Positions 1 to 64,000 of a stretch of DNA of 64,000 nt are shown here, in pieces (within the stretch, counting starts at the first letter, position 1; every line of letters starts with the position of its first letter). Under the pieces are notes generated by a model, which was not told the origin of the DNA, ran no database searches, and worked only from the letters and a program-made list of their open reading frames with translations. The stretch is from Desulfitobacterium dehalogenans ATCC 51507 (lineage in GTDB: Bacteria > Bacillota > Desulfitobacteriia > Desulfitobacteriales > Desulfitobacteriaceae), in contig NC_018017.1 in NCBI RefSeq assembly GCF_000243155.2, positions 372,001 through 436,000 on the forward strand. The letters run 5' to 3'. The position numbers and the translations under genes were made by a program.

Positions 1-60
1 GTGCTCGATGACTTCTTGAAAAGCCTCAATGAGCTGGTTAGCTTTTCCTATAGTTTTCAT
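1..60 (-). CDS. 5' end of an unidentified gene, cut by the window edge
   Basis: Only the first 20 codons are visible, starting at the ATG at 60-58 and reading MKTIGKANQLIEAFQEVIEH. A GAGGG ribosome binding site lies 5 nt upstream, and the start is only 12 nt past the stop of the amidohydrolase gene. It is therefore very probably the next gene of the same reverse-strand operon, under the same sigma-54 promoter. The visible residues look like an amphipathic helix. I do not recognise the family, and function cannot be judged from this piece. Confidence 0.6.
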   Translation of the reverse strand, partial: MKTIGKANQLIEAFQEVIEH

Positions 61-72
61 GAGTGCCCTCAG

Positions 73-1011
73 TTAGCGACTCGCTAACATGCCTTTCTGT
101 GAAAGCTGGGCAATCACATTTTCGATAATAACTTGTATCTGTTGACTATCCATCGTCTTGCTCACGGAGGAAGCACTATCACTAAGCCCCAAGATTTTAG
201 CAGCATTTTTATACATCACTTTTTCACGAACTTCGGGTTTAAAGGGGAGTTGTTCATAATTTTTCAAAGCAATTTTAAAATCAACAAAGGGATGAGCGCT
301 GGCGTACATGATTTTATCACTGAGAATTGAGTTGGCGGCTTCTATATAGGCGTCCGCTTGTGGGAAGAATTCATATTCTGATAACTCAAGGAAGACATTA
401 GCATTCCGTTGTGCGACAGTAATCATTTCATTGACCCAAGGATATCCACCATGACTGACAATAATCTTCAACTCGGGAAAGTCGCGAGCTACAAAGTCAA
501 TGTAGCGAGGGGCAACATGATCGATAACCGCATTAGGAACTAAGGTTCCAGGGCCGGTGGCAATAATTAAAGGAATATCTAATTCGCAACACTTTGCATA
601 AATCGGGTAGTATTTGGCGTCGTTAACATAAATACGGGCCAGGTAGGGGTCAATTGCGGCTCCCTTGATCCCTTCATTGTTAACAACATGTTTAAGTTCT
701 TCTATAGCGGCCATTCCTTTGTGGGGATCTAATCCTGCAAAACCGATAAACTTGTCAGGAAATCGATGACAGAACTCGATCACACTCGTGTTATTTGATT
801 TTGCACCGTAAGTTGTTTCACAATCCCGGCCGGAAATCACAGCCTTAACGACATGATGATGATCCAGCTCCTGAACAACTTCCTCTACAGTTTGAGGGAG
901 CATTTTGTTAAAATCGATGGATTGGCACATCCCTTTAAAAGCAGGGTTGCTCGAGATTCCTTTTAAGATTTCTTCAGTATTAGGTCTAAATCTGAAATCA
1001 ATAATGGTCAT
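73..1011 (-). CDS. amidohydrolase-2 family protein (ACMSD-like TIM barrel)
   Basis: This 312-residue cytosolic protein has the layout of the amidohydrolase-2 / ACMSD superfamily. It has the N-terminal IIDFRFRP segment where HxH metal ligands usually sit, a mid-barrel SHGG motif near residue 200, and ASAHPF near residue 250, where family members carry the conserved catalytic Asp region. The first metal motif is degenerate (DFRFRP rather than DxHxH), so metal binding and activity may be altered. About 30 C-terminal residues lie beyond the barrel. A sigma-54-type promoter at 1086-1101 drives it, divergent from the regulator and the isethionate-lyase operon, which implies co-regulation. No amidohydrolase step is known in isethionate cleavage, so its substrate is open. 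Confidence 0.75.
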   Translation of the reverse strand: MTIIDFRFRPNTEEILKGISSNPAFKGMCQSIDFNKMLPQTVEEVVQELDHHHVVKAVISGRDCETTYGAKSNNTSVIEFCHRFPDKFIGFAGLDPHKGMAAIEELKHVVNNEGIKGAAIDPYLARIYVNDAKYYPIYAKCCELDIPLIIATGPGTLVPNAVIDHVAPRYIDFVARDFPELKIIVSHGGYPWVNEMITVAQRNANVFLELSEYEFFPQADAYIEAANSILSDKIMYASAHPFVDFKIALKNYEQLPFKPEVREKVMYKNAAKILGLSDSASSVSKTMDSQQIQVIIENVIAQLSQKGMLASR

Positions 1012-1085
1012 GAAGCTTCCTCCTTGTTATTAGACAGACCGGAGCGCATAGTCTGTCAAAGTTAACACACTTCAGTAAACAACAT

Positions 1086-1101
1086 TGCAAGATTCATTCC
1101 A
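1086..1101 (-). promoter_or_regulatory. sigma-54 promoter of the amidohydrolase operon
   Basis: On the reverse strand this reads TGGAATGAATCTTGCA. It has the invariant GG and GC dinucleotides at the correct -24/-12 spacing, with one departure from consensus in the -24 element (TGGA instead of TGGC). The predicted start is about 60 nt before the amidohydrolase ATG. The repeats at 1164-1179 and 1254-1269 lie 60-170 bp upstream, a normal distance for a bound enhancer protein. Confidence 0.65.
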
Positions 1102-1163
1102 ACCCTCTAATCAGCCTAAAGAATGTTCTGGGGATTTACATAAAGCAAATCGGTGATAAAATT

Positions 1164-1179
1164 GTTGTAAAGGTGCAAC
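1164..1179. promoter_or_regulatory. putative activator site 1 (GTTGT-N6-GCAAC)
   Basis: This is an inverted repeat, GTTGT-N6-GCAAC, followed by GAGT. It matches the repeat at 1254-1269 in length, arm sequence and the trailing GAGT. Both sit between the divergent amidohydrolase promoter and the regulator gene, so this is a likely upstream activating sequence for the sigma-54 regulator encoded next door. Direct binding is inferred from position and repetition only. Confidence 0.55.
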
Positions 1180-1253
1180 GAGTGAAAGGATTCGGAGTTG
1201 AGTTTGTGAATGGGGGTATAAGGACAAGGCGATTGGTGCAATACTGCATACCT

Positions 1254-1269
1254 GTTGCTATGATGCAAC
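1254..1269. promoter_or_regulatory. putative activator site 2 (GTTGC-N6-GCAAC)
   Basis: This is a perfect 5-bp inverted repeat, GTTGC-TATGAT-GCAAC, 22 bp before the regulator's start codon. Its closeness to the regulator gene suggests autoregulation as well as activation of the leftward operon. It is the best of the five copies seen in the region. Confidence 0.6.
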
Positions 1270-1291
1270 GAGTACAGGGAGGGATTATTCA

Positions 1292-2686
1292 ATGACACAG
1301 GATTATTGGAGTAATTCGGGTATTTCTGGACTTCATCAGCAAGTTATTGAAGTGCTTTCTGAGGGAGTTTACATTTCTGATGCCGAGGGTATGACTATTG
1401 CGGTTAATTCCATGTACGAACAGCTTACCGGTTTGAAATGTAAAGAGGTTATAGGGAAAAATGTTAAGGAGCTAGTAGGTAAGGGAATATACAGTGTGGC
1501 TCTAAATCCGGAAATAGTGGTCACCGGTGAGCATAAATCGTCGGTGCAGATCACGAAGACAGGGCAAAAAGTTTTATTAAACGGCTATCCCATATGTGAT
1601 GAATCAGGTAAAGTTTGCTTTGTTTTGACCTTTGTCAGAGATATTTCTTTATTGTCCCGGTTAAAGGAGCAGATTGTAGAGCAACAGGATACGATTATTA
1701 AGTACCGTGAAGCGAATAAGCATTGCAAAAAGGTCTTAAAAAGTAACTCCGAAATATTTAAAAGCAAAAAAATGCTTACCCTAATGGAAAAATTGAAAAG
1801 GATAGCCAAAACAGATGCCACAGTTTTGCTCTTGGGGGAAACTGGGGTAGGGAAAGATGTTTTAGCACACAAAATTCATGAATATAGCGCGAGACGCAAT
1901 GAACTTTTCCTAAAAATTGATTGTTCGACCATCCCTGAGAACTTAATTGAATCTGAGTTATTTGGTTATGATTACGGTGCCTTTTCGGGAGCCAGTACAA
2001 AAGGGAAGGCCGGGCTGTTCGAGATGGCGGATAAAGGGACATTGTTTTTAGACGAAATTGGCGAAATTCCTTTACAGCTGCAGGTAAAGCTACTGCGTGT
2101 TCTACAGGATCAAGAAATAATCCATATCGGTTCAACAAAGGTTCGAAAAGTCGATGTCCGTTTTATCGCCGCAACCAATCGGAATTTAGAAGAAGAAGTA
2201 AAGAAAGGCCGTTTTCGGAGTGATCTCTACTATCGCTTACGTGTTGCCGATCTTGAGATTCCACCGCTACGTGAAAGAAAGGGGGACATCAGCGCCATGA
2301 TGCGAGCTTTTTTTGACAAATACAATTCTAAGTATCGTAAGCAGATATCCTTTACTAAAGAGGTGGAGCAAGTGTTCCTTTCTTATAAATGGCCGGGTAA
2401 TGTCCGCCAACTGGATAATTTTATTCAGAGCCTCGTTGTAACCGGTGAGAAGAAGGCTCTTGATGTACAGGATTTGCCTCAGTATATGCTTATCAATCTC
2501 AATATGGAGGAAGACTCCGCTGATCATCACCAAGAAAAATCCTTGGATCAACTTGTAAGAGATTATGAAAAAAATTTACTCAAAAAAGCCTTGGATCAAT
2601 ATAAATCAGGCTCGAAGGTTGCTGAGGTATTGAGGGTAGACCGCTCAACAATATTTAGAAAAGCCAAAAAATATAATCTTTTGTGA
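1292..2686 (+). CDS. PAS-domain sigma-54-dependent transcriptional activator
   Basis: The 464-residue protein is an enhancer-binding activator. An N-terminal PAS sensor (about residues 18-125) is joined by a helical linker to an AAA+ domain (about 155-390), and a Fis-type helix-turn-helix forms the C-terminus. Visible motifs are Walker A GETGVGKD (182-189), the sigma-54 contact loop GAFSGA (229-234; the usual GAFTGA with Ser for Thr) and Walker B LFLDEIG. It starts at ATG after GGAGGG. There is no receiver domain, so the PAS domain presumably senses the signal directly. It lies between two sigma-54 promoters with shared repeats and is the obvious controller of the amidohydrolase and isethionate-lyase operons. 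The effector is unknown; isethionate is a reasonable guess. Confidence 0.92.
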   Translation: MTQDYWSNSGISGLHQQVIEVLSEGVYISDAEGMTIAVNSMYEQLTGLKCKEVIGKNVKELVGKGIYSVALNPEIVVTGEHKSSVQITKTGQKVLLNGYPICDESGKVCFVLTFVRDISLLSRLKEQIVEQQDTIIKYREANKHCKKVLKSNSEIFKSKKMLTLMEKLKRIAKTDATVLLLGETGVGKDVLAHKIHEYSARRNELFLKIDCSTIPENLIESELFGYDYGAFSGASTKGKAGLFEMADKGTLFLDEIGEIPLQLQVKLLRVLQDQEIIHIGSTKVRKVDVRFIAATNRNLEEEVKKGRFRSDLYYRLRVADLEIPPLRERKGDISAMMRAFFDKYNSKYRKQISFTKEVEQVFLSYKWPGNVRQLDNFIQSLVVTGEKKALDVQDLPQYMLINLNMEEDSADHHQEKSLDQLVRDYEKNLLKKALDQYKSGSKVAEVLRVDRSTIFRKAKKYNLL

Positions 2687-2691
2687 TAAAT

Positions 2692-2707
2692 GTTGCAGTT
2701 TGGAAAC
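2692..2707. promoter_or_regulatory. putative activator site 3 (GTTGC-N6-GAAAC)
   Basis: GTTGC-AGTTTG-GAAAC differs by one base from the perfect repeat at 1254-1269. It begins only 5 bp after the regulator's stop codon and about 140 bp upstream of the sigma-54 promoter of the lyase operon, which suits an enhancer site. Confidence 0.5.
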
Positions 2708-2710
2708 CTT

Positions 2711-2726
2711 GATGCAGGATGACAAC
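2711..2726. promoter_or_regulatory. putative activator site 4 (GATGC-N6-ACAAC)
   Basis: GATGC-AGGATG-ACAAC keeps the 5-6-5 geometry with one mismatch in each arm. It lies immediately beside site 3, and paired sites are usual for hexameric enhancer-binding proteins. A further weak copy, TGTGC-ATAGTT-GCAAC, lies at 2778-2793. Confidence 0.4.
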
Positions 2727-2845
2727 ATAGTCCTACCTATTGGGATAGTTAGCACATGCACTTTGCATGAAAGAGTTTGTGCATAGTTGCAACATAGTTT
2801 TCCCTGCATTATTGCGAAGACAGCATGTTTCAAGGAATTCGTGGT

Positions 2846-2861
2846 TGGCATAAGTTTTGCA
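2846..2861 (+). promoter_or_regulatory. sigma-54 promoter of the isethionate-lyase operon
   Basis: TGGCATAAGTTTTGCA matches the TGGCAC-N5-TTGCW consensus almost perfectly, with GG and GC 10 bp apart. Transcription should begin near 2872, giving a leader of about 147 nt before the lyase gene. The leader holds a small hairpin (TTGGTT/AACCAA, 2926-2939). The rest of the 332-bp gap (2687-3018) contains only the activator repeats and this leader. Confidence 0.8.
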
Positions 2862-3018
2862 ATGAAGAAAGGCAAGGAGCGCAATTGGTTATCTTAATAA
2901 CAAAGGAGAGTGATTGACAGACGGCTTGGTTTTAACCAAAGCAGCTTAGTGAGCTATAAAAGTTATCACACTTGCCATTCACGTCCAGACCCCGGGCAAG
3001 GGGTTCCCACGAATTAGT

Positions 3019-5520
3019 ATGAGTGAAAGGAGTTTATCAAAGATGAACGCATGCTGTTTATCCCCTCACGAGCAAAGAATTTTAGATGAACAAAAGGGCA
3101 AGGTCAGTTTCGAAGGCCGTGAGCGAGTATTCAAAATTCTAACGAGTTTCCAAAACCTTCGCCCTAAAATTGATGTCGAACGCGCAAAATATTTTACAGA
3201 GTCCTTTAAAGTGACCGAAGGCCAACCTTTACAGTTAAGATGGGCAAAAGCATTAATGCACATTGCTCAGAACATGACAGTCTATATTGATGGTGATCAA
3301 CTTATTGTAGGTCGTGCCGGCTGTCAGGGACGCTATGGGATTGTTTTCCCGGAGTTAGACGGGGATTTCCTTGGCTTAGCGATTGAACAGCTGCCCCAAC
3401 GTGTGGAGTCTCCCTTTGATATCGATCCCGATGATGCACAAGTTATTATCAAAGATGTTGCTCCTTACTGGAAGGGCAAGACATTCCACGAAGATTTAGC
3501 TAAGGAACTTCCCAAAGACACCTTGAAGGTAACTTATGACCCGGAAGATCCATTGATTTCAAGGTTCATTGTCAACGAAACAGCATCCTTCCGGTCATCC
3601 ATTCAATGGGTGCACGACTATGAAAAGATCCTGAAGAGAGGCTTTAAGGGCATTAAAGAAGAAGCCCAGGAAAAGCTGGCCAACCTTGATCCCATGAGCC
3701 CTGTAGATAATATGGAAAAGAAACCTTTCCTCGAAGCGGTAATTATCACCTGTGATGCCATTGTCCTTTGGGCCAATCGCCATGCGCAATTAGCTGCAGA
3801 TTATGCAAAAAAGGAAAGGGATCCCCAACGCAAACAGGAATTGTTGGGTATTGCCGAGAGATGTGCCTGGGTACCTGAGAATCCGGCTCGCAACTTCCGC
3901 GAAGCGGTTCAATCACAATGGTTTGTGCAGATGTTCTCCAGAATTGAGCAAAAAACGGGTACGATTATTTCCAATGGCCGGATGGACCAATATTTCTATC
4001 CTTATTACAAAAAAGATATTGAAGACGGTATCCTCACGGATGAGCAAACCATCGAACTGCTGGAATGCATGTGGGTTGGCATGGCCCAATTCATTGACCT
4101 TTACTTATCGCCCACAGGTGGCGCGTTCAATGAAGGGTATGCTCACTGGGAGGCCGTTACTGTCGGCGGTCAGACTCCCGACGGTTTGGATGCAACCAAT
4201 GAGCTCACGTATCTATTCCTAAAATCCAAACAAGAATTTCCCCTTAATTATCCTGACTTGGCTGCGCGGATTCATTCTGGCTCCCCCGATCGGTACCTCC
4301 ATGAAGTTGCAGAGACCATTAAAGAAGGAACCGGTTTCCCGAAACTCATCAATGATGAGGAAGTTGTGCCGCTCCTCCTCTCTAAAGGCGCAAAATTTGA
4401 CGAAGCAATGGACTATGCTGTATCCGGTTGCGCTGAGTGTCGTATGCCCAACCGGGACACCTATACCAGTGGTAATCCCTATATTAACTTTGCTGCGGCA
4501 GTGGAGATGACATTGTACAACGGGAAAATGATAAAATACGGAAATGAGCAGCTTGGACTTGAAACCGGCGACCCGACTCAATTCAAGACTTGGGATGAAT
4601 TCTGGGAGGCTTATCTTGCCCAACAAACCAACTTCCTTAAACATGCTTTCATTCAGCAACATATCATCATCAGGCTGCGTGCTCAACATTTTGCCTCACC
4701 CTTAGGTTCTTTAATGCACGATCTTTGTATGGAGAATTGTATCGATCTCCATCAACCCGTGATTAAAGGAGGTATTGATTTAGGTTACTTTGAGTTAATT
4801 GGCTATGGGACTGTGGTAGATTCTTTAGCTGCTATTAAGAAACTGGTCTACGAAGAGAAGAAGCTAACCATGGCTGAGTTGATTGAAGCTGTTCAGAATA
4901 ACTTTGAAGGGTACGAAGCTATCCGTGAAATGCTCATGCATACACCGAAGTATGGCAACAATGATCCCTACCCGGATGCTATTGCTAAAGAAGTGGATCG
5001 TCAGGCCCTTGAATTTACGAAAAAATATTCAAAAGAGTTGGGTGTCCATTTGGATCTGAGACTTGTACCGTTCACTTCCCATGTACCTTTCGGAAAGGTC
5101 GTCAGCGCAACACCCAACGGCAGAAAAGCATGGACTCCGCTGGCTGATGGTTCCTCAGCATCCCATGGTGCTGATATTTATGGTCCAACAGCAGTGCTTC
5201 TATCCAATTTCTACTCGAAGAATTATGGTTATCGCAATCGGGCCGCTCGCTTGTTGAACCTCAAATTAAGTCCTTCCTGCGTAGCCGGTGAGGAAGGTAG
5301 CGAAAAATTAGTATCCTTCATTAGAACATGGTGCGATTTGAAATTGTGGCATGTCCAATTCAATATTATCAATAGAGAAACATTACTTGCTGCAAAGAAA
5401 GATCCTGATAAATATCGCGGTTTGATTGTTCGAGTCGCAGGCTATAGTGCCTACTTTGTAGATCTTTCCTCAGATCTCCAAGACGATATCATCGCTAGAA
5501 CAGAGCATGAGGCGATCTAA
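3019..5520 (+). CDS. islA: glycyl radical enzyme, isethionate sulfite-lyase
   Basis: The protein has 833 residues, the usual length for the family, and should cleave the C-S bond of isethionate to acetaldehyde and sulfite in the cytosol. The radical Gly is G808 (RVAGYSA), and the catalytic Cys and Glu are C471 and E473 (SGCAEC). From memory, the substrate-contact residues of the Desulfovibrio/Bilophila enzyme are R189, Q193, W374, C468, E470, R678 and F682. Here R192, Q196, W377, C471, E473, R681 and F685 fall at a constant offset of three, which separates it from choline lyase, glycerol dehydratase and pyruvate formate-lyase. The ATG at 3019 has a poor ribosome site; the ATG at 3043 follows AAAGGAG and could be the true start. 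The activase and a TRAP transporter follow. Confidence 0.87.
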
Positions 5521-5535
5521 GGAGGAGGTTCTTTT

Positions 5536-7540
<2,005 letters not shown>

Positions 7541-7558
7541 CAGCAACAGCATTTGAAG

Positions 7559-7594
7559 ACAGGGGGGGAGGGGGGTAACTCCTGCTCCCTCTGT
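7559..7594 (+). promoter_or_regulatory. intercistronic hairpin between dctP and dctQM
   Basis: A G-rich arm (7559-7574) can pair with CCTGCTCCCTCTGT and the bases before it (7579-7594), forming about 16 pairs with some G-U pairs and one mismatch. No T-run follows, so it is not a standard terminator. Such hairpins often stabilise the upstream message, letting a cell make more binding protein than membrane subunits. That role is an inference. Confidence 0.5.
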
Positions 7595-7617
7595 CCAAAT
7601 AGGACAGGAGGTTAGTT

Positions 7618-9492
7618 ATGATAGATATTTCAAAAAAACCAGAAGCTTCTTGGAAAAAATGGCTTAAATGGATCGATGACTATTTTGAAGTACCATTTCT
7701 TGTGATCGGCATGCTGGCTATTATTGTTTTGATTACTTATCAAACCATCTATCGTTATATCGTCTCTAATATCACCGGCGGTACAGCAATTGTTGGATTA
7801 GAAGAAGCATCACGCTTTATCTTCATATGGATATCCTATTTAGCGATTCCATTGGCTATCAAACAGCGAAATAATATCAGGGTTGATATTCTCTATGATC
7901 GCCTTTCCGATAGGTGGCAAAAAATGAGTTGGATCGTTGTCGATGGCTGCATTCTTATATTAACAGCAGTAATCTTTTTTATGGGAATAGATCATTTGCA
8001 AATGATGTTAAAGTATCCTCAGATTTCTCCGGCATTGAATATACCCTTTTTTATTCCCTACTTAATTTTACCCATTGGCTTTGGCTTAATGTCGATTCGA
8101 TGTCTCCAGGACTTGGTTAAGCAAATCCTGGAGAGCGGTCTAAAAGATACTCTGATCGGAGTTTTGATAGTAGCTGTAATTTTTTCTCCGCTTTTTTTGG
8201 ATTTCGATATCCCAGCCATGGCTTGGCTTTTCGGATACTTTGTGCTTTTTGTTTTTATTGGTGTACCCATTGCCATGTCCCTAGGTCTTTCCGCTTTAGC
8301 CACTATTCTCTGTGCCCATACTATGCCGATAGAGTATATATCACAAATTTGCTTTACTTCCATCGATAGCTTTCCCATTATGGCTATCCCGTTTTTTGTA
8401 GCCGCAGGTGTCTTTATGGGTGAAGGAGGATTATCCAAACGGCTCTTGGGTTTGGCTGATGAACTCTTAGGCTCCTTTACCGGCGGCTTGGCCTTGGCTA
8501 CGGTTGCCACCTGTATGTTTTTTGCTGCCATAAGCGGCTCAGGACCGGCTACTGTAGCTGCCATTGGTTCTTTAACCATTCCGGCAATGGTTGAAAGGGG
8601 GTATTCCCGAGGATTTTCTGCGGCACTTGTTGCAGCTGCCGGATCCATCGGGGTTATGATTCCTCCGAGCAATCCCTTTGTCGTTTATGGCGTTTCAGCT
8701 CAAGTCTCGATTGGTAAGCTCTTTATGGGTGGTATTGTTCCTGGCTTAATCGTTGGATTCGCTTTGATGGGCGTCAGTTATTATTATGCCAAAAAGAACA
8801 ACTGGAAAGGTGAAGCTCGAAAACGCACCTTTCGAAGTGTTGGTAAGGCCTTTTGGGAGGCCAAATGGGCCTTGATGGTTCCGATTATTATTCTGGGTGG
8901 TATTTATTCCGGGTACATGACACCTACTGAATCTGCGGCTGTAGCGGCGTTCTATGGTCTGATCGTAGGCGTTTTTATCCACAAAGGCATTACCAGAAAA
9001 AATTTCGTGTATTGCTTTACGGAATCCTGCAGTACCTCTGCTATCATTATTGTTTTGATGGCGATGGCCACCATCTTTGGTAACATCTTGACGATTGAAC
9101 AAATTCCGACTAGGATCGCTACCTGGATGTTGGCGATAACCGACAGTAAATACCTTATTTTGTTAATTGTTACCATATTATTGCTCTTCGTTGGCACATT
9201 CATGGAAGCTTTAGCGGCCATTGTTATTCTCACGCCAATTCTGCTTCCCATTGCCACTAAGGTTGGTATCGATCCGATTCACTTTGGGATCATCATGGTT
9301 GTCAACCTGGCTATTGGATTTATAACGCCACCCGTAGGAGTCAACTTGTTTGTCTCAAGTGGTATAGCGAAACTAAAGATCGAAGAGATTGCCAAAGCGG
9401 TTGTTCCCTTCCTCTTGGCCATGATTGCCGTCTTGTTGTTGATTACTTATGTGCCTTCCATTTCGATGTTCCTTACTCAATTTGTGAGGTAA
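7618..9492 (+). CDS. dctQM: TRAP transporter fused permease (DctQ-DctM)
   Basis: The 624-residue membrane protein joins both TRAP membrane subunits. Residues about 1-180 form the four-helix DctQ part, with the family signature EEASRFIFIWISYLAIP near residue 62. Residues about 190-624 form the large DctM transport subunit, with many helices and the re-entrant-loop motifs AAISGSGPATVAAIGS and MIPPSNPFVVYG. Fused QM proteins are a recognised variant, so the fusion is not an assembly error. It uses a sodium gradient to import the ligand delivered by DctP. A strong AGGAGG precedes the ATG, and an intrinsic terminator follows. Confidence 0.92.
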   Translation: MIDISKKPEASWKKWLKWIDDYFEVPFLVIGMLAIIVLITYQTIYRYIVSNITGGTAIVGLEEASRFIFIWISYLAIPLAIKQRNNIRVDILYDRLSDRWQKMSWIVVDGCILILTAVIFFMGIDHLQMMLKYPQISPALNIPFFIPYLILPIGFGLMSIRCLQDLVKQILESGLKDTLIGVLIVAVIFSPLFLDFDIPAMAWLFGYFVLFVFIGVPIAMSLGLSALATILCAHTMPIEYISQICFTSIDSFPIMAIPFFVAAGVFMGEGGLSKRLLGLADELLGSFTGGLALATVATCMFFAAISGSGPATVAAIGSLTIPAMVERGYSRGFSAALVAAAGSIGVMIPPSNPFVVYGVSAQVSIGKLFMGGIVPGLIVGFALMGVSYYYAKKNNWKGEARKRTFRSVGKAFWEAKWALMVPIIILGGIYSGYMTPTESAAVAAFYGLIVGVFIHKGITRKNFVYCFTESCSTSAIIIVLMAMATIFGNILTIEQIPTRIATWMLAITDSKYLILLIVTILLLFVGTFMEALAAIVILTPILLPIATKVGIDPIHFGIIMVVNLAIGFITPPVGVNLFVSSGIAKLKIEEIAKAVVPFLLAMIAVLLLITYVPSISMFLTQFVR

Positions 9493-9512
9493 TACATTAA
9501 CCAGTAAACCTT

Positions 9513-9558
9513 ATGCCCTTCTATGGTGAGATATTCTTGACCATGGGAGGGTATTTTT
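9513..9558 (+). terminator. intrinsic terminator after dctQM
   Basis: ATGCCCTTCTATGGT pairs with ACCATGGGAGGGTAT (15 positions including G-U pairs and a few mismatches), followed by a T-run. It separates the lyase-transport operon from the permease gene that follows, though read-through is possible. Confidence 0.7.
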
Positions 9559-9624
9559 AAGGTATTAATATATTAAGTTTTTAAAAACGCGGTTTTGCCT
9601 GCTGGAAAATTTAAGGAGGAAAAA

Positions 9625-11028
9625 ATGGAACATTCTTTAGGTACTTTATTGCCATTGTATTCAGTCATTCCTTTTGTAGGTATGTTGTTGTCCATTGCAC
9701 TGGGGCCTGTTCTGTTTCCAAAATTTTGGCATCATCATTTTGGTAAGGTATCAGCTGCCTGGGCAGCACTGCTTGCTGTTCCACTGATCGTAGCTTATGG
9801 AAAACAAGGTGTTGATGAGCTGCTCCATTTACTCATCGCGGATTACATTCCCTTTATCGTTCTTATCGGGTCCTTATTTACAGTCGGTGGTGGAATCTTA
9901 GTTCGTACATCCTTAAAGGGGACAACTTGGGTCAATGCAGGTTTCCTGACGATCGGGGCTATTATCGCTTCATGGATGGGGACTACAGGAGCGGCTATGT
10001 TATTAATCCGTCCATTCCTGCGTGTGAATAAGGATCGTAAGTATAAGGCCTTTATGGTAGTATTCTTTATTTTTATGGTTGCCAATGTGGGAGGAGCATT
10101 GACCCCATTAGGGGATCCACCGCTTTTCTTGGGCTTTTTGCATGGAGTACCTTTCTTTTGGACCTTACGCCTTATTACACCCATGGCTGTAGTGCTGGCC
10201 GGGCTCCTACTAATTTATATTGTTTTCGATAAGTACTTTCTGGCTAAGGAACAAAAAGAAGGCAATTTAGCCTTTGCTTCATCTTCTTGCAATGGGGTTG
10301 CAGCCAAAGATAACTCCAGTGGAGATTCAACGTTGGGAAAAAGATTGGAAGTTTTAGGCGTTCAAAACTTTATTCTGTTAGCCGCAATTATTGGTGTGAT
10401 TCTATTTAGCGGTTATGTTAAGATGAGCGAAGTATCTATTCTGGGGGTTCATCTTGGCTGGCAGGATGTTATCCGTAATCTGGTACTTGTAGCTATTGTG
10501 GTTATCTCCATGAAAATCACACCCAAGGCAGTTCGTGAGGAAAACGAATACTCCTGGGGGCCAATTTTGGAGATCATTTATCTCTTCTTCGGAATCTTTG
10601 TAACCATGGCTCCTGCTTTAGCGATATTGAAGGCTGGTGAGTCCGGAGCTTTGTCTTTTATTACTGCAGCAGTAAAAGAGCCGGTTCAATACTTCTGGAT
10701 TACCGGAGCATTGTCCAGCTTCCTTGACAATGCCCCAACGTACCTAACCTTCTTTAGTACTGCTTTAGGTCAATTCTATCCAGGTATGGCTGAAGCCCCT
10801 GCAGTGGCTCAGTTCTTAGTCGACCAGCCCTTATACCTTCTGGCAATTTCTGCTGGATCGGTGTTCTTTGGAGCGGTTACCTATATCGGCAATGCCCCTA
10901 ACTTTATGGTTCGCTCCATTGCTGAAGAATCCGGAGTAAAAATGCCTAGCTTTTTCGGCTATATGGCGTATAGCTTCTGCATTCTCCTTCCCCTCTTTGG
11001 GATAGTCACCTGGCTTTTCTTTCTTTAA
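9625..11028 (+). CDS. CitM/NhaD-like ion permease (sodium:proton antiporter-like)
   Basis: The 467-residue polytopic membrane protein has about 12 hydrophobic segments. It belongs to the ion-transporter superfamily that includes NhaD antiporters and citrate transporters, shown by the paired re-entrant motifs TPLGDPPLFLGF (first half) and SSFLDNAPTYLTFF plus GNAPNFMVRS (second half). I start it at the ATG at 9625, after AAGGAGG; the in-frame TTG at 9595 lacks a ribosome site. Its location after the isethionate operon suggests it either recycles the sodium used by the TRAP transporter or moves an anion such as acetate or sulfite. The sequence alone does not decide between these. A terminator separates it from dctQM. 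Confidence 0.8.
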   Translation: MEHSLGTLLPLYSVIPFVGMLLSIALGPVLFPKFWHHHFGKVSAAWAALLAVPLIVAYGKQGVDELLHLLIADYIPFIVLIGSLFTVGGGILVRTSLKGTTWVNAGFLTIGAIIASWMGTTGAAMLLIRPFLRVNKDRKYKAFMVVFFIFMVANVGGALTPLGDPPLFLGFLHGVPFFWTLRLITPMAVVLAGLLLIYIVFDKYFLAKEQKEGNLAFASSSCNGVAAKDNSSGDSTLGKRLEVLGVQNFILLAAIIGVILFSGYVKMSEVSILGVHLGWQDVIRNLVLVAIVVISMKITPKAVREENEYSWGPILEIIYLFFGIFVTMAPALAILKAGESGALSFITAAVKEPVQYFWITGALSSFLDNAPTYLTFFSTALGQFYPGMAEAPAVAQFLVDQPLYLLAISAGSVFFGAVTYIGNAPNFMVRSIAEESGVKMPSFFGYMAYSFCILLPLFGIVTWLFFL

Positions 11029-11071
11029 GATTTAGAGGGTCGGTGTATCATCATTTTCACCGCCCCTGTGG

Positions 11072-11077
11072 TATAAT
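11072..11077 (+). promoter_or_regulatory. -10 element (TATAAT) upstream of the Y-family polymerase
   Basis: A perfect TATAAT lies 30 bp before the polymerase start codon, but no clear -35 is seen at the proper distance. Just upstream, GGGTCGGTG and CACCGCCC (11037-11065) form a hairpin without a T-run that may end the permease transcript. Confidence 0.45.
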
Positions 11078-11106
11078 TTGTTATATAGGATAGACGGGAA
11101 GGATCC

Positions 11107-12366
11107 ATGATGCTGGAACATAAATCCAAGGACTTTGATATCGTTCTCTTCGATGCTAACAGCTATTACGCCAGCTGCCATCAGGCAGTGAATCCTGAGC
11201 TCAAAGGAAAGCCTCTGCTGGTGGCCGGGGATCCCAGGAACCGGACGGGGATTGTCCTTACGGCCAGTTACGAGGCGCGGCTCTGTGGGATTAAGACAGC
11301 CATGCCTTTATTTCAGGCTTTAAAGCTTTGTCCGGAAGCGGTGGTGTTATCTCCGGATTTTCGGCTCTATCTTGATCTTAGCGAAAAAATGTGGCGGATC
11401 GTTGAGCGCTACACAGACGAAAATCATATCGAAAGGGTCTCTGTGGATGAGTGCTTTGCGAATTTTCGAGGCTCCCACCTTCTTTTTGGCAGTACGGAAG
11501 AGATAGCCCGTCGGGTACAAAAAGAGATTCTTGAAGAGTTAGGTCTGGGGATATCGGTAGGGATTAGCTATTGCAAAATTCTTGCTAAGCTGGCCAGTGA
11601 TTATCAGCGAGATCAAAAGACCAGGATAAAGCTTCCCCGCAGCTTTACCATTATCGCTCCGGGTGATCTGGAGAGTAAGGTATGGCCTTTAGGGGTAGGG
11701 GAGCTGTCCGGGATCGGCAGGCAGATGGAAAAACAGCTGGAGGGTATGGGGATCCGAACCATTGGGGATTTGGCTCACGTTTCTCCTCAAGTTCTCCGGA
11801 AGCGTTTTGGCATTTATGGAACCAAACTGCATGAATGGGCTAATGGGTGTGATGATCGGCCTGTGACACCGGAAGATCATGTTAAGGATCATTCCATTGG
11901 GCGGTCCATCACTTTGCCCCAAGACATAAAAGACCCGGAGCAGGGGGCAGAGGTCCTGCTTTTTCTGGCCGATAGTGTGGGAAGAAAAATTCGCCAGGAG
12001 GAGACCAAGGCTCAGACCCTTACGGTACAGGTCAAGGATGCAGAATTTAAGACCCGGACCTATTCCACTACCCTTTTTGAACCCACGGATATTACTGATG
12101 TGATCTATCAAGAGAGTCTTAAGCTCTTTGAAAAATGGCCTCTAGGCAAACCCATCCGCTTGCTGGGTATAACTGCCAGCCGTCTGCAAAAGGGCATAGA
12201 GCAGCTCAGCCTGTTTCAAGAAGAGGTTCAAGAACAGACTGAGCTGGATCGAACGGTGGATGAGATTCGCAATAAATATGGATCTGAGATCCTTATGCGC
12301 GGAACCCAATATCTTTCTTTAAGCAGAAAGCTAGCGGTCAGAAGTTCGAAAGATAAACAGAGATAA
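11107..12366 (+). CDS. dinB: Y-family DNA polymerase (DNA polymerase IV type)
   Basis: This 419-residue translesion polymerase copies damaged templates at low fidelity in the cytosol. The catalytic acids are present: the first Asp in FDANSYYAS near residue 15, and Asp-Glu in SVDECF near residue 117. A helix-hairpin-helix (LSGIGRQMEKQLEGMGIRTIGD) follows at about 205-227, then the little-finger domain. The steric-gate position is the aromatic pair in SYYAS. The extreme C-terminus includes QLSLF, which resembles a beta-clamp binding motif. It starts at ATG after GGAAGG. No LexA/DinR box was recognised upstream. It could also be grouped with the UvrX/YqjW side branch. Confidence 0.88.
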   Translation: MMLEHKSKDFDIVLFDANSYYASCHQAVNPELKGKPLLVAGDPRNRTGIVLTASYEARLCGIKTAMPLFQALKLCPEAVVLSPDFRLYLDLSEKMWRIVERYTDENHIERVSVDECFANFRGSHLLFGSTEEIARRVQKEILEELGLGISVGISYCKILAKLASDYQRDQKTRIKLPRSFTIIAPGDLESKVWPLGVGELSGIGRQMEKQLEGMGIRTIGDLAHVSPQVLRKRFGIYGTKLHEWANGCDDRPVTPEDHVKDHSIGRSITLPQDIKDPEQGAEVLLFLADSVGRKIRQEETKAQTLTVQVKDAEFKTRTYSTTLFEPTDITDVIYQESLKLFEKWPLGKPIRLLGITASRLQKGIEQLSLFQEEVQEQTELDRTVDEIRNKYGSEILMRGTQYLSLSRKLAVRSSKDKQR

Positions 12367-12387
12367 GGATATAGATATATGTGAAGC

Positions 12388-13425
12388 TTAGATGGTCAAA
12401 TCCACATGCTGAAGAGTTCCCACAGTACCGTTTTCATTCAAGTAAATGCCGGTCTTTCTGATCTCCCCCAGGGATTGATTGCTGGAATCTTTCAGACCGA
12501 AGTTGGTGGCTACGTTACCTAGATAGATGGCTCCTATTCCTTTTTCACCCAGGGCGAAGAGTACATCTTCTCCCTTTTCGTTTTTGGTCCAGATGCGGAG
12601 CTTATCATAGATAGGGTCGTTTTCATCGATCCAACCATTGTTATCACTGTCATAGACGGCTAAATCAGCAAAGCCGTCTCCGCTTTTCGTCCCGAAGAGC
12701 TCGCTGCCGTCGTTGATGATGCCGTCCTGATTTTTATCCAGAGCGATAAACCCACTTCCTGGGGCCAGGAAGGAGATGAGCTCGGTATTGCCGTCAGAGT
12801 CAATGTCAAAGACGTATTTTTGCTCTGTTAACTGGGCGGAGCTGACCCCCAGGTTAATCACCAGAGGATCGATGGTCACAGCACCTCCGGCCCGGAAGCT
12901 GATGTTGTTTTGATAAGCAAAGCTGCGGCTCATATTCAACTGAAGTTGCAGATTGATGGTCTTGCCGTCCGTAGTGGTCACCTGGCCTTGGGCGGAAAAG
13001 GACATGGACTGCTCTTCGGTATACTCTTCCCTGGATTCGAAGATGATGCCCCAGTTTTGATTGGGAATTCGGTTGGGGGAAAAGGGAAGATTGCCCGGAT
13101 CATTGAGGACGAGCTTTTTGGGCACCAAGAAGTGCATCTTCTTGCCGGTGATGGCTTCAAGCATGATTAGGAGCAGGTCCAGCTTGCGCCTGTCCTCTTC
13201 ACTCATGTCCAAGCTGATCTCTTGGGATCGATGGACATTGGAAGCAGGACTTTGCAGGCCTTTAAGCGAATCAGATAAATCAAGAATGTCTGCATTCTCC
13301 AGGCTAAGGGTCGGCTTTCCGGCGACATCTTTGCCCAGCCAGCCCTGCAGGGTGACATCCTTTTTGTAACTCTCAGAATACTTGGATTCCCCTGCCATGA
13401 CGATGGACGAGTTTTGAATTTTCAT
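12388..13425 (-). CDS. EF-hand/RTX-type calcium-binding protein, function unknown
   Basis: The 345-residue protein has no signal peptide. Its C-terminal third carries several calcium-binding loops: DIDSDGNTE, DKNQDGIINDGSE and YDSDNNGWIDENDP, each with the DxDxDG spacing of EF-hand or VCBS-like repeats. This block resembles the tail found on RTX-type and other surface proteins of many bacteria. The N-terminal half is polar, with Ser- and Gln-rich beta-type sequence and no recognised domain. An excellent AAGGAGG precedes the ATG. It sits alone, convergent with the polymerase gene, and no secretion system is encoded nearby. Export by a leaderless route is possible but unproven. Confidence 0.75.
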   Translation of the reverse strand: MKIQNSSIVMAGESKYSESYKKDVTLQGWLGKDVAGKPTLSLENADILDLSDSLKGLQSPASNVHRSQEISLDMSEEDRRKLDLLLIMLEAITGKKMHFLVPKKLVLNDPGNLPFSPNRIPNQNWGIIFESREEYTEEQSMSFSAQGQVTTTDGKTINLQLQLNMSRSFAYQNNISFRAGGAVTIDPLVINLGVSSAQLTEQKYVFDIDSDGNTELISFLAPGSGFIALDKNQDGIINDGSELFGTKSGDGFADLAVYDSDNNGWIDENDPIYDKLRIWTKNEKGEDVLFALGEKGIGAIYLGNVATNFGLKDSSNQSLGEIRKTGIYLNENGTVGTLQHVDLTI

Positions 13426-13609
13426 AGGGCGACCTCCTTGTCTTTAATTTCATCCTTAAAAAACCCTTATCTATGTTATCGGAATATTACCGGCAATACT
13501 TGACAGTATTTAGGAGGGGTTTATAAAATTTAGAAGTAAATGACAATGGAGAAGGATTCAAGGTAATAATAAAGAATAAATGGTATACAATGGAAGAGGA
13601 GGAATAGAT

Positions 13610-14143
13610 ATGAACTTTCTTGAACTGGCTCAAAAAAGAAGAAGTCTGCGGAGTTATCTCCCGAACCCGGTAGAGCAGGAGAAGCTGGAGTATGTCTTGG
13701 AATGCGCCCGTTTGGCTCCCTCCTGGAAAAATCTCCAGTGCTGGCGTTTTATCGTGGTAGAGGATGAGGCCTCACGGCAAGAGCTGACCACGGCCTATGC
13801 AGAGACCAACCCCGGACGCAAAGCGTTGCTCCAGGCCCCTCTTATTGTGGTGCTCTGCGGGGTGCCATCGGAGTCCGAGGTCTGGGAAGGCAAGGACTAT
13901 ATGATGCTGGATGCGGGATTGGCCATGGAACATTTGATCCTGGCGGCTGCCGAGCAGGGGCTGGGAACCTGTTGGCAGGGTCTGTTCTCTGAAGATAAGG
14001 TGCGGGAGATCCTAAAGGTTCCCGAAAATGTCCGCGTCTTAGCTATGACTCCCTTGGGTTACCCGGCGGAGGAAAGAAATCCAAGACCTCGCAAAGACAT
14101 GTCGCAGATCGTATTTAAGGGGACCTGGGGAGAAAATAATTAG
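13610..14143 (+). CDS. nitroreductase family FMN-dependent oxidoreductase
   Basis: This 177-residue flavoprotein of the nitroreductase superfamily reduces its substrate with NAD(P)H, probably as a dimer. Family landmarks are the N-terminal RRSLRSY (FMN phosphate contact), APSWKNLQCWRFIVV, and EQGLGTCWQG near residue 124. I start it at the ATG at 13610 after GGAGGAA; an in-frame ATG at 13580 lacks a ribosome site. It is shorter than the classical 217-residue NfsB type and matches the compact clostridial group. The substrate is unknown. It is followed after 12 bp by the metalloprotease gene, probably in one operon. Confidence 0.87.
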   Translation: MNFLELAQKRRSLRSYLPNPVEQEKLEYVLECARLAPSWKNLQCWRFIVVEDEASRQELTTAYAETNPGRKALLQAPLIVVLCGVPSESEVWEGKDYMMLDAGLAMEHLILAAAEQGLGTCWQGLFSEDKVREILKVPENVRVLAMTPLGYPAEERNPRPRKDMSQIVFKGTWGENN

Positions 14144-14155
14144 GAGCAGGATAAT

Positions 14156-14884
14156 ATGCCTTCGTCTTTGAAGCTGGGAAAAACGATTATTCCTTATGAA
14201 GAAAGAAAAAGCCCTCGGACTAAGCGGATTTCTATACGCATTACGCCGGAAAAGGTCAGAGTATCTGCTCCCGTACGTACCTCCAAGGGTGAAATTCAGG
14301 CCTTCATTGAGAAGAATCAGGAGTGGATCTTGGAGAATTGGCTCAAGCTTCAAGAAACGGCGGTCAAGCCCCTGCGGGTGTATGAGACGGGTGAAAAGGT
14401 TTCCTATCTGGGGAAAGAGCTGAACCTGGAGATCATGGATACACCTCATAAAATGATCAGTGCCTTTTACAGAAAGGACCTTGAAACCTTAGAGATCAAG
14501 ATGCCTCAGGAACTTCAGGGAGAGCAGCGGCAAGAGGCTGTTCGGGAGATTCTTGAGAAGTGGTATAAACAGAAGGCCCGGGCGGTGTATCTCCAGAAGC
14601 TCAATTTCTGGAGCTGCCAAATGGGAGTAACCTATAACCAGTTCCGCTTAAAAGAGCAAAAAACCCGCTGGGGGAGCTGCTCCAGTCTGGGCAATATCAA
14701 TCTGAACTGGCGGGCTATCATGGCTCCGGAGCCGGTGCTGGATTATCTGGTGATTCATGAGCTTTCCCATCTTCTCTATCTGAATCATTCACCGGATTTT
14801 TGGGAGAATGTAGCCCGTTATTGTCCGGAGCATGCTGTTCATCGCCGATGGCTGCGGGAAAAGGGCCATAGTCTGGTTATTTAA
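14156..14884 (+). CDS. YgjP-like zinc metallopeptidase (DUF45)
   Basis: The 242-residue protein carries the YgjP/WLM-type gluzincin signature HELSHLLYLNHSPDFW near residue 201, where the two His of HExxH-type HELSH and the downstream His form the zinc site. The upstream KTRWGSCSSLGNINLNWR is the other highly conserved block of the family. No signal peptide or membrane segment is present, so it is cytosolic. Related proteins often sit beside type I restriction genes; none is found here. It shares an operon with the nitroreductase gene. The physiological substrate is unknown. Confidence 0.87.
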   Translation: MPSSLKLGKTIIPYEERKSPRTKRISIRITPEKVRVSAPVRTSKGEIQAFIEKNQEWILENWLKLQETAVKPLRVYETGEKVSYLGKELNLEIMDTPHKMISAFYRKDLETLEIKMPQELQGEQRQEAVREILEKWYKQKARAVYLQKLNFWSCQMGVTYNQFRLKEQKTRWGSCSSLGNINLNWRAIMAPEPVLDYLVIHELSHLLYLNHSPDFWENVARYCPEHAVHRRWLREKGHSLVI

Positions 14885-14888
14885 TCCC

Positions 14889-15044
14889 AAAGTGACAGGA
14901 GAGGGCATCAGCAAGGAAGTGCGGACTTGAATCGATCAGTTGGGTGAATATAGTGACTATATACCGACTGCTGTAGCATTTGAGCCCCAGTATATCGGCG
15001 TCGCAAGGGACGAACTGAAAAAATATGGATCAGAATATACATAG
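14889..15044 (+). pseudogene. possible gene remnant with an internal TGA
   Basis: One frame reads KVTGEGISKEVRT, then TGA (14928-14930), then IDQLGEYSDYIPTAVAFEPQ and 18 more codons to TAG at 15042-15044. The 38 codons after the TGA have protein-like composition but no credible start. This suggests the 3' end of a decayed gene. A selenocysteine TGA is formally possible, but no SECIS-like hairpin was recognised. The rest of the 344-bp gap (14885-15228) shows an AT-rich stretch with no clear promoter or terminator. Confidence 0.35.
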
Positions 15045-15228
15045 AGTTTATGGATACCATCTGTTGTTTTTTAACTTCAGGTGGTTTTTATTTTTGGTTA
15101 CCAACTGGAATTATTGACGCTTTGTAGCTGTAGAGAGAAATATTGCTAAATCCTAGTTCATGATGAATTCATAAAACAAAGCTAAGATTAGTTTCGAATT
15201 TAAAAATTAAATTGGAGGTCATTAATTA

Positions 15229-16110
15229 ATGAGCAAAAAAAGAAACACTAAGTTCAAATGGATAGTAACCGGTATGATAGCTGTGGTTATCGTTGGAGTA
15301 GCAATGACCGCTTTAATGAAACCTGCCCCCTTAGCCTATGAAAGTGTGGTTGCTAAAACTGGGGACATCACCACCTATTACTCTTTTTCCGGGAATGTGG
15401 AAACAAAAGACCGTCAGACTGTGACTGCTGATAAGATGATGCAAGTCTCGGAAATCAAAGTAAAAGAAGGAGATTTGGTTGAAGAGGGAACCGTCTTAAT
15501 CAAAACCACATCAGGAGAGGAAATTAAAGCCAAAATCCGCGGTGAAGTTGCTCATCTTAATGTGGATGAGAAGGCCCAGGTTATGGCAGGTACCCAATTA
15601 TTAGAAGTAGTCGATTATGATAACCTTGAAATTCAGGTTAAGGTCGATGAATACGACATTGCCTCCTTAGACAAAGGTAAAGAAGCATCCATCAAAATCG
15701 GGGCAATAAACAAAGAAATCAAAGGAAAGATCCGCTCCATTTCAAAAGAGGGACAGATTATCAATGGAGTAACTTTCTTCACAGCAACCATCGATCTTGA
15801 AAAAGCTGAAAATATTCGTATCGGCATGTCGGCAGAGGTGAAGGTGGTAAGTAATGAAGTTAAGGGTGTCATTACCTTGCCCATGACGGCGATTCAATTT
15901 GATGAGAATAACAAGCCCTACGTTTTTAAAAATGGGGAAAAGGATACTGTGGTAAAGGCTGATATAGAGACAGGAATCAATGATGGCACAACGGTCGAAG
16001 TCAAAAGCGGTGTTGTCAGTGAAGAAAAGATTCTTTATAAAAAAGCTGCTGCCACGCTAGGGACGGATTTCTCCAGAGGAGGGATGAATAGACCTGGAGG
16101 TGAGGAGTAA
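15229..16110 (+). CDS. HlyD/MacA-type adaptor of an ABC efflux pump
   Basis: This 293-residue membrane-fusion protein has one N-terminal membrane anchor (residues about 10-30, after KKRNTKFK). The extracellular part holds a split barrel-sandwich (lipoyl-like) domain (SGNVETKDRQTV, then ISTL-type repeats including EGDLVEEGTVL), a beta-barrel near residues 130-210 and a membrane-proximal part. The long coiled-coil hairpin of Gram-negative MacA is almost absent, as expected for a cell without an outer membrane. The C-terminus is Gly/Arg-rich. The stop overlaps the ATPase start by one base, so the three efflux genes form one operon. Confidence 0.88.
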   Translation: MSKKRNTKFKWIVTGMIAVVIVGVAMTALMKPAPLAYESVVAKTGDITTYYSFSGNVETKDRQTVTADKMMQVSEIKVKEGDLVEEGTVLIKTTSGEEIKAKIRGEVAHLNVDEKAQVMAGTQLLEVVDYDNLEIQVKVDEYDIASLDKGKEASIKIGAINKEIKGKIRSISKEGQIINGVTFFTATIDLEKAENIRIGMSAEVKVVSNEVKGVITLPMTAIQFDENNKPYVFKNGEKDTVVKADIETGINDGTTVEVKSGVVSEEKILYKKAAATLGTDFSRGGMNRPGGEE

Positions 16111-16790
16111 TGGCTGAAGTTCTTAAGATGCAAAATATTTTCAAAAAATACATTATGGGTGAGGAAGAGCTGGAGGTCTTGCATAACGTTAATTTAGCGG
16201 TGAACTCGGGTGAGTTTCTATCGATACTTGGTCCGTCAGGTTCCGGTAAATCGACGATGATGAATATCATTGGCTGTCTGGATGTACCGACAGCTGGGGA
16301 ATATCTGCTTTCTGGCCATAATATTGATGATCTGGATGAAACCGAACTGGCCGCCATAAGAAATAAGGAAATTGGCTTTGTCTTCCAGAATTTTCAGCTT
16401 TTGCCGCGCTTAAGTGCACTTCAAAATGTAGAACTGCCCTTAATCTATGCGGGCATCCCAGCCACGGAAAGAAAACAAAGGGCAATGAAAATGCTGGAGC
16501 AGGTAGGATTAGCCGATAAAATGAAAAATCTGCCGAATCAGCTCTCAGGGGGTCAGCAGCAAAGGGTTGCTATTGCACGGGCACTGGTTACCGAGCCGAC
16601 GATTCTCCTGGCGGATGAACCCACAGGCGCCTTAGATCAAAAGACGGGCGCTCAGGTCATGGAGCTTTTCGAAGAGCTTAACCATGAAGGAAGAACCATT
16701 ATTATGATTACTCACGATATCGGTATTGCTCGTCACGCCCAACGAGTTGTCAATATTTTGGATGGTTATTTAACTGAACAGGAGGTGTAA
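16110..16790 (+). CDS. ABC transporter ATP-binding protein, MacB/LolD type
   Basis: This 226-residue ATPase powers the adjacent efflux pump. Walker A is GPSGSGKST (near residue 41), the Q-loop FVFQNFQLLPRL follows, the ABC signature is LSGGQQQRVAIARAL and Walker B is ILLADEPTGALD. The H-loop His is in MITHDIG. The LSGGQ-Q-QRVAIARAL and DEPTGALD forms are typical of the MacB/LolD/FtsE branch. The start overlaps the adaptor stop, and the permease begins 3 bp after its stop. Confidence 0.93.
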   Translation: MAEVLKMQNIFKKYIMGEEELEVLHNVNLAVNSGEFLSILGPSGSGKSTMMNIIGCLDVPTAGEYLLSGHNIDDLDETELAAIRNKEIGFVFQNFQLLPRLSALQNVELPLIYAGIPATERKQRAMKMLEQVGLADKMKNLPNQLSGGQQQRVAIARALVTEPTILLADEPTGALDQKTGAQVMELFEELNHEGRTIIMITHDIGIARHAQRVVNILDGYLTEQEV

Positions 16791-16793
16791 TAG

Positions 16794-17966
16794 GTGCTGC
16801 TTGAAAGTATAAAAATGTCTTATGAAAACATTGTTAGAAATAAACTACGTTCCTTTTTAACAATGCTGGGAATCGTCATCGGAGTGGCATCGATTATCGC
16901 CTTGATTACTATTGTTCAGGGGGCAACCAACAGTATCAGCAATCAGGTTACGGAGCTTGGCGCAAATAAAATCATAGTCAATGTCATGGGAACTCCGCTG
17001 AAACAGGGGCTTAATGATGAAGATCTAAGGAACATTTCTCAAGTCGAAAATATAAGTGGTGTATCCCCAACGATTTCGGGAAAGACTGGAATTATCACCG
17101 ACGGCAAGGTCCTTGAGAACGTAACCGTTCAGGGTAAAAATGAGGTTTACTTTCAAACGGATTCCAGCTTGCTGCAAAGTGGAAGGCCCATCAATGTTTT
17201 GGACTTAGCGAGCAAAAACCAAGTTGCGATTATTGGCAGTGATATTGTCAATGAGCTCTATTACGGGGTGGACCCTATCGGTAAAGAGCTGGTTGTGAAC
17301 GGGACAACCTATTCTGTAATTGGCACCCTTAAGGCCTCGAGCGGATTTAGTATGGGTTCCAATAATGACTCGGTGGTCATCCCCTATACAACGGCTTTGC
17401 GTAGTTTAGGGGTAAAGAATATTTCCAGTTTAGATGTATTTCTGGAGGATGCGACCCTGGCTGACGATACGGTAACGGAAATCAAAGGGGTACTCCATCC
17501 GGCTTTTAACTATAAGGATGATGCTTACACTATTTTCAATATGGGAGATATGATTGAATCCTTTGAAACGATGATGTCCATGATGTCGATGCTCCTTGCC
17601 GGAATTGCGGGGATATCCCTGGTGGTGGGCGGTATTGGCATTATGAATATGATGCTGGTATCCATCACTGAGCGAACGATGGAAATTGGTTTGCGCAAAG
17701 CTTTAGGAGCCACACCAAACAGAATTCAGCTGCAATTTGTGATCGAGTCAATATTCCTGTCCATCGTCGGTGGCGTTATAGGATTAGTGCTGGGAGCTCT
17801 TATTGCTTACGGTGCATCCCTATTGATTGGAACAGAATTCGCTATTTCGATCGCAACGATTGCGCTTGCGGTAGGGTTCTCTGGTGTAGTGGGAATTGTC
17901 TTTGGATATGCTCCGGCAAGGAAAGCAAGTCGACTGAATCCGATTGATGCTCTGCGAAGCTTATAA
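16794..17966 (+). CDS. MacB-type ABC transporter permease (FtsX-like)
   Basis: The 390-residue permease has the four-helix MacB topology: one helix near residues 16-40 (FLTMLGIVIGVASIIALITI), a large extracellular MacB periplasmic-core domain (about 45-250), then three helices at the C-terminus with the FtsX signature around GIMNMMLVSITERTMEIGLRK. It starts at GTG 7 nt after GGAGG. With the adaptor and ATPase it forms a mechanotransmission-type exporter, probably for an antimicrobial peptide or other amphipathic compound. The linked two-component system supports an inducible resistance role. Confidence 0.91.
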   Translation: MLLESIKMSYENIVRNKLRSFLTMLGIVIGVASIIALITIVQGATNSISNQVTELGANKIIVNVMGTPLKQGLNDEDLRNISQVENISGVSPTISGKTGIITDGKVLENVTVQGKNEVYFQTDSSLLQSGRPINVLDLASKNQVAIIGSDIVNELYYGVDPIGKELVVNGTTYSVIGTLKASSGFSMGSNNDSVVIPYTTALRSLGVKNISSLDVFLEDATLADDTVTEIKGVLHPAFNYKDDAYTIFNMGDMIESFETMMSMMSMLLAGIAGISLVVGGIGIMNMMLVSITERTMEIGLRKALGATPNRIQLQFVIESIFLSIVGGVIGLVLGALIAYGASLLIGTEFAISIATIALAVGFSGVVGIVFGYAPARKASRLNPIDALRSL

Positions 17967-18033
17967 GAATAAGGTTTTTTACTCATAAATTTTAGCCCCT
18001 AATGGTTTTTAGGGGTTAAGAAAGGATGTAGAT

Positions 18034-18705
18034 ATGGTCAATATATTAGTCGTTGATGATAACGAGAGTATCCGAAGGCTCATGAAAACCTATTTGATTC
18101 GTGATGGCTACAATGTGTTTATTGCTGCCGATGGATTAGAAGCTTTGGACTTATTGGCTCAAGAGCATATTGATCTTATCATTTTAGATATCATGATGCC
18201 CCATATGGATGGTTATACCTTGGCCAAGGAACTGAGAGCATTGCAGTATAACCTACCGCTGCTCATGATTACGGCTAAAGAAACCATCGAAGATAAGAAA
18301 AAAGGTTTCGCAGTGGGAACCGATGACTATATGGTCAAACCTATTGATTTTGATGAAATGCTGCTTCGGGTAGCGGCTTTGCTTCGTCGGGCCAAAATTT
18401 CCAATGAGAATAAAATTGTGATCGGCGACATCACCCTTGATTATGAGACATTAACAGTAACGACGAAGACAGAAACCATTATGCTTCCCCAAAAGGAGTT
18501 TTACTTATTATTTAAACTACTGAGTTATTCTAAAAGAATCTTTACACGGCAGGAGTTAATGGATGAAATATGGGGGTTTGATAGCGATACCGATGAACGA
18601 ACAGTTGATGTTCATATTAAAAGGCTTCGGGAGAAGTTCGATAAATATGAAGAGTTCAAAATCATCACGGTGAGGGGACTGGGCTATAAGGTGGAAAAGT
18701 TTTAA
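18034..18705 (+). CDS. OmpR-family response regulator
   Basis: This 223-residue DNA-binding regulator has a receiver domain (residues 1-115) with acidic residues in VVDDNE, the phosphoacceptor Asp in IILDIMMP, Thr/Lys switch residues in LMITAKE and VKPIDFDE, and a winged-helix output domain (about 130-223, ending TVRGLGYKVEKF). A hairpin of CCCCTAA/TTAGGGG (17990-18015) precedes it, 67 bp after the pump operon. Its stop overlaps the kinase ATG. It probably controls the pump, as is common for such pairs. Confidence 0.92.
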   Translation: MVNILVVDDNESIRRLMKTYLIRDGYNVFIAADGLEALDLLAQEHIDLIILDIMMPHMDGYTLAKELRALQYNLPLLMITAKETIEDKKKGFAVGTDDYMVKPIDFDEMLLRVAALLRRAKISNENKIVIGDITLDYETLTVTTKTETIMLPQKEFYLLFKLLSYSKRIFTRQELMDEIWGFDSDTDERTVDVHIKRLREKFDKYEEFKIITVRGLGYKVEKF

Positions 18706-19775
18706 TGAAAAAACGTTTCTATTTAAAATCGATTTACACGAAATTTGCACTTATATTCTTGGGAATTTGGTGGTTCTTAAATTCCCTAACCTTTTGGATT
18801 GTCATGGGAATCATGAGAAATAGTGCTTTTACGGAATTGGCTATAGATCGCATGGAGTTTTTCGCAGAATTTCAGAGGATACGGTTTGCCACCGGGTTAA
18901 CTTTTCAAATTAGTGCAGTGACCGGCACAATCATTATTTTATTAGCGGTAAGAAGAATCGTAAAACCAATTCAGCTTATTTCCGAAGCCTCTAAAGAGGT
19001 GGCCAAGGGTAACTTTAATACCCAAGTGAATATAAAACGTAACGATGAAATTGGGCGATTAGCTGCGGATTTTAATCTAATGGCCAAGGAACTTAGGAGC
19101 ATCGACACGATTCATAAGGATTTCGTCTCTAATGTTTCCCATGAATTTAAAACACCCATTACTTCGATCAAGGGGTTCGCTAAACTCATTCAAGAAGGGC
19201 AATTATCCGAGGAGCAACTGAAGGAATATAGCGATACTATTGTGAATGAAAGTGAAAGGTTATCCTTGCTGTCTTCCAATTTATTAAGGCTCTCCGAACT
19301 TGACGGTAAAAGTATCCGCGAACAAGGGACGAAGTTCGCGTTGGATGAACAATTAAGGAAATCCATTTTGATTCTGGAAGGGGATTGGACAAAGAAAAAT
19401 ATTGATTTTGACATTGACCTGGAAAGGATAACCTACTGGGGAGATGAGCATCTGCTTCAGCAGGTATGGCTTAATCTTATTCAAAATGCCATAAAGTTTT
19501 CCCATCAAAATGGGGTTATTCGGGTGAGTCTCCAGAGACAGGATGGCGGCATCCGGGTGGATATCGCGGATCAGGGAAAAGGCATCTCCGCTGCAGATAA
19601 GGAGCATATTTTTGACCGTTTTTATAAGGCAGACAAATCCCGCTCCAGAGAAGGAAATGGCTTGGGCCTAGCCATAGTGAAGAGAATCATTGAGCTTTCC
19701 GGTGGGAGAGTATCCGTGGAAAGCGAATTGGACGAAGGATCGATATTTACAGTGGAGCTGCCATGTAGGTTATGA
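18705..19775 (+). CDS. sensor histidine kinase
   Basis: This 356-residue membrane kinase has two transmembrane helices (about residues 12-35 and 65-85) with an extracytoplasmic loop of only about 30 residues, followed by HAMP (about 85-137). The HisKA H-box SNVSHEFKTPITSIKGF lies near residue 145, and the HATPase_c boxes are NLIQNAIKF, DQGKGI and GNGLGLAIV. The short outer loop recalls kinases that sense membrane stress or peptides together with an ABC pump. It overlaps the regulator gene by one base (ATGA type), so the two are co-translated. Confidence 0.93.
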   Translation: MKKRFYLKSIYTKFALIFLGIWWFLNSLTFWIVMGIMRNSAFTELAIDRMEFFAEFQRIRFATGLTFQISAVTGTIIILLAVRRIVKPIQLISEASKEVAKGNFNTQVNIKRNDEIGRLAADFNLMAKELRSIDTIHKDFVSNVSHEFKTPITSIKGFAKLIQEGQLSEEQLKEYSDTIVNESERLSLLSSNLLRLSELDGKSIREQGTKFALDEQLRKSILILEGDWTKKNIDFDIDLERITYWGDEHLLQQVWLNLIQNAIKFSHQNGVIRVSLQRQDGGIRVDIADQGKGISAADKEHIFDRFYKADKSRSREGNGLGLAIVKRIIELSGGRVSVESELDEGSIFTVELPCRL

Positions 19776-19858
19776 GACATGCTATAACCCATATCTAGGA
19801 TTCGGATAACATGAAATGGTATAATCATAATATAAGCACATCAAAGGAGTGTCACCAC

Positions 19859-20710
19859 TTGGAGCGAGATTATAGCCATATTCAAAATAGAGAAGGAATC
19901 AGGATTTATTATCGACAGATGCTCCCCCCAAATCCTAAGGCTGTGGTAGTGATCAGCCATGGCTATGCGGAGCATTCGAGCTTTTATGTTCAGTTTATGG
20001 AGTTTTTAGCTGAGCATGGCTATGGAGCTTATGCTTTGGATCATCGGGGCCATGGGCGTTCAGAGGCTGAACGAGGTCATTTGGACCAGTTTGAGGTGTT
20101 CTTAGAGGATCTGGATGTCTTCGTGGATTATGTTCAGGGGCTTCATCCCACACTCCCTCTTTTTATGTTTGGTCATAGTATGGGAGGCTTAATCAGTTTT
20201 AACTACGGAATTCTCCACCCAGAAAAATTACAGGGACAGGTTTTCAGCGGAGCCGCCTTGGATAGGCCTGCGGGGACGGAAACTATTCCCGCCTTTCTCT
20301 TCAAATTTTTGAATGTAGTGCTCAAGTGGTTCAAGATCCGTCCTAAATTGAGCGGCAAGACAACCCGGAATATGGAGGTGCGCAAAATTTCCGATGGGGA
20401 TCCTTTAGTTTTGAAGTATGCAACCCTTGGTTTTTTCTATCAGTTTGCCTGCCGAGGGGTGGCCTTTGCACAGGAAAAAGCCGACCATTACCGGTTGCCC
20501 TGCCTCATGCTCCACGGAACCGATGATCAGATCGTTTCCTATAAGGTCTCCCAAAGGATATTCCCTAGGATTTCCTCCCGGGATAAGACCCTCAAGCTTT
20601 ATGAGGGGCTTTATCATGAACTGATCCATGAGCCGGAGCGGGAAGAAGTCCTGGCGGATATCGTGGGCTGGTTGGATCAGAGGGTGAATAGTGGGGGAGA
20701 AGTCGGTTAA
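19859..20710 (+). CDS. alpha/beta hydrolase, monoacylglycerol lipase-like
   Basis: The protein belongs to the serine aminopeptidase S33 / monoacylglycerol lipase group. The nucleophile elbow is GHSMGG, the acid is the Asp of GTDDQIV and the His lies in YHELIHEPE near the C-terminus. HGYAEHSSFY near residue 40 forms the oxyanion-hole region. I choose the TTG at 19859 (283 residues), because AAAGGAG lies 9 nt upstream and a TATAAT box (19820-19825) lies inside the longer frame that begins at 19811. No signal peptide is present. It is probably a cytosolic esterase for lysophospholipid or monoglyceride turnover. Confidence 0.86.
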   Translation: MERDYSHIQNREGIRIYYRQMLPPNPKAVVVISHGYAEHSSFYVQFMEFLAEHGYGAYALDHRGHGRSEAERGHLDQFEVFLEDLDVFVDYVQGLHPTLPLFMFGHSMGGLISFNYGILHPEKLQGQVFSGAALDRPAGTETIPAFLFKFLNVVLKWFKIRPKLSGKTTRNMEVRKISDGDPLVLKYATLGFFYQFACRGVAFAQEKADHYRLPCLMLHGTDDQIVSYKVSQRIFPRISSRDKTLKLYEGLYHELIHEPEREEVLADIVGWLDQRVNSGGEVG

Positions 20711-20748
20711 TAATGAAGAAGAAGTCTTTGTCAATGAGGTGAAATGCT

Positions 20749-20880
20749 TTGAAGAAAGAGGCAGCGGCAGAGGTTAATTTGCCACCAAAGAGACAGCCCA
20801 ATCAAAGAACTAAGGATCAAGAGCTTGAGACCGGTTCTCCCGAAGATAAAAGCCCTGACGATATGGAGATATATGAGTAA
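20749..20880 (+). CDS. possible small charged protein (43 aa)
   Basis: A 43-codon frame starts at TTG, 7 nt after GAGGTG, and encodes MKKEAAAEVNLPPKRQPNQR followed by a Glu/Asp-rich tail ending DDMEIYE. It is polar and probably disordered, with no known family. It lies 38 bp after the lipase gene in the same direction and ahead of a terminator, so it is transcribed. Only conservation in relatives would show that it is translated. Confidence 0.4.
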   Translation: MKKEAAAEVNLPPKRQPNQRTKDQELETGSPEDKSPDDMEIYE

Positions 20881-20930
20881 AAGATAAAAGAGATACAGTA
20901 TACTACAAAATATCACTGAGTTTTTAAACA

Positions 20931-20965
20931 AACAGCAGATTTTTTACAGTCTGCTGTTTTTATAT
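20931..20965 (+). terminator. intrinsic terminator
   Basis: AACAGCAGA pairs perfectly with TCTGCTGTT around a short loop and is followed by TTTTTAT. It closes the lipase/small-ORF unit before the YdcF-like gene. Confidence 0.9.
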
Positions 20966-21089
20966 TTAATATTTGTTTGAAAATCTGGAAAAATAGCAGG
21001 AATATGCCTGAGGATGGCATAATTATAACATGAATATTAAATAATAAATTCACAAGTTTAGAGATTGGTAAAGGGTTAGAGGTGTAAAT

Positions 21090-21866
21090 ATGGTGAAGAG
21101 AAGCTGGGGTTCCCGGATCTGCATCATGGTAGGGATCGTCGGGATTCTCGATACAATCATCGTGACTGCTCTTAAGGGAGGGGTCAATCTGGGGACCATC
21201 CTACCCGCGGGGGCGGGAGGTTTGTTCTTGCTATGGGGATTATGGGGTAATGAGTTTAAAAAAAGACTTTTAAAAGAGCGGTATCCATGGTTGCGCAAGC
21301 TAATCCGTTGGGGAATAGTCCTGTTGCTTGGCTCCTTTTTCATGATTGAGGGGCTACTGCTTTGGAATACAGAGGATACCATACCCGAGCATGGAGAAGT
21401 TTTGATCATCCTGGGAGCGGGTCTGAATGGGGACCAACTTTCCTGGACACTTTGGGAAAGGGTGAATAAGGGGGTAGAGATTTTAGAAGAAAATCCTCAG
21501 ATGAAGGTCGTGGTTTCCGGCGGACAAGGACCGGGAGAATGGGTTCCAGAGGCTGAAGCTATGGCTCAATACTTGATGGGACAGGGAATTGCCCCGGAAC
21601 GAATACTAAAAGAAACTCGTTCCACCAGTACGATGGAGAATTTCCGGTTTTCCCGTTTTGTACTTGATCAGGTAGAGGGCTTCGATCCAGCTGAACCGGT
21701 ACTGGTGATCACCAGTGACTTTCATATGTTTCGTTCCAAAATTTTAGCCGGGCGCAATGGGCTGAATCCTGTGGGGGTACCTTGCTCTACCCCTTGGTAT
21801 ATCAGACCCAATGCTTATCTTCGCGAGTATTTTGCTGTGGTGAAGTCCATTCTCTTTGACTGGTAA
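21090..21866 (+). CDS. YdcF/SanA-like DUF218 membrane protein
   Basis: The 258-residue protein has N-terminal hydrophobic segments (about residues 10-30, 35-53 and 70-92) and then a DUF218 domain. Its conserved blocks are ILGAGLNGDQLSWTLWER, VVVSGGQGPGE with EAEAMAQYL, ERILKETRSTSTMENFRF and ITSDFHMFRS. Relatives (SanA, ElyC, YdcF) act in envelope integrity, and ElyC is linked to peptidoglycan or lipid-carrier metabolism. A class A penicillin-binding protein gene is two genes away, in keeping with an envelope role, but the reaction is unknown. It starts at ATG after AGAGGTG. Confidence 0.85.
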   Translation: MVKRSWGSRICIMVGIVGILDTIIVTALKGGVNLGTILPAGAGGLFLLWGLWGNEFKKRLLKERYPWLRKLIRWGIVLLLGSFFMIEGLLLWNTEDTIPEHGEVLIILGAGLNGDQLSWTLWERVNKGVEILEENPQMKVVVSGGQGPGEWVPEAEAMAQYLMGQGIAPERILKETRSTSTMENFRFSRFVLDQVEGFDPAEPVLVITSDFHMFRSKILAGRNGLNPVGVPCSTPWYIRPNAYLREYFAVVKSILFDW

Positions 21867-21895
21867 AGACGTTTTGAAGAAGGAGGATTAGCACT

Positions 21896-22417
21896 ATGCT
21901 CAAAGGGAGTTATGGAGACGAATTCTCATTAAGAATTGTGGGGTATGAGTTTCCTGATATGGATAATGATTTGGGATTTGACTCTAATTGGCTGATCGTT
22001 GAGGTCCATTGTAAACATGGGGAAAAGACCTGGGTTAAAAGAGACCCGAGTCTCTTAACTTGGGAAGTCGGGATTCTGATTAAATGGTTACGGGATATAC
22101 TTTATAAACAACCGGGGTCTGAGGTGTTGGAATTTATTGAGCCTAACCTTCTCTTTCAGGTTCTTAGAGGAGAAGATGAAGAGATCCAGACTTTGCAAGT
22201 TACCTTAGGTCATGAGACCTGCCCTGATTGGGTCCGTACCCGCCGTAAACCTGCTTATTTCTCTATGGATTTCCCTATTAACCCTGAGGATATCGAGACC
22301 CTGTGCAAGTCCCTGGAGTCGGATTTGTTGGTCTATCCACGGCGGCTTCAAGGTATCAAAGGCTTGGAACCTTCTCCGCGGGATAGGTTAAGAATCGTCA
22401 AGAAAGATAAGGACTGA
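21896..22417 (+). CDS. WapI-like immunity-type protein
   Basis: The 173-residue cytosolic protein resembles the WapI family, immunity proteins for the contact-dependent toxin WapA in Bacillus. Features recalled from that family are the central FDSNWLIVEVHC and the SLLTWEVGILIKWL helix. No toxin gene with RHS or YD repeats is nearby, so this is either an orphan immunity gene or a housekeeping relative. It follows the YdcF-like gene by 29 bp with AAGGAGG and converges on the penicillin-binding protein gene. Assignment is by remembered sequence pattern only. Confidence 0.55.
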   Translation: MLKGSYGDEFSLRIVGYEFPDMDNDLGFDSNWLIVEVHCKHGEKTWVKRDPSLLTWEVGILIKWLRDILYKQPGSEVLEFIEPNLLFQVLRGEDEEIQTLQVTLGHETCPDWVRTRRKPAYFSMDFPINPEDIETLCKSLESDLLVYPRRLQGIKGLEPSPRDRLRIVKKDKD

Positions 22418-22429
22418 AATTCCCGGTTT

Positions 22430-24592
22430 CTACCTCCAGAGCCCTTGAAAAAAGTTATCCCAGATCTCGTTATAGTCATACTCCGGGCTTTGGTTGCCTT
22501 GTTTTTTATCCTTGTTTTTATTTTTATTGTTCTGGTTTTTATCCTTGGTGTTTTTCTTATTCTTTTTATCTTTGTCATCATCCCGTCCGTATTCATCATC
22601 GTCCCAGCCTTCGGGCCAGATATTCCAATCCTTCACATACCCGGCAGGAACCTCGAAGGGCTTGATGGGGGTGTCTTTGAGGGCCAGGGAAAGGACTTCA
22701 TGGAAGACGACGGCGGGCCCGGATCCGCCGGAGGTGGTGAGGTAATGCTCCCGGTCTGTTTGGTCATAGCCTATCCAGATGGCGGCGGTCAGCTCAGGTG
22801 TGTAGCCTACAAACCAGACATCTTTTTGCCCCTTGCTGATGCCTGCAAACTCTTGTGTAGGAGGCAGCTCCACGGAGCCGGTTTTCCCGGCTACGGGACG
22901 ACTGCCCAGAGCGGCTTTGGGAGCGGTTCCCTGCTGGACCACGTTTTGGAGAAGAAGAGTCATGGTATAGGCATGATGAGAGTCCGTGACTTGGACACTT
23001 TCCGGCTGCATTTGGGCTAAGACATGTCCGTCGGCGGTGGTAATCTTAATGATGGCATGAGCCGTATGCATGAGCCCTTGATTGGCAAAGGCAGTATAGG
23101 CCTGGGCTATGTCCAGGGGAGAGACACCTTCTGCAAACCCGCCCAGAGCCAGACTTAGATGGGCATCCTTTTCGGTTAAGGGGATGCCGGCTTTTTGAGC
23201 AAAGGCTTTGCCGGCTTCGATGCCGATTTGATCAAATAACCAGACTGCAGGGATGTTCCAGGATTGCTGAATAGCTTCTTCCATGGTCACCCAGCCCCGG
23301 GTTTGGCCATCCCAATCCTTCGGGGTATAGCCGTCCAGATTCAGAGGTCCATCATAAAGGAGGGCGTCGGGCCGATAGCCTTTTTCCAAGGCCGGGCCAT
23401 AGACCATCAAGGGCTTGATGATGGAGCCGGGCTGGCGTTTGAGCTGGGAGGCGCGGTTAAACTGGCGAAAAGCGCTTTCTCCCCGATACCCTACCAGACC
23501 TCGGATAGCCCCGGTATGTTGGTCAAGAATGGCGATACCGCTTTGGACCTTCTGATCATCTTTGCCTTGGGGGAAGAATTGATCATCCTTATAGACGGTT
23601 TCGGCGGCTTGTTGAACCTTGGCATCCATTTGAGTATAAATCTGCAGACCAAGGGTGAGAATCTGATCTTCGGTAAAGCCGTAACGGTTGATGGCTTCTT
23701 CAATGACATAGTCCACATAGGGGGCGTATTTCCCGGATAGATTATCTAAAGGCTTGGTGCGCAGGACGATGGGTGCAGCTGTGGCTTGGGCAGCTTCTTT
23801 TGCAGTAATATAGCCCTGGTCGGCCATCATGGAGAGGACCAGGTTCCGGCGCTGGAGGGCCAGCTCCTTATTCTTGAGAGGGGAGTAGATAGTGGGGCCT
23901 TTGAGGATTCCGGCGAGAAGAGCGGATTCTTCCAGATTCAGCTCTTCGGTATTTTTGCCAAAATAGTAGTGAGCGGCTTCTTGAAGCCCCCAGTTCCCTT
24001 CCCCGAAATAGATATGGTTAAGGTAGGATTCTAGGATCTCATCTTTGGAGAGAGTGGCTTCAATCTTAATGGCATAGCCTGCTTCTTTCAGCTTGCGGCT
24101 CAGGGTCTTGTCTGAGGTGAGAAAAAGGTTCTTGGCCAGCTGTTGACTGATGGTGCTGCCCCCTTCGGAGAAATTCTGGGTTTTCAGGTCTTGGACGAGG
24201 GCCCGGAGGATGGAGCGGATATCCACGCCCTGGTGTATATAGAAACGTTTATCCTCAGTAGCGATAATGGCCTCCTGAGTATGCTGGGGGACTTGTTCCA
24301 GGGTCACAGGTTCAATACGGGAGGAAGAGAGCTGGGAGATTTTGTTGCCTGCCTGATCGTAGATATAAGTGGGCTTGGCCAGGGGACTTTCCAGCTTACT
24401 TACATCCAGGGTGGAAATCCAGTAAATACCAGAGCCCAGACCTGTAAGAAGAACGAACAAAAGAAGGATGATCAGGTTGCGCCAAAACTTAGGTTTTTTA
24501 TAAAAGGATTTCAAATTCAACATACGGAATTTGGATAAGGCTTTGCCAAGTAGGGTTTGGCATTTCCCCAGGATATCCGGGAAATTTTTCAT
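22430..24592 (-). CDS. class A penicillin-binding protein (PBP1A type)
   Basis: This 720-residue bifunctional peptidoglycan synthase has one N-terminal membrane anchor (residues about 37-57). It has a GT51 glycosyltransferase domain with EDKRFYIHQGVD near residue 112, and a transpeptidase domain with SxxK (PGSIIK), SxN (QSWN) and KTG (AGKTGSVE). The catalytic set is complete in both domains. A linker-like tail of about 55 residues is very rich in Lys, Asn and Asp and ends YNEIWDNFFQGLWR. That tail is extracellular and may bind wall polymers. The gene is a single unit, convergent with the WapI-like gene 12 bp away. No ribosome-site ambiguity is seen. Confidence 0.93.
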   Translation of the reverse strand: MKNFPDILGKCQTLLGKALSKFRMLNLKSFYKKPKFWRNLIILLLFVLLTGLGSGIYWISTLDVSKLESPLAKPTYIYDQAGNKISQLSSSRIEPVTLEQVPQHTQEAIIATEDKRFYIHQGVDIRSILRALVQDLKTQNFSEGGSTISQQLAKNLFLTSDKTLSRKLKEAGYAIKIEATLSKDEILESYLNHIYFGEGNWGLQEAAHYYFGKNTEELNLEESALLAGILKGPTIYSPLKNKELALQRRNLVLSMMADQGYITAKEAAQATAAPIVLRTKPLDNLSGKYAPYVDYVIEEAINRYGFTEDQILTLGLQIYTQMDAKVQQAAETVYKDDQFFPQGKDDQKVQSGIAILDQHTGAIRGLVGYRGESAFRQFNRASQLKRQPGSIIKPLMVYGPALEKGYRPDALLYDGPLNLDGYTPKDWDGQTRGWVTMEEAIQQSWNIPAVWLFDQIGIEAGKAFAQKAGIPLTEKDAHLSLALGGFAEGVSPLDIAQAYTAFANQGLMHTAHAIIKITTADGHVLAQMQPESVQVTDSHHAYTMTLLLQNVVQQGTAPKAALGSRPVAGKTGSVELPPTQEFAGISKGQKDVWFVGYTPELTAAIWIGYDQTDREHYLTTSGGSGPAVVFHEVLSLALKDTPIKPFEVPAGYVKDWNIWPEGWDDDEYGRDDDKDKKNKKNTKDKNQNNKNKNKDKKQGNQSPEYDYNEIWDNFFQGLWR

Positions 24593-24642
24593 AGAGATTC
24601 TTGGCCTCCTTTAATTGTGAATTGTATGCTGCATAGAGTCAA

Positions 24643-24690
24643 ATAATAAATAAACCATCAGTCTTTAGGTGACGGATGGTTTATTTATTA
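24643..24690. repeat. AT-rich inverted repeat, 17-bp arms
   Basis: ATAATAAATAAACCATC (24643-24659) and its exact complement (24674-24690) flank a 14-bp centre in which GTC and GAC can pair as well. It lies about 50 bp before the penicillin-binding protein start and about 120 bp before the panB promoter. It could be a bidirectional terminator-like fold, a regulator site or a miniature repeat. Nothing else in the gap at 24593-24800 is recognisable. Confidence 0.6.
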
Positions 24691-24812
24691 TGCTTATTAA
24701 GATATACGCAGAGCCTGAAAATTTTAAGGGGGTATTGATTATATAGTTTAGCAGTCAGATGTAGAACCTGAAATTAATCTTTATCACTATAGCCGTGCCG
24801 GATAGAATTTGC

Positions 24813-24818
24813 TATACT
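24813..24818 (+). promoter_or_regulatory. extended -10 promoter of panB
   Basis: TGCTATACT is an extended -10 element; no good -35 is seen, which extended -10 promoters tolerate. Transcription would start near 24825, exactly before the first arm of the leader stem at 24825-24833. Confidence 0.5.
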
Positions 24819-24824
24819 TGATGT

Positions 24825-24996
24825 GGGCAGTATCATTCGAACTGCACCTTTTCATGAGAACCATTCAATTTATACTGCCTGTATCCAATACGGACCGGGA
24901 CAGAGGGATAAAACAGTGCTGCATTTTTGCGAGTTCCTTCTGACAAGGGGGAACTTTTTTGTTGTTCTGTTTTGTCTTCTCTCCTGAAAAAAGGAG
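24825..24996 (+). ncRNA. structured panB leader, candidate regulatory RNA
   Basis: The leader can form a 9-bp closing stem, GGGCAGTAT (24825-24833) with ATACTGCCT (24872-24880). A GTAT/ATAC hairpin follows, then a terminator-like hairpin (AGTTCC 24932-24937 with GGAACT 24950-24955, plus T-run to 24960). Finally CTCCT (24981-24985) can pair with the ribosome site AGGAG (24992-24996). This succession of aptamer-like fold, terminator and masked ribosome site is typical of a riboswitch. A 'pan' RNA motif upstream of pantothenate genes has been described in Firmicutes; whether this is a member needs a covariance-model search. Confidence 0.5.
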
Positions 24997-25001
24997 GAAA
25001 A

Positions 25002-25841
25002 ATGATGAAAACCACCAAAGACTTCTGGGCAATGAAAAGTGAGGGGAAAAAGATTGTCATGGTTACCGCCTACGATTACCCCTCGGCCAGGCAAGCTGAA
25101 CAAGCAGAAGCGGACATGATTCTTGTGGGGGATTCTCTGGGCAATGTGGTGCTGGGCTATGACTCTACGGTTTATGTTACCATGGAGGATATGGTCCATC
25201 ATGCGAAAGCAGCTAAACGTGGGGCTCCGAACACTTTTATCGTGGCGGACATGCCTTTTATGAGCTGCCATCTGTCTGTCAGGGATACTTTGCTCAATGG
25301 GGCAAGGCTGATTCAGGAGACGGGGGCCCACGCTGTGAAAGTGGAAGGGGCGGACGAGATGATCCCTCATATTAAAGCCCTTGTTCGCGCAGGGATACCT
25401 GTAGTATCGCATCTTGGTCTTACACCCCAAACAGCTGCCCTTCTCGGTGGCTTTAAAGTTCAGGGCAAAGATGCGGAAGCTGCTCAAAAAATGTTGGAGG
25501 ATGTGAAGGAATGCCAGGATGCTGGAGCCTTTGCCCTGGTCCTGGAATGTATTCCTAAACAGCTTGCCCAGGAGATTTCTACGACCTTGACAATTCCCAC
25601 CATTGGTATCGGAGCAGGTGTTCATACCGATGGACAAGTTCTCGTGTACCATGACATACTCACTTATGGAGTGAATCGGGCTCCCAAGTTTGTCAAAGCT
25701 TATGTCAACGCCGATGAACTCATGATCAAGGGATTGAAAGCCTATGCGGATGAAGTAAGAAGTATGAATTTCCCTGATGATGAGCACAGCTTTACCATGA
25801 AAGAAGAGGAATTAAAAACCTTGTATGGAGGTAGGAGCTAA
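25002..25841 (+). CDS. panB: 3-methyl-2-oxobutanoate hydroxymethyltransferase
   Basis: PanB makes ketopantoate from 2-oxoisovalerate and methylene-tetrahydrofolate, the first committed step of pantothenate and coenzyme A synthesis. The 279-residue length is normal. Motifs are VTAYDYPSA and [15 protein letters not shown] at the N-terminus (Mg and ketoacid site), [26 protein letters not shown] and [15 protein letters not shown] start at the ATG at 25002 after AGGAGG; a second ATG follows at once. panC and panD are not next to it, so the pathway genes are scattered or supplied elsewhere. Confidence 0.95.
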
Positions 25842-25897
25842 GATTATTTAGGCACACTCACCTTGCCTCTGATGACTTAAAATAATTTAGCAAATAG

Positions 25898-25937
25898 AAA
25901 GCAGCATGGCCATTTTTCGTAATGGCATGCTGCTTTT
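25898..25937. terminator. bidirectional terminator, panB / Nudix gene
   Basis: AAAGCAGCATGGCCATT pairs with AATGGCATGCTGCTTT with a single bulge, and is followed by TTTGTT on the + strand. It lies between the convergent panB and Nudix genes and can serve both. Confidence 0.9.
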
Positions 25938-25975
25938 GTTGCGTATCCTTGGCGATAGTCGGTCTTTAATCTGCC

Positions 25976-26575
25976 TTAAGCCTGCTCCTTCGATATCTGA
26001 TACAAAATAGCCTTGTTGCCACCGATCATTTTTACCCCTGTCTGGGGTAGGAAACCCAGAGGTGCAGGGACAAGAAGGGTACTGGAGGCTTTAATCACAC
26101 TGAGGCTGAGCTGGGCTATGGGGAGATTTTCGCATTCTTCAAGGGTGAAGAAGCCCAGATCGCTTACTTCATTAGGGTCACCTTGCAAAGTACCCCCTAA
26201 GTATTCCAGGAGAAAGACAATATAGGAATCATGCTTTTCCCCGGGGCGATCCCGCAAGGCGATGACGGAAAGGGGTCTGGACAGGATGCCGGTTTCTTCC
26301 CTGATTTCCCGGGCGACGGCGACGGCGATTTGTTCGTCTTGCTCCACATACCCGCCGGGGATGGTCCAGTTTCCCTTGCCGGGATTATGGGCCCGTTGAA
26401 CCAGGAGGACTTTTCCCTCATGCCAGACCACTCCCCCTACTCCTAAGGAGAAATTGCCCCAGAAAACAAAGGAACAATCCGGGCAGTGGGGACGGTGTTG
26501 ACCGGAGAAATCGGCATTTTGGAGGGGTTTCCCGCATTGGGGGCAGAATTTATAGTCAACAATAGGTAGTGGCAT
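25976..26575 (-). CDS. Nudix hydrolase with N-terminal zinc ribbon
   Basis: This hydrolase has a zinc-ribbon (FCPQCGKPL near residue 8 and HCPDC near residue 31) followed by a Nudix domain whose box fits Gx5Ex7REUxEExGU (GGYVEQDE ... REIREETGI). The ribbon-plus-Nudix order is that of NudC/ADP-ribose-type enzymes that split nucleoside diphosphate derivatives. I choose the ATG at 26575 (199 residues), since AAAGG has proper spacing to it, while the ATG three codons earlier touches the ribosome site. It lies downstream of the MFS gene in the same direction and is probably co-transcribed. Confidence 0.87.
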   Translation of the reverse strand: MPLPIVDYKFCPQCGKPLQNADFSGQHRPHCPDCSFVFWGNFSLGVGGVVWHEGKVLLVQRAHNPGKGNWTIPGGYVEQDEQIAVAVAREIREETGILSRPLSVIALRDRPGEKHDSYIVFLLEYLGGTLQGDPNEVSDLGFFTLEECENLPIAQLSLSVIKASSTLLVPAPLGFLPQTGVKMIGGNKAILYQISKEQA

Positions 26576-26638
26576 AGCATTCATCCTTTGGTGATTTTTC
26601 TTTGTACTGGAACCTTAGGAAACCATGAAGAATAGGTT

Positions 26639-27862
26639 CTATACTGCCTGTTCCTTGACTTCAGTCCCTTGGTTGAAGGTTTTTTCCCGTCGCTGATAGA
26701 GATAGAAGGGTAATAGGGCGACGATGACAAAGAAAAGGGACAAAGACCAAGCCATGTTTCCGCCATAATGGTCAAAGGCCCATCCTCCTAGAATAGGGCC
26801 AAGAGCTCGGCCGCCGGAGGAAGCTCCCCCTACCACCCCTTGATAGGTGGCTGTTTTCCCTTCCGGAGCGATGAGGGCGGCCGCAGCCGGAACACCGGGC
26901 AGAACCAGCATTTCTCCCAAGGTGATGATGATCATCATGATAAAGTAAGAGGGGTAGGGAAAATTGCCCAGAAGAATCAGAAAGCCTAAGGCGTAGAATA
27001 GACAGGATACATAGAATTGACGGGAGAGGGTAGGTGCCCAATGGCGGATAATCCAATGGATGACCGGTTGGAAGGCTACGATGATCACGCCGTTCAAGGT
27101 CCAGAGAATGCTGTATTGGGGCAAGGAATACCCCAGATTCGTCATGGTTACCGGCAGAACAGTGTTGATCTGGATATAGGCACCCCACATGAGGAAGATA
27201 GCAGCACAAAGAGCGATAAGAACAGGAAATCCGCGATCCCGGAAAATGGGCACTTTGACTCGGGATTTGCTCACTGGTTTAGCCTGAATATCTTTTGCGG
27301 GTAAGAGGAAAAGCACCATTAAAAGGTAAACGGAAAAGAAGAAACCGTTGAGAAAAAAGACCAATTTAAAGGATAGGGCGGCGATGAATCCGCCTAGAGC
27401 TGTTCCCACAGCTACTCCGGCATTGTTGAATACATAGAGCAGGTTAAACCCTCGACGCCCGCCCTCAGGCCATAGAGTAAAGACCAAGGCATTGATGGGG
27501 ACAAAAATGAAAGCAATGGAAAAACCATAGAAGAGCATGCTGGGGGCGTACACTTCCCAAGCGGGGAAAAAACCGATTAAGATGAGAGGAAGAATCGCTC
27601 CGACCAATCCGCAGATCATGACCCTTCGGGAACCAAAACGATCCGCCAGGACACCGCTGATAAATTGCCCTACTAGGGTGGCCAGAGCCTGGAGGGAGAT
27701 AAGGGCGCCTGCCTCGGTGAGGGAACGGCCCAGGATATTGTGCATAAAGATGCTGTTTAGGGGCCACATAAAGGAACTGCCCACAGAGTGGATAAGTCCT
27801 CCGATAACCAGAACCAGGATAGGTCGAGGGATATTGAATTTGTTCAGATACTGCGTATTCAT
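26639..27862 (-). CDS. MFS transporter (drug/solute exporter type)
   Basis: The 407-residue protein has about 12 membrane helices and the major facilitator loop 2-3 motif GVLADRFGSRRVM near residue 75. I start it at the ATG at 27862 (AGAGG 7 nt upstream); the longer frame adds 30 residues without a ribosome site. The overall pattern is close to clostridial multidrug-type carriers. No ligand can be assigned. It is followed by the Nudix gene on the same strand. Confidence 0.85.
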   Translation of the reverse strand: MNTQYLNKFNIPRPILVLVIGGLIHSVGSSFMWPLNSIFMHNILGRSLTEAGALISLQALATLVGQFISGVLADRFGSRRVMICGLVGAILPLILIGFFPAWEVYAPSMLFYGFSIAFIFVPINALVFTLWPEGGRRGFNLLYVFNNAGVAVGTALGGFIAALSFKLVFFLNGFFFSVYLLMVLFLLPAKDIQAKPVSKSRVKVPIFRDRGFPVLIALCAAIFLMWGAYIQINTVLPVTMTNLGYSLPQYSILWTLNGVIIVAFQPVIHWIIRHWAPTLSRQFYVSCLFYALGFLILLGNFPYPSYFIMMIIITLGEMLVLPGVPAAAALIAPEGKTATYQGVVGGASSGGRALGPILGGWAFDHYGGNMAWSLSLFFVIVALLPFYLYQRREKTFNQGTEVKEQAV

Positions 27863-28128
27863 AGTATAACCTCTTATACATCTAAAAATTGGATCAATCA
27901 TAAAGATAAATAGTCGCCCTAATAACGTATCATCGGGAAGAAAAAATAACAATCCGCTCCCAAGGAAAAATTATCCTGAAATCGGATAATCAATAATTAT
28001 TTCAAAAAACTTTGTAAAAGAAGGCAGGAAAAGCAATCTTAAATGAAGAATTTAACAAAAGGTGACTCAGTATAGAAAAATCAATACTTGGTATACTACC
28101 AAAAGCAAAAATAGGGAGGTTTGTATCA

Positions 28129-28713
28129 ATGGATTTCAAAGATTCAAAGACGTTTCAGAACTTAGTTAATGGATTTGCGGGGGAGTCCCAAGCACGCAAT
28201 CGTTATACCTTCTACGCTGGTGTTGCAAAGAATGAAGGACACCAAGCTATTCAAAACATTTTCATTTCTACTGCAGACAACGAAAAAGAGCATGCCAAAG
28301 TGTTCTATAAGTTCCTGCAAAAATATGCCGGTGATCAAACGGAAGTTTTCCGTGTGGACGCTGATTATCCTCTCAACTATCGGGATACTTTGGCCAACCT
28401 AAAGAGCGCCGCAGCTGGCGAAGGGGAAGAAGTAGTCGACTACAATAAATTCGCCGATAGTGCTGACGAAGAAGGCTATGCCGATATCGCTGTGGCTTTC
28501 CGCAAAATTGCCACGGTAGAAGCTCATCACCAAGAGCGTTATGCCCGCTTGGCTGCTGAATTGGAAAACGGCACCCTCTACAAAAAAGACGAAAAGATCT
28601 CCTGGAAATGTGAGAACTGTGGCTACGTTCATGAAGGCTCCGGAGCTCCTGATCTTTGCCCGGCTTGCCAGCATCCTCAAGGTTATTTCAAGCCCCTGCC
28701 GGAAGTATATTAA
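28129..28713 (+). CDS. rbr: rubrerythrin
   Basis: Rubrerythrin reduces hydrogen peroxide in anaerobes, using a di-iron site fed by a rubredoxin-like centre. The 194-residue protein shows the ferritin-like four-helix bundle with ligands in ESQARNRY (near residue 21), ADNEKEHAKVF, the Glu of FADSADEEGY and VEAHHQERY, followed by the C-terminal FeS(Cys)4 domain CENCGYVH ... LCPACQHPQGYF. It stands alone behind a good AGGGAGG. The 266-bp upstream gap shows a TATACT element but no clear PerR box. It is consistent with a strictly anaerobic host. Confidence 0.96.
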   Translation: MDFKDSKTFQNLVNGFAGESQARNRYTFYAGVAKNEGHQAIQNIFISTADNEKEHAKVFYKFLQKYAGDQTEVFRVDADYPLNYRDTLANLKSAAAGEGEEVVDYNKFADSADEEGYADIAVAFRKIATVEAHHQERYARLAAELENGTLYKKDEKISWKCENCGYVHEGSGAPDLCPACQHPQGYFKPLPEVY

Positions 28714-28761
28714 GGGTGAAGTTCGAGGCGAAACTATAATTTACTCCAGATAGTGATATTG

Positions 28762-28792
28762 CGAAGAACCCGTAGAGGGTTCTTCGTTTTTT
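28762..28792. terminator. intrinsic terminator, rubrerythrin / MFS genes
   Basis: A perfect 10-bp stem (CGAAGAACCC with GGGTTCTTCG) is followed by TTTTTT. The stop codon of the convergent MFS gene lies within the T-run. Confidence 0.93.
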
Positions 28793-30095
28793 ACATTTGA
28801 ATGGGCTGCTCTTTCATAAGCAGGGCGGCTATAAAACCTAAAGCAGCCATGCTCAAGATCACCCACCAAGCGGCAGTGGGATTGCCGCTGAAATCCAAAA
28901 TTAAACCAATAGTTAAGCTGGCTATGGCGCTGCCAATGAATTCAGCCATATTGGTAATTGCCGTAGCGATGCCGCTGTAGTTGAGCGGGTTGACAGCGGT
29001 GACATTGGAAAAAGCAAGAATATGGGTCATGATGAGAAGCCCGAAGATGAAGAAAAAGGCGGGCCAGAGTTGTACCGCTGGGTGGCCACCGGCAATGATG
29101 GTGATGTATATCCACAACAGCAGGTTGAGTCCTGTCCCTGCTAAGAGAGCAGGGCGGATGCCCTTTAATAAACGGACCCATAGGGAGACCAAAGGGGCAC
29201 CCAGAATAAAGCCAAAGGTGGCAAAGGTCACATAGCCCGCTGCAGTGGCTTTATCGAGAGAGTATATCTGAGTGATCAAGGGAATTCCCCACAGCCCCAG
29301 TAAGGTGGTGCTGGATCCGGTAAAGGCGAAGAGGGTGAGGACATTGGGCCAGGTTTTGGGGTTTTTGAGAACGCTGGAGAGGCTTTCCTTTAGGTAGGTC
29401 AAGAAAGGGGCGGGCTTTACTTCAGTGGTGGTATGATCTGAGGTTTGGAAATTTTTTCGCCTTAAGCGGCTGATTGGACCTGTTGCGGCTGTCTCCCGAG
29501 AGGGGCTGTAAATCCCCGTCCTGGCATCCCGCACTCCCCAGAGTACCAGGAGGGCCAACAAAAGGGAGATTCCTGCCATCCAATAAAAGACATTCCGCCA
29601 ACCAAAGGTCAAGGAGAGAAAGGTCAGGGGATAGAGGGCCAACAAGGAGCCAAAATTACCAAAGAAGGAAGTCAGACCCGACAGCGCGGAGAAGCGTGAA
29701 AGGGGAAACCAGGTGGCTTGAATCTTGAAGATGGAGACGATAATCACCGAGGAGCCGATGCCGACGAGGAAACGGGAGAGATAGGCGGCTTCCAGGGTAT
29801 GGGCCAATCCGAACAGAATGCTTCCAGCCGCTGTGACCAAGAGCCCGCAGAAATTGATTTTGCGGACCCCGATGCGATCCACCAGGATGCCCACGGGGAT
29901 TTGCATTAGGGCGTAGGCGTAATAGTTCATGGCAGTCAGGTTTCCCAGAGTCACAGAATTCATGGGAATTTCGCGGGTCAGCTCGTCGGCTACGGAACCA
30001 ATAGATAAGCGATGAAAAAAGACGGTAATAAAGGCTATGACTAAGATGCTCCAACTGCTCCAGCCATAACGAGATGATTTTACATAGGGCTGCAA
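28791..30095 (-). CDS. MFS transporter (anion:cation symporter / OFA-like)
   Basis: The 434-residue carrier has about 12 membrane helices, MFS motif QIPVGILVDRIGVRK near residue 66 and a hydrophilic central loop (residues about 195-230) between its two halves. The sequence style recalls the glucarate/phthalate or oxalate:formate groups rather than drug exporters; the substrate is unknown. The start is a TTG at 30095 with a weak AAGTGG ribosome site; no ATG lies early enough to keep the first helix. It is divergent from the universal stress protein gene. Confidence 0.82.
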   Translation of the reverse strand: MQPYVKSSRYGWSSWSILVIAFITVFFHRLSIGSVADELTREIPMNSVTLGNLTAMNYYAYALMQIPVGILVDRIGVRKINFCGLLVTAAGSILFGLAHTLEAAYLSRFLVGIGSSVIIVSIFKIQATWFPLSRFSALSGLTSFFGNFGSLLALYPLTFLSLTFGWRNVFYWMAGISLLLALLVLWGVRDARTGIYSPSRETAATGPISRLRRKNFQTSDHTTTEVKPAPFLTYLKESLSSVLKNPKTWPNVLTLFAFTGSSTTLLGLWGIPLITQIYSLDKATAAGYVTFATFGFILGAPLVSLWVRLLKGIRPALLAGTGLNLLLWIYITIIAGGHPAVQLWPAFFFIFGLLIMTHILAFSNVTAVNPLNYSGIATAITNMAEFIGSAIASLTIGLILDFSGNPTAAWWVILSMAALGFIAALLMKEQPIQM

Positions 30096-30285
30096 AATTT
30101 CCCACTTCTTTCTAAGATAGTAAACAAGCTGGCCTGTTGAGCATCATACCTCAGTGCATGTTCTTGTTACATTTTAAAAAATATCTATAAAATACTATTA
30201 TAAGTTGCTTTTTAAAAAATAACTACTTAAAATTAAAGTAAGAAGAGTCCTTGACGGGAGTCTTTTATGGAAGGAGGCAATTTCT

Positions 30286-30714
30286 ATGTATAAAAAGATT
30301 CTTGTTCCAACTGATGCTTCTGAATTCTCTGTGCGGGCCTTTAAGACGGCTGTTGAGCTGGCCAAACTTTTTCAATCAGAAATTGTACTCATTCATGTGA
30401 CCTATACACCTCAAACTCTTTGGGGCAATACTGTACCATATGGCTATGTTTTTTCCCAAGAAGATGTTGCCAAGAACGGCCAGCTGGCCTTGGACGCGAC
30501 TATGGCGGAAGGTTCCGCAGAAGGAGTGAAGACCAGAACAGTGCTGGAGATTGGCCATCCGGTCATCAAGATTATCGATCAGATTAAGAAGGATGACATC
30601 GATTTGGTGGTCATCGGCAGTCACGGTTATGGACCCATTACAGGATCTGTTCTGGGCAGTGTCAGCCAACGAGTATTGCAAAAGTCACCGGTTCCTGTAT
30701 TGCTTGTGAAGTAG
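30286..30714 (+). CDS. universal stress protein (UspA family)
   Basis: This 142-residue single-domain protein shows the ATP-binding signature G-2x-G-9x-G(S/T) in GSHGYGPITGSVLGSVS near residue 109 and the N-terminal ILVPTDASEFS. Proteins of this type bind ATP as dimers and are induced by starvation or other stress; the specific task is unknown. It is preceded by GGAAGGAGG, and a terminator about 90 bp after the stop shows it is monocistronic. Confidence 0.92.
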   Translation: MYKKILVPTDASEFSVRAFKTAVELAKLFQSEIVLIHVTYTPQTLWGNTVPYGYVFSQEDVAKNGQLALDATMAEGSAEGVKTRTVLEIGHPVIKIIDQIKKDDIDLVVIGSHGYGPITGSVLGSVSQRVLQKSPVPVLLVK

Positions 30715-30805
30715 GCTTGACACTGTCTGTTCGGCAGGTTTTGCACTATGAATTCCAGTGATCCGTATTAATTGGTATAAAGTTCTTAGAAAAAATAGGT
30801 CTTTA

Positions 30806-30838
30806 GCCCTGTTGTAGCAAGCAGGGTTTTTTCTTTTT
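30806..30838 (+). terminator. intrinsic terminator after the universal stress gene
   Basis: CCCTGTTG pairs with CAAGCAGGG (one bulge), followed by an almost unbroken T-run. Confidence 0.8.
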
Positions 30839-30890
30839 TTAGCGAATACCAAAATGTGTAAGTTAAACCCAATAGGAGCGTAGTACAGAC

Positions 30891-31355
30891 ATGAAGGAAA
30901 AAGAAATTCATTTAACATCAGAGGAGATTGACTATCTATTAAAGGGTACGATTCATTGGGAGGATATTGCATCTCGGACGGCGGGGTCCTGGAGAAAACC
31001 TATGGGCACAGGAAGTAAGGGTTCTGAGTCCAGAGACTTCTTGAGGAAGGCTCCCTTCAAAGATATTGAGGAGACTAAAGATTTCGGAAAGAGCACTATT
31101 GAGACAAAGGTTTCGGAGAGAAATCCTTTCGATGGAAAGACTTTTGAAAGAAGTTTTAATAATCAAGAAAATAAACATGAAAGCTTTAAGAGGGACTTTA
31201 ATGAAGACGAAGCCAACGAAGATTTTTTAGGGAATATCAATGAAGATTTCTTCGAAAGGGAGCAGCCCTTTTGGTCGGGAACTAAAGTCTACATCGTATT
31301 ATCTTTAATGGGATGCATTACCCTAGGGACATGGGCATACTTCGTTTTTGCTTGA
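30891..31355 (+). CDS. charged, probably tail-anchored membrane protein, unknown function
   Basis: The 154-residue product is highly charged (Lys, Glu, Asp, Asn, Phe-rich) for its first 125 residues and ends with a single hydrophobic helix (VYIVLSLMGCITLGTWAYFV) that reaches the C-terminus. This is a tail-anchor layout with a cytosolic, probably disordered body. The central part has loose repeats of Phe with acidic or Lys residues. I know no family for it. AGGAG lies 12 nt before the ATG. It has its own terminator whose first arm overlaps its last codons, and it sits just upstream of the ctsR operon without obvious regulatory link. Confidence 0.7.
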   Translation: MKEKEIHLTSEEIDYLLKGTIHWEDIASRTAGSWRKPMGTGSKGSESRDFLRKAPFKDIEETKDFGKSTIETKVSERNPFDGKTFERSFNNQENKHESFKRDFNEDEANEDFLGNINEDFFEREQPFWSGTKVYIVLSLMGCITLGTWAYFVFA

Positions 31356-31377
31356 TTAGCAAAAACGAAGTTTTTTT
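31339..31377 (+). terminator. strong terminator overlapping the preceding stop codon
   Basis: A perfect 13-bp stem (ACTTCGTTTTTGC with GCAAAAACGAAGT) is followed by seven T. The first arm is inside the coding end of the tail-anchored protein gene, and the stop codon lies in the loop. Confidence 0.95.
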
Positions 31378-31472
31378 ATTCAAAGGAACTTTTTCTGCAC
31401 TATGTAATGAGTTGTAAGAAATAGGGAAGGATAATTTGATAAGGATATGAAGAAAGAATCCACTTAAAGTAT

Positions 31473-31500
31473 TTGCAAAAATGCAATTTTAGGGTAAAAT
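31473..31500 (+). promoter_or_regulatory. sigma-A promoter of the ctsR operon
   Basis: TTGCAA (31473-31478), 16-bp spacer, TAAAAT (31495-31500). The predicted start near 31507 lies at the CtsR boxes, as expected for repression by blocking polymerase. Confidence 0.7.
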
Positions 31501-31508
31501 ATCATCAA

Positions 31509-31544
31509 AGGTCAAAGAAGGTCATAAAGTCAGAGAATGTCATA
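31509..31544. promoter_or_regulatory. tandem CtsR operators
   Basis: AGGTCAAAGAAGGTCATAA (31509-31527) fits the CtsR heptad repeat GGTCAAA-N3-GGTCAAA with one change. Directly after it, AGTCAGAGAATGTCATAA repeats the pattern in weaker form. The site lies between the -10 element and the ctsR start, so CtsR should repress its own operon, with heat or McsB releasing it. Confidence 0.85.
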
Positions 31545-31563
31545 ATCAAGGGAGTGTCGTGTA

Positions 31564-32034
31564 ATGGGAAATCTAGCAGACCGCATCGAAGTTTATTTGA
31601 AGCGGATCTTGGAACAATCGGCGGAGGGCCATGTTATTCTGCAACGGGGTGTTCTGGCTGAGGAGTTCTCATGTGCTCCATCTCAGATTAATTATGTTCT
31701 TGATACTCGCTTCTCTATTGAGCGGGGGTATTTAGTAGAGAGCCGTCGCGGTGGCGGCGGATATTTGCGGATTGTCCGCTTGGGCTTTCAGGATGATGGA
31801 GATTTTCAAAATATAATGAAACAGCTTATCGGCAGCCAGTTAGGGGAGAGTCGTGCTTTTAACCTGCTGCGACGCCTGGTTGAAGATGAGATTATTACCC
31901 GGCGGGAAGAAGAGATCATTCGTACCGTTATCCATCGGGATACCCTGGGACCGGAAAATCCCACCATCAATGGTCTCAGGGCTCATATGATGAAACGAAT
32001 CCTTCTGACCTTAAGCCGTGAGGATTTGCATTAA
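31564..32034 (+). CDS. ctsR: class III heat-shock repressor CtsR
   Basis: This 156-residue dimeric repressor blocks clp and its own operon at low temperature. The N-terminal winged-helix domain contains the conserved glycine-rich wing ESRRGGGGYLRIVR (near residue 58), where the heat-sensing Gly residues and DNA-contacting Arg lie. The C-terminal four-helix domain follows, with REEEIIRTVI. Matching operators are present directly upstream. It is the first gene of ctsR-mcsA-mcsB-clpC. Confidence 0.96.
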   Translation: MGNLADRIEVYLKRILEQSAEGHVILQRGVLAEEFSCAPSQINYVLDTRFSIERGYLVESRRGGGGYLRIVRLGFQDDGDFQNIMKQLIGSQLGESRAFNLLRRLVEDEIITRREEEIIRTVIHRDTLGPENPTINGLRAHMMKRILLTLSREDLH

Positions 32035-32051
32035 AACAGGAGGGGATCGCT

Positions 32052-32549
32052 ATGCTCTGTCAACATTGCAAACAGAGAGAGGCCAATGTCCAGTTTACCA
32101 AGATCGTCAATGGAGAAATGGTCAAATTTTACCTTTGCGATCAATGCGCCAAAAATGCACCAGAAGTGAGCTTTGTCTTTAGCCCGGGGATTATTCCGGA
32201 TTTTTTACAGTCCCTCTTTAATTTTACCACTAATGCCCAAGCCTTAAAGGAAGAATCCTGCCCCCAATGCGGACGTCGGCTTTCAGAGATTACCCAGGCA
32301 GGAAAGCTGGGCTGCAGCGGCTGTTACGATAAATTCCAGTCCGAGCTCGAGCCCATCTTGCGCAAGATCCATGGGGGCGGCCGTCATGTAGGCAAGATTC
32401 CTGCCCGTAAAGGGGCTGCTATTCGCGAAAAGGTGGAGATTGAGAAACTCAAGGAGAAGCTACAGGAGCTCATTCGCGAGGAAGAGTTTGAAGCAGCCGC
32501 CGTGGTACGTGACCAAATTCGTGAACTCGAGCAGAAGCTAGGGGGATGA
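32052..32549 (+). CDS. mcsA: McsA, activator of the protein arginine kinase
   Basis: McsA binds zinc and activates McsB. The 165-residue protein shows paired zinc motifs (MLCQHCKQ and LCDQCAK near the N-terminus, SCPQCGRRL and CSGCYDKF around residue 80) and a C-terminal UVR coiled-coil motif (LREEEFEAAAVVRDQIRELE-like segment, residues about 130-160). It follows ctsR after 17 bp, with AGGAGGGG upstream, and is 3 bp before mcsB. Confidence 0.95.
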   Translation: MLCQHCKQREANVQFTKIVNGEMVKFYLCDQCAKNAPEVSFVFSPGIIPDFLQSLFNFTTNAQALKEESCPQCGRRLSEITQAGKLGCSGCYDKFQSELEPILRKIHGGGRHVGKIPARKGAAIREKVEIEKLKEKLQELIREEEFEAAAVVRDQIRELEQKLGG

Positions 32550-32552
32550 GAC

Positions 32553-33605
32553 ATGAAGAGAAAAGAACATCTGCTGAAGAATAGTGATTGGATGAAGGAA
32601 AGCCCGGATACCCCGGTGGTGTTGAGCAGCCGAATTCGTCTGGCACGTAACCTGGAAGGGGTTCCTTTTCCTCAGGGGCTTTCCCAAGAAGCTTCCCAGG
32701 ATATCGAACAGAAAGTCTCCGGTGAGCTGGAATCCATGACTATCGATCAGGATAAATTAACCTATTATTCAATGAAGGATTTGACTCCTATTGAGCAATA
32801 TGTGCTGATGGAAAAACACCTGATCAGTCCGGCCTTGGTGAATTCCCGAGGATCCCGGGGGGTAGCCATCAACTCGGATCATCGGATTTCTGTGATGATC
32901 AACGAAGAGGATCATCTGAGAATCCAAGTGCTGCTGCCGGGGGATCAACTCAAGGGAGCCTATCTCTTGGCCAATACCATGGATGATAAGTTGGAGGAAC
33001 ACCTGGAATTTGCTTATCGGGAAGCCAAAGGCTATCTGACCGCTTGCCCTACGAATGTGGGAACAGGCATGCGTGCCTCGGTGATGGTGCATATGCCGGC
33101 ACTGGTCATGACCAACCGTGTACAACAGCTGCTGGGGGCTCTCAATCATCTAGGCTTAGCCGTCCGGGGATTGTATGGGGAAGGTTCCCAAGCCTTTGGG
33201 CATATCTATCAAGTATCCAATCAGATTACTTTAGGCAAGAGTGAAGAGGATACCATCACCCACCTGGAAGCGGTGACCCGCCAAATTATCGAGCAGGAAG
33301 TCCACGCCAGGGAAGGCTTGGTTCGGGAAGCTCCCTTGACCCTTGAGGATAAGGTCTGGAGAGCCCGGGGAACCCTGGAAAACGCAAGGCTTCTCAGCTC
33401 TGAGGATGCTCTCCAATGCCTGTCCCTAGATCGTCTGGGAGTGGATATGGGAATTCTTCCTCCTCATCAGCAAAGTTTCAGCACTCTGCTGGTGGAGACT
33501 CTGCCTGCTTCCCTGCAGTATGGTTTGGAGCGGGAGCTTAGCCCGGAGCAAAGGGATGAGGAGCGCGCCAGTTATATGCGGAAGGCTATGGCTGAAGCGA
33601 AATAA
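32553..33605 (+). CDS. mcsB: protein arginine kinase McsB
   Basis: McsB phosphorylates arginine residues on proteins such as CtsR, marking them for ClpCP degradation. The 350-residue length and fold match the phosphagen-kinase catalytic domain. Visible landmarks are SSRIRLARNLEGVPFP (ATP-contacting Arg), NEEDHLRIQ (catalytic Glu region) and CPTNVGTGMRASVMVHMP. It lies 3 bp after mcsA, so the two are translationally coupled. Confidence 0.96.
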   Translation: MKRKEHLLKNSDWMKESPDTPVVLSSRIRLARNLEGVPFPQGLSQEASQDIEQKVSGELESMTIDQDKLTYYSMKDLTPIEQYVLMEKHLISPALVNSRGSRGVAINSDHRISVMINEEDHLRIQVLLPGDQLKGAYLLANTMDDKLEEHLEFAYREAKGYLTACPTNVGTGMRASVMVHMPALVMTNRVQQLLGALNHLGLAVRGLYGEGSQAFGHIYQVSNQITLGKSEEDTITHLEAVTRQIIEQEVHAREGLVREAPLTLEDKVWRARGTLENARLLSSEDALQCLSLDRLGVDMGILPPHQQSFSTLLVETLPASLQYGLERELSPEQRDEERASYMRKAMAEAK

Positions 33606-33642
33606 ATTATTTATGGATTAAAACAAGGATGGTGAAATCAAA

Positions 33643-36123
33643 ATGAATGAGAAATATACGGAAAAGGCCCTTAAAGCGCTGCAATTTGCCTCGGAAGAAG
33701 CTAAGCGTATGGGCTCGAGTGTGATTGGGACAGAACATCTGCTTCTTGGTTTGGTAGCGGAAGGGGAAGGTATCGCATCCAAATCCCTTCACGGAATCGG
33801 GGTGACCCCGGAGAAAATTCGGGAACAAATTGGTAACCTGACCGGTATCGGTCAGCCTTTTACCGGAGAAGTGAGCCTGACTCCCCGGGTTAAACGGGTA
33901 TTGGAGCTGGCTCATGAAGAAGCCCGTCGCCATGGGGTTAGCTATATCGGTACCGAGCATCTGCTTCTCGGCCTTTTGATGGAAGGAGAAGGGGTGGCGG
34001 CTCGGGTGCTTCGCAATCTCGGCGTGAACCCGGAAAGGATTTGGAAGCAAGTGGTTCAGCTCTTAGGAGGTCAATCGGATGATATTCCCATGCCCGGCGG
34101 TGCCCCCGGGCCCAGCCCAGTTAAGAATAACGGTACGGCCAATACTCCGGCTTTGAATGAATTTGGTCGGGATTTGACCCAACAAGCTCGGGACGGCAAG
34201 CTGGATCCGGTAGTGGGGCGGGAGGATGAGATTGAGCGTGTGGTTCAAGTACTCAGCCGTCGTACCAAAAATAACCCCGTTCTCATCGGAGAACCGGGTG
34301 TAGGGAAAACGGCTATTGCTGAAGGCTTAGCCCAACGGATAGTGAGTAATAAAGTGCCTGAGACCTTAGCGGGAAAACGGGTGGTTACCTTAGATCTTTC
34401 GGCCGTGGTGGCAGGAAGTAAATATCGCGGGGAATTTGAAGAGCGCCTGAAAAAGGTCATGGAAGAGATTCGTGTGGACGGACGCATTATTGTTTTTATC
34501 GATGAGCTCCATACCTTAATCGGTGCCGGAGCGGCTGAAGGGGCCATCGATGCCGCTAATATTCTCAAACCCGCATTAGCCCGGGGAGAGCTCCAATGCA
34601 TTGGCGCTACAACTTTGGATGAGTACCGTAAATATATCGAAAAAGATCCCGCTCTGGAGCGGCGTTTCCAACCCATTACGGTAGGAGAGCCCACAGTGGA
34701 GCAGGCCATTCAGATTCTCTTTGGCTTACGGGATCGTTATGAAGCCCATCACCGTACCAAGATCACCGATGAAGCTGTGGAAGCCGCAGTGAAAATGTCC
34801 GATCGTTATATTTCGGATCGTTTCCTGCCGGATAAGGCCATCGACTTAATGGATGAAGCCGCTTCCCGAGTGCGTTTGGCAGCCTTTACAGCTCCGCCGG
34901 ATCTTAAGTCTTTGGAAGAAAAGATCGAAACCCTGAAGGGTGAGAAGGAAGCAGCAGTCTTAAGTCAGGAGTTTGAAAAGGCAGCCAAATTCCGGGATGA
35001 AGAGCATCAACTTCGGGAGGAGCTTTCCCAACTCCGCAACACCTGGGAGAGCAAACGGGATGTGAACCAAAGTGAGGTCACTGCCGATGATATCGCTCAG
35101 ATCGTGGCCAGTTGGACAGGGATCCCTGTGAAGAAGCTGGCTCAAGAAGAAAGTGAACGGCTCCTGGGCTTGGAGGAGACCCTCCATCAACGAGTGGTGG
35201 GACAAGAGGATGCTGTGAAGGCTGTTTCTCGTGCCGTGCGACGGGCTCGGGCAGGGTTAAAGGATCCCAAACGCCCAGTGGGTTCCTTCATCTTCCTTGG
35301 ACCCACTGGAGTAGGTAAGACAGAGCTGGCTCGGGCTTTGTCAGAAGCCTTATTTGGTGAGGAAGATGCTTTGATTCGTATTGATATGTCCGAGTATATG
35401 GAGAAGCATGCCGTTTCCCGTCTGGTAGGGGCACCTCCCGGATACATCGGTCATGATGAAGGGGGGCAATTGACGGAAGCCGTCCGCCGTAAGCCCTATA
35501 GTGTTATTCTACTGGATGAAATCGAAAAGGCTCATCCTGAGGTCTTCAATATCCTGCTGCAAGTTTTGGAGGATGGCCGCCTCACCGATACCAAGGGCAG
35601 AACTGTGGATTTTCGAAATGCAGTAATAATTATGACCTCCAATGTAGGGGCCTCCTTTATGAGAAAAGAAGCTCTGGGCTTTGCATCCCGTCGGGATGAA
35701 GAGACCGAGTATAAAAATATGAGCTCACGAGTTATGGAGGAACTGAAAAGGACCTTCCGCCCAGAGTTCCTTAACCGGGTGGATGAAATTGTGGTTTTCC
35801 ATTCTCTCCAAGCAGAAGGGCTCATGAAGATTACCGAGATTTTAATGAAGCAAGTCAATGGTCGTCTCAAGGAGCAAGGCTATGATCTGCAGGTAGAAAA
35901 GAGTGCTCTGGAGCTTATTGCTAAAGAGGGCAACGATCCTGCCTTCGGTGCTCGTCCGCTTCGTCGGGCCATTCAACGTCTGATTGAAGACAGTTTGTCG
36001 GAAAAGATTCTTCTCGGAGAGTTTAAGTCCGGAGACAAGATTAAGGTGGAAGAGGAAGGGAACAAGATGAAGTTCTCCAAAGTCAAAGCTCGCAAAAGCA
36101 AAAAGGCCGAGGCTGCTGAGTGA
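33643..36123 (+). CDS. clpC: AAA+ unfoldase ClpC
   Basis: The 826-residue Clp/Hsp100 unfoldase feeds substrates to ClpP. Order of parts: two N-terminal Clp_N repeats (residues about 5-135), D1 with Walker A GEPGVGKT (near 216) and [18 protein letters not shown], a UVR/middle-domain coiled coil (about 420-470), D2 with Walker A GPTGVGKT and Walker [15 protein letters not shown], and a C-terminal D2-small domain with [11 protein letters not shown]. The last 20 residues are very rich in Lys. It is the last gene of the CtsR-controlled operon. Confidence 0.97.
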
Positions 36124-36170
36124 CTGACGGAAAGTTAAGTCAATCTAAATGCTAGGAGAAGAATTACGAA

Positions 36171-36207
36171 CCATAGGCCAGCCTTTGGGTTGGCCTATGG
36201 TTTTTTT
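36171..36207 (+). terminator. intrinsic terminator of the ctsR-clpC operon
   Basis: CCATAGGCCA pairs exactly with TGGCCTATGG over a 10-nt spacer that can itself pair partly, followed by seven T. Confidence 0.93.
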
Positions 36208-36340
36208 ATAGGCCAGTCTTATGAATTTTGTATTCTTAAGCGGATTCCAATAGAATGAAAAGGGTTTTAAACCCTTTATGACGTATAATATTATTGTTAG
36301 TGTATAATAGAACATATTCAGAGGAAAGGCGGATACCGTT

Positions 36341-37690
36341 TTGGCAAAGGTGAAGACGCGGTTTTTTTGTCAGTCCTGCGGACAGGAAAGCCCTCGTTGG
36401 CTCGGGAAATGTCCGGGCTGTGGGGAATGGAATACCTTAGTAGAAGAAGTTTTGGAGCGTTCCACCGCCAAACGTACCCCCTCAGGAGTTAAGGCAACGC
36501 CTTTGACAGAGATTCAGATCCGGGAGGAAGAACGAGTCAGCTCAGGCAGTCAGGAGCTGAACAGAGTCTTGGGAGGGGGGATCGTTCCCGGCTCCTTTGT
36601 TCTTTTGGGTGGTGAACCGGGAATCGGCAAATCCACTCTTCTTCTGCAAACTGCGGGATTATTAGCTAAGGTCATGGATGTCCTGTATATTACCGGGGAA
36701 GAATCGGAAAAGCAGATTAAGTTGAGAGCGGAGCGGTTGGGGATTAAGGAATCCCGTCTGCATATTTTGACAGAGACTCGACTGGAGATTGTACGGGATG
36801 TGGTCATGGTTATGCAGCCGGGCTTATTGATTGTAGATTCTATTCAAACCATGGTGCTGGAGGATTTGCAGGCAGCGGCAGGCAGCGTAAGCCAGGTTCG
36901 GGAGGGAGCGGCCTTCTTGATGCGGTTAGCCAAAGAGGAGGAGATTCCTGTTTTTCTCGTGGGTCATGTGACCAAGGAAGGAGCCATCGCCGGCCCCAGA
37001 GTTCTTGAGCATATTGTGGATACGGTGCTTTATTTCGAAGGGGATCGTCATCATGTCTATCGTTTGTTAAGGGCTGTGAAGAATCGTTTCGGCTCCACCA
37101 ATGAGATTGGAGTTTTTGAGATGCATGAAGACGGTCTGGTGGAGGTATCTAATCCCTCGAAAGTATTCCTGGGAGAGAATTCATCCACTGCGCCCGGGTC
37201 CTCGGTGGCGGTGGTTATGGAAGGCTCCCGACCTTTGTTAGTGGAGATTCAAGCTCTTGTTACTCCTACTACCTATGGACCGCCTCGCCGTACGGCTACG
37301 GGAATCGACTACAACCGGATTTTGATGCTGTTGGCTGTTTTGGATAAAAAGGTGGGCTTTCATCTTGGGGCCCAGGATGTGTTTATCAATATTGCCGGTG
37401 GTATCCGTATTGAGGAACCGGGAGTGGATCTGGCTTGCATTGCAGCCATCGCTTCCAGCCTGGGGGAGCGACCGTTAAAGCGCTATGCCTTGATTGGGGA
37501 AGTGGGGCTTACAGGAGAGGTGCGGGGGATTTCTCAGATCGAGAATCGAGTGAAGGAAGCTGTAAAATTAGGCTTTGAAGGCTGTATTGTTCCTCAGATT
37601 AATTTCTCAGCGGTGAAAGCGCCGGGGAATTTTACGGTGATTCCGGTGAAGACGGTTGAGGAGGCTGTCCGGGTCATGTTCGAGCAGTAA
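36341..37690 (+). CDS. radA: DNA repair protein RadA (Sms)
   Basis: RadA is a hexameric RecA-like helicase that assists branch migration in recombination. The 449-residue protein has a zinc finger CQSCG-x10-CPGCG at residues 9-26, Walker A GGEPGIGKST (near 91), the RadA-specific KNRFGSTNEIG motif (near 247) and a C-terminal Lon-like domain. The start is TTG at 36341; the N-terminus MAKVKTRFFCQSCG is the classical one. A separate TATAAT-type promoter (36301-36306) and the clpC terminator make it independent of CtsR to some degree. disA, its usual downstream partner, is absent here. Confidence 0.96.
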   Translation: MAKVKTRFFCQSCGQESPRWLGKCPGCGEWNTLVEEVLERSTAKRTPSGVKATPLTEIQIREEERVSSGSQELNRVLGGGIVPGSFVLLGGEPGIGKSTLLLQTAGLLAKVMDVLYITGEESEKQIKLRAERLGIKESRLHILTETRLEIVRDVVMVMQPGLLIVDSIQTMVLEDLQAAAGSVSQVREGAAFLMRLAKEEEIPVFLVGHVTKEGAIAGPRVLEHIVDTVLYFEGDRHHVYRLLRAVKNRFGSTNEIGVFEMHEDGLVEVSNPSKVFLGENSSTAPGSSVAVVMEGSRPLLVEIQALVTPTTYGPPRRTATGIDYNRILMLLAVLDKKVGFHLGAQDVFINIAGGIRIEEPGVDLACIAAIASSLGERPLKRYALIGEVGLTGEVRGISQIENRVKEAVKLGFEGCIVPQINFSAVKAPGNFTVIPVKTVEEAVRVMFEQ

Positions 37691-37716
37691 TGACCGATAC
37701 GGTGAGGGATAAAATA

Positions 37717-37739
37717 AGCCGTATCCTGAGGATACGGCT
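37717..37739 (+). terminator. hairpin after radA, probable terminator
   Basis: AGCCGTATCC and GGATACGGCT form a perfect 10-bp stem around a TGA loop. The T-run (ATTTTT) begins only after about 8 nt, so termination may be inefficient. Confidence 0.6.
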
Positions 37740-37872
37740 GTAACAGATTTTTCACTAAAAGTTAAGAGAATGTTTATGGTTTATTTAAGGTTCACATGGT
37801 ACCCTTAATAGAGAATCGCAAAGATTCTGACCGGGACCTTTGGAGAAAGGAAACGTCAGATTTGAGTGGTAT

Positions 37873-38265
37873 CTAGGTGAGGTTAAAGATGGTGAGGGTC
37901 GAGAGTCGTGTTTCCTCCTTCTTGATGACGTCGTCAAGAGAAATCCCCAGAGCGTTTGCTAAGGCGGCTATGTAAAAGAGCTGCTTGCCCAGTTCCGTTT
38001 CAATGATGTCTTTGCAGTTTTCGCAAAGTTCACCATCAAGTTGGCTGTCCAGCAAATTCTTTAAGTCGCTAAAACTCGCTTCTTCCGGGATGGGCTTCTT
38101 GTGGGCGTCTATACTTAAGCAGCCACAATTGGTCACAGTCTTCACTACGGCTCGATTGACTCGAGCGGAGGTTTCCTGCCCCTTGGTCAGGATATCCAAG
38201 ACACTTTGGTGGCGGATTAAGAGAGATTCAACGAGTGTTTGATAGCGATCCGTGAGATTTTCCAT
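37873..38265 (-). CDS. conserved clostridial protein with MazG-like features (DUF1573-type)
   Basis: The 130-residue protein begins with helices containing SLLIRHQSVLDILTK and SARVNRAVVKTVTNCGC. The C-terminal segment has ELCENCKDIIETELGKQLFYI, which resembles a MazG-like helix with a Cys pair. Similar proteins occur next to radA/carD in other clostridia, annotated as DUF1573 or MazG-like; their function is unknown. It is the only reverse-strand gene in the 31-64 kb block and has its own good promoter at 38298-38327. The cysteines (NCGC, CENC) could bind metal. Confidence 0.7.
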   Translation of the reverse strand: MENLTDRYQTLVESLLIRHQSVLDILTKGQETSARVNRAVVKTVTNCGCLSIDAHKKPIPEEASFSDLKNLLDSQLDGELCENCKDIIETELGKQLFYIAALANALGISLDDVIKKEETRLSTLTIFNLT

Positions 38266-38297
38266 GAATTATTTCCTCACTCCTTTCTGACACCTTA

Positions 38298-38327
38298 ATT
38301 ATAGCGACCGGTTGGTAGAGTTGTCAA
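38298..38327 (-). promoter_or_regulatory. sigma-A promoter of the reverse-strand gene
   Basis: On the reverse strand: TTGACA, 18-bp spacer, TATAAT, both hexamers perfect. Transcription starts about 25-30 bp before the ATG. Confidence 0.85.
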
Positions 38328-38379
38328 TTTTCTACAATCCTGGAATCCTGATAAGAGAAAAACCGAAACAAAGAAGAAA

Positions 38380-38408
38380 TTGACAGAATAGCTTGTCTGT
38401 GATATAAT
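38380..38408 (+). promoter_or_regulatory. sigma-A promoter of carD
   Basis: TTGACA (38380-38385), 17-bp spacer, TATAAT (38403-38408), a full-consensus promoter. It is back to back with the equally perfect promoter of the reverse-strand gene, 53 bp away. Confidence 0.9.
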
Positions 38409-38467
38409 TAAAAAATTTTTGACCCCCTATTTAAATATTGCTATAATGAGTATAAGGGGGGATCTGA

Positions 38468-38944
38468 ATGTTTGATATCGGAGATAGAGTAGTTTACCCT
38501 ATGCATGGAGCGGGTATCATCGAAGCTATCGAAGAGCGAGAGGTTCTTGGAGAGTCCCAACAGTACTATGTCATGAATATTCCGGTAGGGAATATGAAGG
38601 TTTATATACCTTTAAATAATGTGAATCAATTGGGTATACGGGAGGTTATCTCTTTAGAGGAGGTGCCTCAGGTTTTAAAAATTCTAGAAAATGAAAGTAC
38701 TCTTCCTGCTTTGGCCTGGAATAGAAGGTATCGGGCCAATATGGACCGAATAAAAAGCGGGGATATATATTCTGTTGCGGAGGTGGTGCGCAGCCTTTTT
38801 CAAAGAGATAGGGAAAAGGGGCTATCGACAGGTGAAAAGAAAATGTATGATAGTGCTTATCAGATTCTCGTCAGTGAATTGATTCTGGCCGAGGGTGTGA
38901 AAGCTGATGAGATGACAGAGCGAATTAGGGGGCTTCTTGCCTAA
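38468..38944 (+). CDS. carD: CarD/CdnL-family RNA polymerase-binding regulator
   Basis: This 158-residue protein has the N-terminal Tudor-like RNA polymerase interaction domain (FDIGDRVVYPMHGAGIIEAI) that binds the beta subunit, followed by a helical C-terminal domain that contacts the promoter upstream edge (WNRRYRANMDRIKSGDIYSV, a strongly conserved block). CarD/CdnL stabilises open complexes, especially at rRNA promoters. It has a full-consensus promoter of its own. In many Firmicutes a carD-like gene sits in this same neighbourhood, between radA/disA and yacL. Confidence 0.93.
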   Translation: MFDIGDRVVYPMHGAGIIEAIEEREVLGESQQYYVMNIPVGNMKVYIPLNNVNQLGIREVISLEEVPQVLKILENESTLPALAWNRRYRANMDRIKSGDIYSVAEVVRSLFQRDREKGLSTGEKKMYDSAYQILVSELILAEGVKADEMTERIRGLLA

Positions 38945-38953
38945 ATTTTAGAA

Positions 38954-38983
38954 TTGAAAATATATGGTAATTCCTAGTATAAT
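38954..38983 (+). promoter_or_regulatory. sigma-A promoter upstream of yacL
   Basis: TTGAAA (38954-38959), 18-bp spacer, TATAAT (38978-38983), about 40 bp before the yacL start codon. It probably drives yacL-ispD. Confidence 0.75.
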
Positions 38984-39022
38984 GAAAAAAGGTTTCAGCC
39001 AAAATACTATAAAGGAGGTGAA

Positions 39023-40195
39023 ATGATGATTCGCAACATAGTGCGCGTTATCATCACGGTTTTATCAGGTGCCATAGGTTTTTACCTTAATGTTATTCTT
39101 TTGAGGCTTGATGTGCTCCAGTCTCTGGGATGGCAGATTTCCCCCATTTGGACTTACGTAACGATGGTAGCTGTTTTTGCTATTCTTGGTTTTCTGATTG
39201 CTCCGGCGAGCATGCGAGGTTTTTTGAAAATGATTTCCTGGTTCGATGCTCGCATGACTAAAGTGCCTATAAACGATTTGATTGGTGGAGCAATTGGCGT
39301 CATTATCGGACTTATAATTGCTAGTTTATTAAGTAGTGCCTTAAGAGGCATTCCCGTTATCGGGTCTGTGATATCCATTATTTTAAGCGTTTCCTTTGGT
39401 TACTTAGGTTTGATCATTGGAGTAAAACGTAAAGAAGAGGTCTTGGGCTTTTTTACCTTTCTTCCGAGATTTAAGGGGGATAAAGGAGAGAAAGGTAAGG
39501 GTAAGGATGGTAACCATAGACAAAACATAGGAGCCTCTCAACCCAACTATAAAATTTTGGATACCAGTGTGATTATCGATGGGCGCATTGCGGATATCGT
39601 TCAGACCGGTTTTCTCGAAGGCACCCTTCTTATTCCGGGCTTCGTTCTGGAAGAGCTTCAGCATATCGCTGACTCCTCCGATCTTCTCAAGCGCAATCGC
39701 GGTCGTCGGGGGTTGGATATCTTAAACCAGATCTCCAAAGAAGAGTTGGCTAATAATGTGGAGATCATGGAAATAGACTTCGAGGATATCTCTGAGGTGG
39801 ACAGCAAATTGGTCCGCTTAGGGCAAAATCTTGGTGCTCCTATCCTCACTAACGACTATAACCTTAATAAGGTGGCAGAGCTGCAAGGGGTTAAGGTCCT
39901 CAATATCAATGAGCTGGCCAACGCGGTGAAGCCTATTGTCCTTCCCGGAGAAGAGATGGAAGTTCAGGTGATGAAAGAGGGTAAAGAACCAGGACAAGGC
40001 GTGGCTTATCTGGATGACGGTACCATGATCGTTGTGGATACAGGTCGGCGTTATATGGGACAAACCATTACCGTTTTGGTAACCAGCGTCCTGCAGACAG
40101 CCGCGGGACGAATGATTTTTGCCAAACCCAAAGCTCTTGTTGAAAAAAAGTCGATTGGCCTGTCAGCGACGAATGAGGTGAATGCCCTTGGTTAA
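39023..40195 (+). CDS. yacL: membrane PIN/TRAM-domain protein YacL
   Basis: The 390-residue protein has four N-terminal membrane helices (within residues 1-135), a PIN nuclease-like domain (about 180-300) with acidic residues in KILDTSVIIDGRIADI, FVLEEL and ILTNDYNL, and a C-terminal TRAM RNA-binding domain (about 320-385). This layout is that of Bacillus YacL, a probable membrane-bound RNase of unknown target. The operon ends on the overlap with ispD. Confidence 0.93.
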   Translation: MMIRNIVRVIITVLSGAIGFYLNVILLRLDVLQSLGWQISPIWTYVTMVAVFAILGFLIAPASMRGFLKMISWFDARMTKVPINDLIGGAIGVIIGLIIASLLSSALRGIPVIGSVISIILSVSFGYLGLIIGVKRKEEVLGFFTFLPRFKGDKGEKGKGKDGNHRQNIGASQPNYKILDTSVIIDGRIADIVQTGFLEGTLLIPGFVLEELQHIADSSDLLKRNRGRRGLDILNQISKEELANNVEIMEIDFEDISEVDSKLVRLGQNLGAPILTNDYNLNKVAELQGVKVLNINELANAVKPIVLPGEEMEVQVMKEGKEPGQGVAYLDDGTMIVVDTGRRYMGQTITVLVTSVLQTAAGRMIFAKPKALVEKKSIGLSATNEVNALG

Positions 40196-40880
40196 GCTGG
40201 GTGTAATTATCCCTGCTGCAGGTCAAGGAAAACGTATGGGGGCCTCCATTAATAAGCAATTCCTCTCTTTACAGGGACGCCCGATTCTCACCCATACCCT
40301 TTCACTCTTTGAACGGTCCGAGGCTGTCGCTGAGATTGTAATTGTTAGTTCAAAAAAGGATCGGGAACGAATCGGTGAACTGGTTTGTACAGAAGGTTTT
40401 CAGAAGGTCTCTGCCATCGTATTAGGTGGAGAAGAACGTCAAGAATCAGTATTTGCGGGGGTTAAAGCTCTTAGCCCCTTAATCAAAAGGGTGGCGGTCC
40501 ATGATGGGGCCCGCCCCCTTTTGACATGTCTGGAATTGAACCGGTTTTTTACAGAGGCGGCAAAATTTAGGGCGGCAATTATGGCTATTCCGGTAAAGGA
40601 TACAATTAAGAGAGTGGATGCCCGGGGTGAGGTCATAGAGACACCCCCTCGGGAAACTCTAAGGGCTATCCAGACTCCTCAAGTTTTTGAGCGCTCCCTT
40701 CTGGAAGAAGCCCACCGCAAAGCAAGAGAAGTGGGTTATCTTACCACTGACGACGCCGCTCTTATCGAGTGGCTGGGTCATCCGGTCCAAACCCTTATGG
40801 GATCCCTGGAAAACATCAAAATCACCACTCCCGAAGATTTGGATCTAGCCGAAATGATCCTTGCCAAACGCAAGGCGTAA
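40188..40880 (+). CDS. ispD: 2-C-methyl-D-erythritol 4-phosphate cytidylyltransferase
   Basis: IspD couples MEP with CTP in the non-mevalonate isoprenoid pathway. Motifs: IIPAAGQGKRMGASINKQF at the N-terminus (CTP binding), VHDGARPL (near residue 105) and TDDAALIEWLG. I favour the TTG at 40188, 7 nt from GAGGTG; the ATG at 40182 is only one base from it. Either start overlaps the yacL stop, so the two are translationally coupled. The product is about 230 residues, the normal length. Confidence 0.95.
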   Translation: MVKLGVIIPAAGQGKRMGASINKQFLSLQGRPILTHTLSLFERSEAVAEIVIVSSKKDRERIGELVCTEGFQKVSAIVLGGEERQESVFAGVKALSPLIKRVAVHDGARPLLTCLELNRFFTEAAKFRAAIMAIPVKDTIKRVDARGEVIETPPRETLRAIQTPQVFERSLLEEAHRKAREVGYLTTDDAALIEWLGHPVQTLMGSLENIKITTPEDLDLAEMILAKRKA

Positions 40881-40953
40881 CTCATTAGACCGTGCTAAAA
40901 GAATGTGTGTAATGGTATAATAATCGTTAGAAAAATTCAAAGGGAGATAACCA

Positions 40954-41430
40954 ATGCTAAGAGTAGGAATTGGCTATGACGTTCATGCCCTGGTGGAAGG
41001 ACGTCCACTGATACTGGCTGGGATAGATATCCCTCATGAAAAAGGACTGCTAGGTCATTCCGATGCTGATGTCTTAACCCATACTCTCATGGATGCCCTC
41101 TTAGGAGCCTTGGCGCTAGGGGATCTGGGGAAGCATTTCCCGGATACCGATGAGCGGTATCGAGGGGTTTCGAGTATGAAGCTTCTTGAGTATGTTATGG
41201 AGCTACTGGAGGAACAAGGCTATATAATCGGTAATGTTGACTGTATTATCGCTGCCCAGCGACCAAAGCTTGCGCCACATATTTCTCAAATGCGGGAGAA
41301 TCTCGCCCGTGCTCTCAAGACCGACATAGGAAACGTCTCAATAAAGGCAACCACCACAGAGCGCTTGGGCTTCGAAGGCCGTGAAGAAGGCATCAGTTCT
41401 CAGGCTATTGTGTGCTTGGTTAAGGTTTGA
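40954..41430 (+). CDS. ispF: 2-C-methyl-D-erythritol 2,4-cyclodiphosphate synthase
   Basis: IspF catalyses the cyclisation step two reactions after IspD. The 158-residue length is typical. Zinc ligands are Asp and His in GYDVHAL (residues 7-13) and His in [11 protein letters not shown] (near 42). The hydrophobic cavity region [10 protein letters not shown] and the C-terminal [17 protein letters not shown] complete the signature. A TATAAT element lies about 38 bp upstream, so it may have its own promoter in addition to ispD read-through. Confidence 0.96.
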
Positions 41431-41459
41431 GCTAAACTATTTATTCAAGGAGGATACCT

Positions 41460-42926
41460 ATGCTTAAAGTTCGTTTTGCCCCCAGTCCAACGGGCCCCTT
41501 ACATATCGGCGGTGCGCGTTCCGCCCTCTTTAATTACTTACTCGCCCGCAAAGAAAACGGAGTCTTTATCGTCCGCAGTGAGGACACAGATCTAGAGCGC
41601 TCCAGCCGGGAATCAGAACACAATATCCTGGAGGCTCTGCGCTGGCTAAACATTCCATGGGATGAAGGAATCGAGGTCGGCGGCGACAACGGACCTTACC
41701 GCCAGACCGAGCGCCTGGCTCTTTATCAGGAATATACCGACAAGCTCTTGGCCAGCGGAAACGCCTATTATTGCTATTGCTCAGAAGAAGAGCTGGAGCA
41801 AGAGCGACAGGACTTGATTGCTAAAGGGGATACTCCGCGTTACCTGGGCAAATGCCGTCACCTTTCAGAAGAAGAACACAAAAAATACAAAGAGGAAGGC
41901 CGTAAGCCTGTGGTTCGTTTCCAGGTACCTGAGGGCCGGCAGATTGTGATCAATGACCGAGTGCGGGGCGAAGTTATCTTTGACAGTGATGGAATCGGGG
42001 ATTATGTTATTGTTAAATCCGATGGCATCCCTACCTATAATTTTGCCGTGGTCATCGACGATACTACAATGAATGTGACCCATGTCATTCGTGGGGAAGA
42101 GCATCTCTCCAACACCCCCCGCCAGGTGCTGATATACCAAGCCTTGGGTCTTCCTACTCCGGAATTCGCTCATATCTCCTTGATTCTTAATACTGAAGGA
42201 AGAAAAATGAGCAAACGGGATGGAGATACAGCGGTTATTGATTATCAAGCCAAAGGGTATCTGCCGGAGGCGGTGGTGAACTTCATTGCTCTAATGGGCT
42301 GGTCACCGGCAGGGGAAGAAGAATTCTTTACTCTGGAAGAAATGATCCCGGCCTTCTCCTTGGATCGGGTCTCTAAGAGTCCGGCAGTTTTTGACTTGAA
42401 TAAATTAAACTATATGAATGCTCATTATATAAAGAAAGCAGATCCCGACCGTCTCACAGATTTGGCTGTGCCTTATCTTCAAGAGATGGGGGTCATTTCT
42501 CAAGGAACCCTTTCCGAAGGAGATCGGGCCTGGGTGACTCACTATGTCCAAGCCATCATCAACCATCTTTCCTATATAGCTCAGGTTAAGGATTTTGTCC
42601 ATTATGTGCGGGGAGGAGAGGTTCCTGCTCCGGAAGGGGAAGCATTGGAGATCCTGCAAGGGGAACAAGTTCCGGCTGTGCTAGACCTCTTTGTGGAAAA
42701 ATTGAAGGGCTTGGATACAATTAGTGTGGATACGGTGAAGCCTTTGTTTAAGCAGATCACCAAAGAAATGAAGCTGGGCGGTAAGCAAGTCTTTATGCCC
42801 ATCCGGGTTGCGCTGACCGGACAAATGCATGGACCGGAACTCTATGACATTGTTCCTCTTTTAGGACTGGATAATGTCCTGAGCCGCTTGGAAAGAACGC
42901 AGGCGTTGCTGGTTCGGCAGGCATAG
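41460..42926 (+). CDS. gltX: glutamyl-tRNA synthetase
   Basis: This class I synthetase charges tRNA-Glu, and possibly tRNA-Gln where a GatCAB amidotransferase operates. It has 488 residues. HIGH is represented by PTGPLHIGGARS (residues 9-20) and KMSKS by GRKMSKRDGD near residue 245. The C-terminal helical anticodon-binding domain follows. It starts at ATG after CAAGGAGG. It is part of the conserved ispD-ispF-gltX-cysE-cysS order. A long non-coding gap follows. Confidence 0.96.
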   Translation: MLKVRFAPSPTGPLHIGGARSALFNYLLARKENGVFIVRSEDTDLERSSRESEHNILEALRWLNIPWDEGIEVGGDNGPYRQTERLALYQEYTDKLLASGNAYYCYCSEEELEQERQDLIAKGDTPRYLGKCRHLSEEEHKKYKEEGRKPVVRFQVPEGRQIVINDRVRGEVIFDSDGIGDYVIVKSDGIPTYNFAVVIDDTTMNVTHVIRGEEHLSNTPRQVLIYQALGLPTPEFAHISLILNTEGRKMSKRDGDTAVIDYQAKGYLPEAVVNFIALMGWSPAGEEEFFTLEEMIPAFSLDRVSKSPAVFDLNKLNYMNAHYIKKADPDRLTDLAVPYLQEMGVISQGTLSEGDRAWVTHYVQAIINHLSYIAQVKDFVHYVRGGEVPAPEGEALEILQGEQVPAVLDLFVEKLKGLDTISVDTVKPLFKQITKEMKLGGKQVFMPIRVALTGQMHGPELYDIVPLLGLDNVLSRLERTQALLVRQA

Positions 42927-42997
42927 GGGGTTGCGCTGACTGCGTTGACAAAGGTCTGCAAGCATTGAAAGAGGAGTCTCCAGGATTTTGCTTTCGG

Positions 42998-43539
42998 CGT
43001 TCACTCCATAAGCTGCGCGGAGCAATCTAATCGCTCAAGACCTCCGCTGCGTCGGGTACCCGGCTAAATCGGCTCCTGCCTCATAGCCGGTTGGAAACGT
43101 CCTGTTTCCAACCCGACTCCGCTGCTGTCTTTTCGCGAAGATTGCTTTCCTGCTCGCTTAAATCCGTTCTCTGCCGGAAATCAAAATCCTTGGGGTGCTT
43201 TTCGGGCTTTAGTAGCGCGTTGAGGAAAGCGTCGAGCAGGTCCGACTGCTCTGAGACGCTTTTTCCGTCTTTACCGGCGCCGCTTGAGCGGCAGGGCCGG
43301 ATGCTCCGGAGAAGGCCCCGGAAGAACATGAAAGAAGGGCTTAGGGGGGACCCGCCAGAGTAGCTTAACGTACGGGAGTGAACGATTTAGCGGAGGGGCG
43401 GCCATGTTAACGAGGCTTTCTTAACGTAGGCGAGCCGCCGGTTCACACCAGGTACTACCCTAAGGTTTGGCGAGACTGTTAAGAAAGCGAGTTAACCAGC
43501 CCTGGAGCTATTGAGTGAACGGATGTACGTTAAGCTACT
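42998..43539. repeat. 0.55-kb element of nested inverted repeats, no transposase
   Basis: The GC-rich gap between gltX and the cysE leader contains many complementary segments: AGTAGCTTAACGTAC (43359-43373) with its exact complement (43525-43539); GTTAAC-N4-CTTTCTTAAC (43406-43425) with GTTAAGAAAG-N3-GTTAAC (43478-43496); CGTTCACTC (42998-43006) with two copies of GAGTGAACG (43376-43384, 43513-43521); GCTAAATCG (43063-43071) with CGATTTAGC (43383-43391); and hairpins GTTGGAAAC/GTTTCCAAC (43090-43112) and GAGCAG/CTGCTC (43234-43251). Open frames here are short (82-90 codons) and unconvincing. It looks like a large structured RNA or a miniature repeat. No known RNA family is recognised. Confidence 0.65.
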
Positions 43540-43621
43540 TGACCCGACCCACCTACCTCCGTCTCTACCCCCGCACAGCAGCAACACCATTGACATTCAC
43601 CCCAGACAAACTTCTCCTTTA

Positions 43622-43650
43622 TTGACAGGTTCCTAAGGATTCTCTATACT
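43622..43650 (+). promoter_or_regulatory. sigma-A promoter of the cysE-cysS operon
   Basis: TTGACA (43622-43627), 17-bp spacer, TATACT (43645-43650). It precedes the T-box leader, giving a start near 43657. Confidence 0.88.
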
Positions 43651-43656
43651 AACACC

Positions 43657-43960
43657 ATGAGCTCAAGCTGCATAGAATACAACATATCCTTTTTCTTTTT
43701 GGATAAGATGTTGCCATTAATGCAATCTGAATATGAAATGCACGTCATGAAGGGAAAGAGTAGAAAGATACCTGTGTCAAAGAGAGGGTGGAAAAGGTGG
43801 AAGCCATCCCGGAGGATCTTTTGAAGTGCGTCCTGGAGCGTTAGAAGGATGGACACATTCTTCCGTAAAGCTGCGTTAAGGCTATAAGTGGAGCAGGAAA
43901 CTGTTCAATCAGAGTGGAACCGCGGAAATCCTTCGTCTCTGGACGAGGGGTTTCCTTTTT
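43657..43960 (+). ncRNA. T-box leader, cysteine-specific
   Basis: This 5' leader senses uncharged tRNA. The T-box itself, AGAGTGGAACCGCGG, is at 43911-43925. A candidate Cys specifier TGC followed by A lies at 43739-43742. A terminator stem (GGAAATCC 43924-43931 with GGGGTTTCC 43947-43955, then TTTTT) overlaps the T-box, as needed for antitermination. The specifier is read by eye; the genes it controls (cysE, cysS) agree with cysteine. Low tRNA-Cys charging should raise both cysteine synthesis and tRNA charging. Confidence 0.92.
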
Positions 43961-44003
43961 ATTGGGTTTGTTTCTTTTGGATTTAATATATAGAAGGTGA
44001 TAT

Positions 44004-44675
44004 GTGGTGCTTGGCCAAATTAAGCAAGACATTAATGTGATTTTTGAAAGAGATCCGGCGGCCAAAACGATAGTTGAGGTTATCCTTTGTTATCCGGGTC
44101 TTCATGCGTTGATCGCACATCGTCTGGCACACTGCTTGTATAAAAGGAATATGGTTTTAATCCCTCGATTAATCTCCCAGACCTCTCGTTTTTTCACGGG
44201 AATAGAGATTCATCCCGGTGCAAAAATCGGCCAGGGGCTCTTTATTGATCACGGTATGGGAGTGGTCATTGGGGAGACTGCCGAAGTAGGGGATAATGTG
44301 ACCATCTACCAAGGGGTGACTTTAGGTGGAACAGGTAAGGAAAAAGGGAAGAGACACCCTACCGTTGGGAATAATGTATTTATCGGTTCAGGAGCTAAGA
44401 TATTAGGTTCCATCAAAATTGGAGATAATGTTAAAATCGGGGCAGGATCTGTAGTGACTAAACCTGTTCCCAGCAATACTACTGTGGTAGGAGTTCCTGG
44501 AAAAGTGGTCTCCCGCCATGGAGTGCCTATTAAGGAATTGCATGTGGTTACGAAATCTGTGTGCAATAAGGAGATTCGTGCGGAAGAAATGCCGGATCCC
44601 GTTCAGGAAATGCTGCAAATACTAATGGAACGAATTAATTATTTGGAGAAAAAATTAGGGGAAAAGGAGAGCTGA
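44004..44675 (+). CDS. cysE: serine O-acetyltransferase
   Basis: CysE makes O-acetylserine, the precursor that receives sulfide to become cysteine. The 223-residue protein has an N-terminal helical part and a left-handed beta-helix of hexapeptide repeats (about residues 65-165), including [20 protein letters not shown], with the catalytic Asp-His in IDHG, and [19 protein letters not shown]. It starts at GTG after AAGGTGA. It follows the Cys T-box and precedes cysS by 5 bp. Confidence 0.95.
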
Positions 44676-44680
44676 ATTCA

Positions 44681-46114
44681 ATGGCACTTAGGCTATTCAA
44701 CACCATGAGCCATCAAAAAGAGGAGTTTATACCCCGGGAAGAGGGCAAGGTGGGCATGTACACCTGCGGCCCAACGGTGTACAACTACTTCCATGTGGGA
44801 AATGGACGGATGCTCGTTGTCTTTGATATGATCCGCCGCTATCTTCTATATAAAGGCTATGATGTAACTTTTGTTCAAAACTTTACCGATATTGATGATA
44901 AGATTATTAATCGGGGCCATGAAGAGGGGAGGGATCCCCTGGAGCTGGCAGAAAAATATATTGAAGAGTACTTTAAGGATGCCAAGGCCCTTAACTTGAT
45001 GCCGGCTTCCATACATCCGAAAGCCACCGATCATATTCCGGAGATGATTGAGATTATTAAAGGTCTGGAGGAGCAAGGCTTAGCCTATGCTGTGGAAGGG
45101 GATGTTTATTTTGCAGTGGACAAGCTCTCTGCTTATGGCAAGCTTTCCGGCCGGACTCTTGAGGATATGCAAGCCGGTGCCCGAGTGGAAGTAGGAGAAC
45201 GCAAACGCAACCCTATGGATTTTGCCCTATGGAAAAATGCCAAACCCGGAGAACCCTTCTGGGAAAGCCCTTGGGGGAAAGGCCGTCCCGGCTGGCATAT
45301 TGAGTGCAGCGCCATGTCCCTGAAATATTTGGGCTCGGGCTTTGACATTCACGGGGGAGGGGGAGATCTGGTCTTCCCTCATCATGAAAATGAAATTGCC
45401 CAATCGGAAGGCTATCTCCATGGAGAGACTTTTGCCCGCTATTGGATGCATAATGCCTTTTTAACCTTCAATCAGCAGAAAATGTCTAAATCCCTGGGGA
45501 ACTTCTTTACTGTTCGTGAGATTCTTGAACATTTTCCTGGGGAAGTGATTCGTTTTTATCTCCTGGGTACTCATTACCGCAGCCCTTTGGATTTTGATGA
45601 TGAGAACCTGCGTATGGCTCAGAAAGGTTTGGAACGTCTGCAAACCAGTATCCGTCTGGCCGATGAAGCACTGGGCCGCAAAGGACAGGCCTGTGCAGAT
45701 GCAGCTGCGGATGAAAAACTAAGGGATGCGGCAGAAGAAGCCCGCAAGGAATTTGAAGAGGCCATGGACGACGACTTTAACTCTGCTCTGGCTTATGCCA
45801 GTCTCTTTGAATTGGGAAAAGTCATCAACGCCCATGTTCAGGCCTATCCTTACAGCTCCGAAGGACTGCTTAAGGCCAGGGGTACTCTTTGGAAGCTGGC
45901 TGATGTTCTGGGCTTTGATTTGGCTAATCCCGCCAACAAGGTTGAAGCCGGTAACGAAAAGCTGGAGCAGGTCATGGATCTCCTTCTGGAAGTAAGAGCC
46001 ATTGCCCGGAAAAAGAAAGACTGGGAAATGTCCGACCTGATCCGGGACCGGCTGAAAGATCTGGGGATTGTCCTGGAAGATACTCCTCAAGGAGCGCGTT
46101 GGACGCTTAAATAA
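44681..46114 (+). CDS. cysS: cysteinyl-tRNA synthetase
   Basis: This class I synthetase of 477 residues has zinc ligands including the Cys of [11 protein letters not shown], the HIGH variant HVGN in [12 protein letters not shown] (near residue 37), WHIECSAMS (zinc Cys) and [19 protein letters not shown], and KMSKS in [10 protein letters not shown] near residue 267. A DALR-type C-terminal domain follows. It is controlled with cysE by the T-box. Its stop lies 16 bp before the mrnC ribosome-site region. Confidence 0.96.
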
Positions 46115-46145
46115 GAAAGGAGGGAAGGGCATTCTGCCCGATCCC

Positions 46146-46616
46146 ATGCCAAGATCCTGGCAGGAAATGAATGCCCTTACCCTAGCCTACCTGGGAGATG
46201 TGGTCTATGAGCTTTGGGTCAGGACTCATCTTCTCAATAACGGTTATGAAAAGGTTAAGGACCTTCACCGTCTGGCTACCAAATATGTTCGGGCGGGGAC
46301 CCAAGCTAAGCTTCTTCATCACATTCTCCCCTTTCTCGATGATCAGGAAACCTCTGTGGTTCATCGGGGGAGAAATGCCAAAGGAGGCCATCCTAAAAGC
46401 ACCGATGTCATAACTTACCGCCATGCCACCGCTTTTGAAGCCTTGGTGGGCTATTGGCAGTTGACCGGCAGGACAGAGCGTATGCTGTGGGCCTTTGAGC
46501 AGGTGGACGAGTTTATTCGGGAAGAGGATGAAGAAAAAGGTAATGGTGAAACCACCAAGGAAGAAGAGTCTTTCACAGATGACTTGATTATAGGGGGAGA
46601 GAGAAGTGAATATTGA
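46146..46616 (+). CDS. mrnC: Mini-ribonuclease III
   Basis: Mini-III is an RNase III domain without the dsRNA-binding part; in Bacillus it trims 23S rRNA precursors. The conserved ALTLAYLGDVVYELWVRTHL holds the catalytic Asp region, and RNAKGGHPKSTDVITYRHATAFEALVGY holds the second Glu. The start is uncertain: the first ATG (46146) lies over 20 nt from AAGGAGG (46117-46123), whereas an in-frame ATT at 46131 is 7 nt from it and would give an N-terminus as long as that of the Bacillus enzyme (about 13 residues before the ALAY-type motif). The end overlaps thyX by 11 bp. Confidence 0.9.
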   Translation: MPRSWQEMNALTLAYLGDVVYELWVRTHLLNNGYEKVKDLHRLATKYVRAGTQAKLLHHILPFLDDQETSVVHRGRNAKGGHPKSTDVITYRHATAFEALVGYWQLTGRTERMLWAFEQVDEFIREEDEEKGNGETTKEEESFTDDLIIGGERSEY

Positions 46617-47304
46617 ACTGATTCAATACACACCGGATCCGGAAAAAGTCATTGCGGCCGCTGCCCGTTTGTGCTATTCGCCTGATCCGGTTCCGGAGCT
46701 CATGGAACAGTTGGATGAGGAAAGGGTAGCCAATTTCGTGCAGAAGCTTCGCTCCATGGGTCATCTTTCACCTTTTGAGCATGTCAGCTTTCAATTCTCC
46801 ATCGATGGCGTATCTCGTGCTTTGTCCCATCAATTGGTCCGCCATCGGATCGCCAGCTATTCTCAACGATCGCAGCGTTATGTAAAAGAAGAAGGGTTTG
46901 ACTTCGTCATACCTCCTACCATACGCCGTAATCCTCAAGCCCTGGAACGCTTCGAGAATGTCATGGCCACTCTGCAAGAAGAATACCAAGCCCTGCTGGC
47001 TATGGTCCCTGCAGAAGATGCCCGCTATATCTTGCCCAACGCCTGTACCACCTCGTTGATGGCTACCTTTAATGCCCGTTCTTTAATGAACTTCTTCGAG
47101 CATAGAACCTGCATGCGCGCCCAATGGGAAATCCGCATCCTTGCCCAAAGAATGCTGGAGCTAGTCCGGGAAGTGGCTCCCAATGTCTTTGGCCAAGCCG
47201 GACCCACCTGCGTTACCCAAGGGATCTGCCACGAAGGGGCCATGAGCTGTGGCCGGATTAAGGCGCTGAAGAAGCAAAAAGGAAAGGATGACCCTAATCT
47301 ATGA
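46606..47304 (+). CDS. thyX: flavin-dependent thymidylate synthase ThyX
   Basis: ThyX methylates dUMP with methylene-tetrahydrofolate and reduced FAD, replacing the classical ThyA. The 232-residue protein shows the ThyX motif RHRx7S in RHRIASYSQRS (near residue 81), an N-terminal HLSPFEHVSFQFSIDG segment and the C-terminal RTCMRAQWEIR active-site stretch. GTG start after GGGGGAG. It overlaps mrnC at its start and rlmB at its end (ATGA). ThyX is not found at this place in Bacillus, so it appears to be an insertion in the conserved block. Confidence 0.96.
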   Translation: MNIELIQYTPDPEKVIAAAARLCYSPDPVPELMEQLDEERVANFVQKLRSMGHLSPFEHVSFQFSIDGVSRALSHQLVRHRIASYSQRSQRYVKEEGFDFVIPPTIRRNPQALERFENVMATLQEEYQALLAMVPAEDARYILPNACTTSLMATFNARSLMNFFEHRTCMRAQWEIRILAQRMLELVREVAPNVFGQAGPTCVTQGICHEGAMSCGRIKALKKQKGKDDPNL

Positions 47305-48047
47305 CCGACGAAATCGTATACGGCCGCAATGCCGTTTGGGAACTTCTCCAATCGGGCAAGCCTGTCAACAAGCTCCTTTTCCAATCGGAAGGTACGACTG
47401 GCCGCTTCCAGGACATGGTCAGCCATGCCCGGGCCCAGAAGATTCCCTTTCAATTCGTGGATAAAGCAGCCCTTGACCGTTTGACCGAAAAAGCCAAGCA
47501 TCAGGGAGTCTTAGCCTACGTTGCCCCGCGGGAATATGCCGAAGTGGACGATATCCTCGCTCTGGCCGGAGAAAAAGGCGAGGATCCTTTTATCCTCGTC
47601 TTGGATGAAGTGGAAGATCCTCATAATCTAGGCGCCCTCATTCGGACAGCCGATGCTGCAGGTGTCCATGGGGTGATTATCCCAAAGCGGCGCAGTGTTT
47701 CCCTGACCGCCACTGTAGCTAAGACCTCAGCCGGTGCTGTGGAGCATGTCCTGGTAGCCCGGGTAGGGAATCTGGTTCAGACCCTGAAGGATCTCCAAAA
47801 GGCGGGGTGCTGGATCTCTGGGGCTGAAGCGGGAGGAACGGAAGTCTATGGCTCCGACCTTACAGGAGCACGGGTCATCGTCATAGGAAGTGAGGGTAAG
47901 GGATTGAGCCGGCTGATCAAAGAGACCTGTGACGAGATCGTCAGCCTCCCCATGAGAGGACAGATCAATTCATTAAATGCCAGTGTGGCGGGTTCTATTC
48001 TAATGTACGAGGTTCTTCGTCAGCGGAGGGGAAATAAAAAACATTAA
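47301..48047 (+). CDS. rlmB: 23S rRNA 2'-O-methyltransferase, TrmH/RlmB family
   Basis: This 248-residue SPOUT methyltransferase has an N-terminal L30e-like RNA-binding domain (YGRNAVWELLQSGKPVNKLL) and a C-terminal knot domain with motif 1 EDPHNLGALIRTADAAGV, motif 2 VIGSEGKGLSRLI and motif 3 LPMRGQINSLNASVAGSI. These are the SAM-binding knot motifs. It starts on an ATGA overlap with thyX. A hairpin (CCGGGTC/GACCCGG, 48077-48096) without a T-run follows the stop. Confidence 0.94.
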   Translation: MTDEIVYGRNAVWELLQSGKPVNKLLFQSEGTTGRFQDMVSHARAQKIPFQFVDKAALDRLTEKAKHQGVLAYVAPREYAEVDDILALAGEKGEDPFILVLDEVEDPHNLGALIRTADAAGVHGVIIPKRRSVSLTATVAKTSAGAVEHVLVARVGNLVQTLKDLQKAGCWISGAEAGGTEVYGSDLTGARVIVIGSEGKGLSRLIKETCDEIVSLPMRGQINSLNASVAGSILMYEVLRQRRGNKKH

Positions 48048-48159
48048 AAACTTGCCTAAAAAATAGGGTAACCGGGTCCTATAATGCGAAGACCCGGGTC
48101 CAAAAGCCCAAACTCGGCTTGTAGAGTGCATGAGACGACAGAACCTCTAAAACTTCGCC

Positions 48160-48189
48160 TTGACGCTTCCGTTTTTTCCAAGGTATAAT
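48160..48189 (+). promoter_or_regulatory. sigma-A promoter of sigH
   Basis: TTGACG (48160-48165), 18-bp spacer, TATAAT (48184-48189). It lies inside the longer open frame that begins at 48160 and so excludes that start for sigH. Confidence 0.85.
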
Positions 48190-48261
48190 GAGTATGTTCT
48201 TGCGGACAAGAGCGATAATCCATTACAACATCTTCATCACCATGATACGGGAGGGATCGCT

Positions 48262-48915
48262 TTGACACTTAACGCCCAACTCGAAGTGTTGGAAGAGTGC
48301 GACACGAATGAAGTCATAGTGGATGAAGAAGTCGTAGAGCTGGCCAAAAACGGTGATGCCGAAGCACAGGAATACTTAATTAATAAGTACAAGAACTTTG
48401 TCAGAGCAAAAGCAAGATCATACTTCCTTATTGGAGCAGATCGTGAAGATATTATCCAAGAAGGGATGATTGGGCTCTACAAAGCGATTCGAGATTTCCG
48501 TGGTGATAAGCTCTCCTCGTTCCGAGCCTTTGCTGAGCTGTGTATTACAAGGCAGATTATTACAGCCATTAAGACAGCTACCCGGCAAAAGCATATCCCT
48601 TTGAATTCCTACGTGTCCTTAAATAAACCTATCTATGACGAAGACTCGGATAGAACCTTGCTGGATGTGATCTCCGGAACAAGAATAACCGACCCCGAGG
48701 AATTGATCATCAGTCAGGAAGAATTCGATGATATCGAAGAAAAGATGGGTGAGATCTTGAGTTCCTTGGAGTGGAAAGTCCTGATGGCTTACCTCGAAGG
48801 CAAATCCTATCAAGAGATTGCAGTAGACCTACATAGGCATGTGAAATCCATTGACAATGCTCTCCAAAGAGTAAAAAGAAAGCTTGAGCGTTACCTGGAA
48901 CGTCGTGATGGATAA
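48262..48915 (+). CDS. sigH: RNA polymerase sigma-H factor
   Basis: Sigma-H is the sigma-70-family factor for the onset of sporulation and stationary-phase genes. I start it at TTG 48262, following GGGAGGG, giving 217 residues, the same size as Bacillus SigH; the frame upstream of it contains the promoter. Region 2 (NKYKNFVRAKARSYFLIGADREDI-type segment, EGMIGLYKAIRDF) recognises the -10, and region 4 (YQEIAVDLHRHVKSIDNALQRVKRKL) the -35. Rae1 (YacP), which normally precedes it, is missing. Confidence 0.95.
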   Translation: MTLNAQLEVLEECDTNEVIVDEEVVELAKNGDAEAQEYLINKYKNFVRAKARSYFLIGADREDIIQEGMIGLYKAIRDFRGDKLSSFRAFAELCITRQIITAIKTATRQKHIPLNSYVSLNKPIYDEDSDRTLLDVISGTRITDPEELIISQEEFDDIEEKMGEILSSLEWKVLMAYLEGKSYQEIAVDLHRHVKSIDNALQRVKRKLERYLERRDG

Positions 48916-48982
48916 GCTATGCTTTGCTATGACCGGTGTTTGACTAGGATATTAAGTTAATAAAAAGAAAGAGTATCATGTT

Positions 48983-49006
48983 ACCGGCTTGATGAAGTCG
49001 GTTTTT
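48983..49006 (+). terminator. intrinsic terminator after sigH
   Basis: ACCGGCTT pairs with AAGTCGGT (one G-U) around a GATG loop and is followed by TTTTT. Confidence 0.85.
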
Positions 49007-49076
49007 CATTTTGTGGTCTAGCCATTAGCTGCAGATTTCTTTTATAAAAAAGGGTGTATTTTTTTAGCTTTTGGTA

Positions 49077-49082
49077 TATAAT
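49077..49082 (+). promoter_or_regulatory. -10 element of the tRNA promoter
   Basis: TATAAT, 14 bp before the tRNA-Tyr 5' end; the -35 region (TGTATT) is weak. Confidence 0.6.
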
Positions 49083-49095
49083 GAATGAGTGACTT

Positions 49096-49179
49096 GGGTA
49101 GGTGGCCGAGTGGTTAAAGGCGGCAGACTGTAAATCTGTTCCGAAAGGTACGGTGGTTCGAATCCATTCCTGCCCACCA
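49096..49179 (+). tRNA. tRNA-Tyr (anticodon GTA), CCA encoded
   Basis: The acceptor stem GGGTAGG pairs with CCTGCCC (one T-G), followed by discriminator A and encoded CCA. The anticodon loop CTGTAAA carries GTA. The long variable arm, CCGAAAGGTACGG, is that of a class II tRNA, as Tyr tRNAs of bacteria have. The T-loop is GGTTCGAATCC. Confidence 0.97.
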
Positions 49180-49281
49180 TTATCAAAATTCGGGATCCTG
49201 TGGATCTGGAATAAATTGAAACCATCTGAGAGGAAATGAAGTTCGAATCGTGAACTTCGTGCCTCGAATCTCGATTGACGT

Positions 49282-49356
<75 letters not shown>

Positions 49357-49362
49357 AGGACA

Positions 49363-49395
49363 AAAAACCGCATGGCTAATAGCTTTGCGGTTTTT
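49363..49395 (+). terminator. intrinsic terminator of the tRNA pair
   Basis: AAAAACCGCA pairs exactly with TGCGGTTTTT; the 3' arm continues as the T-run. Confidence 0.88.
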
Positions 49396-49509
49396 CTATA
49401 TTACATACTGAATTTTTCAAATTCTTGACATGGTAAATTACATGTGATAATGTATTATGAGCATGGATTGAATGCGGATTTTTAGTTGTGCCCAGGGAGG
49501 TGTTCGTGA

Positions 49510-49659
49510 ATGCGTGTTGGCATTACTTTAGCTTGTACCGAATGTAAAAACCGGAATTATGCTTCCATAAAAAATAAGAAAAATAACCCAGATCGTTTGG
49601 AAGTTAAAAAGTATTGTAAGTTTTGCAAGTCCCACACAGCTCACAAAGAAACCAAGTAA
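49510..49659 (+). CDS. rpmG: 50S ribosomal protein L33
   Basis: The 49-residue product has two CxxC pairs ([10 protein letters not shown] and [11 protein letters not shown]) that bind zinc, as in the zinc-containing L33 form, and is of standard length. The ribosome site GGAGGTG is upstream of the ATG. It heads the usual rpmG-secE-nusG order. Confidence 0.96.
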
Positions 49660-49769
49660 TTCATAGCTTGGCGTTTGGGCAAAATTTCTTTGCGTATTTG
49701 CCAAAAAGTCTGTACGCCGGGCTGCGTTGTCAGTAATGGTAGCTCAGAGTCTTGTAAGGATGTGATTGG

Positions 49770-49988
49770 ATGGGCGCAGTTAAGAAGCAAACGAATGCTC
49801 CTACAAAAGAAAAGTCGACAGAGTACTTTAAGGGAGTATGGAGTGAACTTAAAAAAGTACACTGGCCGGACCGCAAACAGCTTTTGACTTATACAGGAGT
49901 AGTTCTCGTCGCTGTAGCTATTGTATCTGTCATGCTATGGATTGTCGACAGCGGATTAAGTATTTTAATAACCAAGATTCTCGGATAG
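49770..49988 (+). CDS. secE: preprotein translocase subunit SecE
   Basis: This 72-residue translocon subunit has an amphipathic surface helix (EYFKGVWSELKKVHWPDRKQL, split here at residue 20) followed by one membrane helix (VVLVAVAIVSVMLWIVDSGL). The conserved WPxR is present. The single-helix form is the standard one of Gram-positive bacteria. It lies 110 bp after rpmG and 73 bp before nusG. Confidence 0.95.
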   Translation: MGAVKKQTNAPTKEKSTEYFKGVWSELKKVHWPDRKQLLTYTGVVLVAVAIVSVMLWIVDSGLSILITKILG

Positions 49989-50061
49989 GTACTCAAACAG
50001 GTTGCCCTGAAAGTACGGCAAGTTAGTTTGGGGCCTTGTATTGGAGGTTCCTGTTCGAAAT

Positions 50062-50589
50062 ATGACTAAGAACTGGTATGTTATTCACACTTATTCCGGT
50101 TATGAGAATAAGGTGAAGACCAATCTTGAAAAGCGCGTAGAATCCATGAATATGGAAGATAAAATCTTCCGTGTTCTTGTTCCCATGGAAGATGAGATTG
50201 AAATCAAAAATGGGAAGAAGAAGGTCGCCAAGCGTAAAGTTTTCCCGGGCTATGTTCTGGTGGAAATGGATATGACGGACGATTCATGGTATGTGGTGCG
50301 CAATACTCCGGGTGTGACAGGTTTTGTCGGCACCGGGGCAAAGCCCATCCCTTTGCTGGATCATGAAGTACAAGCTATTTTAAAGCAAATGGGCGTGGAA
50401 GAAGTCCGCACACGTGTGGATTATACCGTGGGCCAAAACGTACGTGTAACATCAGGTCCTTTTAAGGATTTCATCGCTTCTGTTCGGGAAATCCTTGAAG
50501 ATAAAGGGAAGCTGCGGGTTTCTGTGTCCATGTTTGGACGGGAGACTCCGGTAGAACTTGATTTTGCTCAGGTCGAGAAAGTCGACTAA
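50062..50589 (+). CDS. nusG: transcription factor NusG
   Basis: NusG binds RNA polymerase and couples transcription to translation or termination. The 175-residue product starts at the ATG at 50062 (MTKNWYVIHTYSGYENKVK), aligned with other NusG proteins; the upstream in-frame TTG at 50041 precedes the ribosome site GGAGG. NGN domain residues about 1-115, with the KOW domain (VGQNVRVTSGPFKDFIASV) at the C-terminus. It is followed by rplK after 32 bp. Confidence 0.96.
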   Translation: MTKNWYVIHTYSGYENKVKTNLEKRVESMNMEDKIFRVLVPMEDEIEIKNGKKKVAKRKVFPGYVLVEMDMTDDSWYVVRNTPGVTGFVGTGAKPIPLLDHEVQAILKQMGVEEVRTRVDYTVGQNVRVTSGPFKDFIASVREILEDKGKLRVSVSMFGRETPVELDFAQVEKVD

Positions 50590-50621
50590 GCAGTAAATTA
50601 CCCTATTAAGGAGGTGTAACT

Positions 50622-51050
50622 ATGGCAAAGAAAGTCGTTGGTTTGGTTAAATTAGCTATCAACGCAGGTAAAGCAAATCCGGCACCTCCGGTTGGTCCAG
50701 CTCTTGGTCAGCACGGGGTCAACATTATGGCCTTCTGCAAAGAATACAACGAGCGTACAAAGGATCAAGCGGGATTGATTATTCCGGTTGAAATTACCGT
50801 TTATGAGGACCGTTCCTTTACCTTTATTACCAAAACTCCGCCGGCATCTGTTTTGTTGAAAAAAGCTGCGAACATTAATTCAGGTTCTTCAGAGCCTAAC
50901 CGTAAAAAGGTAGCTCAAGTGAGCAAAGCTAAAGTTCGTGAGATTGCTGAAACCAAGATGAAAGATCTCAATGCGGCAAGCATTGAAGCGGCTATGAGCA
51001 TGGTTGAAGGTACTGCACGCAGTATGGGAATCACCATCGTCGAAGGTTAA
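50622..51050 (+). CDS. rplK: 50S ribosomal protein L11
   Basis: The 142-residue protein shows the L11 N-terminal [21 protein letters not shown] and the C-terminal RNA-binding domain ending in [16 protein letters not shown]. It forms part of the GTPase-associated centre. AAGGAGGTG precedes the ATG. It is paired with rplA, and the two form the classical L11 operon. Confidence 0.97.
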
Positions 51051-51098
51051 GATTTTTGTGGGAGGGCTCGTCCCGAAGAACCACTAGGAGGTTAAAGA

Positions 51099-51791
51099 AT
51101 GGCCAAAGTAGGTAAAAACTATCAAGAAGCAGTTAAAGCTTTTGATCGTGAAGCTCTTCATGAGCCTATGGAAGCTTTAGCAGTCGTTAAGAAGATCGCT
51201 AAGGCAAAGTTTGACGAAACTGTTGAAGTAGCATTCAAGCTCGGTATTGATACCCGTCATGCGGACCAACAAATCCGTGGAGCCCTGGTGCTTCCTAACG
51301 GAACCGGTAAAACCCGGAGTGTGTTAGTATTTGCTAAAGGCGAAAAAGCTAAAGAAGCTGAGGCTGCCGGTGCAGATTTTGTTGGCGCAGAAGATATGAT
51401 TGCGAAAATCGAGCAAGGTTGGTTTGGTTTCGATGTGGTTGTAGCTACACCGGATATGATGGGTATGGTCGGTAAACTGGGTCGTGTGCTCGGTCCTAAG
51501 GGACTTATGCCAAACCCCAAGACCGGTACAGTTACCTTTGATGTAGCCAAAGCTGTCAAAGAGATCAAAGCTGGTAAGATTGAATATCGTGCTGACAAAG
51601 CCGGTATCATTCATGCCCCAATCGGCAAGGTATCCTTTAGCGAAGAACAACTCTATCAGAACTATAAGGTTCTTGTTGAGACCTTGGTTAAAGCGAAGCC
51701 GGCTGCTGCTAAGGGTCAGTATATCCGTAGCGTCACTGTGTCTTCGACCATGGGACCCGGAGTGCGGATTAACCCGGTCAAAGCCAATTAA
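51099..51791 (+). CDS. rplA: 50S ribosomal protein L1
   Basis: The 230-residue protein forms the L1 stalk and can repress its own message in many bacteria. Signature: [19 protein letters not shown] near residue 127; the N- and C-terminal parts form domain I and the middle forms domain II. TAGGAGG precedes the ATG. The rplJ promoter follows the stop after 30 bp. Confidence 0.97.
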
Positions 51792-51821
51792 TTGGATTCC
51801 AAAATGTGTCTGGAATATTTC

Positions 51822-51850
51822 TTGACAGGTTTGCATAGATAAGATATACT
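51822..51850 (+). promoter_or_regulatory. sigma-A promoter of rplJ-rplL
   Basis: TTGACA (51822-51827), 17-bp spacer, TATACT (51845-51850). Expected start near 51857. Confidence 0.9.
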
Positions 51851-51856
51851 CTACTA

Positions 51857-52018
51857 GAATTGAACAGCCTTCCACTGTAGACAGCAGGTGCTCTTAGAGC
51901 TTAATGTCCTGCCGAGGTTGGAAAGATAGCCTTAAGTTATATTGGGCCTTCTTAACCTCTGCAGTCGAAGCGGAGGTTTTTCTACTAGTGTGGGTATTTC
52001 GGAAGGAGGTGGACTTAA
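51857..52018 (+). ncRNA. ribosomal protein L10 leader
   Basis: The 162-nt leader has the usual L10-leader position, upstream of rplJ. Its central part (about 51880-51930) includes AGCAGGTGCTCTTAGAGCTT and TGTCCTGCC, which pair as in known L10 leaders. A terminator hairpin follows (AACCTCTGC 51954-51962 with GCGGAGGTT 51970-51978 and TTTTT). Excess L10-L12 complex is expected to bind and reduce expression. The family assignment is by eye. Confidence 0.8.
51954..51981 (+). terminator. attenuator of the L10 leader
   Basis: The 9-bp stem (one G-U) plus five T, lying 38 bp before the rplJ start codon, can stop transcription in the leader. Confidence 0.75.
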
Positions 52019-52543
52019 GTGCCAAATATCGAAGAAAAAGCACAAGTGGTTGCGGAGATTAAGGAAAAGTTCCAAAACTCCACAGGGGTCGTACTGGCTG
52101 ATTATCGCGGCCTGACCGTTTCTCAAGTAACTCAACTGCGTGCCCAACTGCGTCAAGCCGGTGTCGAATACCATGTATTGAAAAATACCTTGGTTCGTCG
52201 TGCAGCTCATGAAGTCGGTATCGAAGGTTTGGATGGTTTTCTTGAAGGACCTACAGCCGTCGCTTTCAGTGCTGATCCGGTTGCAGGAGCTAAAATATTA
52301 TCCGATTTTTCTAAGACCTCTAAGACCTTTGCCATTAAAGCAGGTGTGGTCGAAGGGAAAGTGGTTGATCCAGCGGGAGTTAAAGCCCTTGCAGAACTTC
52401 CTTCGCGCGAAGTACTCCTTGCTCAAGTCCTGCGGGGAATGCAAGCACCCCTCACAGGCATGGCCAACGTGCTTCAAGGACCGATCCGCAAAATGGGTTA
52501 TGCCTTGGAAGAAGTGCGTAAGCTTAAAGAAGCTCAAGCTTAA
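52019..52543 (+). CDS. rplJ: 50S ribosomal protein L10
   Basis: The 174-residue L10 carries the L7/L12 stalk. Motifs: VVLADYRGLTVSQVTQLR (near residue 25) and YHVLKNTLVRRA; the C-terminal helix binds L12 dimers. GTG start after GGAAGGAGG. The 150-bp gap before rplL (52544-52694) holds a GC-rich stretch with no recognised element. Confidence 0.96.
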   Translation: MPNIEEKAQVVAEIKEKFQNSTGVVLADYRGLTVSQVTQLRAQLRQAGVEYHVLKNTLVRRAAHEVGIEGLDGFLEGPTAVAFSADPVAGAKILSDFSKTSKTFAIKAGVVEGKVVDPAGVKALAELPSREVLLAQVLRGMQAPLTGMANVLQGPIRKMGYALEEVRKLKEAQA

Positions 52544-52694
52544 TCGAGAGTCGATGGCGCGAGGTTCGCACCATGATGTTCGGGTTATGATGCGGGGGAT
52601 GGTCCCAAAGGCGTCGTAGCTGAATTATAATGATTTCCATAATGGATTCAAAAACAAAAATTATTTTAAAGTGATATTAGGGAGGAAAATTTCA

Positions 52695-53072
52695 ATGTCT
52701 AAAACTGCTGAAATTCTCGAAGCCGTAAAAGGCTTAACCGTTCTTGAGCTTGCTGAGCTCGTCAAAGCTTTCGAAGAAGAATTTGGTGTTAGCGCAGCTG
52801 CTCCTGTAGCTGTAGCTGCTGCTCCTGCTGCCGGTGGCGCTGCTCCTGCTGCTGAAGAGCAAACTGAATTCGATGTTGTCCTCATGAACGCTGGTGCTGG
52901 AAAAATCAACGTCATCAAAGTTGTTCGCGAAATCACCGGTCTTGGCTTGAAAGAAGCTAAAGAACTGGTTGACGGCGCTCCAAAGCCTGTTAAAGAAAAA
53001 GTCAGCAAAGATGATGCAGAAGCTATCAAAGCTAAGCTCGTTGAAGCTGGTGCAACTGTCGAAGTTAAATAA
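52695..53072 (+). CDS. rplL: 50S ribosomal protein L7/L12
   Basis: The 125-residue stalk protein starts at the ATG at 52695 (GGGAGGAAAA upstream). The N-terminal dimerisation domain ([19 protein letters not shown]) is followed by an Ala-rich hinge (residues about 38-58) and the globular C-terminal domain with [19 protein letters not shown]. Codon use is strongly biased, as in highly expressed genes. A strong terminator follows. Confidence 0.97.
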
Positions 53073-53087
53073 GTTTAGTCTATTTGG

Positions 53088-53127
53088 AAAACCGTTTTCA
53101 GCCTATCGGCGCGAAAACGGTTTTTTA
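53088..53127 (+). terminator. intrinsic terminator after rplL
   Basis: AAACCGTTTTC pairs with GAAAACGGTTT around a 13-nt loop and is followed by a T-run. Confidence 0.92.
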
Positions 53128-53225
53128 TTTGGACACAATTTTGATATAATCTACTTAGCAACAGGGAGTATTTGAAAATAATTTTCATAAAGGACATAAA
53201 ACTGCAAAAAAAGAAATATTTCTGC

Positions 53226-53254
53226 TTGACAATAGAAGATAATCTTGGTATCCT
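53226..53254 (+). promoter_or_regulatory. sigma-A promoter of rpoB-rpoC
   Basis: TTGACA (53226-53231), 17-bp spacer, TATCCT (53249-53254). The predicted start near 53261 leaves a 250-nt leader before rpoB. A second TATAAT (53145-53150) lies upstream without a good -35. Confidence 0.75.
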
Positions 53255-53260
53255 TAGTAA

Positions 53261-53512
53261 TTGTTACTGTACATAAAATGGACGAATTATCCAGACTATT
53301 CCAAACAGTAACTTAGGACATCGATAGAAACTTTCTATCAGATAGTACTAAAGGTGACGATGGGGAGATTGTCATTTGATTAATTCGATCATGAAAGAGG
53401 GATCTCCATAAACAACGAAGCGAGGTTTTGCAAATGAGGCCTTGCTTTTGGCTGTTTATGTCATAATACAATCCTCGGGGCGAGGACATCACACTTGAGG
53501 GGTGAAGCGTAC
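53261..53512 (+). other. long structured rpoB leader
   Basis: No open frame of note. It holds hairpins GATAGAAA/TTTCTATC (53322-53338) and a longer one closed by CATAAACA (53408-53415) with TGTTTATG (53454-53461), with inner AAGC..GCTT pairing. A leader of this length before rpoB is unusual if rplL-rpoB read-through were the sole source. No known RNA family is recognised. Confidence 0.45.
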
Positions 53513-56500
53513 ATGTTCTATCCTGTTAAGGTAGGGACGCGGGAACGCTGGAGCTATTCCAGAATTCGAGAAGTTCTCGACATGCCAAATCTAATCGAAA
53601 TTCAGCAAAACTCTTATCAGTGGTTTCTTGATGAAGGGTTAAGGGAAATGTTTAGAGATATTTCCCCGATTCAAGATTTCACGGGCAACCTCGTATTGGA
53701 ATTTATAGACTATAGCTTAGGAGAGCCCAAATACGATGTGGAAGAGTGTAAGGAACGCGACGTAACGTATGCGGCACCTCTGCGAGTTAAAGTTCGTCTC
53801 ATTAATAAAGAGACAGGGGAAGTGAAGGAGCAGGAGGTCTTCATGGGCGATTTTCCCTTGATGACCACTAAGGGAACCTTCATTATTAACGGAGCAGAAC
53901 GGGTTATCGTCAGTCAGCTGGTTCGTTCTCCTGGTGTTTATTATTCCGAAAGCATCGACCCCAGCGGAAAGAAGGTCTTCGGAGCGACGGTTATCCCTAA
54001 CCGTGGAGCTTGGTTAGAGTTTGAAACGGATGTTAATGATAATATTTTCGTTCGTGTGGATAGAACTCGTAAACTTCCGGCTACCGTGTTGATTCGGGCT
54101 TTGGGTTATGCTACCAATGGGCAGATCGCCGAGCTTTTCGATGATAACGAGCATATCCGGATTACCTTGGAGCGGGATAATACGGAATCTGCAGAGGAAG
54201 CTTTGGTAGAGATCTACAAACGTCTGCGTCCGGGAGAGCCTCCCACCGTGGATAGTGCACGCTCTCTATTAGAAGCATTATTCTTTGATCCTAAGCGTTA
54301 TGACCTGGCTAAGGTTGGTCGCTATAAACTCAATAAAAAGTTAAATCTGAATGTTCCCAGCGATGTTCATCATTTGACTAAGGAAGATATCGTGGCTTCC
54401 TTGCGGCAAATGCTGGCCCTCATGAGCGGAGAAGGCTACAAGGACGATATTGACCATCTGGGCAATCGCCGCCTCCGTTCCGTAGGAGAACTTCTGCAAA
54501 ACCAATTCCGTATCGGTTTATCCCGTATGGAGCGGGTGGTCCGTGAACGGATGACCATTCAAGATGTGGATGTCATCACACCACAGGTTCTGATTAATAT
54601 CCGTCCGGTGGTGGCGGCCATTAAAGAGTTTTTCGGCAGCAGTCAGCTATCCCAATTTATGGATCAGACTAATCCTTTGGCTGAGCTGACCCATAAACGC
54701 CGTCTCAGTGCCTTGGGACCTGGAGGATTAAGCCGTGAACGGGCCGGCTTCGAAGTGCGTGACGTTCACCACTCTCACTATGGCCGCATGTGCCCCATTG
54801 AAACTCCTGAAGGACCTAACATCGGCTTGATCGGCTCTTTAAGTACCTATGGCCGGATTAATCCCTACGGATTCATTGAAGCTCCCTACCGCAAAGTGAT
54901 CAACGGCCAGGTTACGGATCAGATCGACTATCTGACCGCTGACGAAGAAGAGAAATTCGTCGTAGCTCAGGCTAATGCCCCCTTGACAGATGAAGGGCGC
55001 TTTATTGAAGAAAAGATCGATGGGCGCCATGGTCCGGACTTCGTTTTGGTTGCACCGGATCGAATTGATTATATGGACGTTTCTCCAAAGCAGATGGTTT
55101 CCATCGCTACGGCTTTAATTCCCTTCTTAGAGCACGATGATGCCAACCGTGCCTTGATGGGTGCTAACATGCAGCGGCAAGCTGTACCCCTTTTGCGTAC
55201 CGATGCCCCCTATGTGGGAACCGGGATGGAGTACAAGGCAGCTAAGGACTCCGGGGTCTGCGTCTTAGCCACTAAGGATGGTACCGTGGAGCGGGCTACA
55301 GCCGACGACATCATCATCCGCCATGATGGCGGAACTTTAGAGAAGCATAAGCTCCTGAAGTACCTGCGCTCCAACCAAGGAACCTGCATCAATCAGCGTC
55401 CTATCGTCATGAAAGGCCAACGAGTCGAAGCGGGTCAGATCATCGCCGATGGTCCGTCCACAGATCATGGTGAGTTGGCTCTCGGCCGCAACGTTTTGAT
55501 CGCTTTTATGACCTGGGAAGGTTATAACTACGAAGATGCTATCTTAATCAGCGAAAAGCTGGTTAAAGAAGATTACTATACCTCCATCCATATTGAAGAG
55601 TATGAAGCCGATGCCCGGGATACCAAGCTGGGACCGGAAGAAATCACCCGGGATATTCCTAACGTAGGGGAAGATGTGCTGAAGGATTTGGATGAGAGGG
55701 GAATTATCCGCATCGGTGCGGAAGTTCGCCCTGGGGATATCCTGGTGGGAAAAGTTACCCCTAAAGGTGAAACGGAGCTTACAGCAGAAGAGCGCCTCTT
55801 AAGAGCCATCTTCGGCGAAAAAGCTCGTGAAGTACGGGATACCTCCCTTCGTGTACCTCACGGAGAAGCTGGTAAGATCGTGGATGTAAAGGTCTTTACC
55901 CGGGAAAACGGAGATGAGCTGGCTCCTGGAGTCAACGAATTGGTACGGGTCTATATCGCTCAGAAACGGAAGATCTCCGTGGGGGATAAAATGGCCGGAC
56001 GCCACGGAAACAAAGGGGTTATCTCTCGCATCATGAAGCAGGAGGATATGCCCTTCCTGCCTGATGGTACTCCTGTGGAAATTGTCCTGAACCCCCTGGG
56101 TGTTCCCTCCCGGATGAATATCGGTCAGGTTATGGAGACTCACTTGGGCTGGGCGGCGAAAGCCCTTGGGCTTCGTTTGGCAACACCGGTCTTTGACGGA
56201 GCACAGGAAGATGATGTCTTTGCGACCCTCAAACAAGCCGGACTTCCTGAGACAGGCAAAACCATACTTTACGATGGACGGACGGGGGAACCCTTCGACA
56301 ATAAGATTACCGTCGGGTATATGTACTTCCTGAAGCTCCACCATCTAGTGGATGACAAGATTCATGCCCGGTCTACCGGACCCTACAGCTTGGTTACTCA
56401 GCAGCCCTTGGGCGGTAAAGCTCAATTCGGCGGTCAGCGTTTCGGAGAGATGGAGGTTTGGGCTCTGGAGGCTTATGGAGCAGCCTATACTCTCCAGGAG

Positions 56501-56860
56501 ATTCTTACCGTCAAGTCCGACGACGTGGTCGGACGGGTTAAGACTTATGAAGCTATCGTTAAAGGTGAAAATATCCCTGAACCGGGAGTTCCAGAATCCT
56601 TTAAGGTTCTCATCAAAGAGTTGCAAAGCTTAGGACTTGATGTTCGTGTTCTCTCCGAAAACGATGAAGAGATCGAAATCCGCGAGATCGATGAGGATGT
56701 GACCGAGACGGCGAAAGAGCTTGGCATCGATCTTCATGAAGAGCTCCCGGCTCCGGCGGCTCATGAAACCGCTGAAGGTGAGGACGAGGAATTCTTCGAA
56801 GAGGAAGAAGAAGTGATCGATGATGAACCCATGACCTTTGATGAAGACGATATGGAATAG
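53513..56860 (+). CDS. rpoB: DNA-directed RNA polymerase subunit beta
   Basis: This is the 1115-residue beta subunit. It starts at ATG 53513 ([18 protein letters not shown]) with GGGGTG upstream; an in-frame TTG at 53495 has no ribosome site. Landmarks include the rifampicin region around [20 protein letters not shown] (residues about 384-403) with [13 protein letters not shown], the active-site block RHGNKGVIS and [19 protein letters not shown] at the C-terminal end. The C-terminus ends in an acidic tail rich in Glu and Asp (last 40 residues). A gap of 24 bp leads to rpoC. Confidence 0.97.
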
Positions 56861-56884
56861 ACCCGGGTGAAAGGAGAGAGAACC

Positions 56885-59800
56885 GTGCTAGACGTCAACA
56901 ACTTTGACCGGATGCGTATTGGTTTGGCTTCTCCGACGATGATCCGTGAGTGGTCTCATGGAGAAGTTAGGAAGCCTGAAACTATCAACTATAGAACCCT
57001 AAAGCCTGAGCGGGAAGGACTCTTTTGTGAAAAAATCTTTGGACCAACCCGTGATTGGGAGTGTCATTGCGGCAAATACAAGCGGGTTCGCTATAAGGGG
57101 ATTGTCTGCGACCGCTGCGGTGTAGAAGTCACCCGTTCCAAGGTGCGTAGAGAGCGCATGGGCCATATTGAGCTGGCCGCTCCTGTCTCCCACATCTGGT
57201 ACTTCAAGGGTATTCCCAGCCGGATGGGACTTCTTTTAGATATGTCTCCCCGCTCCTTGGAAAAGGTCCTCTATTTCGTATCCTACATTGTTACCGATGC
57301 TGGGGATACCTCTTTAATGAAAAAACAACTTCTCACGGAAACCGAATACCGTGAATACCGTGATAAATACGGAAACCGCTTCAAAGCCAGCATGGGTGCC
57401 GAAGCCATTAAGATTCTTCTTGAGGAAATGGACCTGGATAAGCTTAATGACGAACTCCGGGTTGAGCTGAAGGAGGTCTCCGGCCAAAGGAAAATCCGGG
57501 CCATCCGCCGCCTGGAAGTAGTGGAAGCCTTCAAAGAATCAGGAAACCGTCCCGATTGGATGATTATGGACGTCGTTCCCGTCATTCCACCGGAGCTCCG
57601 CCCCATGGTACAGCTGGATGGAGGACGGTTTGCCACCTCCGACCTCAACGACCTTTACCGCCGGGTAATCAACAGAAACAACCGTCTCAAGCGTCTTTTG
57701 GATCTGGGGGCGCCGGATATCATTGTTCGCAATGAAAAACGGATGCTGCAAGAAGCTGTGGATGCGCTGATCGATAATGGCCGTCGGGGACGTCCCGTTA
57801 CCGGCCCCGGCAATCGTCCCTTGAAATCCCTAAGCGATATGCTCAAAGGAAAGCAAGGACGCTTCCGCCAAAACCTTCTGGGAAAACGGGTTGACTACTC
57901 CGGCCGTTCCGTTATCGTGGTGGGACCGAATCTAAGGCTTCATCAATGTGGACTGCCTAAGGAAATGGCTTTGGAGCTCTTTAAACCTTTCGTCATGAAA
58001 AAGCTGGTTAAAGAAGGCCACGCCCATAATATCAAGAGCGCTAAGCGGATGGTGGAACGGGTTCGTTCCGAGGTCTGGGACGTTCTTGAAGAAGTGATCA
58101 CCGAGCATCCCGTGCTTCTGAACCGTGCTCCAACCCTTCACCGCTTAGGAATTCAAGCCTTTGAACCCATCTTGGTTGAAGGACGTGCCCTGCAGATTCA
58201 TCCGCTGGTCTGTACTGCTTACAATGCAGACTTCGACGGAGACCAAATGGCTGTTCACGTCCCACTTTCCGCAGAAGCTCAGGCAGAAGCAAGACTTTTG
58301 ATGCTCTCCGCTCATAATATTCTGAACCCAAAAGACGGTCGTCCCGTCGCTTCACCCACTCAGGACATGGTTTTAGGTTCTTACTACCTGACCATGGAAC
58401 GTCCGGGAGCACTTGGGGAAGGTAAGATCTTTAAGAATCGAGATGAAGCGGTTCTAGCCTATGAGACCAAGCAGGCAAACCTCCAAGCGATGATTAAAGT
58501 TCGCCAGCCCAGCGGAGAACTTTTGGAAACCACGATTGGCCGTCTCATCTTTAACTCAGTTATCCCGCCGGAGGTAGGGTATATCAACGAAGTGGCTGGG
58601 AAGAAGGTTCTTAATAATGTGGTGGCCAAATGCTATCGCCTCGGCGGCTATAAAGCAACGGCCCAGCTTTTGGATGGAATCAAGAGTTTAGGTTTTAAAT
58701 ACTCCACCCGCGCCGGGATGACCGTTGGACTTGCTGATATTACAGTACCTGAAGAAAAGAAAAAGATTCTTGCTGACGCCGATGGTATGGTCAACAAAAC
58801 CGAGCAGCAATTCCGTCGTGGTTTGATTACCGATGAGGAACGGTATGAGAAGGTAATCGATATCTGGACGAAAGCTACGGACACCGTGACCAAAGCCCTG
58901 ATGTATTCCTTGGATAAATTCAATCCGGTATACATGATGGCCACCTCCGGTGCTCGGGGTAATATTCAACAGCTCCGTCAGCTGGCTGGTATGCGGGGAC
59001 TTATGGCGGATCCTTCGGGACGAACCATTGAGTTACCCATTAAAGCCAATTTCCGTGAGGGACTCACTGTTTTGGAATACTTCATCTCCTCCCATGGAGC
59101 ACGGAAAGGGTTGGCCGATACGGCTCTACGGACCGCTGACTCCGGTTACCTCACCCGTCGTCTTGTAGACGTATCTCAAGATGTCATCGTCCGGGACGAA
59201 GACTGCGGCACCACCCAAGGAATTACCGTGGATGATGTCAAGGATGGCCCGGAGGTCATCGAGAAGCTGGAAGAACGCCTCGTGGGCCGCTTCCTCTTGG
59301 AAGACCTAAAGCATCCTGAGACAGGAGAAATCCTGGCTACCGCCGATAACGAGATTACGGAGGAACAAGCTCAGGAGATCGCCGCTGTTTATGATAAAGT
59401 CACCATTCGTTCCGTACTCACCTGTAAAACCCGCTATGGGGTATGCCGTAAGTGCTACGGACGCAACCTGGCGACAGGTCATCATGTGGAGATGGGAGAA
59501 GCCGTCGGAATCATCGCTGCCCAATCCATCGGTGAGCCGGGAACTCAGTTGACTATGCGTACCTTCCATACCGGCGGTGTAGCCGGGGACGATATCACCC
59601 AAGGTTTGCCCCGTGTTGAAGAGCTTTTTGAAGCCCGTAAACCCAAAGGTCAAGCCATCATCTCGGAAAACGACGGTATCGTCGCAATTCGCGAAGTCAA
59701 AGGCCGTCGTGAAGTGGATGTCACCGGTGACAATGAAGAGCGTATGACATACACTATCCCATATGGCTCCCGTTTGAAGGTTCGGGAAGGTGACCGGATT

Positions 59801-60352
59801 GAAGCCGGAGATGAACTTACCGAAGGGAGCATCAATCCTCATGATATGCTCAAGGTTAAGGGAATCCGCGGCGTCCAGGTTTATCTTTTGGGCGAAGTTC
59901 AACGGGTTTACCGTCTGCAGGGTGTGGATATTAACGATAAACACATCGAAGTTATGGTTCGTCAGATGCTTCGTAAAGTTAAAGTGGAAGAAGCCGGAGA
60001 TACCAGCCTCTTGCCCGGCGGTTTGATTGATGTCTTTGATTTCGAAGAAGAGAATACCAAAGTCATTGCTGCGGGTGGAGAACCTGCGGTAGCACGCCCG
60101 GTACTTCTGGGAATCACCAAAGCCTCCTTGGCAACGGATTCCTTCCTTTCTGCGGCATCCTTCCAGGAAACTACCCGTGTTCTTACGGAAGCAGCCATTA
60201 AAGGAAAAGTGGATCCTCTCTTGGGGCTCAAGGAAAACGTCATCATCGGGAAACTTATACCGGCGGGTACGGGAATGTCCCGTTATCGGAATGTAAAAGT
60301 TATTAATCTTGATGAAGAACAAGTTGAAAATCTTGACACTGTAAATTCGTAA
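56885..60352 (+). CDS. rpoC: DNA-directed RNA polymerase subunit beta'
   Basis: This is the 1155-residue beta' subunit. I choose the GTG at 56885, 8 nt after AAAGGAG, giving [17 protein letters not shown]; a GTG at 56867 precedes the ribosome site. The N-terminal zinc site [20 protein letters not shown], the catalytic NADFDGDQM (near residue 445), the bridge helix/trigger-loop segments (around [20 protein letters not shown]) and the second zinc site [16 protein letters not shown] are all present. It is followed by the L7Ae-like gene after 92 bp. Confidence 0.97.
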
Positions 60353-60444
60353 TGATAAAATACTATAGTGTGATTTAACGGTTTTGGGAAAAATATGGTG
60401 TTTCTTCACAAATCACCGCTAATCTTGAGGAGGAAAGCATCTTA

Positions 60445-60696
60445 ATGCTTGATGAAGCCTTAAAAAAATCGAAAAACAGAACCGTTGGAGTAAAGCAAAC
60501 TCTGCGGGCTCTGGAAAAAGAGAGTTTACTCCGAGTCTATGTAGCAAAGGATGCGGAAAGCCATGTGGTTCGTCCCATTCTTGAACAGTGTCGGAACAAA
60601 GGGATTCAAGTCCAGGAAGTTCAGAACATGATTGAACTGGGGAAAGCCTGTGGAATTGAAGTCGGTGCTGCCGTAGCAGCCCTGTTATCCGAATAG
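60445..60696 (+). CDS. L7Ae/L30e-family ribosomal protein (YbxF-like)
   Basis: This 83-residue RNA-binding protein has the L7Ae fold: KQTLRALEKESLLRVYVAKD and the family's central EVQNMIELGKACGIEVGAAV. Bacillus YbxF lies at the same place between rpoC and rpsL and binds kink-turn RNA. GAGGAGG lies 14 nt before the ATG. Function in the cell is not established. Confidence 0.93.
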   Translation: MLDEALKKSKNRTVGVKQTLRALEKESLLRVYVAKDAESHVVRPILEQCRNKGIQVQEVQNMIELGKACGIEVGAAVAALLSE

Positions 60697-60796
60697 ACAA
60701 GGAAGCTCCGAAATGTGTTGGTTTTGGGGATTGCTTGCTTTATGCTGAAGCAAGCAATTCCTTTGATATGTTCTCTCTTGGGAAGGAGGTGTAGTT

Positions 60797-61219
60797 ATGC
60801 CGACGATTAATCAATTAATTCGCAATGGCCGTTCTAAGATTGCAAAGAAATCAACAGCTCCAGCTATGCAATGGGGCTATAACTCTTTACAACGTAAACA
60901 ATTCGCCTCTGGAGGATCACCTCAAAAGCGTGGGGTTTGCACCAGGGTTTACACGACAACTCCAAAGAAGCCGAACTCTGCTCTCCGTAAAGTTGCCCGT
61001 GTGCGTTTAACCAATACGATTGAAGTATCATCATACATCCCAGGCATCGGGCACAACCTGCAAGAGCACAGTGTTGTCCTTGTTCGCGGTGGCCGTGTTA
61101 AAGACCTTCCGGGTGTTCGTTACCACATCGTTCGTGGAGCCCTTGATACTCAAGGTGTTCAGAAACGGATGCAAGCTCGTTCCAAGTACGGTGCCAAACG
61201 TCCTAAGAAAGGGAAGTAA
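60797..61219 (+). CDS. rpsL: 30S ribosomal protein S12
   Basis: The 140-residue S12 carries the decoding-centre loops [19 protein letters not shown] (streptomycin-site Lys) and [27 protein letters not shown] precedes the ATG. It is followed by rpsG after 51 bp, as in the classical str operon. Confidence 0.97.
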
Positions 61220-61228
61220 GCCGTATGA

Positions 61229-61741
<513 letters not shown>

Positions 61742-61809
61742 GATGATCAAAGCATATGCTTAAAATCATCCACAATGGGGAATGACTACGGCAGAAAGGG
61801 GGATTATCA

Positions 61810-63888
61810 GTGGCAAGGCAAATTCCATTAGAGAAAACGCGGAATATCGGGATCATGGCCCATATTGATGCGGGTAAAACGACCACGACCGAGCGTATTT
61901 TGTTCTACACTGGGCGTGTTCATAAAATCGGGGAAACTCATGACGGTGCAGCTACTATGGACTGGATGGTCCAAGAGCAAGAACGTGGTATCACCATTAC
62001 TTCTGCAGCGACAACTTGTCAATGGAAAAATCACCGGATTAACATTATTGATACACCAGGGCACGTGGACTTTACAGTCGAGGTAGAGCGCAGTTTGCGT
62101 GTACTCGACGGCGCTGTAGCAGTTTTCTGTTCTGTCGGCGGTGTTGAGCCTCAATCTGAAACAGTATGGCGGCAGGCGGACAAGTACGGAGTACCCCGTA
62201 TCGCCTATATCAACAAAATGGACCGTTTGGGTGCCGATTTCTTCCGGGGAGTATCTATGATTGCTGACAGGTTAGGTGCTAACCCAGTACCCATCCAACT
62301 ACCTATTGGTTCTGAGGAGAATTTCAAAGGAATCATCGACCTCGTGACCATGACGGCTAGAATCTATACGGACGATTTAGGCACCGCCAGTGACGTTGCC
62401 GATATCCCCGGAGACTTAGTCGACAAAGCCAATGAATATCGTGAGAAACTTCTTGAAGCAGTTGCTGATACAGATGAAGAACTCATGATGAAATATCTCG
62501 AAGGTGAAGAACTGACCGAAGAAGAGATTCGTAATGGAATCCGTAAAGGAACAATTGGGCTGAAGTTTATCCCAGTGGTCTGCGGCTCTTCGTTCAAGAA
62601 TAAAGGGGTGCAACCACTACTTGATGCGGTTGTAGAGTATATGCCAGCCCCAACTGATGTACCGAATATTAAAGGGGTGCATCCGGAGACCGGTGAAGCT
62701 GATGAGCGTCATTCCAGCGACACAGAACCGTTCTCTGCCTTGGCCTTTAAGATCATGGCTGACCCTTACGTGGGTAAATTGGCATTTTTCCGGGTATACT
62801 CGGGAGTCCTGAATTCGGGATCCTATGTTTATAACTCAACCAAAGGCAAACGGGAGAGAATCGGCCGTATCCTCCAAATGCATGCGAACCACCGGGAAGA
62901 AACTCCCGAAGTCTATGCAGGAGATATTGCAGCTGCAGTGGGCTTGAAAGACACCACCACAGGGGATACCCTCTGTGATGATAAAGCCCCTATTATTCTC
63001 GAATCCATGCAATTCCCTGATCCTGTTATCAACGTGGCCATTGAGCCCAAGACGAAAGCAGATCAGGAGAAGATGGGCACAGCTCTGGCACGTTTGGCTG
63101 AAGAGGATCCTACCTTTAAAATGCATACCGACCAAGACAGCGGACAAACCATCATCGAAGGAATGGGTGAGCTTCACCTGGAAATCATCGTTGACCGTTT
63201 GCAGCGTGAATTCAAAGTCGAGTGCAATGTTGGACGTCCTCAGGTTGCTTACAAAGAAACCATTCGCCGTGCTGTTAAAGCTGAAGGTAAGTTCGTTCGT
63301 CAATCCGGTGGACGTGGACAATACGGACACTGCTGGATTGAGATTGAGCCCCTGGAGCAAGGCAGTGGCTTTGAGTTCGTCAACAAAATTGTGGGTGGCG
63401 TGATTCCAAAGGAATACATTGCTCCCATCGGTCAAGGGATCGAAGAGGCACTGCAAAATGGTATCCAGGCAGGCTATCCTGTTATGGACATTCGGGCCAC
63501 AGTCTATGACGGTTCCTACCATGATGTAGACTCCTCCGAAATGGCCTTTAAGATCGCCGGCTCCATGGCCTTCAAGGCCGGGGCAGCGAAAGCTGATCCT
63601 GCCATTATCGAGCCCATTATGAAGGTAGAGGTCACTGTGCCTGAAGAGTATATGGGTGAGGTTATTGGTGATATGAACTCCCGTCGTGGACGGATTGAGG
63701 GAATGGAAGCCACAGGAACTGCCCAGGTGGTTCGTGGATTTGTCCCCCTTTCCGAGATGTTTGGCTACGCCACTGACCTTCGTTCCAAGACTCAAGGGCG
63801 TGGAACTTATGTCATGATGTTTGACCACTACGAGGAAGTGCCCAAGAATATCGCTGAAGGCATTGTTGCGAAACGTGCTGGAGCATAA
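61810..63888 (+). CDS. fusA: elongation factor G
   Basis: The 692-residue GTPase drives translocation. G1 [20 protein letters not shown]2/switch I with [11 protein letters not shown]3 DTPGHVDFT and G4 NKMD are all present. The C-terminal domains IV-V include [11 protein letters not shown] and [13 protein letters not shown] start. tuf is expected just past the window: AGAAGGAG lies at 63981-63988. Confidence 0.97.
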
Positions 63889-64000
63889 ATTGTTCGTGAT
63901 GCGGGGTTCGAGAGCGGGATGTTTTCTCGAAGCAGGGCCTCGCCCCAAATAAAAGGAAACTTCTATTCCTACCTATTATTTAGAAGGAGTGAAAATTTAA

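Follow-up and report, generated by a model that had tools for sequence, protein, structure and literature searches.

The panB leader in the window analysed here (a stretch of 64,000 nucleotides, from a genome that consists of a single contig of 4,321,753 bases) is a good but unexceptional representative of the pan RNA family, and its main interest lies at the level of that family: a switching mechanism tested by covariation, together with a regulon pointing to coenzyme A (CoA). Our full model, which we regard as probable, is that the pan RNA would lower panB expression when CoA is sufficient, through a factor that holds its hairpins, with control exerted at both a terminator and the ribosome site (SD). 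The computational support consists of the family membership of the leader, the covariation seen in the hairpins and in the antiterminator, the composition of the regulon, and a second pairing across panB leaders that is weak within the genus. From these data we infer that the bound state would be the "off" state, that the signal would be CoA or a late precursor of it, and that a protein is the likelier sensor.

The Rfam pan model (RF01749) matches the forward strand at 24824–24907 over its full length (model positions 1–92 of 92), with 67.6 bits against a gathering score of 36.2 and an E value, in the window, of 1.1e-9. The earlier note had proposed this Infernal search and had left the choice between the pan motif and a new RNA undecided; the match identifies the pan motif. 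The Rfam model, the parser, and folding place pan hairpin 1 at 24824–24849 and hairpin 2 at 24875–24903 (both + strand), and both (24824–24903) have the stem with two bulged As that RF01749 describes. In hairpin 1, each side of the stem carries one bulged A, with 5 bp between the two, and the outermost pair is a U·U mismatch in leader folding; hairpin 2 has the same layout, with a U·C mismatch adjoining its 5′ bulged A. The 25-nt linker between them gives the tandem arrangement of most pan members. A possible extended −10 promoter read by eye (TGcTATACT, 24810–24818, + strand) would place the transcript start at ~24824, close to where hairpin 1 begins; this candidate has no match among the hexamer-pair promoter predictions.

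Downstream of the hairpins on the same strand, the terminator search recovered an intrinsic terminator hairpin at 24931–24956 (dG −14.4; U tract from 24955), one found as compared with a shuffle mean of 0.4. Folding predicts a further hairpin at 24980–24997 (+ strand; dG −8.0) that hides the panB SD, with the anti-SD at 24980–24985 and the SD at 24992–24997; panB itself, encoding ketopantoate hydroxymethyltransferase (Pfam PF02548, E 5e-108), occupies 25002–25841 (+ strand), with its ATG at 25002 or 25005. Two alternative pairings connect these elements. The 3′ end of hairpin 2 and its tail (CAGAGGGA, 24901–24908, + strand) form the left arm of an antiterminator, making 8 pairs with the terminator 5′ arm (UCCUUCUG, 24935–24942, + strand). 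The tail strand (24902–24916, + strand) can also pair, according to folding and the panB-leader test described below, with 24967–24982, which includes part of the anti-SD strand; in the window leader, the anti-SD end of this pairing is rich in GU pairs.

The fold stability of the 151-nt leader has a z score of −2.61 relative to shuffles, of which 3 of 200 were equally good. The earlier note had read the leader as a closing stem, an internal hairpin, a terminator-like hairpin, and a stem hiding the ribosome site. Two hairpins, a terminator with a U tract, and an SD hairpin are indeed present in order, but there is more doubt about the closing stem with its internal hairpin. In the minimum-energy fold, the 5′ arms of hairpins 1 and 2 pair with each other, an arrangement that is possible in the window leader; the structure that covaries is that of two tandem hairpins. 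Elsewhere in the window, a strong AT-rich inverted repeat (AATAATAAATAAACCATC...GATGGTTTATTTATTAT, 24642–24691) lies in the gap separating the pan RNA from a divergent penicillin-binding-protein-like ORF and may be a terminator or a binding site, and Rfam matches above cut-off mark a T-box leader (43738–43943, 107.8 bits) and a ribosomal L10 leader (51857–51991, 66.5 bits).

Within the source's class, 53 of 82 genomes carry RF01749, as do 152 of 398 sampled genomes of its phylum. The loci taken comprised 177 pan loci of the phylum, a part of those listed, and 20 extra ones; at least 119 named loci came from one pattern scan of genome contigs, and the named and unnamed sets overlap (for example, L229 and L131). 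Both hairpins share a common layout of 3 bp, a 3′-side bulged A, 5 bp, a 5′-side bulged A, 2–3 bp, and a loop. The conserved part is small, being made up of the bulged As, UC/GA pairs, and few other positions, with variable loop lengths. Among the 158 loci in which both hairpins parse well, the linker spans 21–113 nt (median 35), and swapped arms matched the pairing of a locus's own arms in 0/2000 trials for both hairpins, as was also the case in 30 non-redundant loci; the arms were located by a parser that rewards pairing, and pair-type counts lean toward structure. Absence of covariation across homologous leaders was one of two observations that the earlier note had named as telling against its reading; covariation is found both in these hairpin arms and in the antiterminator.

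Pairing between the two 5′ arms was rejected as a family feature, with swaps doing as well in 0/2000 trials for the 158 loci but in 410/2000 for the 30 non-redundant loci. None of the three other cross-arm combinations was significant in the 30 non-redundant loci, and only that of the hairpin 1 3′ arm with the hairpin 2 5′ arm was significant (6/2000) in the 158. The parser threshold for hairpin 1 (9.5) is weak, the 95th percentile of background windows being 10.2; it was passed by 170 of 177 phylum loci as compared with 75 of 119 named loci among the matches listed, and single-hairpin pan forms may therefore exist elsewhere. Deltaproteobacterial, Nitrospinia, and Methylomirabilis records (L204, L220, L239, L188) carry a pan-like hairpin 2 before panB with no convincing hairpin 1 found, and are possible single-hairpin forms.

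A strict filter placed a terminator downstream of 107/176 pan loci, as compared with 2.6 expected; this filter was too strict, as many of its apparent misses, including the second pan locus of the source genome (L002), show terminators by eye. Under a laxer rule, terminators were found in 154/169 loci (50.7 expected), and the remaining 15/169 have none even then. Across the family, the 3′ arm of hairpin 2, together with the bases that follow it, shows complementarity to the 5′ arm of the terminator. The antiterminator test left out 8/177 loci because hairpin 2 was poor or the sequence short, and 7 of the 154 terminator loci in which the gap was too short; hairpin-2 nucleotides were included in 134/147 of the resulting duplexes. 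Summed own pairings exceeded swapped ones with 0/10000 exceptions at n = 147, 96, 48, and 28, sets of falling identity, the last consisting of loci less than 45% alike. The effect is modest (16.1 own versus 14.5 swapped) because CCTTC is common to many terminator arms; locus by locus, 76/107 lie above their own median swap and 9/107 in the top 5%. Complementarity is kept with differing letters in CGAATGCG/CGCATTTG (L089), GGTGAAGG/CCTTCACT (L035), and GGACAGAAGG/CCTTCTGACC (L109).

Since hairpin 2 and the antiterminator have a strand in common, they are mutually exclusive, and a held hairpin 2 frees the terminator to form. Judged from these pairings, hairpin 2 should act as an anti-antiterminator, such that keeping it folded turns the gene off. 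The duplexes and swaps reported above correspond to a sensor hairpin and an expression platform that exclude one another, as in a riboswitch-like attenuator. Folding of the window leader by transcript length gave the antiterminator a probability of 0.99–1.0 with the terminator 5′ arm out (24943–24950); once the terminator 3′ arm was out (24957), equilibrium folding gave 0.96 for the terminator and 0.01 for the antiterminator. Because the antiterminator retains only this small share at equilibrium once the terminator 3′ arm is made, the switch in the window leader must be kinetic. In the model, terminator and antiterminator would race each other, with the result set by a factor that holds hairpin 2.

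At the ribosome site, 18 of 20 aligned panB leaders share the anti-SD CTCTCCT, and the other two (L004, L013) have other pyrimidine strands there. The test of this arm used 30 of 35 panB-first leaders, five having been dropped with no SD located; pairing between the tail and the strand just upstream of, and partly including, the anti-SD was matched by swapped combinations in 0/5000 trials. Taken singly, 9/30 leaders, two of them the congeners L007 and L012, did not exceed their swaps. The strongest examples are L105, L080, and L013. In L105, GGAAAAAACCA and TGGTTTTTTCC have wholly different letters, yet pair over 11 bp; L013 keeps the SD arm and has no terminator by either the strict or the laxer rule. 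In the full window leader, equilibrium folding assigned the SD hairpin a probability of 0.85–0.88 even with the tail/anti-SD helix partly formed. Such folding does not support opening of the ribosome site in the window leader, and our confidence in the full switch model is lowered on this account. Another family provides four genomes (L153, L298, L301, L302) in which the SD of panT is the pan tail itself, and the pan family seems to have at least three forms of output. The panT genes of these loci (G347, G301, G431, and G160, respectively) have an apparent AUU/AUA start rather than AUG, 8 nt past the SD GGGAGG, in all four genomes examined from that family.

Gene context was assigned from phmmer matches to 13 reference proteins on the same strand within 4.5 kb, and "operon" here denotes such proximity; family names were taken from representatives scanned against Pfam and NCBIfam. 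A pantothenate/CoA or birA gene lies downstream in 173/177 phylum loci (in one, L052, as a 20.6-bit fragment only), and the first such ORF starts no more than 300 nt from hairpin 2 in 170 of the 173. Pantothenate synthesis genes follow in 145/177 loci, and in 11 more with coaX or birA besides. Importers (PanT, BioY-like, PanS, PanF-like, and OPT) and pantothenate kinases are also preceded by pan RNAs. PanT operons, some with BioY-like, birA, or coaX genes, account for 8/177 loci and five of the extra 20; PanS with panC/panD for 5/177 and one of the extra 20; and OPT with a type II pantothenate kinase for three (L125, L143, L144). One further locus (L311) has DUF997 and a PanF-like symporter, with TIGR02119 matching at 275 bits over the 211 residues present (full-length cut-off 328). 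The PanS match, at 314 bits, is under its cut-off of 400, and the type II kinase match, at 236.5, is just above its cut-off of 234; for the "PanT" proteins, the only match is to the general ECF S-component family PF12822, and the name comes from their position beside coaX.

Similar contexts occur in Chloroflexota records. ABC ATPase genes come after pan in L181 and L191, with PanT and coaX next, and the clusters of L180 and L269 likewise end in PanT and coaX; the record titled Ktedonobacter racemifer (L294) has PanT together with two ABC ATPases and a CbiQ-type T protein, and no coaX in the stretch examined. In Dehalococcoidia, a peptidase S58 gene comes first, then DUF2520-panD-panB-panC (L202 by Pfam; L208, L226, and L262 by likeness); peptidase S58-type enzymes can release beta-alanine, a pantothenate precursor. 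Pectinatus haikarae (L183) has panC-panD-panS behind pan, and Paradesulfitobacterium ferrireducens (L232) has DUF2520-panC-panD-birA-coaX, with no good hairpin 1 found. An amidohydrolase gene lies between pan and birA in two genomes (L131/G162, L306/G122), with panT and coaX following the amidohydrolase-birA pair in L306 and in the longer record of L131 (L229). Naming the DUF2520 protein as a ketopantoate reductase was rejected: Pfam gives DUF2520/Rossmann-like, with oxidoreductase weaker, and the sole NCBIfam match is far below cut-off.

The source genome itself has a second, weaker pan match outside the window (C1:123791–123925; 33.8 bits, below the cut-off of 36.2). It heads DUF2520-panC-panD (DUF2520 and panC by Pfam, panD by reading), after which nadB, nadC, birA, and coaX continue on the same strand (by reading; coaX, C1:130006–130614, also by Pfam); the panD-nadB gap of 358 bases leaves room for another promoter. 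Among the phylum loci with at least 1 kb of sequence, no recognised gene was found downstream of L028 and L112, and among the 97 listed named matches with at least 1.5 kb, none was found for four (L219, L246, L266, L272). Two of these, L219 and L266, appear to be chance matches; L246 has a terminator-like sequence and a substrate-binding protein, and L272 (Anaerolineae) begins with two ABC ATPases in the stretch available. Two pan RNAs appear to have lost the panB they once preceded: one (L028, G057) is followed by a sigma-factor-like ORF and has terminator-like and anti-SD-like sequence, and the other (L052, G020) has the 20.6-bit panB fragment followed by an MFS transporter.

Six genomes (G086, G453, G442, G267, G150, G367) carry two pans, one on synthesis and one on uptake/kinase genes, and 11/152 pan-positive genomes have no panB match. 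The loci seen in 10 of these 11 comprise six PanT operons, two PanS-panC-panD, one OPT-PanK2, and one panC-panD, such that pan lies on uptake or kinase operons in 9/10 of those genomes. Because pan thus stands on importers and a kinase in organisms that seemingly do not make pantoate, its signal is likely to lie downstream of pantothenate, and these data point to a signal beyond pantothenate, most simply CoA; the wider regulon narrows the signal toward the CoA end of the pathway. It also marks transporters for testing, namely the OPT-family proteins and the BioY-like proteins beside PanT and CoaX. The OPT proteins beside type II pantothenate kinase are candidate importers of pantetheine-type CoA precursors; yeast Opt1 is reported to import CoA precursors as glutathione mixed disulfides (PMC12406275).

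In the full model, a trans-acting factor, probably a dimer gripping both hairpins, would convey a high CoA level by stabilising the two pan hairpins. With hairpin 2 folded, its 3′ arm could not pair with the terminator 5′ arm, the terminator would form, and transcription would stop near 24960; transcripts that read through would keep the SD hairpin closed. With the factor absent, the freed strand would pair first with the terminator arm, allowing transcription to continue, and later with the anti-SD strand, opening the ribosome site.

That pan is itself a riboswitch, its tandem hairpins binding CoA or a late precursor directly with no protein needed, is a possibility that we take seriously while doubting it. 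Cofactor riboswitches such as TPP and FMN typically govern synthesis and uptake jointly, the guanidine-II class binds its ligand directly with two hairpins that are also simple, and the pan operons examined share no recognised gene; against this, the conserved part of the RNA is small, its loop lengths vary, and linkers of 21–113 nt fit two separate protein sites. A passage of PMC9971707 names CoA as a cofactor surprisingly without a known riboswitch, whereas the 2010 authors, in the accessible text of PMC2864571, suggested a dimeric protein-binding motif. A bolder form of the proposal can be offered only tentatively: the pan RNA may be the missing CoA riboswitch, its tandem hairpins sensing CoA or 4′-phosphopantetheine directly and controlling, in Bacillota, Chloroflexota, and several other phyla, the steps that lead to phosphopantothenate from ketoisovalerate or from imported precursors, with the terminator and the SD switch both driven by a single freed strand.

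Pantothenate itself (or pantoate), whether detected by protein or by RNA, is an unlikely signal. Pantothenate synthesis genes do lie downstream of most pan loci, but pan also precedes pantothenate-consuming kinases, as well as importers in panB-less genomes; repression by pantothenate would then block its use. Pantothenate kinase CoaX is a very improbable RNA-binding sensor: coaX occurs in 148/152 pan-positive as compared with 210/246 pan-negative genomes (p 5e-5, from counts by eye and a test that ignores kinship), and several pan operons contain it, but it is present in 358/398 genomes anyway, and CoaX was rejected in this role as two nearly complete pan-positive genomes (G174, 97%; G238, 99%) have no coaX match. 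The DUF2520 protein was likewise rejected as the sensor, being missing from many pan operons. Terminators are common upstream of genes, but a plain terminator and SD hairpin with no regulation and incidental pan hairpins is scarcely credible given the full-length Rfam match, the covarying hairpins, and the covarying alternative pairings.

A factor-held pan RNA responding to CoA, the model preferred here, extends the existing account of the motif. The accessible text of Weinberg et al. (2010; PMC2864571) describes two tandem stems with two bulged As each, upstream of panB, and names as targets the operons of panB, panC, or aspartate decarboxylase, with no switching mechanism. The window leader has the same tandem stems and location before panB, and matches the model over its full length; relative to that description, the antiterminator, the SD arm, and the uptake/kinase targets are added here. 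RNA-seq studies place the motif before panB operons (PMC4342826 and PMC5670726, in part), and the accessible portions of these two papers and of PMC2864571 make no mention of importers, kinases, or an antiterminator alongside it. Searches of open full-text papers, with supplements, most subscription papers, and preprints outside their reach, found no account of a pan regulon with importers or kinases or of an antiterminator, and the literature found assigns no signal to the 2010 motif. The main text of a 2024 B. subtilis CoA study (PMC11487621) contains neither "riboswitch" nor "RNA motif"; the B. subtilis genome, used here as a control, carries a pan match, its pan RNA preceding the panB operon, and makes the question of the signal testable. 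The covarying antiterminator offers a simple read-out of the pan RNA.

The closest parallels lie in three known systems. TPP and FMN riboswitches follow the same logic, in which the level of a cofactor controls both its synthesis and its import through terminator or SD hairpins; pan differs in consisting of simple tandem hairpins. PyrR-type attenuators likewise use a protein that holds an anti-antiterminator hairpin and so lets the terminator form, as would occur with pan, with the differences that pan has two sites instead of one and that its binding protein is hypothetical. Guanidine-II (mini-ykkC) RNAs, for which Rfam gave no match in the window leader, likewise have two simple hairpins and a variable linker; their conserved nucleotides lie in the hairpin loops, whereas those of pan lie in the bulged As and stems.
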